A stretch of DNA of 45,291 nucleotides from Tannerella sp. (GTDB lineage: Bacteria; Bacteroidota; Bacteroidia; Bacteroidales; Tannerellaceae), in assembly GCA_031289275.1 (NCBI GenBank), contig JAITPV010000252.1, positions 1 to 45,291 on the forward strand, given 5' to 3'. A program made the position numbers and the translations under genes. The notes under the pieces were generated by a model that had not been told where the DNA came from, ran no database searches, and saw only the letters and a list, made by a program, of their open reading frames with translations. This document shows, in pieces, positions 1 to 45,291 of the stretch; within the stretch, counting starts at the first letter, position 1, and each line of letters opens with the position of its first letter.

Positions 1-1827
1 CCAGTTGTCCCAGACCCAGTCGAAAGTTTGCTGCATATTCTTCTTCTCAAACAGAGGACTTTCCGGCAATATGCCATACACGCCCAAAACATCCATGTGA
101 CTTTGTGTGAGACGACCATCGGAATAGGTTTCCGGCTCGCTTTCGGCAACAAGGTATAACCCGTCTTTTGACGCCAGTGAAGATAAATGACGGATAATGT
201 CGTCCCATTTCTTATCGCGTTCCAAACCGGCTCTTTCTCTCCATTTTTGAGCTGTCGAAAGTCCGTAATGCCAATAGGCCAGTTCAAACGGCGGATTAAG
301 GTTTTTTTCCGGATTACCGAGGGTTTCCGAAGCATTAATCAATCCTTTCAACACATACCGGTTGTTCGCTTCGTCCCAGGTGGCAAAAGAGGCCATGCAC
401 TTGGCTGTTTCAAAAACCAGGTCTTTATATTTTGCGATTACTTCGGGCGATTGTTTTTGACGGTAAAACAATTCCGTCATATAGATCAAATGCGGCTGCT
501 GCCAGATAATAAATTCACCGACGGCCGACGGCGATTCATCTCCGGTCGGATCGGTCATTTTCATCCACCGGATGCCTTCGAATCCTTGCCTTTCGGCCGT
601 TGCTTTGGCTTTGGGCGCCACTTTTGCATACCAGTCAAAACTGCGTTCCAACAAGGGCGTTCGGTTCCAGAGGGCAAAGTGTGCAGCGTGCCACCAGTGC
701 ATCTCCAGATGGAACTTGCCGTACCAGCTGTTGTATGTCAGACCCGTTTCCTGCGGCGGCGTTTTGCCTGTACACTGGATCGCCGTCAGATATTGCGACA
801 GAATGATGCGCCTCTCCAATTCATTCGCCCTGACATCCGTGTTTTCTCCCAGGTCGATAAAGCCGCCGTTTTGCCAGTAGTCTTTCCAGTGCGCTTTGCT
901 TTTTTGGGTGATGAGGTCGTATTTTTCGTTGGGTGCATCACTTTTGGTTTCCGTAAATAATGCGCTAAAGCTAAAATCGGAAGACTGGGGAGATAAAAGA
1001 TAGTAATGTTCCTCCTTTTTTTCCACCGAGGCTTTCCCCTCCCAGGTCACATTTACATAATATCGGGTCGTGTCCAACGTCCGTTCAAACAGGACAAAGT
1101 TTTCTCCCTGATCAACAATCACTGTTTGATGCTTCTCCGGGGAATCCCAGTCGCAGGCAGAGCCATTTCCCGTACCGTAAGCAAATTTAATTTTTATTTT
1201 CAATGACTTGTCGGCAAATAACGGCGACGTTATACCGGCAGCCACCATGTCCCTGTCCGGATGGCAAACCGTTTCTACTTCCACCGGTTTATCCTTTATC
1301 ATGAATCGGCTCGAAATGATTCCCGTCCAGAGGTCTAAGGTCTGGTTCACGGAAGCAATATCTTCCGGCCCGGCCTCCGTCTCAAAACCGATAACCCCCA
1401 GGTGCAGGCGGTGCGAATTGGTTCTCAGGTAAGTGACGGCATCCTGTTTTCGCCCTTTTTCCCAGAAAGTGACAGGATAAGGTTCTTCCTTTCCCCGTCC
1501 GAAATCGTACATTTTATACACATCCTCCAATTTATATCCTTCCGTGTTCGGGAAGCTGTGCCATCCCCACTGCGACTGCGTACCCAACGGCACGCCTTTT
1601 TCGTATTGTTCGGGGAAAGTCTGGAGACCTGTAATATCCACCGTACAGGCAAAATCCCCGTTGCCGACCGAGAGGGACGACAGGGAATCCAATCCGTTTA
1701 CCCGCGGATTATGGCGGAATACTACTTTTTGCCGGTCAATGGCGTTGTCCGACCGGGCGCAGCCGGTTGTCAACATACATCCGGTCAGCAATAATACGCC
1801 AAGAAAGAGATCATAATTAAATTTCAT
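1..1827 (-). CDS. lipoprotein, predicted six-hairpin glycoside hydrolase (3' end off the window)
   Basis: The frame is open from an ATG at 1827 to the left edge, giving 609 codons without a stop, so the C-terminus is missing. Residues 1-17 form a lipoprotein signal ending in a lipobox, LLTG-C17. The mature part opens with a beta-rich domain (LSVGNGDFACTVD, then QSQWGWHSFPN). It continues into a helical domain with motifs such as MHWWHAAHFALW and NPPFELAYWHYGL, which are typical of (alpha/alpha)6-barrel glycosidases of the GH65/GH95 kind. The family is inferred from pattern only and the substrate is unknown. It lies downstream of susCD on the same strand but has its own TAnnTTTG promoter at 1851-1858. 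It probably trims glycans imported or bound by the SusCD pair, either at the outer membrane or in the periplasm. Confidence 0.7.
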   Translation of the reverse strand, partial: MKFNYDLFLGVLLLTGCMLTTGCARSDNAIDRQKVVFRHNPRVNGLDSLSSLSVGNGDFACTVDITGLQTFPEQYEKGVPLGTQSQWGWHSFPNTEGYKLEDVYKMYDFGRGKEEPYPVTFWEKGRKQDAVTYLRTNSHRLHLGVIGFETEAGPEDIASVNQTLDLWTGIISSRFMIKDKPVEVETVCHPDRDMVAAGITSPLFADKSLKIKIKFAYGTGNGSACDWDSPEKHQTVIVDQGENFVLFERTLDTTRYYVNVTWEGKASVEKKEEHYYLLSPQSSDFSFSALFTETKSDAPNEKYDLITQKSKAHWKDYWQNGGFIDLGENTDVRANELERRIILSQYLTAIQCTGKTPPQETGLTYNSWYGKFHLEMHWWHAAHFALWNRTPLLERSFDWYAKVAPKAKATAERQGFEGIRWMKMTDPTGDESPSAVGEFIIWQQPHLIYMTELFYRQKQSPEVIAKYKDLVFETAKCMASFATWDEANNRYVLKGLINASETLGNPEKNLNPPFELAYWHYGLSTAQKWRERAGLERDKKWDDIIRHLSSLASKDGLYLVAESEPETYSDGRLTQSHMDVLGVYGILPESPLFEKKNMQQTFDWVWDNW

Positions 1828-1850
1828 ATGGTTCGTTTTTTTTATAGTCA

Positions 1851-1858
1851 CAAAAGTA
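1851..1858 (-). promoter_or_regulatory. Bacteroidetes-type -7 promoter motif for the glycosidase gene
   Basis: On the minus strand this reads TACTTTTG, a match to the Bacteroidetes -7 consensus TAnnTTTG. It lies about 24 nt upstream of the ATG at 1827. The expected leader is very short, and the gene would be transcribed separately from susD, which ends 190 bp upstream. The -33 element is not clear. Confidence 0.45.
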
Positions 1859-1940
1859 CATAATAAATCATTCAAAAAAAAAATAAATTGTCATTGCAGC
1901 AAGTTCCGCAGAAAGCGCTTCTCACCCCGTTTCACACACG

Positions 1941-2010
1941 ACCCCGAATGGGGTGACATCCTTTCGGTCAATGAAATGTCACCCCTCCAGGGTTGCGGAT
2001 GGTCGTCCGC
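1941..2010. repeat. cluster of short hairpins between susD and the glycosidase gene
   Basis: Three structures are visible. ACCCC/GGGGT forms a tight hairpin at 1941-1954. GGGGTGACAT at 1950-1959 is the exact inverse of ATGTCACCCC at 1976-1985, with a 16-nt loop. GCGGA/TCCGC forms a hairpin at 1995-2010. No U-run follows, so a classical terminator is unlikely. The style matches the palindromic repeats at 36730-37048 and 40289-40801. They could stabilise or end the susCD transcript. Confidence 0.6.
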
Positions 2011-2020
2011 AGGTTGCGTT

Positions 2021-3730
2021 CTAATTCGTATAGCCCGGATTTTGTTCCATCTTCACTTCAATATTCCGTTCGATTTCCGAAAATGGGATCGGCCAGAGGT
2101 TATGGTAATCCTGCATGGAGGTACCGGATGATTCATATACCCTTCCACCCATGCCGTAAAATACGGAATTATACTTGCGTGTCCGTTCAACTAATTTACC
2201 CATACGGCAAAGCGTACACATGCGCAACTCTTCATAGCATAATTCCCGTAGCCGTTCATCCAGAAGATAATCAATATCCACTTGTGAGGCGTCTGCCAAC
2301 GGGGCTTTTGCCCGCGTCCTTACGACGTTGATGTCGGCAGCCGCTGCGCTCTGGTTGTTCTTTCCCAGATAGGCTTCAGCCCGCAACAGGTAGGTTTCCG
2401 ATAATCGGAAGACATACACATCGCGATACGCGCTGTTTGCACCATTTACGACCAAATGCTCGCCGAGCGCTGTCAGTAACGGATTTCCGTTTGCATCCCG
2501 CTGATATAAATCTTCCGGTATGTCGCTCGAGGCTTTTTTGAAAAACGGGAACCATTGCCTGACGGGGTTTGCCTGCACGGAATAACCATCCTTTACAAAC
2601 CATTTGCCGAACGCGGGGGAGGCATCATTATCAATGATTACATCCCGGACAATGTTGTATTCCGAGTTCCGTATATCGCCGTCCGCCCATATTTCATTTA
2701 CAACATGCTCGGTAGGTTGGAACCAGGCAACGCTACGGCCACCCTTTTCCGCCGTAACGTCTTTAAAAGCAGTCGTCGTGACGCCATCTACCGTGATGGT
2801 AATATTCTGATACCAGGGATTTACCGTCCAGTGCCACGAATTATTGTTCGGTGACCCCGGATTCCGATAATCATACTGGAAAGCCCAGAGTGTTTCTGTA
2901 TTTCCCGTACCCCGGTTGATATTTCCCGTCTTGAACAAATCGGAATACACATCGCCCGGCTGGTCCAGTTTTGTTCCGAAACGTTCTGTCATCAGTTTCA
3001 GCGCCGGATAGTCAATCACAGCCGAAGCTGCGCTGACGGCATTGTCGAAATCACCCAGCGAAATGTAAATTTCGGACAGCAGGTGTTGCACCAGTTGCTT
3101 GGAAATCTTCCCGTCTTTCACGGCGTCGATATTGTTCAGTAAAGAAACGGCTTCCACCAGATCATTTTTGGCCTGCGTATAGGTTTCCTGGCGGGTTGCC
3201 CGGACAAAATCCCGGCGTGGTTCCGTGATTTCTTCCGTAATCAGAGGTACGCCGCCATACAGGTTGGCCAGAATCCGGTATCCGAATGCACGGAAGAATA
3301 AAGCTTCTCCCCGCAGGACATTCTTGTCGGCTTCCGGCAGGTTGGCGTCTTTGATCCGCGTCAGCACCAGATTGGCCTGGTTGATGATGACAAACGTATT
3401 GTTCCAGTTCGTGCTGACGGCGTCCATCGTTGGAATCATCATCGCGGAATATTTATTCAGATAGCTTTCCGGGTCGGCCGAACAAAATGCCAGGTCTGTC
3501 CCATACCAAAAAGCGTATCTGCAAACCTGCGTTGACTCATAAATCAAATACCGGGCGTCGTAGTGCAAGTCATTGACTGCTGACTGGAAATCGGTAAGGG
3601 TTACCAATGAATTTTCAGCCGTGTAAATAGCCAATGGCTTTTCTTCCAAAAATTTATTTTCATCGCAGGATGCGATAAAAAACAGGCTTGTCAGGAATAA
3701 TATCCCTGTTATCTTATGAATAGTCTTCAT
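2021..3730 (-). CDS. SusD/RagB-family outer-membrane nutrient-binding lipoprotein
   Basis: This 569-residue protein begins with a lipoprotein signal, FIAS-C22. It has the usual SusD course: an N-terminal helical part with TPR-like helices (NVLRGEALFFRAFGYRILANLYGGVPL near residues 140-165), a variable middle, and a C-terminal RagB/SusD domain with FRLSETYLLRAEAYL and a final IPFSEIERN...NPGY. SusD proteins cap the extracellular face of the SusC porin and bind the glycan. The gene starts 12 nt after the susC stop, so the two are clearly co-transcribed. The ligand cannot be told from sequence; the neighbouring glycosidase suggests a carbohydrate. The ATG at 3730 places the signal correctly. Confidence 0.95.
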   Translation of the reverse strand: MKTIHKITGILFLTSLFFIASCDENKFLEEKPLAIYTAENSLVTLTDFQSAVNDLHYDARYLIYESTQVCRYAFWYGTDLAFCSADPESYLNKYSAMMIPTMDAVSTNWNNTFVIINQANLVLTRIKDANLPEADKNVLRGEALFFRAFGYRILANLYGGVPLITEEITEPRRDFVRATRQETYTQAKNDLVEAVSLLNNIDAVKDGKISKQLVQHLLSEIYISLGDFDNAVSAASAVIDYPALKLMTERFGTKLDQPGDVYSDLFKTGNINRGTGNTETLWAFQYDYRNPGSPNNNSWHWTVNPWYQNITITVDGVTTTAFKDVTAEKGGRSVAWFQPTEHVVNEIWADGDIRNSEYNIVRDVIIDNDASPAFGKWFVKDGYSVQANPVRQWFPFFKKASSDIPEDLYQRDANGNPLLTALGEHLVVNGANSAYRDVYVFRLSETYLLRAEAYLGKNNQSAAAADINVVRTRAKAPLADASQVDIDYLLDERLRELCYEELRMCTLCRMGKLVERTRKYNSVFYGMGGRVYESSGTSMQDYHNLWPIPFSEIERNIEVKMEQNPGYTN

Positions 3731-3742
3731 ATCTTCTCTTAT

Positions 3743-6700
3743 TTAAAAATCAAAATTAATACCCATTGAATAGTTTCTCAAAAGCGGATAATCGTTTGTC
3801 AACCCAACTCCTGTTTCCGGATCCCAGCCGTCCCAATCGGTAAGCGTAGCCAGATTATTTCCAGTCATATACACTTTAAAGTTGTTGACACCGATTTTTT
3901 TCAGGAAAACAGATGGCACTTTGTATGAGAGCGTTATATTCTGTAACCGGATAAAACTGCGTTGAACATAAGCCCTGTATGCTGCGTTATTCTGGAACAG
4001 CGCAGGTTCATACGCACCGATTTGCCGGTACCGTGCATTTGGATTTTCCGGCATCCAGTAATCCCAGTAAGGTCTGTTATTTTTGTAAATATTATCGGGA
4101 ATCGTCCCGTCTTCGGGTTGACCGTAATAGTAATCCTTTCCTCCCTGGATTGAATTGACAAATATTTTCAGTTCCCATGCTTTATACCGTACTGCATTCT
4201 GGATACTGAACCGGTAAGACGGGTCGGTATATCCGAGGATCGTCCGGTCGTCAGCAGCTGCGTATTTCCCGTCGCCGTTGATATCGCGCACCTTGTATGA
4301 ACCATATGTGAAACCATCCGGTATGACGCCGGCGTGGTATTCATCCAACTGCCACAAGCCGATCTGTTCAAAATCATAACATACGCCGTAGGGATGGCCG
4401 ATAAATATCTTGCTCGAAATGAGGTCGTCTTCCTTGCCGTCGCCGTCAGTATCAAGCCCCAGAATACTGACCACCTTGTTCCTGTTCAGCGAATAATTGA
4501 ACGTAACGTCCCAACTGAAATCTTTGGTCTGTACGGGGATTCCGGTCACAGTCAATTCATATCCCTTGTTTGCCAGTTTACCGATATTGGCAGGTATCGT
4601 GCTGATATTGTTATTCATATTCGGGATGCTGATGTTGTAGAGCAAATCATACGTGTCGGAGCGGTAATATTCCAGGTCTCCGAAGATTCTACCGTTCAGT
4701 ACGCTGAACTCCAGTCCGATATTGAACGAATTAGTAGTTTCCCATTTCAATGCTTCATTGGCCATGGCGGTGATCCTCAAACCTTTTTCGGCAGGAGCGC
4801 CGTCGCCATACAAATATGCATTCCGCGTACCCATTTGGGCTAATGTTTGGTAACGCGATACGGTGCGGTTACCGTTCGAGCCGTAAGACAAGCGCAGTTT
4901 CAGGTTATCCACCCATTTCAGGTTGTCTTTTATGAAATTTTCTTCACTCATTCGCCATGCAACGGCTGCTGACGGGAACAGGGCAAACTTGTTGGTTTTC
5001 CCAAAACCGGAAAATCCGTCGCGACGCATGGTTCCGGTAAAACTGTAACGGCTGTCATACGTATAGCCGAGGCGCAACATGGTATAAAGGCTGCTCTCCT
5101 GCCATGCATCGGACGAGATCACCTGACGGCTGGCATTGGCCGCACCCAGATAGTTGTAACCCAACACATCGTTCGCAAAATCCGCCCCGCTGGCGTTCGT
5201 CGTTTCCCACTCCCGCTTTTCAGTGCCATAAACCAGTGTGGAATTGATGTCATGTTTGCCGAAAGTCTGCTTATACGTAAGGATATGGTCTGCCGTCCAT
5301 GTGTACTGGCTCTGGTTTTGCTTGTTTCCCGAACCGGTCACGTTATTTCCCCACGGATTGAAGGTGAAATCCTTGTCGAGAATCAGGTTTTGCGAAAAGT
5401 TCAGGCGGTAATTCAGTCCTTTGACAAACGGAATATCCACATCCACATAGAAATTCCCGAAAAAATTGTAGCGTTTGTCCACATTATCCTGTTCGATTTC
5501 ATACAGCGGATTCAGACTGCCGTAATACGGATACAATACCAATTCGCCATTAGCGTCTGTCGGGGTTGTTACAGGCGCGAGAGACCGGGAAGTGCCGCTT
5601 GCCGCAATGCCCGAATAATCGCTCAAGGTAAAGAATGTCTGAGCGCCCACTTTCAACCAGCCGGTGACTTTCGTATCCAGGTTCATACGGATATTGTAGC
5701 GTTGGTAATCATCGTTGATGATCAGATTTTCCTGGTCGGTCAATCCGATGGACATAAAATAATTGCTTAATTCGCTTCTCCCCCTTATACTCAGGTTATG
5801 GCTTTGGATAGAAGGATGATCGTTTGTCACCAGGTCGAACCAGTCGAAGTTCGTACCGTCCAGGTAACCATCGACCGCACGGGTATCCATCATGTGGTCG
5901 GTCACTTTCCACGAAGGATTCGGGGTCATCAGATCGTCCCCTGTCCGGCTTTCGGTCAGGAAAGCGTCGGCAATCAGTTGCAGGAATCCGTCCCTGTCCC
6001 TCGGTCTCATCTTTTTGTTAGAGGCGTCCTGCAACGCAAACGAACCCGAATATTCGATAATCGGTTTGCTCATTGTCTTCACCGATTTGGAAGTAATCAG
6101 CATGACGCCGTTACTTGCCTGCGAACCGTAAATAGCAGCTGCGCTGGCATCTTTCAGTATGTCGATGGATTCAATATCATTCGGATTGATGTCCACCATA
6201 CTGCCCCGATAAATAATACCGTCCAACACGATCAACGGCGAATTGCTGCCGGATATGGACGTCCGTCCGCGAATTTCTATGGACGGGTCAGCTCCTGCCG
6301 TTGTCACTGCGCCCACATTCAGTCCGGGGACAGTACCCTGCAATGCCGAACCGATACTGATGTTCGAAGACTCTTGCAGTTTCGTAAGGTCTGCCCGGAC
6401 AACGGAGCCGGTAAGGTCTTTCTTTTTAGCCGTTCCGTAACCGATCACCACGACTTCCTCCAACGCCTGCGTGTCTTCCAGAAGTCTGACATTCAGAATC
6501 GACCGGTTCCCCACTACCATGTCTTGCGGGATATACCCGATAAAGGAAATACTTAAAACGGCATTATCGGAAACGGTCAGGGAGAATTTCCCATCCACAT
6601 CCGTAATAGTACCGTTCGTCGTTCCTTTTTCCACGACATTCGCCCCGATAACCGGCTCACTGTTCGTGTCCGTCACCGTACCACTCACTTGTTTCTGCGC

Positions 6701-6790
6701 ATGCGCAGCCAGTGAACCACTGAGGATACATAACATACATAATATCTTCCGCCATGTATCCCATTTCATTAAAAATAAATTCTTCTTCAT
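3743..6790 (-). CDS. SusC/RagA-family TonB-linked outer-membrane transporter
   Basis: The protein has 1015 residues. A signal peptide ends near AAHAQ32. A carboxypeptidase-regulatory-like domain follows (VSGTVTDTNSEPVIGANV to about residue 100), then the SusC signature VVVIGYGTAKKKDLTGSV near 113-130. After these come the plug (ISIGSALQGTVPGLNV, RGRTSISGSNSPLIVLDG) and a 22-strand-type barrel ending in YSMGINFDF. It forms the TonB-dependent import channel with the SusD encoded just downstream. The energy would come from TonB/ExbB/ExbD proteins such as those encoded at 27518-32784. There is no adjacent anti-sigma/ECF pair or hybrid regulator in the window, so its regulation is unknown. No N-terminal STN domain is present, which argues against anti-sigma signalling by this protein. 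Confidence 0.96.
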   Translation of the reverse strand: MKKNLFLMKWDTWRKILCMLCILSGSLAAHAQKQVSGTVTDTNSEPVIGANVVEKGTTNGTITDVDGKFSLTVSDNAVLSISFIGYIPQDMVVGNRSILNVRLLEDTQALEEVVVIGYGTAKKKDLTGSVVRADLTKLQESSNISIGSALQGTVPGLNVGAVTTAGADPSIEIRGRTSISGSNSPLIVLDGIIYRGSMVDINPNDIESIDILKDASAAAIYGSQASNGVMLITSKSVKTMSKPIIEYSGSFALQDASNKKMRPRDRDGFLQLIADAFLTESRTGDDLMTPNPSWKVTDHMMDTRAVDGYLDGTNFDWFDLVTNDHPSIQSHNLSIRGRSELSNYFMSIGLTDQENLIINDDYQRYNIRMNLDTKVTGWLKVGAQTFFTLSDYSGIAASGTSRSLAPVTTPTDANGELVLYPYYGSLNPLYEIEQDNVDKRYNFFGNFYVDVDIPFVKGLNYRLNFSQNLILDKDFTFNPWGNNVTGSGNKQNQSQYTWTADHILTYKQTFGKHDINSTLVYGTEKREWETTNASGADFANDVLGYNYLGAANASRQVISSDAWQESSLYTMLRLGYTYDSRYSFTGTMRRDGFSGFGKTNKFALFPSAAVAWRMSEENFIKDNLKWVDNLKLRLSYGSNGNRTVSRYQTLAQMGTRNAYLYGDGAPAEKGLRITAMANEALKWETTNSFNIGLEFSVLNGRIFGDLEYYRSDTYDLLYNISIPNMNNNISTIPANIGKLANKGYELTVTGIPVQTKDFSWDVTFNYSLNRNKVVSILGLDTDGDGKEDDLISSKIFIGHPYGVCYDFEQIGLWQLDEYHAGVIPDGFTYGSYKVRDINGDGKYAAADDRTILGYTDPSYRFSIQNAVRYKAWELKIFVNSIQGGKDYYYGQPEDGTIPDNIYKNNRPYWDYWMPENPNARYRQIGAYEPALFQNNAAYRAYVQRSFIRLQNITLSYKVPSVFLKKIGVNNFKVYMTGNNLATLTDWDGWDPETGVGLTNDYPLLRNYSMGINFDF

Positions 6791-6985
6791 TTAATCATAA
6801 ATTAAAAATTAATAGTAAACACTTTAAAAACACATGATAGCAAGACTGTAATGCCTGCTATTTTTCTTTATTTCCTTATATACTGTTGTATGAACCATGA
6901 TTTTCCGGATGAAAGGATTGTCGGGATTTAATCATCAAGCGAATCTTTTAATCAAGTAAATCAAGGTTCGGATGTTATTCTCCAT

Positions 6986-7633
6986 TCATTTTTTTATGAT
7001 TCCCAGCGCCTCCAGCAACTGCGGCTTGTCATATAACGCTACGCGGGCAATCGCTCGAAAATCGCTAAACCAGTTACATACTTCGTCGATGGCCGCATCG
7101 CGTTCCAGCGTGGACTGTTGGGCGCCGCTTGTTTCCGCAAGGCGTTTGCTGTGAAGTTGCGACACTTCCTCCACCTTTTGATACTCCTTTAGCAGGCGTT
7201 CCGCCGTGTAGCCGTACTTCGACATCACCTCCAACGCTTCGGGCGACTGTAGGTTGGTGTACATCACATGGGCGTCATTCAGCCAACCCGACAGGCTGCG
7301 TTTGCGTCGGCCGGTCGCATTGAAATCAGGCAATTTCCCGGGCTGATTCTTGAATGCCACGCGCACCACTTTCAACGTAATCATATAGTCGGTATAAGCC
7401 GTAGTACGCAATTTCTCCAGTTCGTTCGTTGCCACATACCGGTCGCTGTATTCTTCCGAATGACGCGCCACTTGGCCCCGGGCTTTCTTCAACAGTTCTT
7501 CACCCTCGGTTATACGCGCGGTCGTATAACCGTAACCGTTCATGCGTTCAAGGATTTCGGGATGGTTCCGTGTACCCAAAATACCGTTCTCAATGTTATG
7601 CAGCCGTGCTGCATCCGTCAAATTCTTTTTCAT
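6986..7633 (-). CDS. uncharacterised all-helical protein with internal duplication
   Basis: I do not recognise a named family with confidence. The 215-residue protein has no signal peptide or membrane segment and is predicted mostly helical. It shows an internal duplication: residues of about 28-97 (GYGYTTARI...VVRVAFKNQP) align with about 137-206 (KYGYTAERL...IARVALYDKP), each starting with a YGYT turn and ending in a short helix before a proline. The C-terminus is LLEALGIIKK. It is preceded by a leader of about 640 nt with twelve 21-bp repeats. An upstream repeat-containing frame overlaps its first 38 nt. It could be a cytoplasmic scaffold or a phage-like accessory protein; nothing in it points to an enzyme. 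Confidence 0.75.
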   Translation of the reverse strand: MKKNLTDAARLHNIENGILGTRNHPEILERMNGYGYTTARITEGEELLKKARGQVARHSEEYSDRYVATNELEKLRTTAYTDYMITLKVVRVAFKNQPGKLPDFNATGRRKRSLSGWLNDAHVMYTNLQSPEALEVMSKYGYTAERLLKEYQKVEEVSQLHSKRLAETSGAQQSTLERDAAIDEVCNWFSDFRAIARVALYDKPQLLEALGIIKK

Positions 7634-8057
7634 ATCCTGTTCTATTATTATAATGGTTGTTTATATGGTCGTGCAATATTAAAATATCCCGGTACATTCC
7701 CGTAGAATCGAGGTGCAATGTTAAAATACTCAGGTACATGCTTAAAATACCCCGGTACGGAGTGAAAGTATCATGGAACATGCTAAAAACAGCGTGGTGC
7801 AATGTTAAAAAATACCGGTACGGAATCAAAATAGCGTGGTACGGAGCCAAAACATCCTGGTACAGAGTGAAAGTATCCCGGTACGGAGTGAAAATATCCC
7901 GGCACATGCTCGCAGCAGCATGGTGCGTCCGGAAATGAAACCATCCATGCACCATCTTACTACAGTATTTTGTGGAAGCCCGGCGGCGCTCCCTTCGGGT
8001 TACGCGCACAACAAGCCTTTCCCTGTCTTTCTTTCCGGAAAAACAGGGAATCCCCAA
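7596..8057 (-). other. open leader frame made of heptad repeats (doubtful gene)
   Basis: This 153-codon frame runs through the 21-bp repeats and ends 38 nt inside the following gene, in a different frame. The only start at its beginning is a TTG. Its centre translates to seven-residue units of the type P-Y-R-x-x-F-T (PYRDTFT, LYQDVLA, PYHAILI, MFHDTFT). Because 21 is a multiple of three, an open frame across the repeats follows automatically, and the plus strand at 7657-7938 is open as well. I therefore record it as a possible leader peptide rather than a gene. If translated, it could couple to the downstream start. Confidence 0.3.
7670..7921. repeat. twelve tandem 21-bp repeats, no indels
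   Basis: Units start at 7670, 7691, 7712 and so on every 21 bp to 7901, with a partial unit at 7922. Most begin GGTACGGAGTGAAA or GGTGCAATGTTAAAA and end ATCCC. Sequence drift between units is high (roughly 30-60 percent of positions vary), yet the spacing is exact through all twelve. The array lies entirely in the 5' leader of the minus-strand gene at 6986-7633, ending 37 nt before its ATG. Confidence 0.9.
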
Positions 8058-8129
8058 GTAAAATGATTGTGGATTTTCTTGTGTAATTAATTGATTTTTA
8101 TTACCATCGCGCGTGCGTAACGTCAGGTT

Positions 8130-8169
<40 letters not shown>

Positions 8170-8280
8170 AGAAATAATCCGGCATAACCAACGCAAAAGC
8201 GTTAATTAAACCAAACAGGGAGAAAATATGTAACACAATCGCATTCATTTACTTTTTTGTTTTTTGAGACATATGAAGCG

Positions 8281-8288
8281 CAAAGGTA
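8281..8288 (-). promoter_or_regulatory. -7 promoter motif facing the repeat leader
   Basis: The minus strand reads TACCTTTG, an exact match to TAnnTTTG, with a TTG about 22 nt upstream as a possible -33 element. Transcription from here would pass through the (GA)n tract and the 21-bp repeats before reaching the gene at 6986-7633, giving a leader of about 640 nt. Confidence 0.5.
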
Positions 8289-8596
8289 ATCTATTATTTC
8301 ATAAATGATGCAACAAAAAACATGTTATACGACATAAAAATCGAAAAGGAAGGATAAATCTTTGAATCTTTGCCTCCCCGAAGATTTCAAAAGCCTCATT
8401 CCCACCTGATTTCTCTAACAGCACAACCTCCGTAGCCGGAAATGAACAATCCCCAACCTCAATCCCTCATTGATTCTTCCTTAAAAATGCGTGTATTTAG
8501 AGCAAACCGGAAATAAGGGAGATCGGAATAAAGTGCCATATCATCAAAAAAACTCATTTTTTTTTGTCGACCGCTTGTTTGTATGAAAAAAGTTTG

Positions 8597-8604
8597 TATC
8601 TTTG
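8597..8604 (+). promoter_or_regulatory. promoter of the ribosomal superoperon
   Basis: TATCTTTG matches TAnnTTTG exactly, and a TTG lies 19 nt upstream at 8575-8577. The start codon of rpsL is 64 nt downstream. It is the only strong promoter motif I see before rpsL and probably drives the long operon that follows. Confidence 0.65.
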
Positions 8605-8667
8605 CAACCCGAAATGGAAAAGTGTAAAGATAAATAGAATTAAGAGTATATAAAAATAGAGTAGAAA

Positions 8668-9093
8668 ATGCCTACAATACAACAATTAGTAAGAAAAGGA
8701 AGAGAAACGTTGGTGGTGAAGGGAAAATCTCCCGCTTTGGATGCGTGTCCCCAGAGACGCGGTGTTTGTGTCCGTGTGTATACGACAACACCGAAGAAGC
8801 CGAATTCTGCCATGCGTAAAGTAGCCCGTGTTCGTTTGACGAATCACAAGGAGGTTAACTCTTACATTCCGGGCGAAGGTCACAATTTGCAGGAACACTC
8901 CATTGTAATGGTACGTGGCGGTCGTGTGAAAGACCTGCCGGGCGTACGTTATCATATTGTACGCGGGACATTGGATACGGCAGGCGTAGCCGGTCGTACG
9001 CAACGTCGCTCAAAATACGGTGCCAAACGTCCGAAGCCGGGAGCCGCTCCGGCAAAAGGGGCTGTAAAAGGGCCTGTAAAAGGGAAAAAATAA
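8668..9093 (+). CDS. rpsL: 30S ribosomal protein S12
   Basis: S12 sits at the decoding centre and controls tRNA selection accuracy. The 141-residue protein contains the invariant [12 protein letters not shown] and [11 protein letters not shown] loops that carry the known streptomycin-resistance sites; both look wild type. The C-terminus has a lysine/alanine/glycine-rich extension ([12 protein letters not shown]) beyond the usual length of about 124. It is the first gene of the superoperon, with the promoter at 8597-8604. Confidence 0.98.
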
Positions 9094-9250
9094 AAAAGAG
9101 AGAAACGTAAGAATAAAACAGTTTTAGAAAATAATATAAATTGGTTTAAGTTATTGGGATTAAGATAATCGGTTGAGTAAATGGTTCGGAGGAGCCGTTG
9201 AAGACAAAAAGATCAACAACCAAAAACAAGAACGAAAATTCTGAAAACAA

Positions 9251-9727
9251 ATGAGAAAGTCAAAGCCAAAAAAACGGCAGATCCTACCGGATCCTGTCTA
9301 CGGTGATGTTCGGGTTACAAAGTTTGTAAACCATTTAATGTATGACGGTAAGAAAAATACGTCATATGAAATTTTCTATTCCGCTTTGGAAAATGTAAGA
9401 ACCAAGTTGCCGAATGAAACCAAATCCGCCTTGGAGATTTGGAAAACGGCGCTCGAAAATATAACTCCTCAGGTTGAAGTAAAATCCCGCCGTGTAGGTG
9501 GCGCCACATTTCAAGTACCTACAGACATTCGTCCGGATCGCAAAGAATCCATTTCAATGAAAAATTTGATTTTGTATGCCCGTAAACGGGGCGGCAAAAC
9601 GATGTCGGATAAATTAAGCGCTGAAATTGTGGATGCGTTTAACAATCAGGGTGGCGCCTATAAACGTAAAGAAGACATGCATCGCATGGCGGAAGCAAAT
9701 CGTGCGTTTGCCTACTTCCGTTTTTAA
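9251..9727 (+). CDS. rpsG: 30S ribosomal protein S7
   Basis: S7 nucleates assembly of the 30S head and contacts E-site tRNA. The length of 158 residues is normal. It opens [19 protein letters not shown] and has the conserved [11 protein letters not shown] segment and the [13 protein letters not shown] end. A 157-nt AT-rich gap separates it from rpsL; no second promoter match is evident there. In other bacteria S7 represses its own str operon, but I cannot see the site here. Confidence 0.98.
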
Positions 9728-9739
9728 TTGATAGCAAAA

Positions 9740-11866
9740 ATGAGTAAAGCAGACGAATTATTAAAATATACCCGGAATATCGGCATCATGGCGCACATCG
9801 ATGCAGGAAAGACGACGACATCAGAGCGTATTCTTTTCTATACCGGTTTAACGCATAAAATCGGTGAAGTGCACGACGGCGCAGCGACGATGGACTGGAT
9901 GGCGCAGGAGCAGGAACGTGGGATAACGATTACTTCGGCAGCCACCACTACTTTCTGGGATTACGCCCAAGAACGATTTAAAATTAATTTGATAGACACC
10001 CCCGGACACGTGGATTTTACCGTAGAGGTAGAACGCTCGTTGCGTATTCTGGACGGAGCCGTAGCCGCCTTTTGTGCGGTAGGCGGCGTAGAACCGCAGT
10101 CGGAAACGGTGTGGCGTCAGGCAGATAAATATAATGTACCCCGTATCGGTTACGTCAATAAGATGGACCGTTCGGGCGCCAATTTCTATGAAGTGGTTCG
10201 CCAGGTAAAAGACGTATTGGGTGCCAATCCATGTCCGATTCAGATACCTATCGGCGCAGAAGAGAAATTTAAGGGCGTAGTAGATTTGGTGCAGATGAAA
10301 GCCATCTTCTGGAACGATGAAACTATGGGCGCCGAATATGAAGTATGTGAAATCCCGGCCGACCTGAAGGCCGAAGCCGAAGAATGGCGCGAAAAAATGC
10401 TGGAAGTCGTCGCTGAGTGTGACGATGTAGTGATGGAAAAATATTTCGACGATCCGTCGACCATTACCGAAGACGAAATCCGTACGGCCGTCCGCAAAGG
10501 CACATTATCCATGCATATCAATCCGATGATCTGCGGATCGTCGTTTAAGAATAAAGGCGTACAGACGTTGTTGGACGCTGTGTGCGCATACCTGCCCAGC
10601 CCGAGTGATACGCCGAGTATTGCAGGTCACGATCCGGAAGACACCGATAAGGAAATCCTCCGGAAACCGGTTTCCGAAGAACCGCTGACCGCCCTTGCCT
10701 TCAAGATTGCTACCGACCCGTATGTGGGACGTCTTTGTTTCTTCCGTGTCTATGCCGGCACATTGAATGCCGGTTCTTATGTGTTCAATACACGTTCTGG
10801 AAAGAAAGAACGTATTTCCCGTTTGTTCCAGATGCACTCGAACAAACAGAATCCGATGGAACAAATCGGTTGCGGCGACATCGGCGCAGGCGTCGGTTTC
10901 AAAGATATTCGTACAGGCGATACGCTGTGTGACGAAAATCATCCGATTACGCTCGAATCAATGGAATTTCCGGATCCGGTGATCGGTATCGCCATTGAGC
11001 CGAAGACTCAAAAAGACCTGGACCGTCTGGGAGTCGGCTTGTCCAAACTGGCCGAAGAAGACCCGACGTTCCGCGTTGAATCGAACGAGGATACGGGTCA
11101 GACTGTGATTCGCGGGATGGGTGAGTTGCATTTGGAAATCATTGTCGACCGTCTGAAACGGGAATTTAAGGTAGAATGTAACCAGGGACGTCCATTGGTG
11201 TCATATAAGGAAGCCATTACGAAACCGGTCGAATTGCGTGAGGTATACAAGAAACAAACCGGAGGCCGCGGTAAATTTGCTGACATTATTGTCCGTATAG
11301 CGCCGGCCGATGAAGGGTTTGAAGGTCGTCTGCAATTTGTGGACGAAGTAAAAGGCGGTAATGTTCCGAAAGAATACATTCCTTCCGTACAGAAAGGCTT
11401 TGATAAAGCCATGCATAATGGCGTATTGGCCGGTTATCCGTTGAACAGCATTAAAGTGACGTTAATTGACGGCTCTTTCCATCCGGTGGATTCGGATCAG
11501 TTATCGTTTGAAATTTGTGCGATCCAGGCATTTAAAAGTGCGGCGGAAAAAGCCGGTCCGGTATTGATGGAACCCATCATGAAGATCGAAGTCGTGACGC
11601 CGGAAGAAAATATGGGCGATGTGATTGGTGATTTAAACAAACGTCGCGGACAAGTGGAAGGCATGGAAGCCAGTCGTACCGGCGCACGCATCGTAAAGGC
11701 AAAAGTGCCGTTGGCCGAGACATTTGGATATGTGACCGTGTTGCGTACCATTACCTCCGGCCGCGCTACCTCTTCCATGCAGTTTTCTCATTATGCCCAA
11801 GTTTCTTCGTCAATAGCGAAACAGGTGTTGACGGAAGTGCAGGGACGAGTTGATTTAGTCAAATAA
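9740..11866 (+). CDS. fusA: translation elongation factor G
   Basis: This GTPase moves tRNA and mRNA through the ribosome after each peptide bond. The 708-residue protein shows the G1 motif [18 protein letters not shown] (G3) and NKMD (G4), followed by domains II-V. I chose the ATG at 9740 ([15 protein letters not shown]); an upstream TTG at 9728 in the same frame is less likely because EF-G proteins begin close to this point. It follows rpsG by 12 nt, the usual str-operon order. Confidence 0.98.
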
Positions 11867-11882
11867 TTTAGAAACAAACAAT

Positions 11883-12188
11883 ATGAGCCAGAAAATCAGA
11901 ATCAAACTAAAGTCATATGACTATTCACTGGTAGACAAGTCTTCCGAGAAAATAGTCAAGACGGTGAAGGCTACCGGAGCAGTGGTAAGTGGGCCAATTC
12001 CACTGCCGACGCACAAGCGGATTTTTACTGTGAACCGTTCGACGTTTGTAAATAAGAAATCGCGCGAGCAATTTGAACTTTCTTCCTATAAACGCCTGAT
12101 AGACATTTACAGTTCGACGGCTAAAACAGTAGACGCTTTGATGAAGTTGGAATTGCCGAGCGGCGTAGAAGTAGAAATAAAAGTGTGA
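11883..12188 (+). CDS. rpsJ: 30S ribosomal protein S10
   Basis: S10 is part of the 30S head and, with NusB, of antitermination complexes. The 101-residue product has the normal S10 course, with [17 protein letters not shown] around residue 38 and a C-terminal [11 protein letters not shown]. It follows fusA by 16 nt with no promoter or terminator between them. In Bacteroidetes the str and S10 operons are commonly joined in this way. Confidence 0.97.
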
Positions 12189-12209
12189 GAATTAAAATAA
12201 TAAAGTGAA

Positions 12210-12827
12210 ATGCCAGGATTATTAGGAAAAAAAATCGGAATGACATCCGTTTTCAGTGCCGAGGGTAAAAATTTGCCATGCACTGTCATCGAAGTAGGTC
12301 CTTGTGTGGTTACGCAAATCAAGACAAAAGAAAAAGACGGCTATGAGGCAGTGCAGTTGGGTTTCGAAGAGAAAAAAGAGAAGCATACAACCAAGCCCGA
12401 AGCCGGTCATTTCAAGAAAGCAGGCGTAACGCCCAAGAGACACTTGGCCGAGTTCAAGGGTTTTGAAACCGCGTACAACCCCGGAGATGTAATCACGGTG
12501 GAGTATTTGAGTGAAACAGGTTTCGTGGATGTGGTCGGAACATCCAAAGGAAAAGGATTCCAAGGAGTTGTGAAACGTCACGGTTTTGGCGGTGTGGGAC
12601 AAAGTACACACGGCCAGCATAACCGTCTGCGTGCTCCCGGTAGTGTGGGTGCATGTTCTTATCCCGCCAAAGTATTCAAGGGAACACGCATGGCAGGACA
12701 AATGGGTAATGAACGCGTAACGGTTCAGAACTTGCAGGTGATCAAAATATTGCCGGAAAACAACCTTTTGTTGTTAAAAGGTTCAATACCCGGAGCAAAA
12801 GGTTCAATCGTATTAATTGAGAAGTAA
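12210..12827 (+). CDS. rplC: 50S ribosomal protein L3
   Basis: L3 is an early assembly protein whose loop reaches toward the peptidyl-transferase centre. The 205-residue product begins [15 protein letters not shown] and carries the loop segment [15 protein letters not shown], followed by [19 protein letters not shown]. Its last stop base overlaps the first base of rplD (TAATG), which suggests translational coupling. Confidence 0.97.
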
Positions 12828-13456
12828 TGGAACTGAATGTATTGAATATTAAAGGAGAAAATACCGGTAGAACGGTTACTTTGAATGATGCGGTATTTGG
12901 TGTGGAACCGAATGACCATGCTATCTATTTGGATGTAAAACAACACATGGCCAATAAGCGCCAGGGTACGCATAAATCCAAAGAAAGAAGCGAAGTGTCC
13001 GGAAGCACGCGCAAGTTGATTCGTCAGAAAGGAAGTGGCGGCGCTCGCCGGGGTGATATTAACTCGCCCCTACTGGTAGGAGGTGGCCGTGTGTTTGGCC
13101 CGAGACCGAGAGATTACGGTTTTAAACTGAACAAGAAAGTAAAAGTCTTGGCACGCAAGTCGGCTCTTTCGTATAAAGCAAAAGAAAATGCCATCGTCGT
13201 ATTGGAAGACTTTTCTTTAACCGCCCCCAAAACAAAAGATTTTGTGGCGATAGTGAAAGGATTGAATCTCGAAAACCGGAAATTGCTGCTGGTTTTGCCG
13301 GAGAATAACAAATTCGTATATTTGTCGGCTCGGAATCTGGAAAAAGCCAAAGTGGTGACGGTTTCCGACCTGAATACATATAAAGTGATCGATGCAGCCA
13401 GTTTGGTGCTGACTGAACGTTCGGTAGAACTTATTGAAAATCTTTTAAACGCATAA
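12827..13456 (+). CDS. rplD: 50S ribosomal protein L4
   Basis: L4 lines the nascent-peptide exit tunnel. The 209-residue product has the long extended loop ([19 protein letters not shown], then [15 protein letters not shown]), which enters the tunnel, and a Rossmann-like globular part ending [13 protein letters not shown]. The start overlaps the rplC stop by one base. In enterobacteria L4 also represses its operon; I cannot identify an equivalent leader here. Confidence 0.97.
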
Positions 13457-13469
13457 GGAGAGCATAGAT

Positions 13470-13763
13470 ATGGGCATTATTATTAAACCGATTGTAACAG
13501 AGAAGCAAACAGCGATCACGGACAAAACGCCGAATCGTTTTGGCTTTCGTGTTTCTCCTGATGCGAACAAGCTTGAGATAAAGAAAGCCGTAGAAACGAT
13601 GTACAACGTAAGCGTAGTAGACGTAAATACGATGAATTATTCCGGAAAACGCAAAAGCCGTTATACAAAATCAGGCGTTATTTCCGGAAAGCAAGTTTCC
13701 TATAAAAAGGCAATTGTAACATTGAAAGAAGGAGAGGTCATAGACTTCTTCAGTAATATCTGA
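13470..13763 (+). CDS. rplW: 50S ribosomal protein L23
   Basis: L23 lies at the tunnel exit and is the docking site for trigger factor and SRP. The 97 residues match the short bacterial form ([15 protein letters not shown] at the start). An AAGGAG sequence at 13455-13460 overlaps the rplD stop and lies 9 nt before the ATG, an unusually clear Shine-Dalgarno for this phylum. Confidence 0.96.
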
Positions 13764-13770
13764 TAAAAAA

Positions 13771-14595
13771 ATGGGAATACGTAAATTAAAGCCCACAACA
13801 CCGGGGCAGAGACACAAGATTATTGGTGCATTTGATAAAATCACTGCAAGTACACCAGAGAAATCTCTTGTAGTAGGAAAGAGACGTACGGGCGGCCGTA
13901 ATAATACCGGAAAGATGACAATGCGTTATCTCGGTGGCGGTCACAAGCAAAAGTACAGACTGATAGACTTCAAGAGAAATAAAGATGGCATTCCGGCGAC
14001 TGTAAAGTCGATTGAGTATGATCCGAATCGCACTTCGCGTATTGCTTTATTGTATTATGCAGACGGCGAGAAGAGTTACATCGTTGCTCCGAACGGATTG
14101 GAAGTAGGCCAGACAGTGATGTCGGGAGCAGAAGCGGCTCCTGAAATAGGAAATACTTTGCCGATGCAACTGATTCCGGTAGGAACGATTATTCACAACA
14201 TTGAACTTCGTCCGGGTCAGGGCGCCAAATTGGTGCGTTCGGCCGGAGCATTTGCCCAGTTGACTTCGCGCGAAGGGACTTATGCGATTATTAAGATGCC
14301 TTCGGGCGAAACCCGGAAAATCTTATCGGCATGTAAGGCGACAATAGGAAGTGTAGGTAATTCGGATCATGCGCTTGAAAAATCAGGTAAGGCAGGTCGT
14401 TCGAGATGGTTGGGACGCCGTCCACGCAACCGTGGTGTAGTAATGAACCCCGTAGATCACCCAATGGGTGGTGGCGAGGGACGTGCATCCGGCGGACATC
14501 CCCGTTCACGTACCGGTTTATATGCGAAGGGCTTGAAAACAAGAGCGCCTAAGAAACATTCTTCCAAGTATATTATTGAAAGAAGGAAAAAGTAA
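13771..14595 (+). CDS. rplB: 50S ribosomal protein L2
   Basis: L2 is required for subunit association and peptidyl-transferase activity. The 274-residue product has the OB/SH3-like core ([18 protein letters not shown]) and the conserved [17 protein letters not shown] loop near residues 225-245 with its key histidine. The length is normal and the C-terminus basic. It follows rplW by 7 nt. Confidence 0.98.
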
Positions 14596-14616
14596 ATCTG
14601 ATTAATTAAAAAAACT

Positions 14617-14883
14617 ATGAGTCGTTCGTTAAAAAAAGGTCCATATATCAATGTGAAGTTGGAAAAAAAGATTCTGGCAATGAATGAATCCGGGAAAAAA
14701 ACGGTGATTAAGACATGGGCGAGAGCCTCCATGATTTCGCCGGATTTTGTAGGGCATACTATTGCCGTTCACAATGGTAACAAATTTATACCTGTGTTTA
14801 TAACAGAAAATATGGTAGGTCACAAGTTGGGCGAATTTTCTCCGACGCGTATCTTCCGTGGTCACGCAGGAAACAGGAAGTAA
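14617..14883 (+). CDS. rpsS: 30S ribosomal protein S19
   Basis: S19 binds the 30S head with S13 near the A site. The 88-residue product begins [11 protein letters not shown] and has the conserved [27 protein letters not shown] block split across its second half. The position between rplB and rplV is canonical. Confidence 0.97.
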
Positions 14884-14903
14884 GAAATAAAAAGAAAACA
14901 AAT

Positions 14904-15314
14904 ATGGGTGCTAGAAAGAGAGAATCAGCAGAAAAAATGAAAGAGGCCCGAAAGTCCGTCTATTTTGCCAAATTGCGAAACGTTCCTACTTCTCCTCGCA
15001 AGATGCGTTTAGTGGTAAATATGATTCGAGGCATGGAGGTATTCAGGGCATTAGGTGTTTTGAAATTTTCAAACAAGGAAGCTGCGGCTAAAGTAGAAAA
15101 ATTGCTTCGTTCGGCCATTTCCAATTGGCAGCAAAAGAATGAGCGTAAAGCGGAAAGCGGCGAATTATATGTGTCGGCCGTGAGCGTAGATGGTGGAACC
15201 ACCTTGAAACGGATGCGTCCTGCGCCGCAAGGTAGAGGCTACCGCATTCGTAAACGGTCTAACCATGTGACCTTGTTTGTCGATACACTGAGTAACAACG
15301 AAAGTCAAAATTAA
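14904..15314 (+). CDS. rplV: 50S ribosomal protein L22
   Basis: L22 contacts all 23S domains and, with L4, forms the tunnel constriction. The 136-residue product carries [18 protein letters not shown] and the tunnel-loop segment [17 protein letters not shown] followed by HVTLFVD. The ATG at 14904 leaves about 15 extra N-terminal residues ([14 protein letters not shown]), which is usual in this phylum; a later start is possible. Confidence 0.96.
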
Positions 15315-15319
15315 TACAA

Positions 15320-16105
15320 ATGGGACAGAAAGTAAATCCGATTAGTAATCGTTTGGGAATTATCCGGGGTTGGGATTCCAACTGGTATGGTGGCAATAAT
15401 TATGGAGACACCTTGCTGGAGGACAGTCAAATCCGTAAATATCTGAATGCCCGTTTGGTCAAAGCGAGTGTATCGCGTATTATTATTGAACGTACCTTGA
15501 AGTTAGTCACTATTACCGTATGTACATCCCGTCCGGGTATTATCATCGGTAAGGCCGGTTCGGAAGTCGACAAACTGAAGGAAGAATTGAAGAAAATTAC
15601 AGATAAAGAAGTTCAGATCAATATTTTTGAAATCAAAAAACCGGAACTGGACGCTGTGATTGTTGCCAATAATATCGCCCGTCAACTGGAAGGGAAAATC
15701 GCTTACCGCCGCGCCGTGAAAATGGCCATCGCTTCGACCATGCGAATGGGAGCCGAAGGGATCAAGGTACAGGTATCCGGCCGGTTGAATGGCGCGGAAA
15801 TGGCTCGCTCGGAAATGTATAAAGAAGGCCGTACGCCGCTGCATACCTTCCGCGCCGATATTGATTATGCACTGGCCGAAGCCTTGACCAAGGTCGGGTT
15901 GTTAGGCATTAAAGTGTGGATATGCCGCGGCGAAGTCTATGGCAAAAAAGACCTTGCCCCATCGTTCACCTTCTCGAAAGATTTTGGCTATCGTGGAGGC
16001 AATGACGGAGGTGGCGGTCGTGGAGATCATCGAAACGACCGGAAGAATCGTCGCAGAGACAGAGGCGACCGCGACCGCGACCGCGACAGAGATAGAAAGA
16101 ATTAA
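15320..16105 (+). CDS. rpsC: 30S ribosomal protein S3 with charged C-terminal tail
   Basis: S3 lies at the mRNA entry channel and contributes to helicase activity. The 261 residues include an N-terminal KH domain ([10 protein letters not shown], the GxxG loop) and the S3 C-domain ([30 protein letters not shown]). After about residue 225 the chain becomes a glycine-, arginine- and aspartate-rich tail with RD dipeptide repeats, about 30 residues beyond the core. The tail DNA is a near-perfect six-base repeat and could vary in length. Confidence 0.97.
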
Positions 16106-16135
16106 GGGTTTATCCGGAGAATAAATTTTAAATAC

Positions 16136-16158
16136 AAAAATGGCCGTTACCCATTTTT
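16136..16158 (+). terminator. terminator-like hairpin between rpsC and rplP
   Basis: AAAAATGG at 16136-16143 pairs with CCATTTTT at 16151-16158 around a 7-nt loop, and the right arm supplies a U-run. It sits in the 82-nt gap between rpsC and rplP, the longest gap in this part of the operon. The stem is mostly A-T, so it may be a weak attenuator or simply an mRNA processing or pausing site. Confidence 0.35.
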
Positions 16159-16187
16159 ATAATTAAACATTATAAATAAGAAGTGAA

Positions 16188-16622
16188 ATGTTACAACCTA
16201 AAAAAACAAAATTTAGAAGACAACAAAAAGGCCGTCTGAAAGGCTTTGCACAACGTGGTAATCAGTTGGCATTTGGTTCGTTTGGCATAAAATCTTTACA
16301 ATACAAATGGATCACAGGCCGCCAGATTGAAGCAGCGCGTATTGCTGTCACCCGTTATATGCAACGCCAGGGACAGGTGTGGGTACGGATTTTTCCCGAT
16401 AAACCGATCACGAGGAAACCGGCCGATGTACGTATGGGTAAGGGAAAAGGAAATCCGGAAGGATTTGTCGCTCCTGTTTCTCCCGGACGTTTGATATTTG
16501 AGATAGAAGGAGTATCCTTTGATGTCGCAAAAGAAGCCTTGCGCTTAGCTGCGCAAAAACTTCCGGTAACAACGAAATTCGTTGTTCGACGTGACTATGA
16601 TATGCAAAATCAAAATGTGTAA
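16188..16622 (+). CDS. rplP: 50S ribosomal protein L16
   Basis: L16 organises the A-site region of the large subunit. The 144 residues begin [16 protein letters not shown] and contain [14 protein letters not shown] and the [13 protein letters not shown] helix, all typical. It starts after an 82-nt gap with a weak hairpin and no visible promoter motif. Confidence 0.97.
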
Positions 16623-16627
16623 GCGCT

Positions 16628-16825
16628 ATGAAAATTAAAGAAATAAAGGAATTAAGTACCAAAGAGATCGAAGAAAGAATCGACGCTGAAAAAATGTCTT
16701 TGGATCAGAAAAAGATTAATCATAGCATTTCACCGCTGGATAATCCTTCGCAAATCAAAGAACAGCGAAAAACGATTGCCCGTCTTTTGACGGAATTGCA
16801 TCAACGAAAACAAAATAACAATTAA
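16628..16825 (+). CDS. rpmC: 50S ribosomal protein L29
   Basis: L29 sits beside L23 at the tunnel exit. The 65-residue two-helix protein has the usual pattern, [17 protein letters not shown] at the start and [16 protein letters not shown] near the end. It follows rplP by 5 nt. Confidence 0.95.
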
Positions 16826-16836
16826 TACGGAGCCTG

Positions 16837-17094
16837 ATGGAAACCAGAAGATTAAGAAAAGAAAGAACGGGCGTGGTATTCAGTAACAAGATGGATAAAA
16901 GCATCACGGTAGCCGTGAAATGGAAAGAGAAACATCCTATTTACGGCAAATTTGTCAGCAAGACAAAAAAATATCATGTTCACGATGAAAAAAATGAATG
17001 TAACATCGGCGATAAAGTAAAAATTATGGAAACCCGTCCATTGAGTAAAACGAAAAGATGGCGGTTAGTTCAAATCATAGAAAGGGCTAAGTAA
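16837..17094 (+). CDS. rpsQ: 30S ribosomal protein S17
   Basis: S17 is a primary 16S rRNA binder with an OB fold. The 85-residue product has [18 protein letters not shown] at the start and the motif [20 protein letters not shown]. Its stop is one base from the rplN start, consistent with coupled translation. Confidence 0.97.
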
Positions 17095-17095
17095 G

Positions 17096-17461
17096 ATGAT
17101 ACAACAAGAATCAAGATTAATAGTAGCCGATAATAGCGGAGCCAAGGAAGTGTTGTGTATCCGCGTGTTGGGTGGTACGCGCAAGCGTTATGCCACCGTA
17201 GGAGATATTATCGTGGTCGCGGTGAAGAGCGTTATTCCTTCGAGCGACGTAAAAAAAGGAGCCGTATCAAAAGCCATCATCGTACGTACGAAAAAAGAAA
17301 TCCGTCGTCAAGACGGCTCTTATATCCGTTTCGACGATAATGCTTGTGTATTGCTGAACCCGGCGGGAGAACTGAGAGGCAGTCGTATTTTTGGCCCTGT
17401 TGCCAGGGAATTGCGTACGACGAATATGAAAATTGTATCACTTGCACCGGAAGTGCTTTAA
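17096..17461 (+). CDS. rplN: 50S ribosomal protein L14
   Basis: L14 forms an intersubunit bridge. At 121 residues it is full length, with [18 protein letters not shown] at the start, the signature [13 protein letters not shown] and the closing IVSLAPEVL. It sits directly after rpsQ. Confidence 0.97.
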
Positions 17462-17474
17462 TCAGTAACATCAT

Positions 17475-17789
17475 ATGAGTAAGTACATAAGAAAAGGCGA
17501 CACCGTATTTGTAAATACCGGCGACGACATAGGAAAAACCGGGCGTGTTCTGCAAGTGCTCGTAAAAGAAAGCCGAGCGATTGTAGAAGGGGTGAATATG
17601 GTATCGAAACATACCAAACCCAGTGCCAAAAGCCCGCAGGGAGGAGTTGTGAAAAAAGAAGCTCCTGTTCATCTTTCCAATCTGAACTTGTTGGACCCTA
17701 AATCAGGGCAACCCACTCGAATCGGGCGGAGAGAAGAAAAAGGAGTATTAGTACGCTACGCTAAAAAATCAGGGGAGGTAATTAAATAA
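17475..17789 (+). CDS. rplX: 50S ribosomal protein L24
   Basis: L24 is an assembly initiator near the tunnel exit. The 104 residues contain a KOW motif at the N-terminus ([20 protein letters not shown]) and the downstream [13 protein letters not shown] segment. The stop overlaps the rplE start by one base (TAATG). Confidence 0.97.
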
Positions 17790-18346
17790 TGAGTAATCTG
17801 ACCAGCCTAAAAAAAGAATATCAGGAGCGAATCGTTCCTGCATTAAAGAAGGAATTTAATTATAAATCGGTGATGCAAGTCCCCGTGCTGGAAAAAATTG
17901 TGATCAATCAAGGGCTTGGCATAGCAACGGGAGATAAGAAAATTATCGACGTGGCTATTGTCGAACTGACCAATATTACGGGTCAGAAAGCCGTTGCCAC
18001 ATTTTCCAAGAAAGATATTTCGAACTTCAAGTTGCGAAAGAAAATGCCTATCGGCGTGATGGTTACCTTGCGTCAAGAAAAAATGTATGAGTTTCTGGAA
18101 CGATTGGTACGTGTAGCTTTACCCCGTATCCGTGACTTTCGGGGAATTGAAAGCAAACTCGACGGAAGAGGTAATTATACGTTAGGAATCCAGGAACAAA
18201 TCATTTTTCCGGAAATAAATATTGACAATATCACGAAAATATTGGGAATGAATATTACCTTTGTGACCTCTGCGCAAACAGACGAAGAAGGATATGCACT
18301 CCTGAAAGAATTCGGATTGCCCTTTAAGAATATAAAAAAGAATTAA
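17789..18346 (+). CDS. rplE: 50S ribosomal protein L5
   Basis: L5 binds 5S rRNA in the central protuberance. The 185-residue product has [29 protein letters not shown] and [18 protein letters not shown], all conserved. Translation is probably coupled to rplX by the TAATG overlap, and rpsN starts one base after its stop. Confidence 0.97.
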
Positions 18347-18347
18347 G

Positions 18348-18617
18348 ATGGCGAAAGAATCAATGAAAGCCCGCGAAATAAAACGGGCTAAGCTGGTGAA
18401 AAAATATGCAGCCAAAAGAGCTCAGTTAAAAGCCGAAGGCAACTATGAAGCATTGCAGGCACTGCCTAAAAATGCCTCTCCTGTACGTTTACACAACCGT
18501 TGTAAACTGACGGGACGTCCAAAAGGATACATGCGTCAATTCGGCGTATCCCGTATCCAATTCCGCGAAATGGCATCGCAGGGTTTGATTCCGGGCATAA
18601 AAAAAGCGAGTTGGTGA
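18348..18617 (+). CDS. rpsN: 30S ribosomal protein S14 (zinc-free type)
   Basis: S14 completes the 30S head. The 89-residue product lacks the paired CxxC motifs of the zinc-binding form and has a single cysteine ([16 protein letters not shown]), so it is the zinc-independent long form. It ends [12 protein letters not shown] 58-nt gap with a small TCCGGA inverted repeat precedes rpsH. Confidence 0.97.
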
Positions 18618-18675
18618 AAAAAAAGAGTATTAAATATTGTCCGGAAAATCCGGATCAATTTAATTAAAACAAACT

Positions 18676-19071
18676 ATGACAGACCCTATTGCAGATTATT
18701 TAACAAGATTGCGTAATGCAATCAAGGCGCAGCACCGGATAGTCGAAGTGCCCGCCTCCAATTTGAAAAAGGAAATCACGAAAATCCTTTTTGAAAAAGG
18801 CTACATTCTTAACTTCAAGTTTGAAGAAGAAGGGCCTCAAGGCGCCATTAAAATCGCCTTGAAGTACGACCCGGTAAACAAAGTCAATGCGATTAAGACG
18901 CTCCGGCGGGTTTCTACGCCGGGTTTACGTCAGTATGTAGGTTACAAGGATATGCCCAGAGTGTTGAACGGTCTTGGCATCGCAATCCTTTCTACCTCCA
19001 GAGGTGTGATGACAGACAAAGAAGCCCGCAACCTGAAAGTGGGGGGCGAAGTATTATGTTTTATTAGTTAA
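18676..19071 (+). CDS. rpsH: 30S ribosomal protein S8
   Basis: S8 binds helix 21 of 16S rRNA; in enterobacteria it also represses the spc operon. The 131-residue product begins MTDPIADYLTRLRNA and ends ILSTSRGVMTDKEA...GGEVLCFIS, the standard S8 finish. Confidence 0.97.
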   Translation: MTDPIADYLTRLRNAIKAQHRIVEVPASNLKKEITKILFEKGYILNFKFEEEGPQGAIKIALKYDPVNKVNAIKTLRRVSTPGLRQYVGYKDMPRVLNGLGIAILSTSRGVMTDKEARNLKVGGEVLCFIS

Positions 19072-19072
19072 C

Positions 19073-19078
19073 AGGAGG
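19073..19078 (+). promoter_or_regulatory. strong Shine-Dalgarno before rplF
   Basis: AGGAGG stands 8 nt before the rplF ATG. Most genes in the window lack such a motif, as is usual in Bacteroidetes, so a perfect one is worth marking. Confidence 0.7.
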
Positions 19079-19086
19079 AAAGAAAG

Positions 19087-19638
19087 ATGTCAAGAATAGG
19101 AAAATTACCCATTCAAATACCCGCTGGAGTGACTGTCACCTTCAAAGATGACGTTGTCACCGTGAAAGGGGCTAAAGGCGAACTGGTTCAGAAAATCAAT
19201 CCGGATATTAAAATCAACATTGACAACGGAGTGTTGAGTTTGGAAAGACCCAGCGACGAACGTGTGCATCGTGCCATGCATGGCTTGTATCGTTCCTTGA
19301 TTAACAACATGGTTATTGGCGTGTCCGAAGGATACAGGAAAGAACTGGAATTGGTCGGCGTAGGTTATCGTGCGACAGGCACGGATCAACTTTTAGATTT
19401 GGCCTTGGGATATACCCATAATATATATATCCAGTTGCCGGCGGAAATCAAGTTGGAAACCAAGTCTGAGCGTAATAAAAATCCGCAGATAATATTAGAG
19501 TCTGCCGACAAACAATTGCTCGGCCAAGTATGTGCGAAAATTCGCTCTTTCCGTATGCCGGAACCCTATAAAGGAAAAGGTATTCGGTTTGTAGGTGAAG
19601 TAATCAGAAGAAAATCAGGTAAATCTGCATCTAAATAA
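19087..19638 (+). CDS. rplF: 50S ribosomal protein L6
   Basis: L6 lies near the factor-binding site with two alpha/beta repeats. The 183 residues include [14 protein letters not shown] at the start and [19 protein letters not shown] at the end, as expected. A perfect AGGAGG precedes the start by 8 nt. Confidence 0.97.
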
Positions 19639-19658
19639 GCTGCGAAACGAAAATTAAT

Positions 19659-20003
19659 ATGGCAACGAAAGAAACAAGAAGAACAAGAATTAAGAGAAGT
19701 GTACGTAGTAAAATATCAGGTACTTCGGAACGTCCGCGTTTGACGGTATTCAGAAGTAACAAGCAGATATACGCGCAAGTAATTGATGATACGACCGGTA
19801 AAACATTAGCTGCTGCTTCTTCATTGAAGCTAACAGACGCATCTCCTAAAAAGGAACTTGCCGCAAAAGTAGGCGAAATCATTGCAAAAAATGCACAAGA
19901 AGCCGGTATTCAAGTGGTTGTTTTTGACAGGAACGGATATTTGTATCACGGAAGAATTAAAGAATTAGCCGATGCGGCACGTAATGGCGGCCTTAAATTT
20001 TAA
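19659..20003 (+). CDS. rplR: 50S ribosomal protein L18
   Basis: L18 binds 5S rRNA. The 114-residue product has an arginine-rich N-terminus followed by [20 protein letters not shown] and ends [22 protein letters not shown] with GGLKF, all diagnostic. The rpsE start follows after 5 nt. Confidence 0.97.
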
Positions 20004-20008
20004 GAAAG

Positions 20009-20527
20009 ATGGCAGGAATAAATAACAGAGTAAAATCGACAAACGATTTAGAATTAAAAGACAGATTAGTCGCTATCAACCGCGTAACGAAAGTTACCAA
20101 AGGTGGACGCACGTTTAGTTTTGCGGCGATTGTCGTCGTCGGAAATGAAGACGGTATCGTAGGCTGGGGCTTGGGTAAAGCCAGTGAAGTAACAACCGCA
20201 ATAGCGAAAGGCGTGGAAGCGGCAAAGAAGAATTTGCTGAGAATACCGGTGCATAAGGGCACTATCCCGCATGAGCAAGTCGCCAAATTCGGCGGAGCGG
20301 AAGTCTTGATCAAACCGGCTTCGCACGGTACGGGAGTAAAAGCCGGTGGCGCTATGCGCGCCGTGCTGGAAAGTGTAGGTATTACGGACGTATTAGCCAA
20401 ATCAAAAGGTTCTTCGAACTCACACAATTTGGTGAAAGCGACGATTGCCGCATTGAATGAATTGAGAAGTCCGGCAATGGTAGCTCAAAACCGGGGCGTC
20501 TCCGTAGAAAAAGTGTTTAATGGTTAA
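20009..20527 (+). CDS. rpsE: 30S ribosomal protein S5
   Basis: S5 acts in decoding accuracy and at the mRNA entry. The 172 residues show the dsRBD-like N-domain ([20 protein letters not shown]) and the C-domain with [10 protein letters not shown]-like [20 protein letters not shown]. The length is normal. Confidence 0.97.
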
Positions 20528-20531
20528 AAAC

Positions 20532-20537
20532 AGGAGG
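20532..20537 (+). promoter_or_regulatory. strong Shine-Dalgarno before rpmD
   Basis: AGGAGG lies 8 nt before the rpmD ATG at 20546, the same spacing and the same CAGGAGGA context as the site before rplF. Confidence 0.7.
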
Positions 20538-20545
20538 ATTGTAGC

Positions 20546-20722
20546 ATGGCAACAATAAAAATAAAACAAGTAAGGAGCAGAATTAAATGTCCGAAAGACC
20601 AGAAAAGAACACTGGACGCATTAGGCCTGAGAAAATTGAACCGTGTGGTGGAGCATGAAGATACTCCCTCCATTTTAGGTATGATTGAGAAAGTGAAACA
20701 CTTAGTTTCTGTTGAAAAGTAA
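20546..20722 (+). CDS. rpmD: 50S ribosomal protein L30
   Basis: This small protein of 58 residues was read directly from the sequence: MATIKIKQVRSRIKCPKDQK, then RTLDALGLRKLNRVVEHEDT, ending GMIEKVKHLVSVEK. It matches L30 in length and in the GLRKLN and V-H-E-D-T-P-S motif. The place between rpsE and rplO is canonical. Confidence 0.97.
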   Translation: MATIKIKQVRSRIKCPKDQKRTLDALGLRKLNRVVEHEDTPSILGMIEKVKHLVSVEK

Positions 20723-20749
20723 TAATTTGATCGTAATAAAATAATTGAT

Positions 20750-21196
20750 ATGAATTTATCTAATTTAAAACCTGCAGAAGGTTCTACAAAAACCAGAAAA
20801 AGAATCGGTCGTGGCCCGGGTTCAGGACTTGGCGGTACCTCTACGAGAGGACATAAAGGCGCGAAATCGCGCTCCGGTTATTCTAAAAAGATCGGTTTTG
20901 AAGGTGGGCAGATGCCTATCCAAAGGCGATTGCCCAAATTTGGTTTTAAAAATTTTAACCGGGTGGAGTATAAAGCGATCAATCTTTCCACATTACAACA
21001 ATTAGCGGACGAAAAGCAGGTGTCGCAAATTGGATTGGATGAGTTGAGAAAAGCCGGATTTATTTCTGCCTCTCAATTAGTAAAAATACTTGCCAAAGGA
21101 AGCATTTCTGTGAAAATAGACGTAGAAGCGCATGCATTCTCGAAAAAAGCAGAAGAAGCCATTTTGGCAGCAGGTGGAACGATCGTTAAACTCTAA
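20750..21196 (+). CDS. rplO: 50S ribosomal protein L15
   Basis: L15 is a late assembly protein of the large subunit. The 148 residues have the glycine-rich N-terminus (RIGRGPGSGLGGTSTRGHKG), GFEGGQMPIQRRLPKFGF and the C-terminal KAEEAILAAGGTIVKL-like end. secY follows after 6 nt. Confidence 0.97.
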   Translation: MNLSNLKPAEGSTKTRKRIGRGPGSGLGGTSTRGHKGAKSRSGYSKKIGFEGGQMPIQRRLPKFGFKNFNRVEYKAINLSTLQQLADEKQVSQIGLDELRKAGFISASQLVKILAKGSISVKIDVEAHAFSKKAEEAILAAGGTIVKL

Positions 21197-21202
21197 GAAG
21201 TT

Positions 21203-22546
21203 ATGAGAGCTGTTGAGACAATAAAAAATATTTGGAAGATAGAGGATTTAAGAAAACGAATTCTGATTACGCTTCTGTTGGTTATTATCTATCGTTTGGG
21301 GACATATGTGGTACTTCCGGGTATTGATCCGCAAGCCCTGAGTGCATTACAGGCGCAAACCCGTGGAGGTTTGATGGCTTTGTTGGATATGTTTTCCGGA
21401 GGAGCATTCTCCAACGCATCCATTTTTGCCTTAGGAATTATGCCATACATTTCTGCGTCCATCGTGATGCAATTAATGGCAATCGTTGTGCCTTCTTTCC
21501 AAAAGTTACAACGCGAAGGTGAAAGCGGACGCAAGAAAATTAATCAATGGACTCGCTATCTGACAGTTATCATACTGATATTCCAAGGTTGGGCATACCT
21601 GATCAATTTGAGTGTGCAAATGCGAGGCGCCAATGTGCCTATGCCGACAGATCTTTGGTTTAAAATATCATCCACTATCATTATGGCAGGTGGAAGTATG
21701 TTCGTCCTGTGGTTAGGCGAACGGATCACGGACAAAGGCGTTGGAAATGGTATCTCGTTTATCATTTTGATAGGAATCATAGCCCGTTTGCCGCATGCAC
21801 TTTTTCAGGAATTTATATCCCGTATGGGAGAAAAAACCAGCGGTGGTTTGGTGATGTTCCTTTTTGAAGTGCTGTTCCTGTTGTTTGTGATTGCAGGCGC
21901 TATCGCCTTAGTGCAGGGAGCGCGCAAAGTTTCGGTACAATATGCCAAACGAATTGTCGGTAACAAACAATATGGCGGCGCGCGGCAGTATATCCCCTTG
22001 AAGGTAAATGCTGCCAACGTAATGCCGATTATCTTTGCACAGGCCATTATGTTTATTCCGATTTCGATAGCAGGATTTGCCAGTCAGAGCGAAGTAGGTT
22101 CGTTTTGGTCGGCATTTATGGATAATACCGGATTTTGGTATAACTTTGTATTCGCCTTGTTGATTATCGCATTCACCTATTTTTATACGGCAATTACGAT
22201 TAATCCAACTCAGATGGCGGATGATTTGAAGCGAAATAACGGATTTATTCCGGGTGTAAAACCGGGTAAGGCAACCAAAGATTATCTGGACGAAATAATG
22301 AGTAGAATTACGCTTCCGGGAGCATTTTTCCTGGCCGTGGTGGCCATTCTGCCGGCCTTTGCGCGATTGGCGGGAATGAGCATGGAATTTTCTCAGTTTT
22401 TCGGAGGAACGTCTTTGTTGATTTTGGTAGGTGTTGTGCTGGATACCTTGCAACAGGTAGAAAGCCATTTGTTGATGCGTCATTATGATGGATTATTGAA
22501 ATCCGGAAGAATTAAAGGACGTTCAGGTTCAGCGGCGGCATATTGA
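21203..22546 (+). CDS. secY: protein translocase subunit SecY
   Basis: SecY is the membrane channel of the Sec system, which exports the signal-peptide proteins of this window, among them SusC, PorQ and the lipoproteins. The 447 residues form ten predicted membrane segments. Motifs include LPGIDPQAL, GIMPYISASIVMQL and the cytoplasmic loops GVGNGISFIILIGI and RNNGFIPGVKPGKAT. map starts one base after its stop. Confidence 0.98.
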   Translation: MRAVETIKNIWKIEDLRKRILITLLLVIIYRLGTYVVLPGIDPQALSALQAQTRGGLMALLDMFSGGAFSNASIFALGIMPYISASIVMQLMAIVVPSFQKLQREGESGRKKINQWTRYLTVIILIFQGWAYLINLSVQMRGANVPMPTDLWFKISSTIIMAGGSMFVLWLGERITDKGVGNGISFIILIGIIARLPHALFQEFISRMGEKTSGGLVMFLFEVLFLLFVIAGAIALVQGARKVSVQYAKRIVGNKQYGGARQYIPLKVNAANVMPIIFAQAIMFIPISIAGFASQSEVGSFWSAFMDNTGFWYNFVFALLIIAFTYFYTAITINPTQMADDLKRNNGFIPGVKPGKATKDYLDEIMSRITLPGAFFLAVVAILPAFARLAGMSMEFSQFFGGTSLLILVGVVLDTLQQVESHLLMRHYDGLLKSGRIKGRSGSAAAY

Positions 22547-22547
22547 G

Positions 22548-23330
22548 ATGATCTATCTGAAGACAGATGAAGAAATCGCGTTGATGCGCGAGGCAAATCT
22601 ATTGGTAGGGAAGACTTTGGGAGAATTGGCAAAGTGCATCCAACCGGGAATCTCTACCCTTCAACTGGATCGGATAGCCGAGAAGTTTATACGTGATCAT
22701 GGCGCTGTCCCCGCTTTTTTGGGATACGGAGGATTTCCAAATTCGATTTGTGCCTCCGTCAATGAGCAGGTAGTACATGGGGTTCCGTCCCCAAAAACCA
22801 TTCTGAAAGAAGGAGACGTTATCTCCATTGACTGCGGAACGGTGTTGAACGGATTTGTGGGTGATTCGGCCTATACTTTTTGTGTAGGAGAGGTTTCGGA
22901 GGAAACCAGGAAGTTGTTGCGTGCAACCAAAGAATCGTTATATGAAGGGATTCGGTTGGCAGTAGCCGGTCACCGGGTAGGTGACATTAGTAATGCCATT
23001 CAGCGCTATTGCGAGTCAAGAGGTTACTCTGTAGTACGCGAGTTGGTTGGACACGGTTGCGGACGGAAAATGCATGAAGACCCGGAAGTGCCTAATTACG
23101 GACGAAAAGGTTGTGGCGCGTTGTTAAGAAATGGGATGTGTATTTGTATTGAACCGATGATCAATCAAGGCGCAAAACAAGTGACGTTCGAGAAAGATGG
23201 TTGGACGGTACGCACCACAGACCGGAAATATTCGGCGCATTTTGAACATTGCATCGCAATATGTCCGGCAGGGCCGATGATTTTATCATCGTTTGATTAT
23301 GTGGAAGAGATAGTAGGAAAAGAAATATAA
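22548..23330 (+). CDS. map: type I methionine aminopeptidase
   Basis: The enzyme removes N-terminal methionine from nascent proteins. The 260 residues have the five metal ligands in order: D and D in [18 protein letters not shown] in [13 protein letters not shown] in CICIEPMIN and E in HFEHCIAI. The substrate-binding region [16 protein letters not shown] is intact. It has no N-terminal zinc extension, so it is the short bacterial form. It sits between secY and infA, the common Bacteroidetes order. Confidence 0.97.
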
Positions 23331-23332
23331 AT

Positions 23333-23551
23333 ATGGCTAAACAAGCTGCGATACAACAGGATGGAGTGATAGTGGAAGCGCTGTCCAATGCGATGTTTCG
23401 TGTAGAGTTGGAAAACGGGCACGAAATTACCGCCCATATATCGGGGAAGATGCGTATGCATTACATCAAGATTCTTCCCGGAGATAAAGTGCGGGTGGAA
23501 ATGTCGCCGTATGATTTGTCCAAAGGCAGAATAGCGTTTAGGTATAAATAA
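23333..23551 (+). CDS. infA: translation initiation factor IF-1
   Basis: IF-1 binds the 30S A site during initiation. The 72-residue single OB-fold protein has [19 protein letters not shown] and [20 protein letters not shown], ending KGRIAFRYK. The start is two bases after the map stop. Confidence 0.98.
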
Positions 23552-23581
23552 GAAGAGTAATAAATTAAAAATGATAGTGCG

Positions 23582-23698
23582 ATGAAAGTAAGAGCATCTT
23601 TAAAGAAACGGACACCCGAATGTAAAATCGTAAGGCGTAAAGGGCGTCTGTACGTAATTAATAAGAAGAACCCTAAGTTTAAAGTACGTCAGGGTTAA
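23582..23698 (+). CDS. rpmJ: 50S ribosomal protein L36
   Basis: This 38-residue protein was read directly: [20 protein letters not shown], then [18 protein letters not shown]. It retains only one cysteine of the zinc site and has no C-terminal histidine, so it is the zinc-free type. It stands between infA and rpsM as expected. Confidence 0.97.
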
Positions 23699-23735
23699 TT
23701 TGTAATTGATAGAATAATAATAATTATCAGATACT

Positions 23736-24116
23736 ATGGCGATAAGAATAGTTGGTGTGGACTTACCACAAGAAAAAAGAGGCGAAATAGCATTGACCTA
23801 TATTTTTGGTATTGGTCGTAGCGCGTCGAACTCTATTTTGTTAAAAGCAGGTGTTGACAGGAATATCAAAGTCAAGGATTGGACAGACGACCAGGCCGCC
23901 CGGATTCGTGAAGTGATCGGTAACGAATATAAGGTGGAAGGCGATCTTCGTTCGGAAATTCAGTTGAATATCAAACGATTGATGGATATTGGCTGTTATC
24001 GTGGCGTACGTCATCGCATTGGATTACCATTGCGAGGGCAAAGCACGAAAAACAATGCTCGTACACGTAAGGGAAAGAAAAAGACAGTTGCAAACAAGAA
24101 AAAAGCTACTAAATAA
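23736..24116 (+). CDS. rpsM: 30S ribosomal protein S13
   Basis: S13 forms head bridges to the large subunit and touches P-site tRNA. The 126 residues begin [20 protein letters not shown] and contain [20 protein letters not shown] and [10 protein letters not shown], the diagnostic end, followed by a short lysine-rich tail. Confidence 0.98.
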
Positions 24117-24124
24117 TAACTGAT

Positions 24125-24514
24125 ATGGCAAAAAAAACAGTCGCAGCGAAAAAAAGAAAAGTGAAAGTGGATGCCTATGGTCAAGCCCATATTCATTCCT
24201 CGTTCAATAACATTATTGTGTCGTTAGCCAATAGTGACGGACAAGTCATCAGTTGGTCATCTGCCGGTAAGATGGGCTTTCGTAGTTCAAAGAAAAACAC
24301 CCCCTATGCCGCTCAGATGGCCGCGGAGGATTGTGCAAAAGTGGCTTACGATTTAGGCTTACGCAAAGTGAAAGTGTATATCAAAGGGCCGGGCAATGGT
24401 CGTGAATCAGCTATTCGTACGATTCACAGTAAAGGCATCGAAGTGACGGAAATCATTGACGTGACTCCGTTACCACATAACGGCTGTCGTCCTCCCAAGA
24501 AAAGAAGAGTGTAA
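24125..24514 (+). CDS. rpsK: 30S ribosomal protein S11
   Basis: S11 is in the 30S platform near the Shine-Dalgarno helix. The 129 residues have [33 protein letters not shown] and the end [18 protein letters not shown] 109-nt AT-rich gap with no clear promoter motif follows before rpsD. Confidence 0.98.
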
Positions 24515-24623
24515 ATAAATATTTTATATGAATCTTGAATTCATGAATAGATTGCATTTCATCCTCTCGCAATCGCGGCTGCATGGTTTGAAGATTTAGT
24601 TGAACGTTAAAAAATAAACAAAA

Positions 24624-25229
24624 ATGGCAAGATATACAGGTCCAAGAACAAAGATTGCCCGTAAATTTGGTGAAGCGATATTCGGCGCAGACAAAGTTCT
24701 GTCGAAGAAGAATTATCCTCCCGGACAGCACGGGAACAGTCGAAAAAGAAAAACGTCGGAATACGGCATTCAGTTGCGGGAAAAGCAAAAAGCAAAATAC
24801 ACCTATGGCGTGTTGGAAAAACAGTTTAGAAATATGTTCGACAAAGCTTCCCGTTCGAAAGGCATTACCGGTGAAGTGTTACTGCAATTGTTGGAAAGCC
24901 GTTTAGACAACGTGGTTTTCCGGCTCGGATTGGCGCCTACGCGTGCCGCAGCCCGGCAATTGGTATCACACCGGCATGTAGTCGTAGATGGAAAAGTTGT
25001 CAACATCCCTTCTTATTCGGTTAAATCCGGGCAAATAGTCGGTGTAAGAGAAAAGTCAAAATCCCTCGAAATAATAGCAGAAGCATTATCCGGATTCAAT
25101 CACAGTAAATATCCGTGGATTGAATGGGATCAGAACTTATTGAACGGAAAATTGCTCCATTTACCCGAACGGACAGATATTCCGGAAAATATAAAAGAAC
25201 AATTGATTGTAGAATTGTATTCTAAATAA
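24624..25229 (+). CDS. rpsD: 30S ribosomal protein S4
   Basis: S4 is a primary assembly protein and, in enterobacteria, the repressor of the alpha operon. The 201 residues contain [17 protein letters not shown], the S4 RNA-binding domain ([20 protein letters not shown]) and [14 protein letters not shown]. The 109-nt gap before it is where an S4-binding leader might lie, but I see no convincing pseudoknot. Confidence 0.97.
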
Positions 25230-25235
25230 TGACTT

Positions 25236-26231
25236 ATGGCGATATTAGCATTCCAGAAACCAGATAAAGTTTTAATGTTAGAAACGGACAACTTTCATGG
25301 AAAGTTTGAATTTCGTCCGTTAGAGCCGGGTTATGGTATAACCATCGGTAATGCGTTGCGCCGTATCCTTTTATCATCATTGGAAGGATATGCCTTTTCT
25401 TCGCTGAAGATTGAAGGGGTCAATCATGAATTTGCGTCTATTCCGGGAGTACAGGAAGATGTTACCAATATTATCCTGAACCTGAAACAAGTACGCTTCA
25501 AACGGGCATCCGACGACGCAGAAAGTGAGAAAGTCAATATTACCATATCAGGAACCGAAGTTTTCAAGGCCGGTGATATAAGTAAGCAGCTTGTAGGCTT
25601 TGAAATCTTGAACCCCGGTTTGGAGATTTGCCACCTTGACCCGAAAGCCTCTTTCCACATGGAAATGACAGTCACTAAAGGTCGTGGATATGTTCCTGCA
25701 GAGGAAAATGCAGATCCGCTCAATCTGGACGTCAATGTCATTGCCATTGATTCCATCTATACGCCGATACGGAATGTTAAGTATTCGGTAGAGAATTTCC
25801 GTGTAGAGCAGAAAACGGATTATGAAAAATTGATTCTTGAAATCTCAACCGATGGTTCCATCCATCCAAAAGATGCATTAAAAGAAGCTGCCAAGATATT
25901 GATTTATCATTTTATGCTCTTTTCTGATGAGAAAATTTCGGTAGAAACCATTGATGTGGAAGGAAATGAGGAATTTGATGAAGATGTGTTGCACATGCGT
26001 CAGTTATTGAAAAGTAAATTGTCGGAAATGAATCTTTCCGTGCGTGCCCTGAATTGTTTGAAGGCGGCAGATGTTGATACGGTAGGAGATTTGGTGCGAT
26101 TTAATAAGAATGATTTGCTGAAGTTTCGCAACTTTGGAAAGAAATCCCTGACCGAGTTGGATGAATTGCTGGAAACTTTAAGCCTTTCATTTGGAATGGA
26201 TATTACAAAATATAAATTAGATAAAGACTAA
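25236..26231 (+). CDS. rpoA: RNA polymerase alpha subunit
   Basis: The 331 residues comprise the dimerising N-domain ([27 protein letters not shown] divided around residues 20-45) and a C-terminal domain that binds DNA and activators ([33 protein letters not shown]). Both are complete. It starts 6 nt after rpsD and is followed by rplQ after 6 nt, the standard alpha-operon finish. Confidence 0.98.
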
Positions 26232-26237
26232 GTAACG

Positions 26238-26861
26238 ATGAGACATAATAAGAAAATCAATCATTTAGGCCGGACGAAAGCTCACCGCGAAGCGATGCTT
26301 GCCAACATGGCATCTTCCTTGATTAAGCATAAACGAATTTTTACGACCACGGCAAAAGCCAAAGCATTACGTAAATACATAGAGCCTCTGATCACAAAGT
26401 CCAAGGACTCTTCCAAACCAAATGAAGCCGTCACGCATTCACGCCGTATTGTTTTTGCTTCGTTGCAAGACAAATATGCTGTTAAAGAACTCTTTGGCGT
26501 TGTCGCAGAAAAAATAGGCGATCGTCCGGGAGGGTATACCCGGATTATCAAAACCGGCGCCCGTCTGGGAGATAATGCCGCCATGTGCTTTATTGAATTA
26601 GTGGATTTCAACGAAAATATGCTGAAAGATGCTTCGAAAAAGGTTGCGGCAAAGACCAGGCGTTCACGTAAAAAATCATCGGCGGTTGCGGAGTCAACGC
26701 CATCAGTTGGAGTGAAGGATGCGGATGTTGTTGTGGAGGTGGAAGAAGTAACGTCCGAAACGTCAACCGTTAAAGACGACGATCCGGCTATTTCCGAGGC
26801 TGTAACAGTCGAAGAAGTTGATGAAACTTCGGAAGCTGACAAAAAAGCGGATAAGGAATAA
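26238..26861 (+). CDS. rplQ: 50S ribosomal protein L17 with acidic C-terminal tail
   Basis: L17 lies at the base of the large subunit near the tunnel exit. Residues 1 to about 120 are ordinary L17 ([48 protein letters not shown]). A basic stretch and then an acidic, valine/threonine/glutamate-rich tail of about 65 residues bring the total to 207, against about 120-130 for most bacteria. Extended L17 proteins are known in Bacteroidetes. It is the last gene of the superoperon. Confidence 0.96.
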
Positions 26862-26890
26862 ATAACGCAAAATCAGGTCAATATAGAAGG

Positions 26891-26926
26891 AAGCAACTGT
26901 CCCGGAAGGGAATTGGTTGCTTTTTC
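26891..26926. terminator. terminator between rplQ and the converging lrp gene
   Basis: AAGCAAC at 26891-26897 pairs with GTTGCTT at 26916-26922, with inner TCCC/GGGA pairing around GGAA and a U-run at 26921-26925 for the plus strand. On the minus strand it lies just past the stop of the Lrp gene and may serve both directions. Confidence 0.85.
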
Positions 26927-26927
26927 T

Positions 26928-27404
26928 TTATATACTGCTATTCGATTCATTAATAGGCAAATTCCTCTTGAATCCTTCTTTAAACGAAATCAAAGTCTCC
27001 GTACGAGCTAAACCTAACGGTTGGAGTTGATGATGGATAATATGGAGTAGATGTTGGTTGTTCTTTGCATAAATCTTGATGAAAAGATCATACTGTCCTG
27101 TGGTGTAATGACATTCCACGACTTCCGGGATTTTCATCAAAGCTTCCGTGACTGCCGGGAATTGTCCCGGATTTTGCAAGTATAATCCCATATATGCGCA
27201 TGTTTCATATCCGATACTGTTATTGTCAATAACAAATTCGCACCCCTTAATTACGCCTGCATTCATTAATTTCTGAACTCTTTGATGAATCGCGGCGCCT
27301 GAAACATTACATTCGCGGGCGACTTCCAGAAAGGGCTTGCGTGCGTCATTCATAATCAGCCGGAGGATTTTTTTGTCTAATACGTCTAATTCGTAATGTG
27401 CCAT
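26928..27404 (-). CDS. Lrp/AsnC-family transcriptional regulator
   Basis: The 158 residues comprise an N-terminal winged helix-turn-helix (LDVLDKKILRLIMNDARKPF, then VSGAAIHQRVQKLMNAGVI) and a C-terminal RAM ligand-binding domain (PEVVECHYTTGQYDLFIKIY). Such proteins sense amino acids and act as octamers. The target is unknown; no amino-acid gene adjoins it. It converges on rplQ and is separated from the exbD gene upstream by a terminator. Confidence 0.93.
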   Translation of the reverse strand: MAHYELDVLDKKILRLIMNDARKPFLEVARECNVSGAAIHQRVQKLMNAGVIKGCEFVIDNNSIGYETCAYMGLYLQNPGQFPAVTEALMKIPEVVECHYTTGQYDLFIKIYAKNNQHLLHIIHHQLQPLGLARTETLISFKEGFKRNLPINESNSSI

Positions 27405-27467
27405 AACTAAATCATTTTATTTTTCTTCGTTGGGAAGGGCTTTAAACCATTCTTGAAATCCAACTAA

Positions 27468-27503
27468 AAAGGGGCTGAATCTATTAAAATTCAACCCCTT
27501 TCA
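27468..27503 (-). terminator. terminator of the exb operon
   Basis: On the minus strand, AAGGGG-TTGAAT type arms (27490s to 27470s) pair around an 8-nt AT loop, and a run of five T follows. It lies just beyond the stop of the last exbD gene at 27518. Confidence 0.75.
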
Positions 27504-27517
27504 CTCACATAAACCGG

Positions 27518-27988
27518 TTACTGCTCGACTGCTTTACGGGCTGAATAACTGATTTTTAACGCATAGGCCTCGCGTAATGCTTGTTTGAGGTCGGTCACAA
27601 CCCCCATTTTCGTCTCTTTATCACCTTTAATAGACACGGTCATAAAGGGTTGGTCTTCTTCCTTCATACTGGATTTTTCCTGTCCGATATAGGCTCCGAC
27701 TTCTGAAATTTCAGCAAACTTGTCGTTTAACTGGATACGGGTTTCGGAACCCATTTTAGCAATAAATTCCTGAGTAGGTTTACCCACATAGATGTATGTC
27801 ACCAACGATTTCTTTTCCAGTTTCTGCAATTCGGTTGCTTGAGGCGCCCTGAATTGTACTTTCAGTGTCACTTCACGCATCGTCGTTACCATCATGAAAA
27901 AGAATAAGATCGCAAACACCAAGTCAGGTAATGACGATGTATTTAATTCGGGCATTTCTCGCCCGCCCGATTTATTAAACTTTCCCAT
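27518..27988 (-). CDS. exbD: ExbD/TolR-family biopolymer transport protein
   Basis: ExbD couples the proton gradient to TonB through a single membrane helix. The 156 residues have one N-terminal segment with the essential aspartate in SSLPDLVFAILFFFMMVTTM (D near position 22), then a periplasmic domain. The start overlaps the stop of the preceding exbD paralogue by one base, so translation is coupled. Bacteroidetes often carry two ExbD genes in tandem. Confidence 0.93.
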   Translation of the reverse strand: MGKFNKSGGREMPELNTSSLPDLVFAILFFFMMVTTMREVTLKVQFRAPQATELQKLEKKSLVTYIYVGKPTQEFIAKMGSETRIQLNDKFAEISEVGAYIGQEKSSMKEEDQPFMTVSIKGDKETKMGVVTDLKQALREAYALKISYSARKAVEQ

Positions 27989-28575
27989 TACTTTTTATCT
28001 CCATAATTTTTAGGTTCTGCTTCCGATATCTTTTGAGGATAAATCATCTGCACCGATTTTTGTTGATCCTCATCCAATTCGGCAAAGGTTTTCCCCCATT
28101 TCGTTTTGGCAATTTCATCACGCAGTTCCCGATAAGCCGCAGCCAATTCATTTTGCACATCTATGTATGCCTGATATTGCGTAGTCCGGTCATTTTGCAG
28201 TGAAATCACATGAGGCTTGCAAATTTTCATTCGTCCAAAAAACGGAACATCTTCTTCTGCCTTTTCCGGCAAATGTTCTTCATCATTACGATTGGCAATG
28301 AATTCTTTCGCTCGCTCTTTCAGTTGTTTAATGTCGATATATTCGCCACCGCATAATACTTGATTATTGGAATTAATCAACACAACCAACATATTCCTTT
28401 TTTTAATATCTATGGGCTTCTCTTTCGTCTCTTTATCGGGAGGTTGAGGCAAACGCCTTGCCAACCCCTGGTCAGTAGCCATAGATGTAGTCAAAAGGAA
28501 AAACAAAAGCAACATGAAAGCGATGTCGGCAGAAGAAGAACCATTAATACCCGGAACTTTTCTTTTTTTACCCAT
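27988..28575 (-). CDS. ExbD/TolR-family protein, second paralogue
   Basis: This 195-residue ExbD has the helix SSADIAFMLLLFFLLTTSM with the conserved aspartate near position 17, then a longer periplasmic part than its neighbour (GKRRK-type basic start, RRLPQPPDKETKEK linker). The two differ enough to be non-redundant parts of the same ExbB/ExbD complex. It lies between the four-helix protein and exbD. Confidence 0.92.
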   Translation of the reverse strand: MGKKRKVPGINGSSSADIAFMLLLFFLLTTSMATDQGLARRLPQPPDKETKEKPIDIKKRNMLVVLINSNNQVLCGGEYIDIKQLKERAKEFIANRNDEEHLPEKAEEDVPFFGRMKICKPHVISLQNDRTTQYQAYIDVQNELAAAYRELRDEIAKTKWGKTFAELDEDQQKSVQMIYPQKISEAEPKNYGDKK

Positions 28576-28587
28576 TTTCTTTCTTGT

Positions 28588-29061
28588 TTATTTGTTTAAT
28601 ACTTTCTTGACAGAACCGCCAATGATAGCCAATACACTTAATCCCAAAAGAACATAGGTAGTATAAATCCACATGTCCGATATTTTCAGCCAACTCTCCA
28701 CATTATAACGCGCCGAGTCAACATTAATCTTGGGCAATGGCGTTCCGTCTCCCATGGAATAGGTAATCCCTAAAAGCGCAACAAATGCAATGATAACCAC
28801 TAAAGAGGCTAAGGCCGCTTTCGGCTTGGCTTTCAAGGATGAAATAAATTGTATAATGCCAAACAATAACAATCCTATCACCGCGAGGGCAAAGATAGCA
28901 TAGCACCAATAAAGCAACAGGGAGGTATTGACCGGTTCTTTTTGTTCTACATTGGGATCAATTACTCCTCCAAAATAGAACAGGCATAACGTCGCTACGC
29001 TGATTAACATCAAAGCGATCAGCGTCCAGCTTGAAATTCTTCGTATTTTACGTACAGCCAT
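28588..29061 (-). CDS. four-helix membrane protein of the exb operon, function unknown
   Basis: I do not recognise a characterised family. The 157 residues hold four predicted membrane segments (about 12-30, 49-71, 82-101 and 131-150) and a basic start MAVRKIRR. The loop between segments 3 and 4 contains GDGTPLPKINVDSARYN and may face the periplasm. It is encoded between exbB (7 nt away) and exbD (12 nt away), so it is probably an accessory subunit of this TonB-energising complex. Confidence 0.85.
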   Translation of the reverse strand: MAVRKIRRISSWTLIALMLISVATLCLFYFGGVIDPNVEQKEPVNTSLLLYWCYAIFALAVIGLLLFGIIQFISSLKAKPKAALASLVVIIAFVALLGITYSMGDGTPLPKINVDSARYNVESWLKISDMWIYTTYVLLGLSVLAIIGGSVKKVLNK

Positions 29062-29068
29062 GGTCCGA

Positions 29069-29812
29069 TTATTTATTGATTTTCACACTGTATTTAATAA
29101 CGAGATCAAGCAAGGTAATAGAAGCATCTTCCATTTTGTTCAGGATCGCTTCCAATTTGCTCAACAAATAGTTATAAAATATTTGCAGGAGTAGCGCAAC
29201 GATCAAACCGCCCACGGTTGTAATCAAGGCCACTTTCATACCACCGGCAACAACTGTTGGGCTGATGTCTCCTACTTGTTCAATTTTATCGAAGGCCATG
29301 ATCATACCGATCACCGTACCCAAGAACCCTAAAGACGGAGCCATAGCAATAAACAGGGTAATCCACGATAAATTCTTTTCCAGTAAACCACTTTGAACAC
29401 CACCGTAGGATACGATTGATTTTTCAACAATATCAATACCCTGGTCAATCCTTAATAATCCCTGATAGGCTATTGATGCGATCGGACCTCTTGTGTCACG
29501 GGCTACTGTTTTTGCGGCTTCCACATCACCTTTCTCAAGTGCAGCCTCAATATTAGACAATAATTTACTGGGATCGGTGTCGGCCAGATTCAAATAAATA
29601 ATGCGTTCCAATACGAAGGCTAAACCTAAAATTAACGCGATAGCTACCAAACTCATAAAGTCTGCACTACCTTCAATGAATTTAACTTTGAGGGCTTGAT
29701 GTATACTACCGCCTTCAGCAGATGTTGCATTTGCTGCATCTTCCGCAAACGCTACCACAGAGAATCCCAAGGCAAAAAGTGCCAAGAATGTTTTTGTAAA
29801 TAACTTTTTCAT
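29069..29812 (-). CDS. exbB: MotA/TolQ/ExbB proton channel protein
   Basis: ExbB surrounds ExbD and forms the proton path that drives TonB. The 247 residues begin with a signal-like segment (LFALGFSVVAFA) and have three further membrane segments, with the ExbB core ITLFIAMAPSLGFLGTVIGM near residue 150 and MKVALITTVGGLIVALLLQI. It is the first gene of the exb operon. tRNA-Ser lies 87 nt upstream on the same strand, and I see no -7 motif between them, so the two may share a transcript. Confidence 0.95.
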   Translation of the reverse strand: MKKLFTKTFLALFALGFSVVAFAEDAANATSAEGGSIHQALKVKFIEGSADFMSLVAIALILGLAFVLERIIYLNLADTDPSKLLSNIEAALEKGDVEAAKTVARDTRGPIASIAYQGLLRIDQGIDIVEKSIVSYGGVQSGLLEKNLSWITLFIAMAPSLGFLGTVIGMIMAFDKIEQVGDISPTVVAGGMKVALITTVGGLIVALLLQIFYNYLLSKLEAILNKMEDASITLLDLVIKYSVKINK

Positions 29813-29899
29813 AGTTGTTTAATCATTTAAAAATTAATACTTCTTTTGTTTCTATTTTTTGTTGTTAATAATAATATCTATTTCATTTTCATTCTTTTG

Positions 29900-29987
29900 C
29901 GGAGAAAGCGGGATTCGAACCCGCGATACGCTTTCGGCGTATACACGCTTTCCAGGCGTGCCTCTTCAACCACTCGAGCATCTCTCC
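29900..29987 (-). tRNA. tRNA-Ser (anticodon GGA)
   Basis: The minus strand folds as a tRNA with a long variable arm. The acceptor is GGAGAGA paired with TTTCTCC, the discriminator is G, the anticodon loop CTGGAAA carries GGA, and the T-loop is GGTTCGAATCC. The long variable arm (TATACGCCGAAAGCGTA) confirms serine. CCA is not encoded. It decodes UCC and UCU. Confidence 0.96.
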
Positions 29988-30149
29988 TTATCACATAAAC
30001 TCTCTGAAAACACGTGCAAATCGCGAAAAAAATATAATATACCCGCTTTTTCCGACTACAAATATCTGATTTTTACTTGAGATAATGTGCTTTATCCGAA
30101 AAAAAATTGCGTTTTGCGGTTGTTTTTTTTTTGCCGTCATTGTAATTGA

Positions 30150-30920
30150 TTATATATCAAACATTTCTATTGCGTTGTTTCTGGTGATGCCGGCGGCGTC
30201 TTCTAAAGAAATTTCAAAAACAGAAGCGATTTTGCCGGCCGTTTCCCACAAAAAAGACGGCTCATTTCGTTTGCCGCGATGAGGTGAAGGCGCCAAATAG
30301 GGGGCATCGGTTTCTAAAAGGAGCCGTTCCAAGCCTGCTTGCCGGATAATTTCGGGCAGCGGCGATTTTTTGAATGTGACGATGCCGTTGACGCCGATCA
30401 GGAAGCCCGGTAATCGCCGGACTTCTTCCATATCTTCCAACGTGCCGTTGAAGCAATGGAATACACCTTTCAATGTGCCTGCACCTACCTTGTGTATGCT
30501 GTTAAACACTTCGGCAAAGGCGTCCCGCGTATGGATGGATACCGGCAGATGCATATCCAAACTCCAGCGTAACTGTTCCTCAAAAACAATTCTTTGTTCA
30601 TGCAGATGGCTTTTGTCCCAATACAAGTCGATGCCTATTTCGCCGATGCCGTAATACGAACGTTGTCTAAGGGCGGTTTCGATTTGCTTTAATTGTGTAG
30701 CGTAGGATTGATCCACACTGACAGGATGCAATCCCATCATCGGAAAGGCAAAGTCCGGTTCGGCATCACACAAGGCCATCAGAGGTTTGATTGTCGTTAC
30801 ATCCACATTCGGCAAAAGAACGGCTTCGATACCTGAATCCTTTGCCGCCCGGACAACTTCTTTGCGGTCGGCATCAAATTCTTCCAGATAAATATGTGTA
30901 TGTGTATCAATAATTTTCAC
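30150..30920 (-). CDS. tatD: TatD-family metal-dependent hydrolase (DNase)
   Basis: TatD proteins are TIM-barrel hydrolases with nuclease activity. The 256 residues carry the metal ligands in DTHTHIY, GEIGID, IHTRDA, FHCFNG and ETDAPYLAPSPHRGKRNEP. It follows the polyprenyl synthase on the same strand after 68 nt and probably shares its transcript. The exact in vivo substrate is not given by the sequence. Confidence 0.94.
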   Translation of the reverse strand: MKIIDTHTHIYLEEFDADRKEVVRAAKDSGIEAVLLPNVDVTTIKPLMALCDAEPDFAFPMMGLHPVSVDQSYATQLKQIETALRQRSYYGIGEIGIDLYWDKSHLHEQRIVFEEQLRWSLDMHLPVSIHTRDAFAEVFNSIHKVGAGTLKGVFHCFNGTLEDMEEVRRLPGFLIGVNGIVTFKKSPLPEIIRQAGLERLLLETDAPYLAPSPHRGKRNEPSFLWETAGKIASVFEISLEDAAGITRNNAIEMFDI

Positions 30921-30988
30921 CGGACTGTCGTTGATTGTAAATGATAAATTGAATTTCGTGTATCACCATTCCCGCACTTTTGAATTTC

Positions 30989-31972
30989 TTATGACTCCCG
31001 CACCATCAGGCGGCGACTTGTTTCGCGCAACACGGTCAATCTTTCCGGAGGTAGCTGCAAAAGCGTAAGGTCTTGCATGGCCAAATCATAATATTGCCGT
31101 ATCCTTGCATGTACGATTTCTTTTATCTTCAGTTCATCATAGACAGAAGTGATTGCAGCGATTTTTTCTTCCGGTGTGAATGTGTTTTCTTCCGTTACCT
31201 CCTGATAGCGCTTGATGATTGCATACTGTTTGTCCGAAGCCAGTCGCATGGCATGAATCAGCAGGAACGTTTTTTTGTTACACAGGATGTCGCCGCCGAT
31301 ATTTTTCCCGAAAATCTGCGTGTTTCCGTATACATCTAATAAATCGTCCTGCAACTGGAACGCTAATCCTATATGTATACCAAACCGGTAAAGATGATCG
31401 GCGTCTTCCTCGGACGCTCCTCCGATCAAAGCGCCTGCCTTCAGGCAACAAGCCGGTAAGACGGCTGTTTTCAGGCGAATCATTTCGATATACTCTTCTT
31501 CCGTCACTTCCCGACGCGACTCAAATTCCATGTCATATTGCTGGCCTTCACAGATTTCAAGAGCGGTTTGTGTGAAAAGCGTTAATGTCTTTTTCAAAAA
31601 GGGCGCGGCTGTTTCTCCGATCAGTTGGTAGGCAACGATAAGCATGGCGTCTCCGGAAAGAATGGCGGTATTCGGATTCCACTTTTTGTGTACGGTAAGG
31701 TGGTTACGCCTCTTTCCGGCGCCGTCCATCAAGTCGTCGTGCAACACGGTGAAATTATGGAACACTTCCATGCCCAACGCCGGTCTTAATGCGTCGTCCA
31801 CTCTTTCGTTATACAGATTACAAGCCATCAGCATAAGCGCCGGACGGATTCGCTTTCCTCCTAAAGAAAGGGTATATTCAATCGGATCAAACAGACTTTT
31901 GGGCGGAGCGTCGAAGTGTAATTGGCCGATAGCTGCTTCAACGATTTGCAGGACTTGTTCGAATGATAACAT
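30989..31972 (-). CDS. polyprenyl synthetase (trans-isoprenyl diphosphate synthase)
   Basis: The enzyme condenses isopentenyl diphosphate with allylic diphosphates. The 327 residues have both aspartate-rich motifs, LHDDLMDGAGKRR (about residue 85) and FQLQDDLLDVYG (about 215), plus LGGKRIRPAL. Chain length cannot be set from sequence; short-chain (C15-C20) is likely. I chose the ATG at 31972 (MLSFEQVLQ); an in-frame ATG at 32002 would add ten residues. ispH, at 34780, supplies the C5 precursors of the same pathway. Confidence 0.92.
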   Translation of the reverse strand: MLSFEQVLQIVEAAIGQLHFDAPPKSLFDPIEYTLSLGGKRIRPALMLMACNLYNERVDDALRPALGMEVFHNFTVLHDDLMDGAGKRRNHLTVHKKWNPNTAILSGDAMLIVAYQLIGETAAPFLKKTLTLFTQTALEICEGQQYDMEFESRREVTEEEYIEMIRLKTAVLPACCLKAGALIGGASEEDADHLYRFGIHIGLAFQLQDDLLDVYGNTQIFGKNIGGDILCNKKTFLLIHAMRLASDKQYAIIKRYQEVTEENTFTPEEKIAAITSVYDELKIKEIVHARIRQYYDLAMQDLTLLQLPPERLTVLRETSRRLMVRES

Positions 31973-32000
31973 TTTTATGAGAGATAAAAAATGAATAAAC

Positions 32001-32034
32001 AAAAAAGGCCACTCCGTACAGAACGACCCTTTTT
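32001..32034 (-). terminator. terminator after tonB
   Basis: On the minus strand AAAAAGG pairs with CCTTTTT around a 19-nt loop that can pair further, and the right arm gives a U-run. It separates tonB from the polyprenyl synthase gene. Confidence 0.6.
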
Positions 32035-32091
32035 GAAGAAAATTATTATTTATTGGATAGTAATTTGTTGTCTGTCAATTATTCATTCGGA

Positions 32092-32784
32092 TTAATTTTG
32101 CAATCTGAAATTAATCGGAAGATTATATTTCACACGGACAGGTTTCCCTCTTTGTTTACCGGGTTGCCATTTCGGCATGGCATTAATCACACGGAGCGCT
32201 TCTTTATCCAAAGCGGCGTCAATTCCACGAACAACTTCGGCATCCACAATCGAACCGTCTTTGTTTATGACAAAAGAACATGTTACACGGCCTTGTATTC
32301 CATTTTCCGCTGCAACTACCGGATATTTAATGGATTTATTAATATAAGCCATCATTTCTGCCTGTCCTCCCGGAAATTCCGGCATTGTTTCTACGATCAC
32401 GAAGATTTCATTGGATGCTTCTTCTTCTACCTCTTCTATAACAGTCGGCACGTACGTTTGTGTTTGTGCCTCATTCTGATTGTCTTCGGTAGACAAAAGA
32501 TCCGTTTGTTCTACATTCGCATCATCTTCCACAATGTTCAACACTTCGGCGACAACCGGTGGTGGCGGTGGTGGTGGTGGTGGCGGCGGTTCCTCTTGCC
32601 GGGTAATTTCTATTTCTTCTTCGGCGATGATGTCGGAAATTCCGTCATCCGTCGAGACCTTAAAATCCGTGGCGCCCCATTCAAATCCAACGAACAAGAC
32701 GGCCAGTCCCACAACCATACCCATTAAAAGGCTTAACCCTTTTCCTCTTTCCAAATCTGCTTTGGGCGATTTTTTGATTTCCAT
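32092..32784 (-). CDS. tonB: TonB energy-transducing protein
   Basis: TonB carries energy from ExbB/ExbD to outer-membrane transporters such as the SusC of this window. The 230 residues have one membrane helix near 18-36, a linker with eleven consecutive prolines around residue 70, and a C-terminal TonB domain (MPEFPGGQAEMMAYINKSIK, GRVTCSFVINKDGSI, MPKWQPGKQRGKPVRVKYNL). The exb operon lies 2.3 kb downstream on the same strand. Confidence 0.95.
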   Translation of the reverse strand: MEIKKSPKADLERGKGLSLLMGMVVGLAVLFVGFEWGATDFKVSTDDGISDIIAEEEIEITRQEEPPPPPPPPPPPVVAEVLNIVEDDANVEQTDLLSTEDNQNEAQTQTYVPTVIEEVEEEASNEIFVIVETMPEFPGGQAEMMAYINKSIKYPVVAAENGIQGRVTCSFVINKDGSIVDAEVVRGIDAALDKEALRVINAMPKWQPGKQRGKPVRVKYNLPINFRLQN

Positions 32785-32826
32785 AGTTCTACATCAATTA
32801 AAATTATTCTTCAAATTTCTCCGAAG

Positions 32827-32834
32827 CAAAGGTA
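32827..32834 (-). promoter_or_regulatory. -7 promoter motif of tonB
   Basis: The minus strand reads TACCTTTG, an exact TAnnTTTG, 43 nt before the tonB ATG at 32784. Confidence 0.6.
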
Positions 32835-33012
32835 GGGAATAATTTATTACATGGTATCGCTAAAACGGAAAAAAAACTCGTTGTTCACTTTTTTTTCGAT
32901 AGAGGAAAAAATAAAGCGTCATATACCTTTTTCCGTTTTTCTGCGTTAGTATATAATGTAAAGCATCGCGCGCAGTACTTTCGCATGTCCGGAGTATCAG
33001 GCGCTATTTGTT

Positions 33013-34026
33013 ATGATGAAAATGAACTATATACGATTAACAGCTCTTTTGCTGATGTGGCCGTTGCTGCTTTCCGCCCAGGACGGGCGCGAAGTTTTTA
33101 CATTCTTAAACTATCCCGTATCCTCGCATGTAAATGCTTTGGGAGGACACTCCGTCTCATTGATCGAGCGCGACCCGTCTTTGATTTTTCATAATCCGGC
33201 CTTGTTGGGAGGTGAAACGGACAAGATGTTAAATCTGAATTACATGAACTACGTCTCGGATATTCATGTAGGTAGTGCGGTTTATACAAAGGCTTTTCGG
33301 GAACGGAGCGCATGGGGCGTCGGCGTACGGTTTTTCAATTACGGCAGCATGAAAGAAGTCGACGCAGCGCATGTCACTCTGGGCGATTTTTCCGCTCGCG
33401 ATGTAAGTCTGAATGTGTTTTATTCCTATGATCTTTCAGACCGCTGGCGGGGAGGCGTCTCTTTTGGGATGCTTTATTCGGGGCTGGCGGAATATACGGC
33501 TTTCGGGATAGCCGTTGATGCGGGGCTGAGCTATTATGATCCGGAAAAAGGATTGTCCTGTGGCATGGTACTGAAAAATATCGGCGCGCAAGTGAAGGCT
33601 TACGACAAGGCGCGGGAAAAACTGCCGTGGGATATTCAACTGGGGTTGACGAAAAAAATGGATCATGCGCCGTTTCGGTTCTCTGTTACGGCGTTGTATC
33701 TGAACCGTTGGAAATTCGAGTATGTGGACGCAAGTTTGAAGGCAACAGCATTGAATGACAATTTTTTTCAAACGGCAGTCAAACATCTTGTGTTCGGCCT
33801 GGATTTTGTTCCTTCGGATAATTTCTGGTTGGGAGCCGGGTTTAATCCGAAATCGAATGCGGATATGCAGTTGAAGGATGGCGGGAACCGGTTGGGAGGT
33901 TTCTCTTTAGGGGCAGGCTTGAAGGTTTCCAGGTTGAACTTGAATGTCTCTGTGGCGCGTTATCATCCTTCGGCGCTCTCGCTGATGTTTGGCATTTCGA
34001 CCGCGCTGTCGGATTTTGCACTATAA
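33013..34026 (+). CDS. porQ: PorQ, type IX secretion system outer-membrane component
   Basis: The 337 residues begin with a signal peptide (ALLLMWPLLLSAQ) and form a PorV/FadL-like beta barrel: FLNYPVSSHVNALGGHSVSL, DPSLIFHNPALLGGE, and a C-terminal strand ending LSDFAL. In Porphyromonas gingivalis PorQ belongs to the attachment complex that fixes T9SS cargo to the surface. It heads a run with cmk and ispH, an order found in many Bacteroidetes. An ATG three bases later (M at 33016) is also possible. A weak TACTTTCG motif precedes it near 32980. Confidence 0.88.
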   Translation: MMKMNYIRLTALLLMWPLLLSAQDGREVFTFLNYPVSSHVNALGGHSVSLIERDPSLIFHNPALLGGETDKMLNLNYMNYVSDIHVGSAVYTKAFRERSAWGVGVRFFNYGSMKEVDAAHVTLGDFSARDVSLNVFYSYDLSDRWRGGVSFGMLYSGLAEYTAFGIAVDAGLSYYDPEKGLSCGMVLKNIGAQVKAYDKAREKLPWDIQLGLTKKMDHAPFRFSVTALYLNRWKFEYVDASLKATALNDNFFQTAVKHLVFGLDFVPSDNFWLGAGFNPKSNADMQLKDGGNRLGGFSLGAGLKVSRLNLNVSVARYHPSALSLMFGISTALSDFAL

Positions 34027-34083
34027 AAGTGTAACGGTTCAATAGTTTGAATATTCAAAGAAAATCAAGGATTTAAAGATGAT

Positions 34084-34773
34084 ATGAAAAAAATAATTGT
34101 TGCTGTCGATGGTTTCTCCTCTTGCGGAAAAAGCACGATGGCAAAGGATTTGGCCGGAATGACAGGCTATACATATATAGATAGTGGTGCGATGTACCGG
34201 GCTGTGACGCTCTATGCACTCCGGAATCATTTTTTTCGGGACGACAAATTGGACGAAGAAAAACTGAGCGCAGGGATGGATGCCATTGTTATTTCGTTTC
34301 GGGTGAATCCCGTAACCGGATGTACGGAGACTTGTCTGAATGGCGAAAAGATTGAAACCGAAATTCGGGCGATGGAGGTTGCTAATCGGGTAAGTCAGGT
34401 TGCCGCGCAGGGATTTGTTCGCCGGGCATTAGTTGCCATGCAGCAGGTGATGGGGCAGGAGAAAGGGATTGTAATGGACGGGCGCGATATAGGCACCGTT
34501 GTCTTTCCGGAGGCGGAGCTCAAGATTTTTGTAACGGCATCTGCCGGGGTACGCGCCCGGCGCCGGGTAGACGAACTGCGTGCCCTGGGGCAGCCGGTTT
34601 CTTATGAAGAAGTGTTGGCCAATGTCCGGCAACGCGACTATGCGGATACGCATCGCCGGGAAAGCCCGCTACGTAAAGCCGAAGATGCGTTGGAATTGGA
34701 TAATACATATCTGACGGTGGCCGAACAGCAGGCCTGGTTGTTGGCGCAATTTAACCGTGTGACGGCGGAATGA
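34084..34773 (+). CDS. cmk: cytidylate kinase
   Basis: The enzyme phosphorylates CMP and dCMP. The 229 residues include the P-loop GFSSCGKSTMAKDLA (with SSCGKST in place of the commoner AGSGKST), DSGAMYRAVTLYAL, DGRDIGTVVFPEAELKIF and the arginine-rich VRARRRVDEL. It follows porQ by 57 nt and ispH follows it by 6 nt. Confidence 0.95.
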   Translation: MKKIIVAVDGFSSCGKSTMAKDLAGMTGYTYIDSGAMYRAVTLYALRNHFFRDDKLDEEKLSAGMDAIVISFRVNPVTGCTETCLNGEKIETEIRAMEVANRVSQVAAQGFVRRALVAMQQVMGQEKGIVMDGRDIGTVVFPEAELKIFVTASAGVRARRRVDELRALGQPVSYEEVLANVRQRDYADTHRRESPLRKAEDALELDNTYLTVAEQQAWLLAQFNRVTAE

Positions 34774-34779
34774 ACGGCT

Positions 34780-35667
34780 ATGGTAGAGGTAACGATTGAT
34801 CGGGATTCCGGATTTTGTTTCGGGGTGGTGAACGCGATACAAAGCGCCGAGCGGGAATTGAAATGCACGGACGAATTATATTGCTTGGGTGATTTGGTGC
34901 ATAATAACCTTGAAATGGAACGTTTAAAGACATTAGGGCTTCGCACCATCCGGCATGAGGCGCTGACACAGTTGGCAGACCGGACGGTATTGCTCCGGGC
35001 ACATGGCGAGCCGCCGTCTACTTATCAGTTGGCGCAACAAAACCGGATCAAAATCATTGATGCAACCTGTCCGGTGGTACTCCGGTTGCAACGCCGTATT
35101 CATCAATGCTATCAGGAAACGAAAAACAGCCGTACACAATTAGTTATCTACGGAAAAAAAGGACATGCCGAAGTGAACGGCCTCGTCGGACAAACGAATG
35201 GAACCGCCATTGTGATCGAAAAAACAGAAGATTTGGAGATGCTTGATTTTCATCGCGACATAGTTCTTTTTTCGCAAACGACCAAATCGTTGGATGGCTT
35301 TGGCGAAATGGTACGCTTAATTAGCCAACGTCTCTTTCCGGATGTGCTGTTCCGGTTTTTCGACACGATCTGCCGGCAGGTAGCGAACCGGTTACCTAAT
35401 ATACAAGAATTTGCCCGGTGTCATGATTGGGTCTGTTTTGTGGCAGGCAAAAAAAGTTCCAATGGAAAAATGTTGTATGAGGAATGTAAGAAAGCCAATC
35501 CTCACGCTGTTTTTATTACGGAAGTATCTGAAATTAAGGCGCCCTTGCCTTCCGGCGTCCGGAGCGTAGGAGTCTGCGGCGCCACCTCCACTCCCAAATG
35601 GCTGATGGAAGAAGTCGCCGCCCGGATCAGGGAAGTGAACGCTGAAACCGGATCGTTGAATCATTGA
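34780..35667 (+). CDS. ispH: 4-hydroxy-3-methylbut-2-enyl diphosphate reductase
   Basis: IspH makes IPP and DMAPP at the end of the MEP pathway using a 4Fe-4S cluster. The three cluster cysteines are visible in DSGFCFGVVNA, DATCPVVLRLQ and DTICRQVANR. Substrate residues are in LVHNNLEMERL, RAHGEPPSTYQ, GKKGHAEVNGL and GKKSSNGKMLYEECK. The 295 residues are a normal length. The gene is joined to cmk. Confidence 0.96.
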   Translation: MVEVTIDRDSGFCFGVVNAIQSAERELKCTDELYCLGDLVHNNLEMERLKTLGLRTIRHEALTQLADRTVLLRAHGEPPSTYQLAQQNRIKIIDATCPVVLRLQRRIHQCYQETKNSRTQLVIYGKKGHAEVNGLVGQTNGTAIVIEKTEDLEMLDFHRDIVLFSQTTKSLDGFGEMVRLISQRLFPDVLFRFFDTICRQVANRLPNIQEFARCHDWVCFVAGKKSSNGKMLYEECKKANPHAVFITEVSEIKAPLPSGVRSVGVCGATSTPKWLMEEVAARIREVNAETGSLNH

Positions 35668-35677
35668 ATTTTTGAAT

Positions 35678-36652
35678 ATGAAAACAATACGGTGGGGCAT
35701 TATCGGATGTGGAGACGTTTGCGAAGTCAAGAGCGGGCCGGCTTTTTATACATGCAAAAATTCGGCGTTGCGAGCAGTGATGCGTCGTGATGCCGTAAAA
35801 GCAGCGGATTTTGCACAACGTCATGGCGTACCGCGTTTTTATACGGATGCAGACCTTTTGATTCACGACCCCGAGGTAGATGTGGTGTATGTCGCAACAC
35901 CTCCGGGAAGTCATGCGGATTTGACACTCATGGCCCTACAGGCCGGAAAACCGGTGTATGTAGAGAAACCGATGGGACGGAATTATGCGGAATGTCTCCG
36001 GATGAATCAAGCGGCAAAGGAAAACCGTCAAAAACTATGGGTAGCCTATTACCGGCGTTCACTTCCGTATTTTTTGAAGGTGAAAGAGTTATTGGATGCG
36101 CAGGCCATCGGTAAAATACAGATGGTGCGAACCGTTTTTTTCCGTCCGCCTTTGCCTTGCGATACGGACGAACGCCTTCATACCTGGCGTGTCGACAAGG
36201 CGATTGCCGGAGGAGGATATTTGTATGATATGGCCTCCCATACGATTGATATGTTGATGTTTCTGTTGGGCAATATCGTTAAGGTCAATGGTGTGATGTC
36301 TAATGTCGGCCATCTTTATAAGGTAGAGGATACCGTCGGCGCGTCTTTTCTGTTTGAATCGGGCGTTGTCGGCTCATCGATCTGGTGTTATGTATCGTCG
36401 GTCTCTGTGCAAAAGGATCAAATAGAAATCATTGGAGAAAAAGGCACGATCCGCTTCTCCACCTTCGATATGACAGCGATTGAATGGAGCGCCGGAGAGC
36501 GAACGGAAACAGTTAACTTTCTGCGGCCACCACATATCCAGCAACCGATGATTCAAAGTATCGTCAATGAAATGCTCGGAATCGGATACGCTCCTTCTAC
36601 CGGAGAAACAGGCAGCCGGGTTAATTGGGTAATGGACAAAATGTCGTTCTGA
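35678..36652 (+). CDS. Gfo/Idh/MocA-family oxidoreductase
   Basis: The 324 residues begin with a Rossmann nucleotide-binding fold (WGIIGCGDVCEVKSGPAF). The typical YVEKPMGRN motif follows near residue 95, and then a C-domain with GGGYLYDMASHTIDML (histidine near 190). Such enzymes use NAD(P) on sugars or related polyols; the substrate here is unknown. I chose the ATG at 35678 over a TTG six bases upstream. It lies 10 nt after ispH and may be co-transcribed. Confidence 0.92.
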   Translation: MKTIRWGIIGCGDVCEVKSGPAFYTCKNSALRAVMRRDAVKAADFAQRHGVPRFYTDADLLIHDPEVDVVYVATPPGSHADLTLMALQAGKPVYVEKPMGRNYAECLRMNQAAKENRQKLWVAYYRRSLPYFLKVKELLDAQAIGKIQMVRTVFFRPPLPCDTDERLHTWRVDKAIAGGGYLYDMASHTIDMLMFLLGNIVKVNGVMSNVGHLYKVEDTVGASFLFESGVVGSSIWCYVSSVSVQKDQIEIIGEKGTIRFSTFDMTAIEWSAGERTETVNFLRPPHIQQPMIQSIVNEMLGIGYAPSTGETGSRVNWVMDKMSF

Positions 36653-37227
36653 ACTAAGGGAGGCGATTGAGGGGCAGGATGATGGCAGGGGTAGGATATG
36701 GGTAGTAAAAGCTGCCCTCTCATCCTCCACGACCCGGAGGGTCGCATGTTTATAGCAACCGCCTGACCGAAGAGGTGCGACTCCGAAGGAGTCGAATGTC
36801 TATCGTGACGGATTGTGCTATAAACATGTGAATCCTTCGGATTCTTTCGGGTTGTGATGTGGATGGGTATTCTTTCTTTCTTTCTTCCTTTTACCCCCAA
36901 TCGCTACGCTTCATTGGGGGATCAGCGATCATCCATACATACTACAACCTGAAAGGTTGAATAATTCTACTCTTTTTTATTCAACCCTTACGGGTTGTAA
37001 GTGAGAGTACTATCTTCGCTGCCCCCAATCGCTGCGCTTCATTGGGGGTTATTCATATTGAACACTGCGTGTTCTGCCGACATCATCATTTCCGTCTGTC
37101 TAAACTCAGCGTTCCCGACAGCAAGCGTATGGGGGTTGATCCGAAAGCGGCAAAAAAAGGGAGCGGAAAACTCGTTTCCACCCCCGTTCATGAGTTTAAG
37201 TTATAAATGAAGTACTATTAATAATCA
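36653..37227. repeat. gene-free stretch filled with short palindromic repeats
   Basis: No gene is supported. From 36730 to 36828 there are hairpins CGACCC/GGGTCG and CGACTCC/GGAGTCG enclosed by CATGTTTATAGCA at 36745-36757 and its exact inverse at 36816-36828. A 155-bp element follows at 36894-37048. Further right are GAACAC/GTGTTC near 37060 and GGGGGT/ACCCCC around 37130-37185. The composition is that of a REP- or MITE-rich spacer. Confidence 0.75.
36894..37048 (+). repeat. 155-bp palindromic element, copy A
   Basis: Both ends are 27-bp imperfect palindromes with arms CCCCCAAT/ATTGGGGG. Between them lie two small hairpins, CAACCTGAAAGGTTG and CAACCCTTACGGGTTG, whose inner flanks GGTTGAATA and TATTCAACC also pair. 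A nearly identical copy in the opposite direction is at 40289-40442. It contains no coding capacity and could be a MITE- or REP-type element moved by an enzyme encoded elsewhere. Confidence 0.85.
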
Positions 37228-39048
37228 TCACAAGATGACTTTACCTGCGAATTTGCCCATTACCACCACATATCTTCCTTTCGGCAGCGGGAATGAATGA
37301 TCTCCTTCGGTTACCGGAATCTGTTCGCGCAGTTGTCCGGAGAAGGTGTAGATAGACACCGTTTCCGCTTTAGGAGTATGGATATACAGGTAGCCGCCAT
37401 AGGCCCAGACTTTGGCGACGTCCTGGGGTGCGAACAGCTCGTTCGCCGTGGATGAGGAATACTCTTCCAACCCTTCCTGTTCTTCCTGTTCTTCCTGCTC
37501 TTCCTGCACGGGAACGACGCCGGATATGGTCAGGCTCAGCGGCTCGTTCAGGCCGTAGATGGTCACTTTGACGACGCCCTCCGCAATAGACTCCAGGTAG
37601 ATGTCTTCGTCATGAGCCGTACCTGTTGAGACGTCCAGGCTGTCTATGTTATACCCCTCTTGGGCGCTGATGATAAACGAGTACGTCGAAGGCACGTAAT
37701 GCCGGCCGGCGGGCGGGTCGGTCACGATACCCGTCACGCGAGGAATCGTCAACTGACGGCGTATATTCGAGGGGGTTGTTATTTCTTGCTTGATTACCGT
37801 GACCTGAACCTTTTTGGAGGTGATGTATATGCCGAATTTATCGTCTAATGCCAGGATTTCGACTTCGTATGTCATCACCTCCTGGCCATAGTTGGCAGGA
37901 AAGAGGAGGGCGAAAGGATCGGGCGCCGAAAAATCAATTTCCTGACCGTTGTAGAATACCCGGTAGTTCTTTCCGACGGAAACAGGTTTTACCGAACTGC
38001 CACCTAATATCGCGTTTAGTTCTGCAATTGTTTCGTCATCAAGCGTAATGGCGTTATCCGGATTGAATGTCACGGAGCCTCCTTGTGGCGGGAGTTCCGT
38101 GTCGTTAATGTTGTTGAGGGGATCATAAATGGCATCCAAAAGCCAGACATAGGCATCCGCGACGCTTGATGTATTATAATGCTCAAGAGGGGACAAGATG
38201 CCTTTGGCTTCTATGGTCGTAAGATCGTGCGTATCATCATACACCACAATGGGATCGTAGGGTTTCTTTGTCTCTGGCTTTATCTTTAAATCTATCGTTC
38301 CGGAAAGGGTAAGCGACGGGTGGTGGCTACCTTCCAGTTTGATTGCAGGGCGGGATGATGCATCAACACCACTCTTTGACACTTTAAGGCCATTTATTGT
38401 AACCGTTGCGTCATCAATGAGCACACCACAAGTAGTTCCTCCGTTGTTCGAGATAAGGTCATTTATTGTAACCGCTGCGCGGTAAATGTGCAAATTGGAA
38501 GTTCCTCCATTTTCCAAGGTAAGGCCATTTATTGTAACCGCAGCGCCGTCAATGAGCAAATTGGAAGTTCCGCTGTTTTGCAAGGTAAGGTTGGTCAGCG
38601 TAATATCACTTTGGTTTCCTGAAATTTTGAGCGCGTAGCCACATGCACCATACCCTGAATACACTGCATTAAAAGTTATGTCCTCAATAGTTACGTGACT
38701 TGCCTGGACATCTAACAGAAAGGCAGGACTACTACCCATATCCACATTTATTGAATTGCCAGACCCTTTAATGGTCACATTTTCTCTGGTAAGGGTGGGC
38801 ACATTATCAACTGTCGCGTCTATCATCACATTAATGGTGACCGGATCGTTGCCTGAGAGACTATTTACAGCATCAATTACAGTTTTTAAATCAGAGAGAT
38901 TGTAGTTGTAGGTAATACCATCATGCTCCACTGATATGTTTGGCTGCGCATGGACTCCCATCCATGCGCATAATAAAGCGCCGATGAGAATCACTGATTT
39001 CATTTTGAATTTTGTATAGTTCATTGTGTCAATTATTTTTTTGTTCAT
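37228..39048 (-). CDS. secreted beta-helix surface protein with T9SS-like C-terminal domain
   Basis: The 606 residues carry a signal peptide (SVILIGALLCAWMGVHAQ; cleavage near residue 35 from the first ATG). A right-handed beta-helix region follows from about 85 to 220, with 22-23-residue coils such as AAVTINGLTLENGGTSNLHI. Then come Ig-like or mixed regions, an EEQ repeat near 520, and a C-terminal domain (VYIHTP-like YLYIHTPKAETVSIYTFSGQ, LPKGRYVVVMGKFAGKVIL) that resembles T9SS sorting domains. The ATG at 39048 overlaps the stop of the DUF6261-like gene (TAATG); ATGs at 39024 and 39003 are alternatives. A carbohydrate-binding or adhesive role is inferred only. Confidence 0.8.
   Translation of the reverse strand: MNKKIIDTMNYTKFKMKSVILIGALLCAWMGVHAQPNISVEHDGITYNYNLSDLKTVIDAVNSLSGNDPVTINVMIDATVDNVPTLTRENVTIKGSGNSINVDMGSSPAFLLDVQASHVTIEDITFNAVYSGYGACGYALKISGNQSDITLTNLTLQNSGTSNLLIDGAAVTINGLTLENGGTSNLHIYRAAVTINDLISNNGGTTCGVLIDDATVTINGLKVSKSGVDASSRPAIKLEGSHHPSLTLSGTIDLKIKPETKKPYDPIVVYDDTHDLTTIEAKGILSPLEHYNTSSVADAYVWLLDAIYDPLNNINDTELPPQGGSVTFNPDNAITLDDETIAELNAILGGSSVKPVSVGKNYRVFYNGQEIDFSAPDPFALLFPANYGQEVMTYEVEILALDDKFGIYITSKKVQVTVIKQEITTPSNIRRQLTIPRVTGIVTDPPAGRHYVPSTYSFIISAQEGYNIDSLDVSTGTAHDEDIYLESIAEGVVKVTIYGLNEPLSLTISGVVPVQEEQEEQEEQEGLEEYSSSTANELFAPQDVAKVWAYGGYLYIHTPKAETVSIYTFSGQLREQIPVTEGDHSFPLPKGRYVVVMGKFAGKVIL
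38386..38600 (-). repeat. 66/69-bp coding repeats in the beta-helix gene
   Basis: Three units beginning AAGGCCATTTATTGTAACC (plus-strand reading) start at 38386, 38455 and 38521, with a diverged fourth. They encode coils of 22 or 23 residues. High nucleotide identity between units indicates recent duplication. Confidence 0.8.
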
Positions 39049-39782
39049 TATTCATTATTTGATTTATCTTCATTCTTTTCTGTTTCTTTCCCGTGGTGGT
39101 GGCTGAGGGCGTTTTTATAGCGGTCTACAGTCACATTCCAAACCTTGATAAACGGCGCATACGCAGCATCTCCCTCGACCAGCGTCAAGGCTTCGATGCG
39201 TTCGACGATGTCCAGATAGCAACGGTTGGTTTGGCGGCGCACATCCAGCACCTGGAGTTCGGTTTTGCCGGCCGCTTCGTGTGTACGTTCGTATATGGCC
39301 GCTTCAAAATCGTGGTTGGCGCGTTCCAGTTCGTCCACCCATCCGTCGAGGTTCAGCGTTTTGACGGCAGGGGCATACGTTCCGCGAAATTCCTGCAAGA
39401 TATTATAGATGGCGGCTGTTTCTTCGCTGTAGGGTTTAGCGGCCAAATCGCCGTAATGATCCAGCAGGAGGGTGAGTTGGCCGGCTGCTGCACGTTGCAC
39501 GGGGTCAAAATGGTATCCGGCCGATTTCACGGCAGCCGTCAGTCCGCGAAAAATATCGTCGCGGTGTTTGTCTGCTGCGACAAGCGATGTCGTATAGCTG
39601 CTTTTAATGATTTTCTCCAGCGCTTCGTCGGCCTGGGCATAGAGAGCCACAAATACGGCGAACAACTCGACAATGTTCAATGTCTTCGGCGATGTTTCTT
39701 CGACGAACCGTTTAAATTCGGTGAAGAAATTAAACCATTCTTCGTTGCGAAAATCAGTAAGTTTGATTCGTTTAATTTTCAT
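39048..39782 (-). CDS. DUF6261-like helical protein
   Basis: The 244 residues start MKIKRIKLTDFRNEEWFNFF and end in a charged HHHGKETEKNEDKSNN tail. The first line, the helix LNLDGWVDELERANHDFEA and the finish YAPFIKVWNVTVDRYKNAL are what I recall of DUF6261, an all-helical family of unknown function common in Bacteroidales. No signal peptide or catalytic motif is visible. It leads a two-gene operon with the beta-helix protein (one-base overlap). Its leader has four 42-bp repeats and a near-perfect palindrome. The family name is from memory and needs a profile search. Confidence 0.65.
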   Translation of the reverse strand: MKIKRIKLTDFRNEEWFNFFTEFKRFVEETSPKTLNIVELFAVFVALYAQADEALEKIIKSSYTTSLVAADKHRDDIFRGLTAAVKSAGYHFDPVQRAAAGQLTLLLDHYGDLAAKPYSEETAAIYNILQEFRGTYAPAVKTLNLDGWVDELERANHDFEAAIYERTHEAAGKTELQVLDVRRQTNRCYLDIVERIEALTLVEGDAAYAPFIKVWNVTVDRYKNALSHHHGKETEKNEDKSNNE

Positions 39783-39834
39783 AGTGTATCATATATATTG
39801 AGTTATTGTTAATTTTCCATATCCGGACAATCGC

Positions 39835-40002
39835 TTGGAGCATCCCACCGTTGGTGTTGATCTTCCCCGAAGTCATTTGGAGCGTCCCACCGTCGGTGTT
39901 GACCTTCCCCGAAGTCATTTGGAGTGTCCCACCGCCGGTGTTGACTTTCTCCGGAATCATTTGGAACGTCCCACCGCCGGTGTTGACTTTCTCCGGAGTT
40001 AA
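39835..40002. repeat. four tandem 42-bp repeats (2 x 21)
   Basis: Units start at 39835, 39877, 39919 and 39961, each opening TTGGAGCGTCCCACCG-like and continuing GTTGACCTTCCCCGAAGTCA-like. Each splits into two diverged 21-bp halves that both open TTGR and carry a CCC at about position 10. Spacing is exact. The array lies in the leader of the DUF6261-like gene. Confidence 0.9.
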
Positions 40003-40004
40003 TT

Positions 40005-40033
40005 GAAAGTTCCGACCAATGGTCAGAACTTTC
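40005..40033. repeat. 29-bp near-perfect palindrome
   Basis: The arms GAAAGTTC-C-GACCA and TGGTC-A-GAACTTTC meet around a central A, with one mismatched pair. It sits at the promoter-side edge of the 42-bp repeats. It could be an RNA hairpin in the leader or an operator for a dimeric regulator. Confidence 0.85.
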
Positions 40034-40125
40034 CACAAGCAAATGAGATATTTTAAAATCATCGTACAAACAGTCCTTTTGGAAAAAAATCCGTTATGCT
40101 CTTTTTTCGTTAAATTAATTGCCGA

Positions 40126-40133
40126 CAAATGTA
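40126..40133 (-). promoter_or_regulatory. -7 promoter motif of the DUF6261 operon
   Basis: The minus strand reads TACATTTG, a TAnnTTTG match. Its context, TTGCCGACAAA followed by TGTA on the plus strand, nearly repeats the promoter at 43056-43063. The leader would be about 340 nt and contain the palindrome and the four 42-bp repeats. Confidence 0.5.
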
Positions 40134-40805
40134 TGGCGTTTTTTAGAATTGAGATACCAAGAAAGGTTAATTCGTGTAGCGTATATCCTCCTATTATGCT
40201 TAAATATCATTAAATCTGCTGTTATTGAGGTGATTTTGGAAATTGAAACCTGAAAATGGAGCATGGAGAATGATGAATTATGAACTGCCCCCCAATGAAG
40301 CGCAGCGATTGGGGGCAGTGAAGATAGTACTCTCACTTACACCCGTAAGGGTTGAATAAAAAAGAGCAAAATTATTCAACCTTTCAGGTTGTAGTATGTA
40401 TGGATGATCGCTTATCCCCCAATCGCTGCGCTTCATTGGGGGTTATTCATATTAAGACCTCCGGTCTTTTCCCGACACACCAACATTCCCTGATTAGCCC
40501 ACCCGTCATTGGTAAGAATGAAGCAGGCGCCGATGCACTATATCTGTCGGTTGTTTGGGCGATTGCTTCACTGCGTTCGCAATGACGGGCGATTGTGCGG
40601 CATTCCCGACCCCCAACCTCCGGCTACGGAGGTGGTTCTGTAAGAGAAATAAGGAAATAAGGGGGGCTTGTGTGACCGCTATGGCTACTAAGGGCGCCCT
40701 CTCATCCTATCCCCCAATCGCTTGGGGGGTATTCACATGAAGACCTCCGGTCTTTTCCCGACACACCAACATTCCCTGACCAACCCCACCCGTCATTGGT
40801 AGGCT
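40134..40805. repeat. gene-free stretch of short palindromic repeats
   Basis: No gene is supported. It holds the inverted 154-bp copy B (40289-40442), a hairpin ATTGC/GCAAT at 40562-40583, CCTCCG/CGGAGG at 40617-40632, and a directly repeated block of about 95 bp (40416-40514 and 40711-40801) containing GACC-TCC-GGTC. The repeat block ends just before the stop of the HU-BACON gene. Confidence 0.75.
40289..40442 (-). repeat. 155-bp palindromic element, copy B (inverted)
   Basis: The reverse complement matches copy A at 36894-37048 over almost its whole length, with only a few substitutions in the inner hairpins. Together the two copies flank the DUF6261/beta-helix operon in opposite directions. 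Confidence 0.85.
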
Positions 40806-41687
40806 CTATTCGGCAACCATTGCTTTCAGTCGCTTGCCGCTTTCGGTAACGAGGATCAGCGCCCGGCCTTTCGGCAAATCGCGCCATTCGATGACGGCGC
40901 CGGCAGGGGCTTTCGCAACGAGCCGGCCGGTGAGGTCGTATACGGCGGTGATCCGAACGGCCGGCGCTTCGATCGCTTCGATACCGGCGGCATTACCTTC
41001 GCGCACGATTATGATCACGTAGCTTTCCCGGTTGCCGTCTTCTGCAGTGACGGTCAGGTTGAACACGTTCTCGCCCACCGTCAGACTGTGCATACCCGCG
41101 CCGGAGACCGACGAACCGGCATGATTCGGCACGGCCGTGAGCGTGACGCTCGCTGTCGCGTATGGAACGGTGGCCTGATACGACGTTACACCTGGGTCGA
41201 AGGCCGGACTGAGCGTTACGCCGCCGGAGAGACTTAGGGCCGACAACGTGCCGTCGCTGCTTGGAACCGGCGGCGGCTGGTTGAAACCGGACTGCGTCAC
41301 CGATACCGTCTGCGTGAGGCTGCCGCCCGAAAAGACAACGGTCGTACTCCGTGCGCCTGTCAACGGATTGGCTACCGCCGTCACGTTCGCGCTACCCGAA
41401 ACAATACCGATTGAAATCCAGTCCGCGTCACAAATTACCGTCCAGCTGACGTTGCCACCGACGGTAATTTGCCTTGTGCCGCCGTCCGCACCGAACGACA
41501 GGCTCGCCGGCGATACCGTCAACTCATCTTCCGCCTCCTTCGGATTCAGTGTTGTTTCCTCGGCCAGCAACCGGGCCACGTCTCTTTCCTTCACTAATCC
41601 CGTGCTTTTCAACACGGGATACCACAATTTGGGGATCGACGGATTCGCCGGGTTCCCACGTTCTACTTTATTATAAAATACAGGCAT
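40806..41687 (-). CDS. HU-like / BACON / cadherin-like fusion protein
   Basis: In 293 residues three kinds of module are visible. Residues 1-54 (MPVFYNKVERGNPANPSIPK, then LWYPVLKSTGLVKERDVARLLAEET broken by a short turn) look like the N-terminal part of a Bacteroidetes HU-type DNA-binding domain of the HU-HIG kind. Residues of about 56-138 are a BACON domain (LTVSPASLSFGADGG, TTVVFSGGSLTQTVSVTQSG). Residues of about 145-232 are a cadherin-like beta-sandwich (LSLSGGVTLSPAFDPGVTSY, NLTVTAEDGN). The last 60 residues (VYDLTGRLVAKAP, DLPKGRALILVTESGKRL) resemble a T9SS sorting tail. There is no signal peptide. The function and location are unclear. Confidence 0.75.
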   Translation of the reverse strand: MPVFYNKVERGNPANPSIPKLWYPVLKSTGLVKERDVARLLAEETTLNPKEAEDELTVSPASLSFGADGGTRQITVGGNVSWTVICDADWISIGIVSGSANVTAVANPLTGARSTTVVFSGGSLTQTVSVTQSGFNQPPPVPSSDGTLSALSLSGGVTLSPAFDPGVTSYQATVPYATASVTLTAVPNHAGSSVSGAGMHSLTVGENVFNLTVTAEDGNRESYVIIIVREGNAAGIEAIEAPAVRITAVYDLTGRLVAKAPAGAVIEWRDLPKGRALILVTESGKRLKAMVAE

Positions 41688-42110
41688 AATGGAATAAGTT
41701 AATTAATTGGAAAATATAAATCAGGGCACACAGCCGGCTAAGATGGCCTCTCCGCACCCTTGACCAACCCAAAATAAGTTGGACTTGTTTTTTTATTTGA
41801 AGAAAAATATTTGATTTCGCGTGCGCGTCCGAGCGTTTAATAGTAGGCTAACAGTGGTGTGTGTTTAAAAAAGAATGACATACGGCCAAATCACAACCGT
41901 TAAAGATGCGTAAGGCGCTGATATGTATTCCTTGTAAGTGCATTTATTTTTTTATTGATTCATTAAAAACTTATGCTCGCAAAAATACATGACTTTTCGA
42001 TAACAGATACGATCTTGCAAACATATTACAGTTAAAGGCGATTCAATCTTCAGGGATTCAATGGATTTAAAGGCAGAGTCTACAAAGGCTGCCACAGGGG
42101 TACGCCCCTG
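41688..42110. other. intergenic region upstream of the HU-BACON gene
   Basis: No gene is supported in these 423 bp. A minus-strand TATTTTTG at 41980-41987 could be the promoter of the HU-BACON gene with a leader of about 290 nt. CAGGGG/CCCCTG at 42095-42110 forms a tight hairpin around a TACG loop directly after the kinase stop codon, with no U-run. The rest shows no repeat or frame worth naming. Confidence 0.55.
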
Positions 42111-42977
42111 CTATATATCAAAAAACACAGGCGCCGGCGTATGGTCGGATGAATGATAAAGAATCAGCCCGTCTATGGGGCTTTTGATAATGGAACCAAG
42201 TCGTACCCCCATATCGGTGGCAGCTTCTTCCAGGATCGCTTTGAAATGGTGGGCTACCGAACCCACAAAATGGGCCGGATAGCTCCGGTAATTATATTTC
42301 ATCACATTCCGTTTCAAAAACGACTGGAATCGTTCCAAAACCAATTTGTGTATGCTTGGCTCCTGGATATAGTCGTATAAAAAAGGAGAAAAACTGGCCA
42401 GAAAACGGTTTGGAAACGGCTGTCGATAGACGCGATCCATAATTTCAGAGAGTGTCAGGTTGGTACGTTTAAAAAATGCAGCCTTCAATTCAGGCGTAAT
42501 CATATCCTTCAACAGGTCTTTAACTAATTGCTTTCCCAGATCTGCTCCCCCGCCTTCATCTCCAAGTATGTAACCTAACGGCGAAACTGTTTTTGCGATC
42601 TGTTCGCCATCATAAAAACACGAGTTGGAACCTGTTCCCATGATGCAGGCAATGCCGGCTTCCATTCCGCACAGACTGCGGGCGGCGCCCAATAAATCGG
42701 TGTGTGCTTCGACCGTCTCTGCCGGGATATGCCGCATAATCACTCTGCGCATCACCTCCACTTTGTCAAAGATACAACCGGCGCCATAAAAATAGACGGA
42801 ATCAATCTGTTGTTGATGGATGGAGGGCAATAGTGTCTGCACAATCTCCTTTTCCATTTCTTCTTCCGATTGAAAAAATGGATTAAAGCCTTTCGTATGT
42901 ATAGACCGAACGATTTCTTCCTGGTCTACTACACACCAATCTGTTTTTGTTGAGCCACTATCTGCTATCAGTATCAT
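42111..42977 (-). CDS. BadF/BadG-type ATPase, probable N-acetylglucosamine kinase
   Basis: The 288 residues have the ASKHA kinase motifs: phosphate-1 ILIADSGSTKTDWCVV at the start, phosphate-2 IMGTGSNSCFYDGEQI, and GYILGDEGGGADLGKQLV. This set fits sugar kinases of the BadF/BcrA group, commonly annotated as N-acetylglucosamine kinases in Bacteroidetes; the substrate is inferred. I chose the ATG at 42977 because motif 1 begins there. An upstream start at 43058 would add a basic segment that overlaps the promoter. Confidence 0.85.
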   Translation of the reverse strand: MILIADSGSTKTDWCVVDQEEIVRSIHTKGFNPFFQSEEEMEKEIVQTLLPSIHQQQIDSVYFYGAGCIFDKVEVMRRVIMRHIPAETVEAHTDLLGAARSLCGMEAGIACIMGTGSNSCFYDGEQIAKTVSPLGYILGDEGGGADLGKQLVKDLLKDMITPELKAAFFKRTNLTLSEIMDRVYRQPFPNRFLASFSPFLYDYIQEPSIHKLVLERFQSFLKRNVMKYNYRSYPAHFVGSVAHHFKAILEEAATDMGVRLGSIIKSPIDGLILYHSSDHTPAPVFFDI

Positions 42978-43055
42978 TCTCTTTTTCCGTCTTTTATACT
43001 CTATCGCCCACCCCTTTTGCGGCCAGAAGATAGATATTCGCTTCTTATTTGCCGA

Positions 43056-43063
43056 CAAAGGTA
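43056..43063 (-). promoter_or_regulatory. -7 promoter motif of the kinase gene
   Basis: The minus strand reads TACCTTTG, exact TAnnTTTG, 79 nt before the ATG at 42977, with a TTTG about 23 nt upstream. It supports the shorter start, since a start at 43058 would lie within the motif. Confidence 0.6.
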
Positions 43064-43216
43064 GTGTTTTTTATTATAAAAAACCACAAATAACCATGAA
43101 AAAAACGGATTAAATGTTTATATTCCCTTTTTGTGCTCATTTCGCCGTAAATAGTGACGGCAGATATAAATTTTTCAGCTAACTTTATGGCCTCAAATTT
43201 AACGAACAAGTATAAT

Positions 43217-43789
43217 ATGACAACACGGAAAAAACGGATTTCAAGTATTCTGATTGTATTAGCGATTCTCATGATGTGCGGGACGCATACAGATCGTTTG
43301 GCAATGGGGTCAAACAGAGCAACCGGCGCCTATTGTCTCCCGGAAGGAGTTTTGATTTCGATTCCCGGCAGCGAAAAACCGGTCGAACAACTGGCGGTAG
43401 GCGATTTGATTTTATCATACAATCCCCAAACGAAACAAGTGGAAGAAGCGGCCATCTTAACGTTAGCCGTCCAACATCATCATGTCCTTTATGAACTTGA
43501 TTTTGGCAGCACAAAAATCAAGGTGGCAGAAGATCAGCCCTTTTATTCGACCGGGAAATATTACTCGGTCGTGAAAAACGACACACACGGAGTACAAACA
43601 AAGGCTTTTGCTGTCGGGCAAAAAATAGATTTTCTGGTTGACGGGAAGTTGAAGAAAGTGAAACTGAAGGAAATAAAAAAAATCGAGACGTGCGAAAACA
43701 CGCATACCATTACAGGCTTGGATAAAAACAGATTATATTTTGCCAACGGGGCTTGTATTTCCACGGAAACAGTTACTCAAGATCATTAA
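43217..43789 (+). CDS. small exported Hint (hedgehog/intein) domain protein
   Basis: The 190 residues start with a basic, hydrophobic export signal (RKKRISSILIVLAILMMCG). The remainder is one Hint domain: block A AYCLPEGVLISIPG (cysteine 40) with VEQLAVGDLILSYN, block B region KVAEDQPFYSTGK, and the end ITGLDKNRLYFANGACIST. In active Hint domains block B has a T-x-x-H; here the position is E-D-Q, so the histidine is replaced. No toxin or adhesin segment is attached. The ATG at 43217 is the best start; upstream ATGs give an unlikely N-terminus. queA starts 5 nt after its stop, so the two are co-transcribed. Confidence 0.82.
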   Translation: MTTRKKRISSILIVLAILMMCGTHTDRLAMGSNRATGAYCLPEGVLISIPGSEKPVEQLAVGDLILSYNPQTKQVEEAAILTLAVQHHHVLYELDFGSTKIKVAEDQPFYSTGKYYSVVKNDTHGVQTKAFAVGQKIDFLVDGKLKKVKLKEIKKIETCENTHTITGLDKNRLYFANGACISTETVTQDH

Positions 43790-43794
43790 CGTAA

Positions 43795-45012
43795 ATGATA
43801 TTTCCGGGGGAAATTCATATAGCTGATTATCTTTATCCGCTTCCGGACGAACGGATTGCCAAATATCCGCTTTGCCGGCGCGATACGTCCAAACTGCTGG
43901 TCTACAAACAGGGCGAAATTCACGAAACGCAGTTCTGCCGTTTGCCGGAATGGTTGCCCGAAAAATCGTTGCTGGTTTTCAACAATACACGGGTGATTCA
44001 AGCCCGCTTGTTGTTCCGGAAAGCAACGGGGGCGGCCATCGAAATTTTCTGTCTGGAACCGGTCGAACCTCCTGATTACGCACAGGTTTTCCAACAGACC
44101 GGACAGTGCGTTTGGAAATGCCTGATCGGAAACTTGAAAAAATGGAAAACCGGACGGTTACGGCAAACCTTCCGGCTCGGAGGCGAATCCATTGCATTAA
44201 CGGCAGAACGCAAAGCGACTTGTGGAGACAGCCATTTGATTACGTTCACCTGGGATCACCCGTCCTGCACTTTTGCCGAAATACTGGATGTGGCCGGGAT
44301 ATTGCCCATTCCGCCCTACCTGCACCGTGAAACGGAACAAACCGATTTGTCTACCTATCAAACCGTCTATTCCAAAATCAAAGGCTCGGTGGCTGCTCCT
44401 ACGGCAGGATTGCATTTTACGCCCGAAATCCTGGCGGCATTGGACGCAAAAGGCTTCGGACGCGAAGAAATCACCTTGCACGTGGGCGCCGGAACATTCA
44501 AACCGGTCAAGACGTCAACCATCGGCCGGCACCCCATGCACACGGAATGTTTTACCGTCCGGCGGCAAACGATCGCACGCTTGCTTGACGCGCTGGGTCA
44601 TGTGATTGCCGTAGGTACGACATCCGTACGCACACTGGAAAGCCTTTATTATATCGGCGCAACGCTGGCGCAGCATCCGGATGCTTCCGGCGCGGAATTA
44701 ATCGTCCGGCAATGGGAGCCTTATGAAACGGCGTTCCCTGAAATCACGCCGGCCGAAGCGTTACGGCAAATCCTCGACTGGTTAGACCGGCGGCAATCCG
44801 GCGAACTGGTTTCGGCGACCCAAATACTGATTGCTCCCGGCTATACGTTCCGAATCGTCCGCGGCATGTTAACAAACTTCCATCAACCGCAGAGCACGTT
44901 GTTGTTGCTTGTTTCCGCTTTTGTAAAGGGCGACTGGAAACGCATGTATGACTACGCGCTGACCCACGATTTCCGTTTCTTAAGCTATGGAGACAGTTCT
45001 TTGCTGCTGTGA
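43795..45012 (+). CDS. queA: S-adenosylmethionine:tRNA ribosyltransferase-isomerase
   Basis: QueA adds the cyclopentane ring of queuosine in tRNA using SAM. The 405 residues carry VAAPTAGLHFT, LHVGAGTFKPV, GRHPMHTE, VGTTSVRTLESL and NFHQPQSTLLLLVSAF, with YGDSSLLL at the end. It is about 50 residues longer than most QueA proteins, mostly in the middle, and may be the longer QueA paralogue present in many Bacteroidetes. It follows the Hint gene by 5 nt. Confidence 0.92.
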   Translation: MIFPGEIHIADYLYPLPDERIAKYPLCRRDTSKLLVYKQGEIHETQFCRLPEWLPEKSLLVFNNTRVIQARLLFRKATGAAIEIFCLEPVEPPDYAQVFQQTGQCVWKCLIGNLKKWKTGRLRQTFRLGGESIALTAERKATCGDSHLITFTWDHPSCTFAEILDVAGILPIPPYLHRETEQTDLSTYQTVYSKIKGSVAAPTAGLHFTPEILAALDAKGFGREEITLHVGAGTFKPVKTSTIGRHPMHTECFTVRRQTIARLLDALGHVIAVGTTSVRTLESLYYIGATLAQHPDASGAELIVRQWEPYETAFPEITPAEALRQILDWLDRRQSGELVSATQILIAPGYTFRIVRGMLTNFHQPQSTLLLLVSAFVKGDWKRMYDYALTHDFRFLSYGDSSLLL

Positions 45013-45162
45013 ACATGTATTCCCTCCCGACAGCATGGTCAAGGTAAAAGCGTACTCCTGTCCTTTCTCAAAATATGATTGGGAAGAAAGCCATACCCGG
45101 GTCTTCTATTTTTTAGCAAGAAACAAACTCTTTTTAATTGATGAGTGAGAAAATAAAAGTAT

Positions 45163-45170
45163 TACCTTTG
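45163..45170 (+). promoter_or_regulatory. -7 promoter motif before the darT-like gene
   Basis: TACCTTTG is an exact TAnnTTTG, 20 nt before the ATG at 45191, with a TTG at 45138-45140 as the -33 element. Confidence 0.6.
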
Positions 45171-45190
45171 CAAATCACTTAAACAAAAAA

Positions 45191-45291
45191 ATGGTCGACT
45201 TAAACAAAACATATCTATACAGGATAACCCATATTGTGAATGTGCCGCACATTCTTGAGTATGGAGTTACCCATGTGTTGTCGGCTCATGT
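45191..45291 (+). CDS. probable DarT-type (DUF4433) ADP-ribosyltransferase toxin, N-terminus only
   Basis: Only 33 codons are in the window: MVDLNKTYLYRITHIVNVPH, then ILEYGVTHVLSAH. The start YRITHIxNxPHILxxGxTH is the pattern I recall for DUF4433/DarT proteins, which ADP-ribosylate thymidine in single-stranded DNA. Its promoter is separate from queA. In known systems darG, the macrodomain antitoxin, follows; here that would lie outside the window. The call rests on a short match. Confidence 0.6.
   Translation, partial: MVDLNKTYLYRITHIVNVPHILEYGVTHVLSAH

What the first reader, a model, noticed from the sequence alone, without database searches (positions are those of the whole stretch)
40806..41687. 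Truncated HU-like DNA-binding segment fused to extracellular-type domains
The N-terminus is that of a cytoplasmic nucleoid-type protein, but it is only about 54 residues long, roughly half the usual domain. It runs straight into BACON, cadherin-like and T9SS-like segments with no signal peptide. DNA binding and surface display are contradictory locations. Either the HU part has been reused as an export or anchoring module, or the gene is a recent recombinant. Related HU domains fused to Ig-like modules have been described in Bacteroidetes (HU-HIG), but this half-domain with BACON looks unusual.
Basis: partly seen in the sequence, partly recalled or inferred. Interest (0 to 1): 0.68.

Follow-up and report, generated by a model that had tools for sequence, protein, structure and literature searches.

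The report
Broken DNA-binding gene joined to surface-protein fragment
A real but most likely accidental gene fusion: the first half of a DNA-binding protein gene was joined, most likely by a deletion, to the remains of a surface-protein gene, and similar leftovers in related bacteria suggest decay rather than a new kind of protein.

Summary
ORF 40806-41687(-) is one intact 293-codon frame. Residues 1-53 are the N-terminal half of an HU-HIG (PF18291 family) protein: 73% identical to a full-length 134-aa relative and about 60% to one elsewhere in the same genome. They run straight into BACON, cadherin-like and a T9SS-like tail. No frame holds the missing HU half, and there is no signal peptide.

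The 'reused export or anchoring module' reading is not supported. The cut falls inside the second HU helix, so the half-domain should neither fold nor bind DNA. The tail lacks about 18 residues and matches no T9SS model. No other genome of 41 in the genus or 125 in the family carries the fusion.

The better explanation is a deletion relic. In this genus HU-HIG genes are multi-copy and often lie just upstream of exported-protein genes; in the own genome one lies 249 bp before a BACON-T9SS gene. HU heads cut at codons about 29-54 recur: one fused in frame to a DUF6528 tail, one out of frame to a TonB-receptor interior whose intact HU-receptor pair survives in the same genome, others ending in stops. 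Misassembly is not excluded (single MAG, no reads).

The parts
40806..41687 (-). fusion ORF, 293 aa: HU-HIG N-terminal half, BACON, cadherin-like, degenerate T9SS-like tail
   Evidence: single open frame; domain hits
41529..41687 (-). codons 1-53, N-terminal half of an HU-HIG protein (strand extension, first helix, start of second helix)
   Evidence: profile E=6e-23; 73% identity to L014; DNA similarity to intact HU genes runs from -18 or -26 to codon 54 and stops there; GC 0.50 as in intact HU genes
41525..41530 (-). junction GAA|GAT at codons 53/54; GC changes from 0.50 to 0.60
   Evidence: no junction k-mer shared with other fetched loci and no repeat at the junction in the own genome
41286..41525 (-). 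BACON domain, residues 55-134
   Evidence: PF19190 E=3.2e-8, PF13004 E=5.2e-7; PDB 8va4_A matched at E=6e-9
40998..41243 (-). cadherin-like beta-sandwich, residues 149-230
   Evidence: PF12733 E=3.7e-12; AlphaFold pLDDT 93-95 over about 150-230
40809..40991 (-). T9SS-sorting-tail-like end, shorter than in relatives by about 18 residues
   Evidence: aligns with tails of L013 and L015; no Pfam/NCBIfam hit
40708..40804 (.). dispersed repeat of about 100 bp abutting the stop codon; another copy at 40413-40514

Best explanation
The ORF is an in-frame fusion relic. An HU-HIG gene stood upstream, on the same strand, of a gene for an exported BACON/cadherin-like/T9SS protein. A deletion removed the C-terminal half of HU, the intergenic region, and the signal peptide and N-terminus of the exported protein, and it happened to join the two in frame. 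The HU start and upstream region would drive translation of a cytoplasmic product. That product should neither bind DNA (only the N-terminal extension and first helix remain) nor be exported (no signal peptide, incomplete T9SS-like tail). Shown here: domain content, junction, absence of orthologues, parallel relics, and the linkage of HU-HIG genes to exported genes. Inferred: the deletion event at this locus, lack of function, and expression.
For: Junction: similarity to intact HU genes starts at -18 or -26 and stops at codon 54; GC goes from 0.50 to 0.60 at the junction. Parental arrangement exists: in the own genome (C166) an intact HU-HIG lies 249 bp upstream, same strand, of a BACONx2 T9SS-tailed gene whose first BACON begins ADELTVS, like the fusion's EDELTVS; in G027:C62 an HU-HIG precedes a BACON gene. 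Across 55 HU-HIG genes with at least 1 kb downstream, 44 have a same-strand next gene and 18 of those are signal-peptide-like, versus 10 of 98 control ORFs (exploratory Fisher p=7e-4). Parallel relics: G027:C374, HU cut at codon 29 and joined out of frame to a TonB receptor from residue 267; the receptor fragment is 95% identical to the intact receptor beside an intact HU in the same genome (G027:C371), about 1.29 kb is missing in that copy's coordinates, and GTC is shared at the junction. G023:C318, 40 HU codons in frame with the last third of DUF6528. G005:C181, 46 HU codons then a stop, with a TonB-receptor start 15 nt after the stop. G023:C173, 51 HU codons, then a stop a few codons on, GH92 gene downstream. 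G040:C49 and G037:C329, short heads. Fold: intact HU-HIG is predicted at pLDDT 94 with helix 49-68, which the cut interrupts; residues 1-54 in the chimera have pLDDT about 42-66.
Against: The exact pre-deletion parent pair for this locus was not found: relatives carry different genes beside BadF, and the closest BACON/cadherin-like gene is only about 35% identical. The BACON-to-tail frame is still fully open, so decay is either recent or the product is kept. Codon usage is ordinary in both halves. Other relics may have arisen differently. The genome is 85% complete and no reads were available.
Confidence: 0.72

Rival explanations
1. Fusion by recombination between distant copies: HU-HIG and BACON genes are multi-copy, and the HU head was spliced to a BACON gene that was not its neighbour.
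For: HU-HIG genes reach 24 matches per genome and BACON repeats are common in the genus; the locus beside BadF is variable.
Against: No long homology at the junction; adjacency of HU-HIG and exported genes makes a deletion simpler, and the G027:C374 relic shows that route directly.
Confidence: 0.12
2. A functional cytoplasmic chimera: expression of a BACON/cadherin-like module under HU-HIG control, with the HU remnant as a tolerated leader.
For: Intact 293-codon frame; ordinary codon usage; a second in-frame HU-head fusion in G023:C318.
Against: Absent from all other genomes searched; other HU heads end in stops or go out of frame; the tail is incomplete.
Confidence: 0.09
3. Assembly chimera in a fragmented metagenome-assembled genome (252 contigs).
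For: Dispersed repeats lie at many contig ends and one abuts the stop codon; no reads available.
Against: The junction itself carries no repeat in the own genome, and BadF-queA to its right are syntenic with relatives.
Confidence: 0.05
4. The HU half has been reused as an export or surface-anchoring module.
For: Position at the N-terminus of extracellular-type domains.
Against: No hydrophobic segment; an HU head elsewhere precedes a gene that still carries its own signal sequence (G005:C181); not conserved.
Confidence: 0.02

Closest known systems
HU-HIG (PF18291) / NCBIfam TIGR01201 HU_rel
   Same: Residues 1-53 are homologous to the N-terminal half; nearest full-length relatives hit PF18291 and match 4FMR and HU/IHF structures by fold.
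   Different: Helix 2 onward, the invariant LG..G motif, arm and C-terminal helix are missing; the fragment alone does not reach the model.
HU-like domain followed by an Ig-like domain in Bacteroidetes proteins (BVU_2165, PDB 4FMR; the Ig reading is from memory)
   Same: HU-type N-terminus followed by another module.
   Different: There, as I recall, a complete HU domain precedes the Ig module; here half a domain precedes BACON and cadherin-like modules of exported proteins.
Exported BACON/cadherin-like T9SS proteins of the genus (L013, 329 aa)
   Same: BACON, cadherin-like and tail in the same order, about 35% identity.
   Different: L013 has its own long N-terminal region with a hydrophobic segment and a recognised T9SS tail; the fusion has neither.
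HU-head deletion relics in the same genus (G027:C374, G023:C318, G005:C181, G023:C173)
   Same: HU-HIG cut at codons 29-54 and placed before exported-gene sequence.
   Different: Different partners; only G023:C318 is also in frame.

Membership tests
HU-HIG (PF18291) | N-terminal half homologous to HU-HIG proteins | tested here: met
   Profile from four genus members E=6e-23; 73% identity to L014
HU-HIG (PF18291) | Complete domain of about 125 positions including helix 2, saddle strands, arm and last helix | tested here: not met
   Match ends at residue 53; no second half in any frame; cut inside helix 49-68 of the modelled relative
HU-HIG (PF18291) | Reaches the curated Pfam score | tested here: not met
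   No hit at E<=1; a cut genuine HU-HIG fragment also fails
HU-HIG (PF18291) | DNA binding | not testable with these tools
   Needs a binding assay; the structural elements for it are absent
BACON-domain protein | BACON profile match above cut-off | tested here: met
   PF13004 30.0 vs 25 bits, PF19190 33.8 vs 25 bits
Cadherin-like beta-sandwich (PF12733) | Profile match above cut-off | tested here: met
   47.0 vs 24.2 bits
T9SS cargo | N-terminal signal peptide | tested here: not met
   The frame starts with the HU sequence, no hydrophobic stretch at the N-terminus (read from the translation; no SignalP available)
T9SS cargo | C-terminal sorting domain (TIGR04183, PF18962, NF033708) | tested here: not met
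   No hit for the tail at E<=10 in NCBIfam or E<=1 in Pfam, while relatives L013 and L015 hit; 18-residue gap in alignment
Deletion relic of an HU-HIG/exported-gene pair | HU head and exported-gene interior joined, intact pair known at the locus | tested here: inconclusive
   Head and interior are joined; intact HU-BACON pairs are known at other loci, not at this one

The most novel reading that the evidence does not exclude
HU-HIG genes in these Tannerella relatives are cis-linked partners of surface-protein genes, and their first 30-55 codons act as a leader that is kept when the rest is deleted; the fusion would then be one outcome of a recurrent rearrangement that rewires expression of surface proteins.
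Probability: 0.08. Interest if true: 0.55.

Novelty: new member of a known kind. Interest (0 to 1): 0.25.

Why it matters
As a protein it is probably of little consequence, but it warns against reading domain order in a single metagenome-assembled genome as a designed architecture. The by-product, that expanded HU-HIG genes sit in front of exported-protein genes and repeatedly lose their second half there, is a testable lead on what this large unexplained HU family does.

Tried and rejected
Frameshift or sequencing error hiding a full HU: rejected, no HU C-half in any frame. Orthologues with the same order: none in 41 genus genomes, 125 family genomes with residues 1-135, GTDB contigs (two HU-only matches), viral contigs, phages (cadherin/BACON part only) or plasmids. 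Phage or plasmid origin: no support. Syntenic empty site: relatives have unrelated genes beside BadF, so no clean before/after comparison. Partial HU matches at contig ends (G027:C140, G021:C199, G016:C95) were set aside as cut by the assembly. G027:C224 is a frameshifted full-length HU, not a head-only relic. Codon-usage contrast across the junction was uninformative. The literature library does not hold the paper that I recall as defining HU-HIG, and text searches found nothing on HU linked to exported genes.

Full report
Observation. The reported ORF is real: 40806-41687 on the minus strand, ATG start, 293 codons, no stop. Pfam gives BACON at 55-134 and a cadherin-like beta-sandwich at 149-230. 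Residues 1-53 are HU-HIG: a profile built from four full-length relatives scores them at E=6e-23, and whole-genome searches give 73% identity to a 134-aa HU in the same-genus genome G027 and 60% to a 130-aa HU at C133 of the own genome. Full-length relatives hit PF18291 at about E=1e-18 or better. No HU second half exists in any frame nearby. The tail is T9SS-like by alignment only; it lacks about 18 residues present in L013 and L015 and hits no sorting-domain model, whereas those two do.

Anatomy of the junction. DNA similarity to intact HU genes begins at -18 (L014) or -26 (L002), runs through codon 53 and ends at GCGGAA|GATG. GC is 0.50 on the HU side, like intact HU genes (0.48-0.53), and 0.60 beyond it. 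No repeat in the own genome spans the junction, which argues against a repeat-driven misassembly but does not exclude one. An AlphaFold model of the intact relative L002 (pLDDT 94) shows an N-terminal strand extension, helix 34-44, helix 49-68, saddle strands and a last helix and matches 4FMR and classical HU/IHF structures by fold; sequence profiles match HU structures from position 30 or so onward. The fusion keeps the extension, helix 1 and the first turn of helix 2. In a model of the fusion, residues 1-54 have pLDDT of about 42-66 while the cadherin-like domain is at 93-95; BACON is poorly modelled (about 49-58) with this shallow alignment. From the known role of the HU arm and saddle in DNA binding (established knowledge of HU/IHF), the fragment should not bind DNA; that is inference.

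Distribution. No other genome searched carries the fusion: 41 of the genus, 125 of the family with residues 1-135 as query, GTDB contigs, viral contigs, plasmids. BadF (42111-43058) and queA (43795-45012) to the right are syntenic in close relatives, but the genes beyond BadF differ among those examined, so an intact ancestral locus was not found.

What it most likely is. HU-HIG genes are multi-copy in the genus, up to 24 profile matches per genome. Of 55 with enough downstream sequence, 44 are followed by a same-strand gene and 18 of these begin with a signal-peptide-like segment under a crude rule, against 10 of 98 control ORFs (Fisher p=7e-4; exploratory, ORF calling was simple and the control unmatched). 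In the own genome the HU at C166 lies 249 bp before a BACON-BACON-T9SS gene. A systematic search with HU N-terminal halves then found further HU heads without tails. The clearest is G027:C374: 29 HU codons, about 90% identical to intact HUs of the same genome, run into a TonB-receptor interior that is 95% identical to residues 267-490 of the receptor beside the intact HU at G027:C371; the join is out of frame, about 1.29 kb is missing relative to that intact pair, and GTC is shared at the join. G023:C318 is a second in-frame case: 40 HU codons and the last third of DUF6528. G005:C181 has 46 HU codons, a stop, and a TonB-receptor gene starting 15 nt later with its own signal sequence. G023:C173 has 51 HU codons and soon a stop, with a GH92 gene 275 nt on. 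G040:C49 and G037:C329 keep 29 and about 36 HU codons. This mixture of in-frame, out-of-frame and terminated heads is what undirected deletions in HU - exported-gene pairs would give. The window ORF fits as an in-frame example. Confidence 0.72; the deletion at this very locus and the lack of function are inferred.

Alternatives. The last is the weakest: no hydrophobic segment, no conservation, and the sorting tail is incomplete.

Caveat and open lead. All head-only relics found break at codons about 29-54 and none at 60-110, although longer heads would have been easier to detect. This was noticed after the fact on few cases. It could mean that longer truncated HUs are harmful or that the first codons matter as a leader. 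Together with the HU-HIG/exported-gene linkage this is the only part I would follow.

Novelty. Fusion or relic genes from deletions between neighbours are a known kind; this is another one. It should not be filed as an HU-HIG protein (domain incomplete) or as a T9SS cargo (no signal peptide, no recognised sorting domain).

Noticed in passing
window 43154-43789 (+): A 211-aa exported-looking protein with a weak Hint-domain match (PF13403 E=0.005) sits between BadF and queA; in close relatives these two genes are only about 250-280 bp apart with nothing between, so it looks like an insertion.
   Followed up: partly
window 40413-40514, 40503-40588, 40708-40804: Short dispersed repeats (about 85-100 bp); 70 matches to the 40500-42110 query in the own genome, many near the first bases of contigs, so they probably break the assembly.
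   Followed up: partly
window 39835-39999: A 42-bp tandem repeat (3.9 copies, 90% match) gives PEKVNTGGG-like peptide repeats in ORF 39772-40128; peptide repeats of a similar kind occur near HU relics in L071 (2557-2866) and L031 (258-662).
   Followed up: no
L123, L129, L146, L045, L002, L009 and others: Full-length HU-HIG genes are repeatedly found 50-400 bp upstream, same strand, of genes for TonB receptors, glycoside hydrolases, lipoproteins or T9SS proteins.
   Followed up: partly
L071:4682-5197 (-) (G023:C318): A second in-frame chimera: 40 residues of HU-HIG fused to the last third of a DUF6528 protein (PF20138 positions 210-310 of 327), also on the BadF side of the locus.
   Followed up: yes
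L076:2004-2273 (-) (G024:C41): A C-terminal-only HU-HIG remnant following, in another frame, an RNA-binding-protein-like (RRM, glycine-rich tail) sequence.
   Followed up: no
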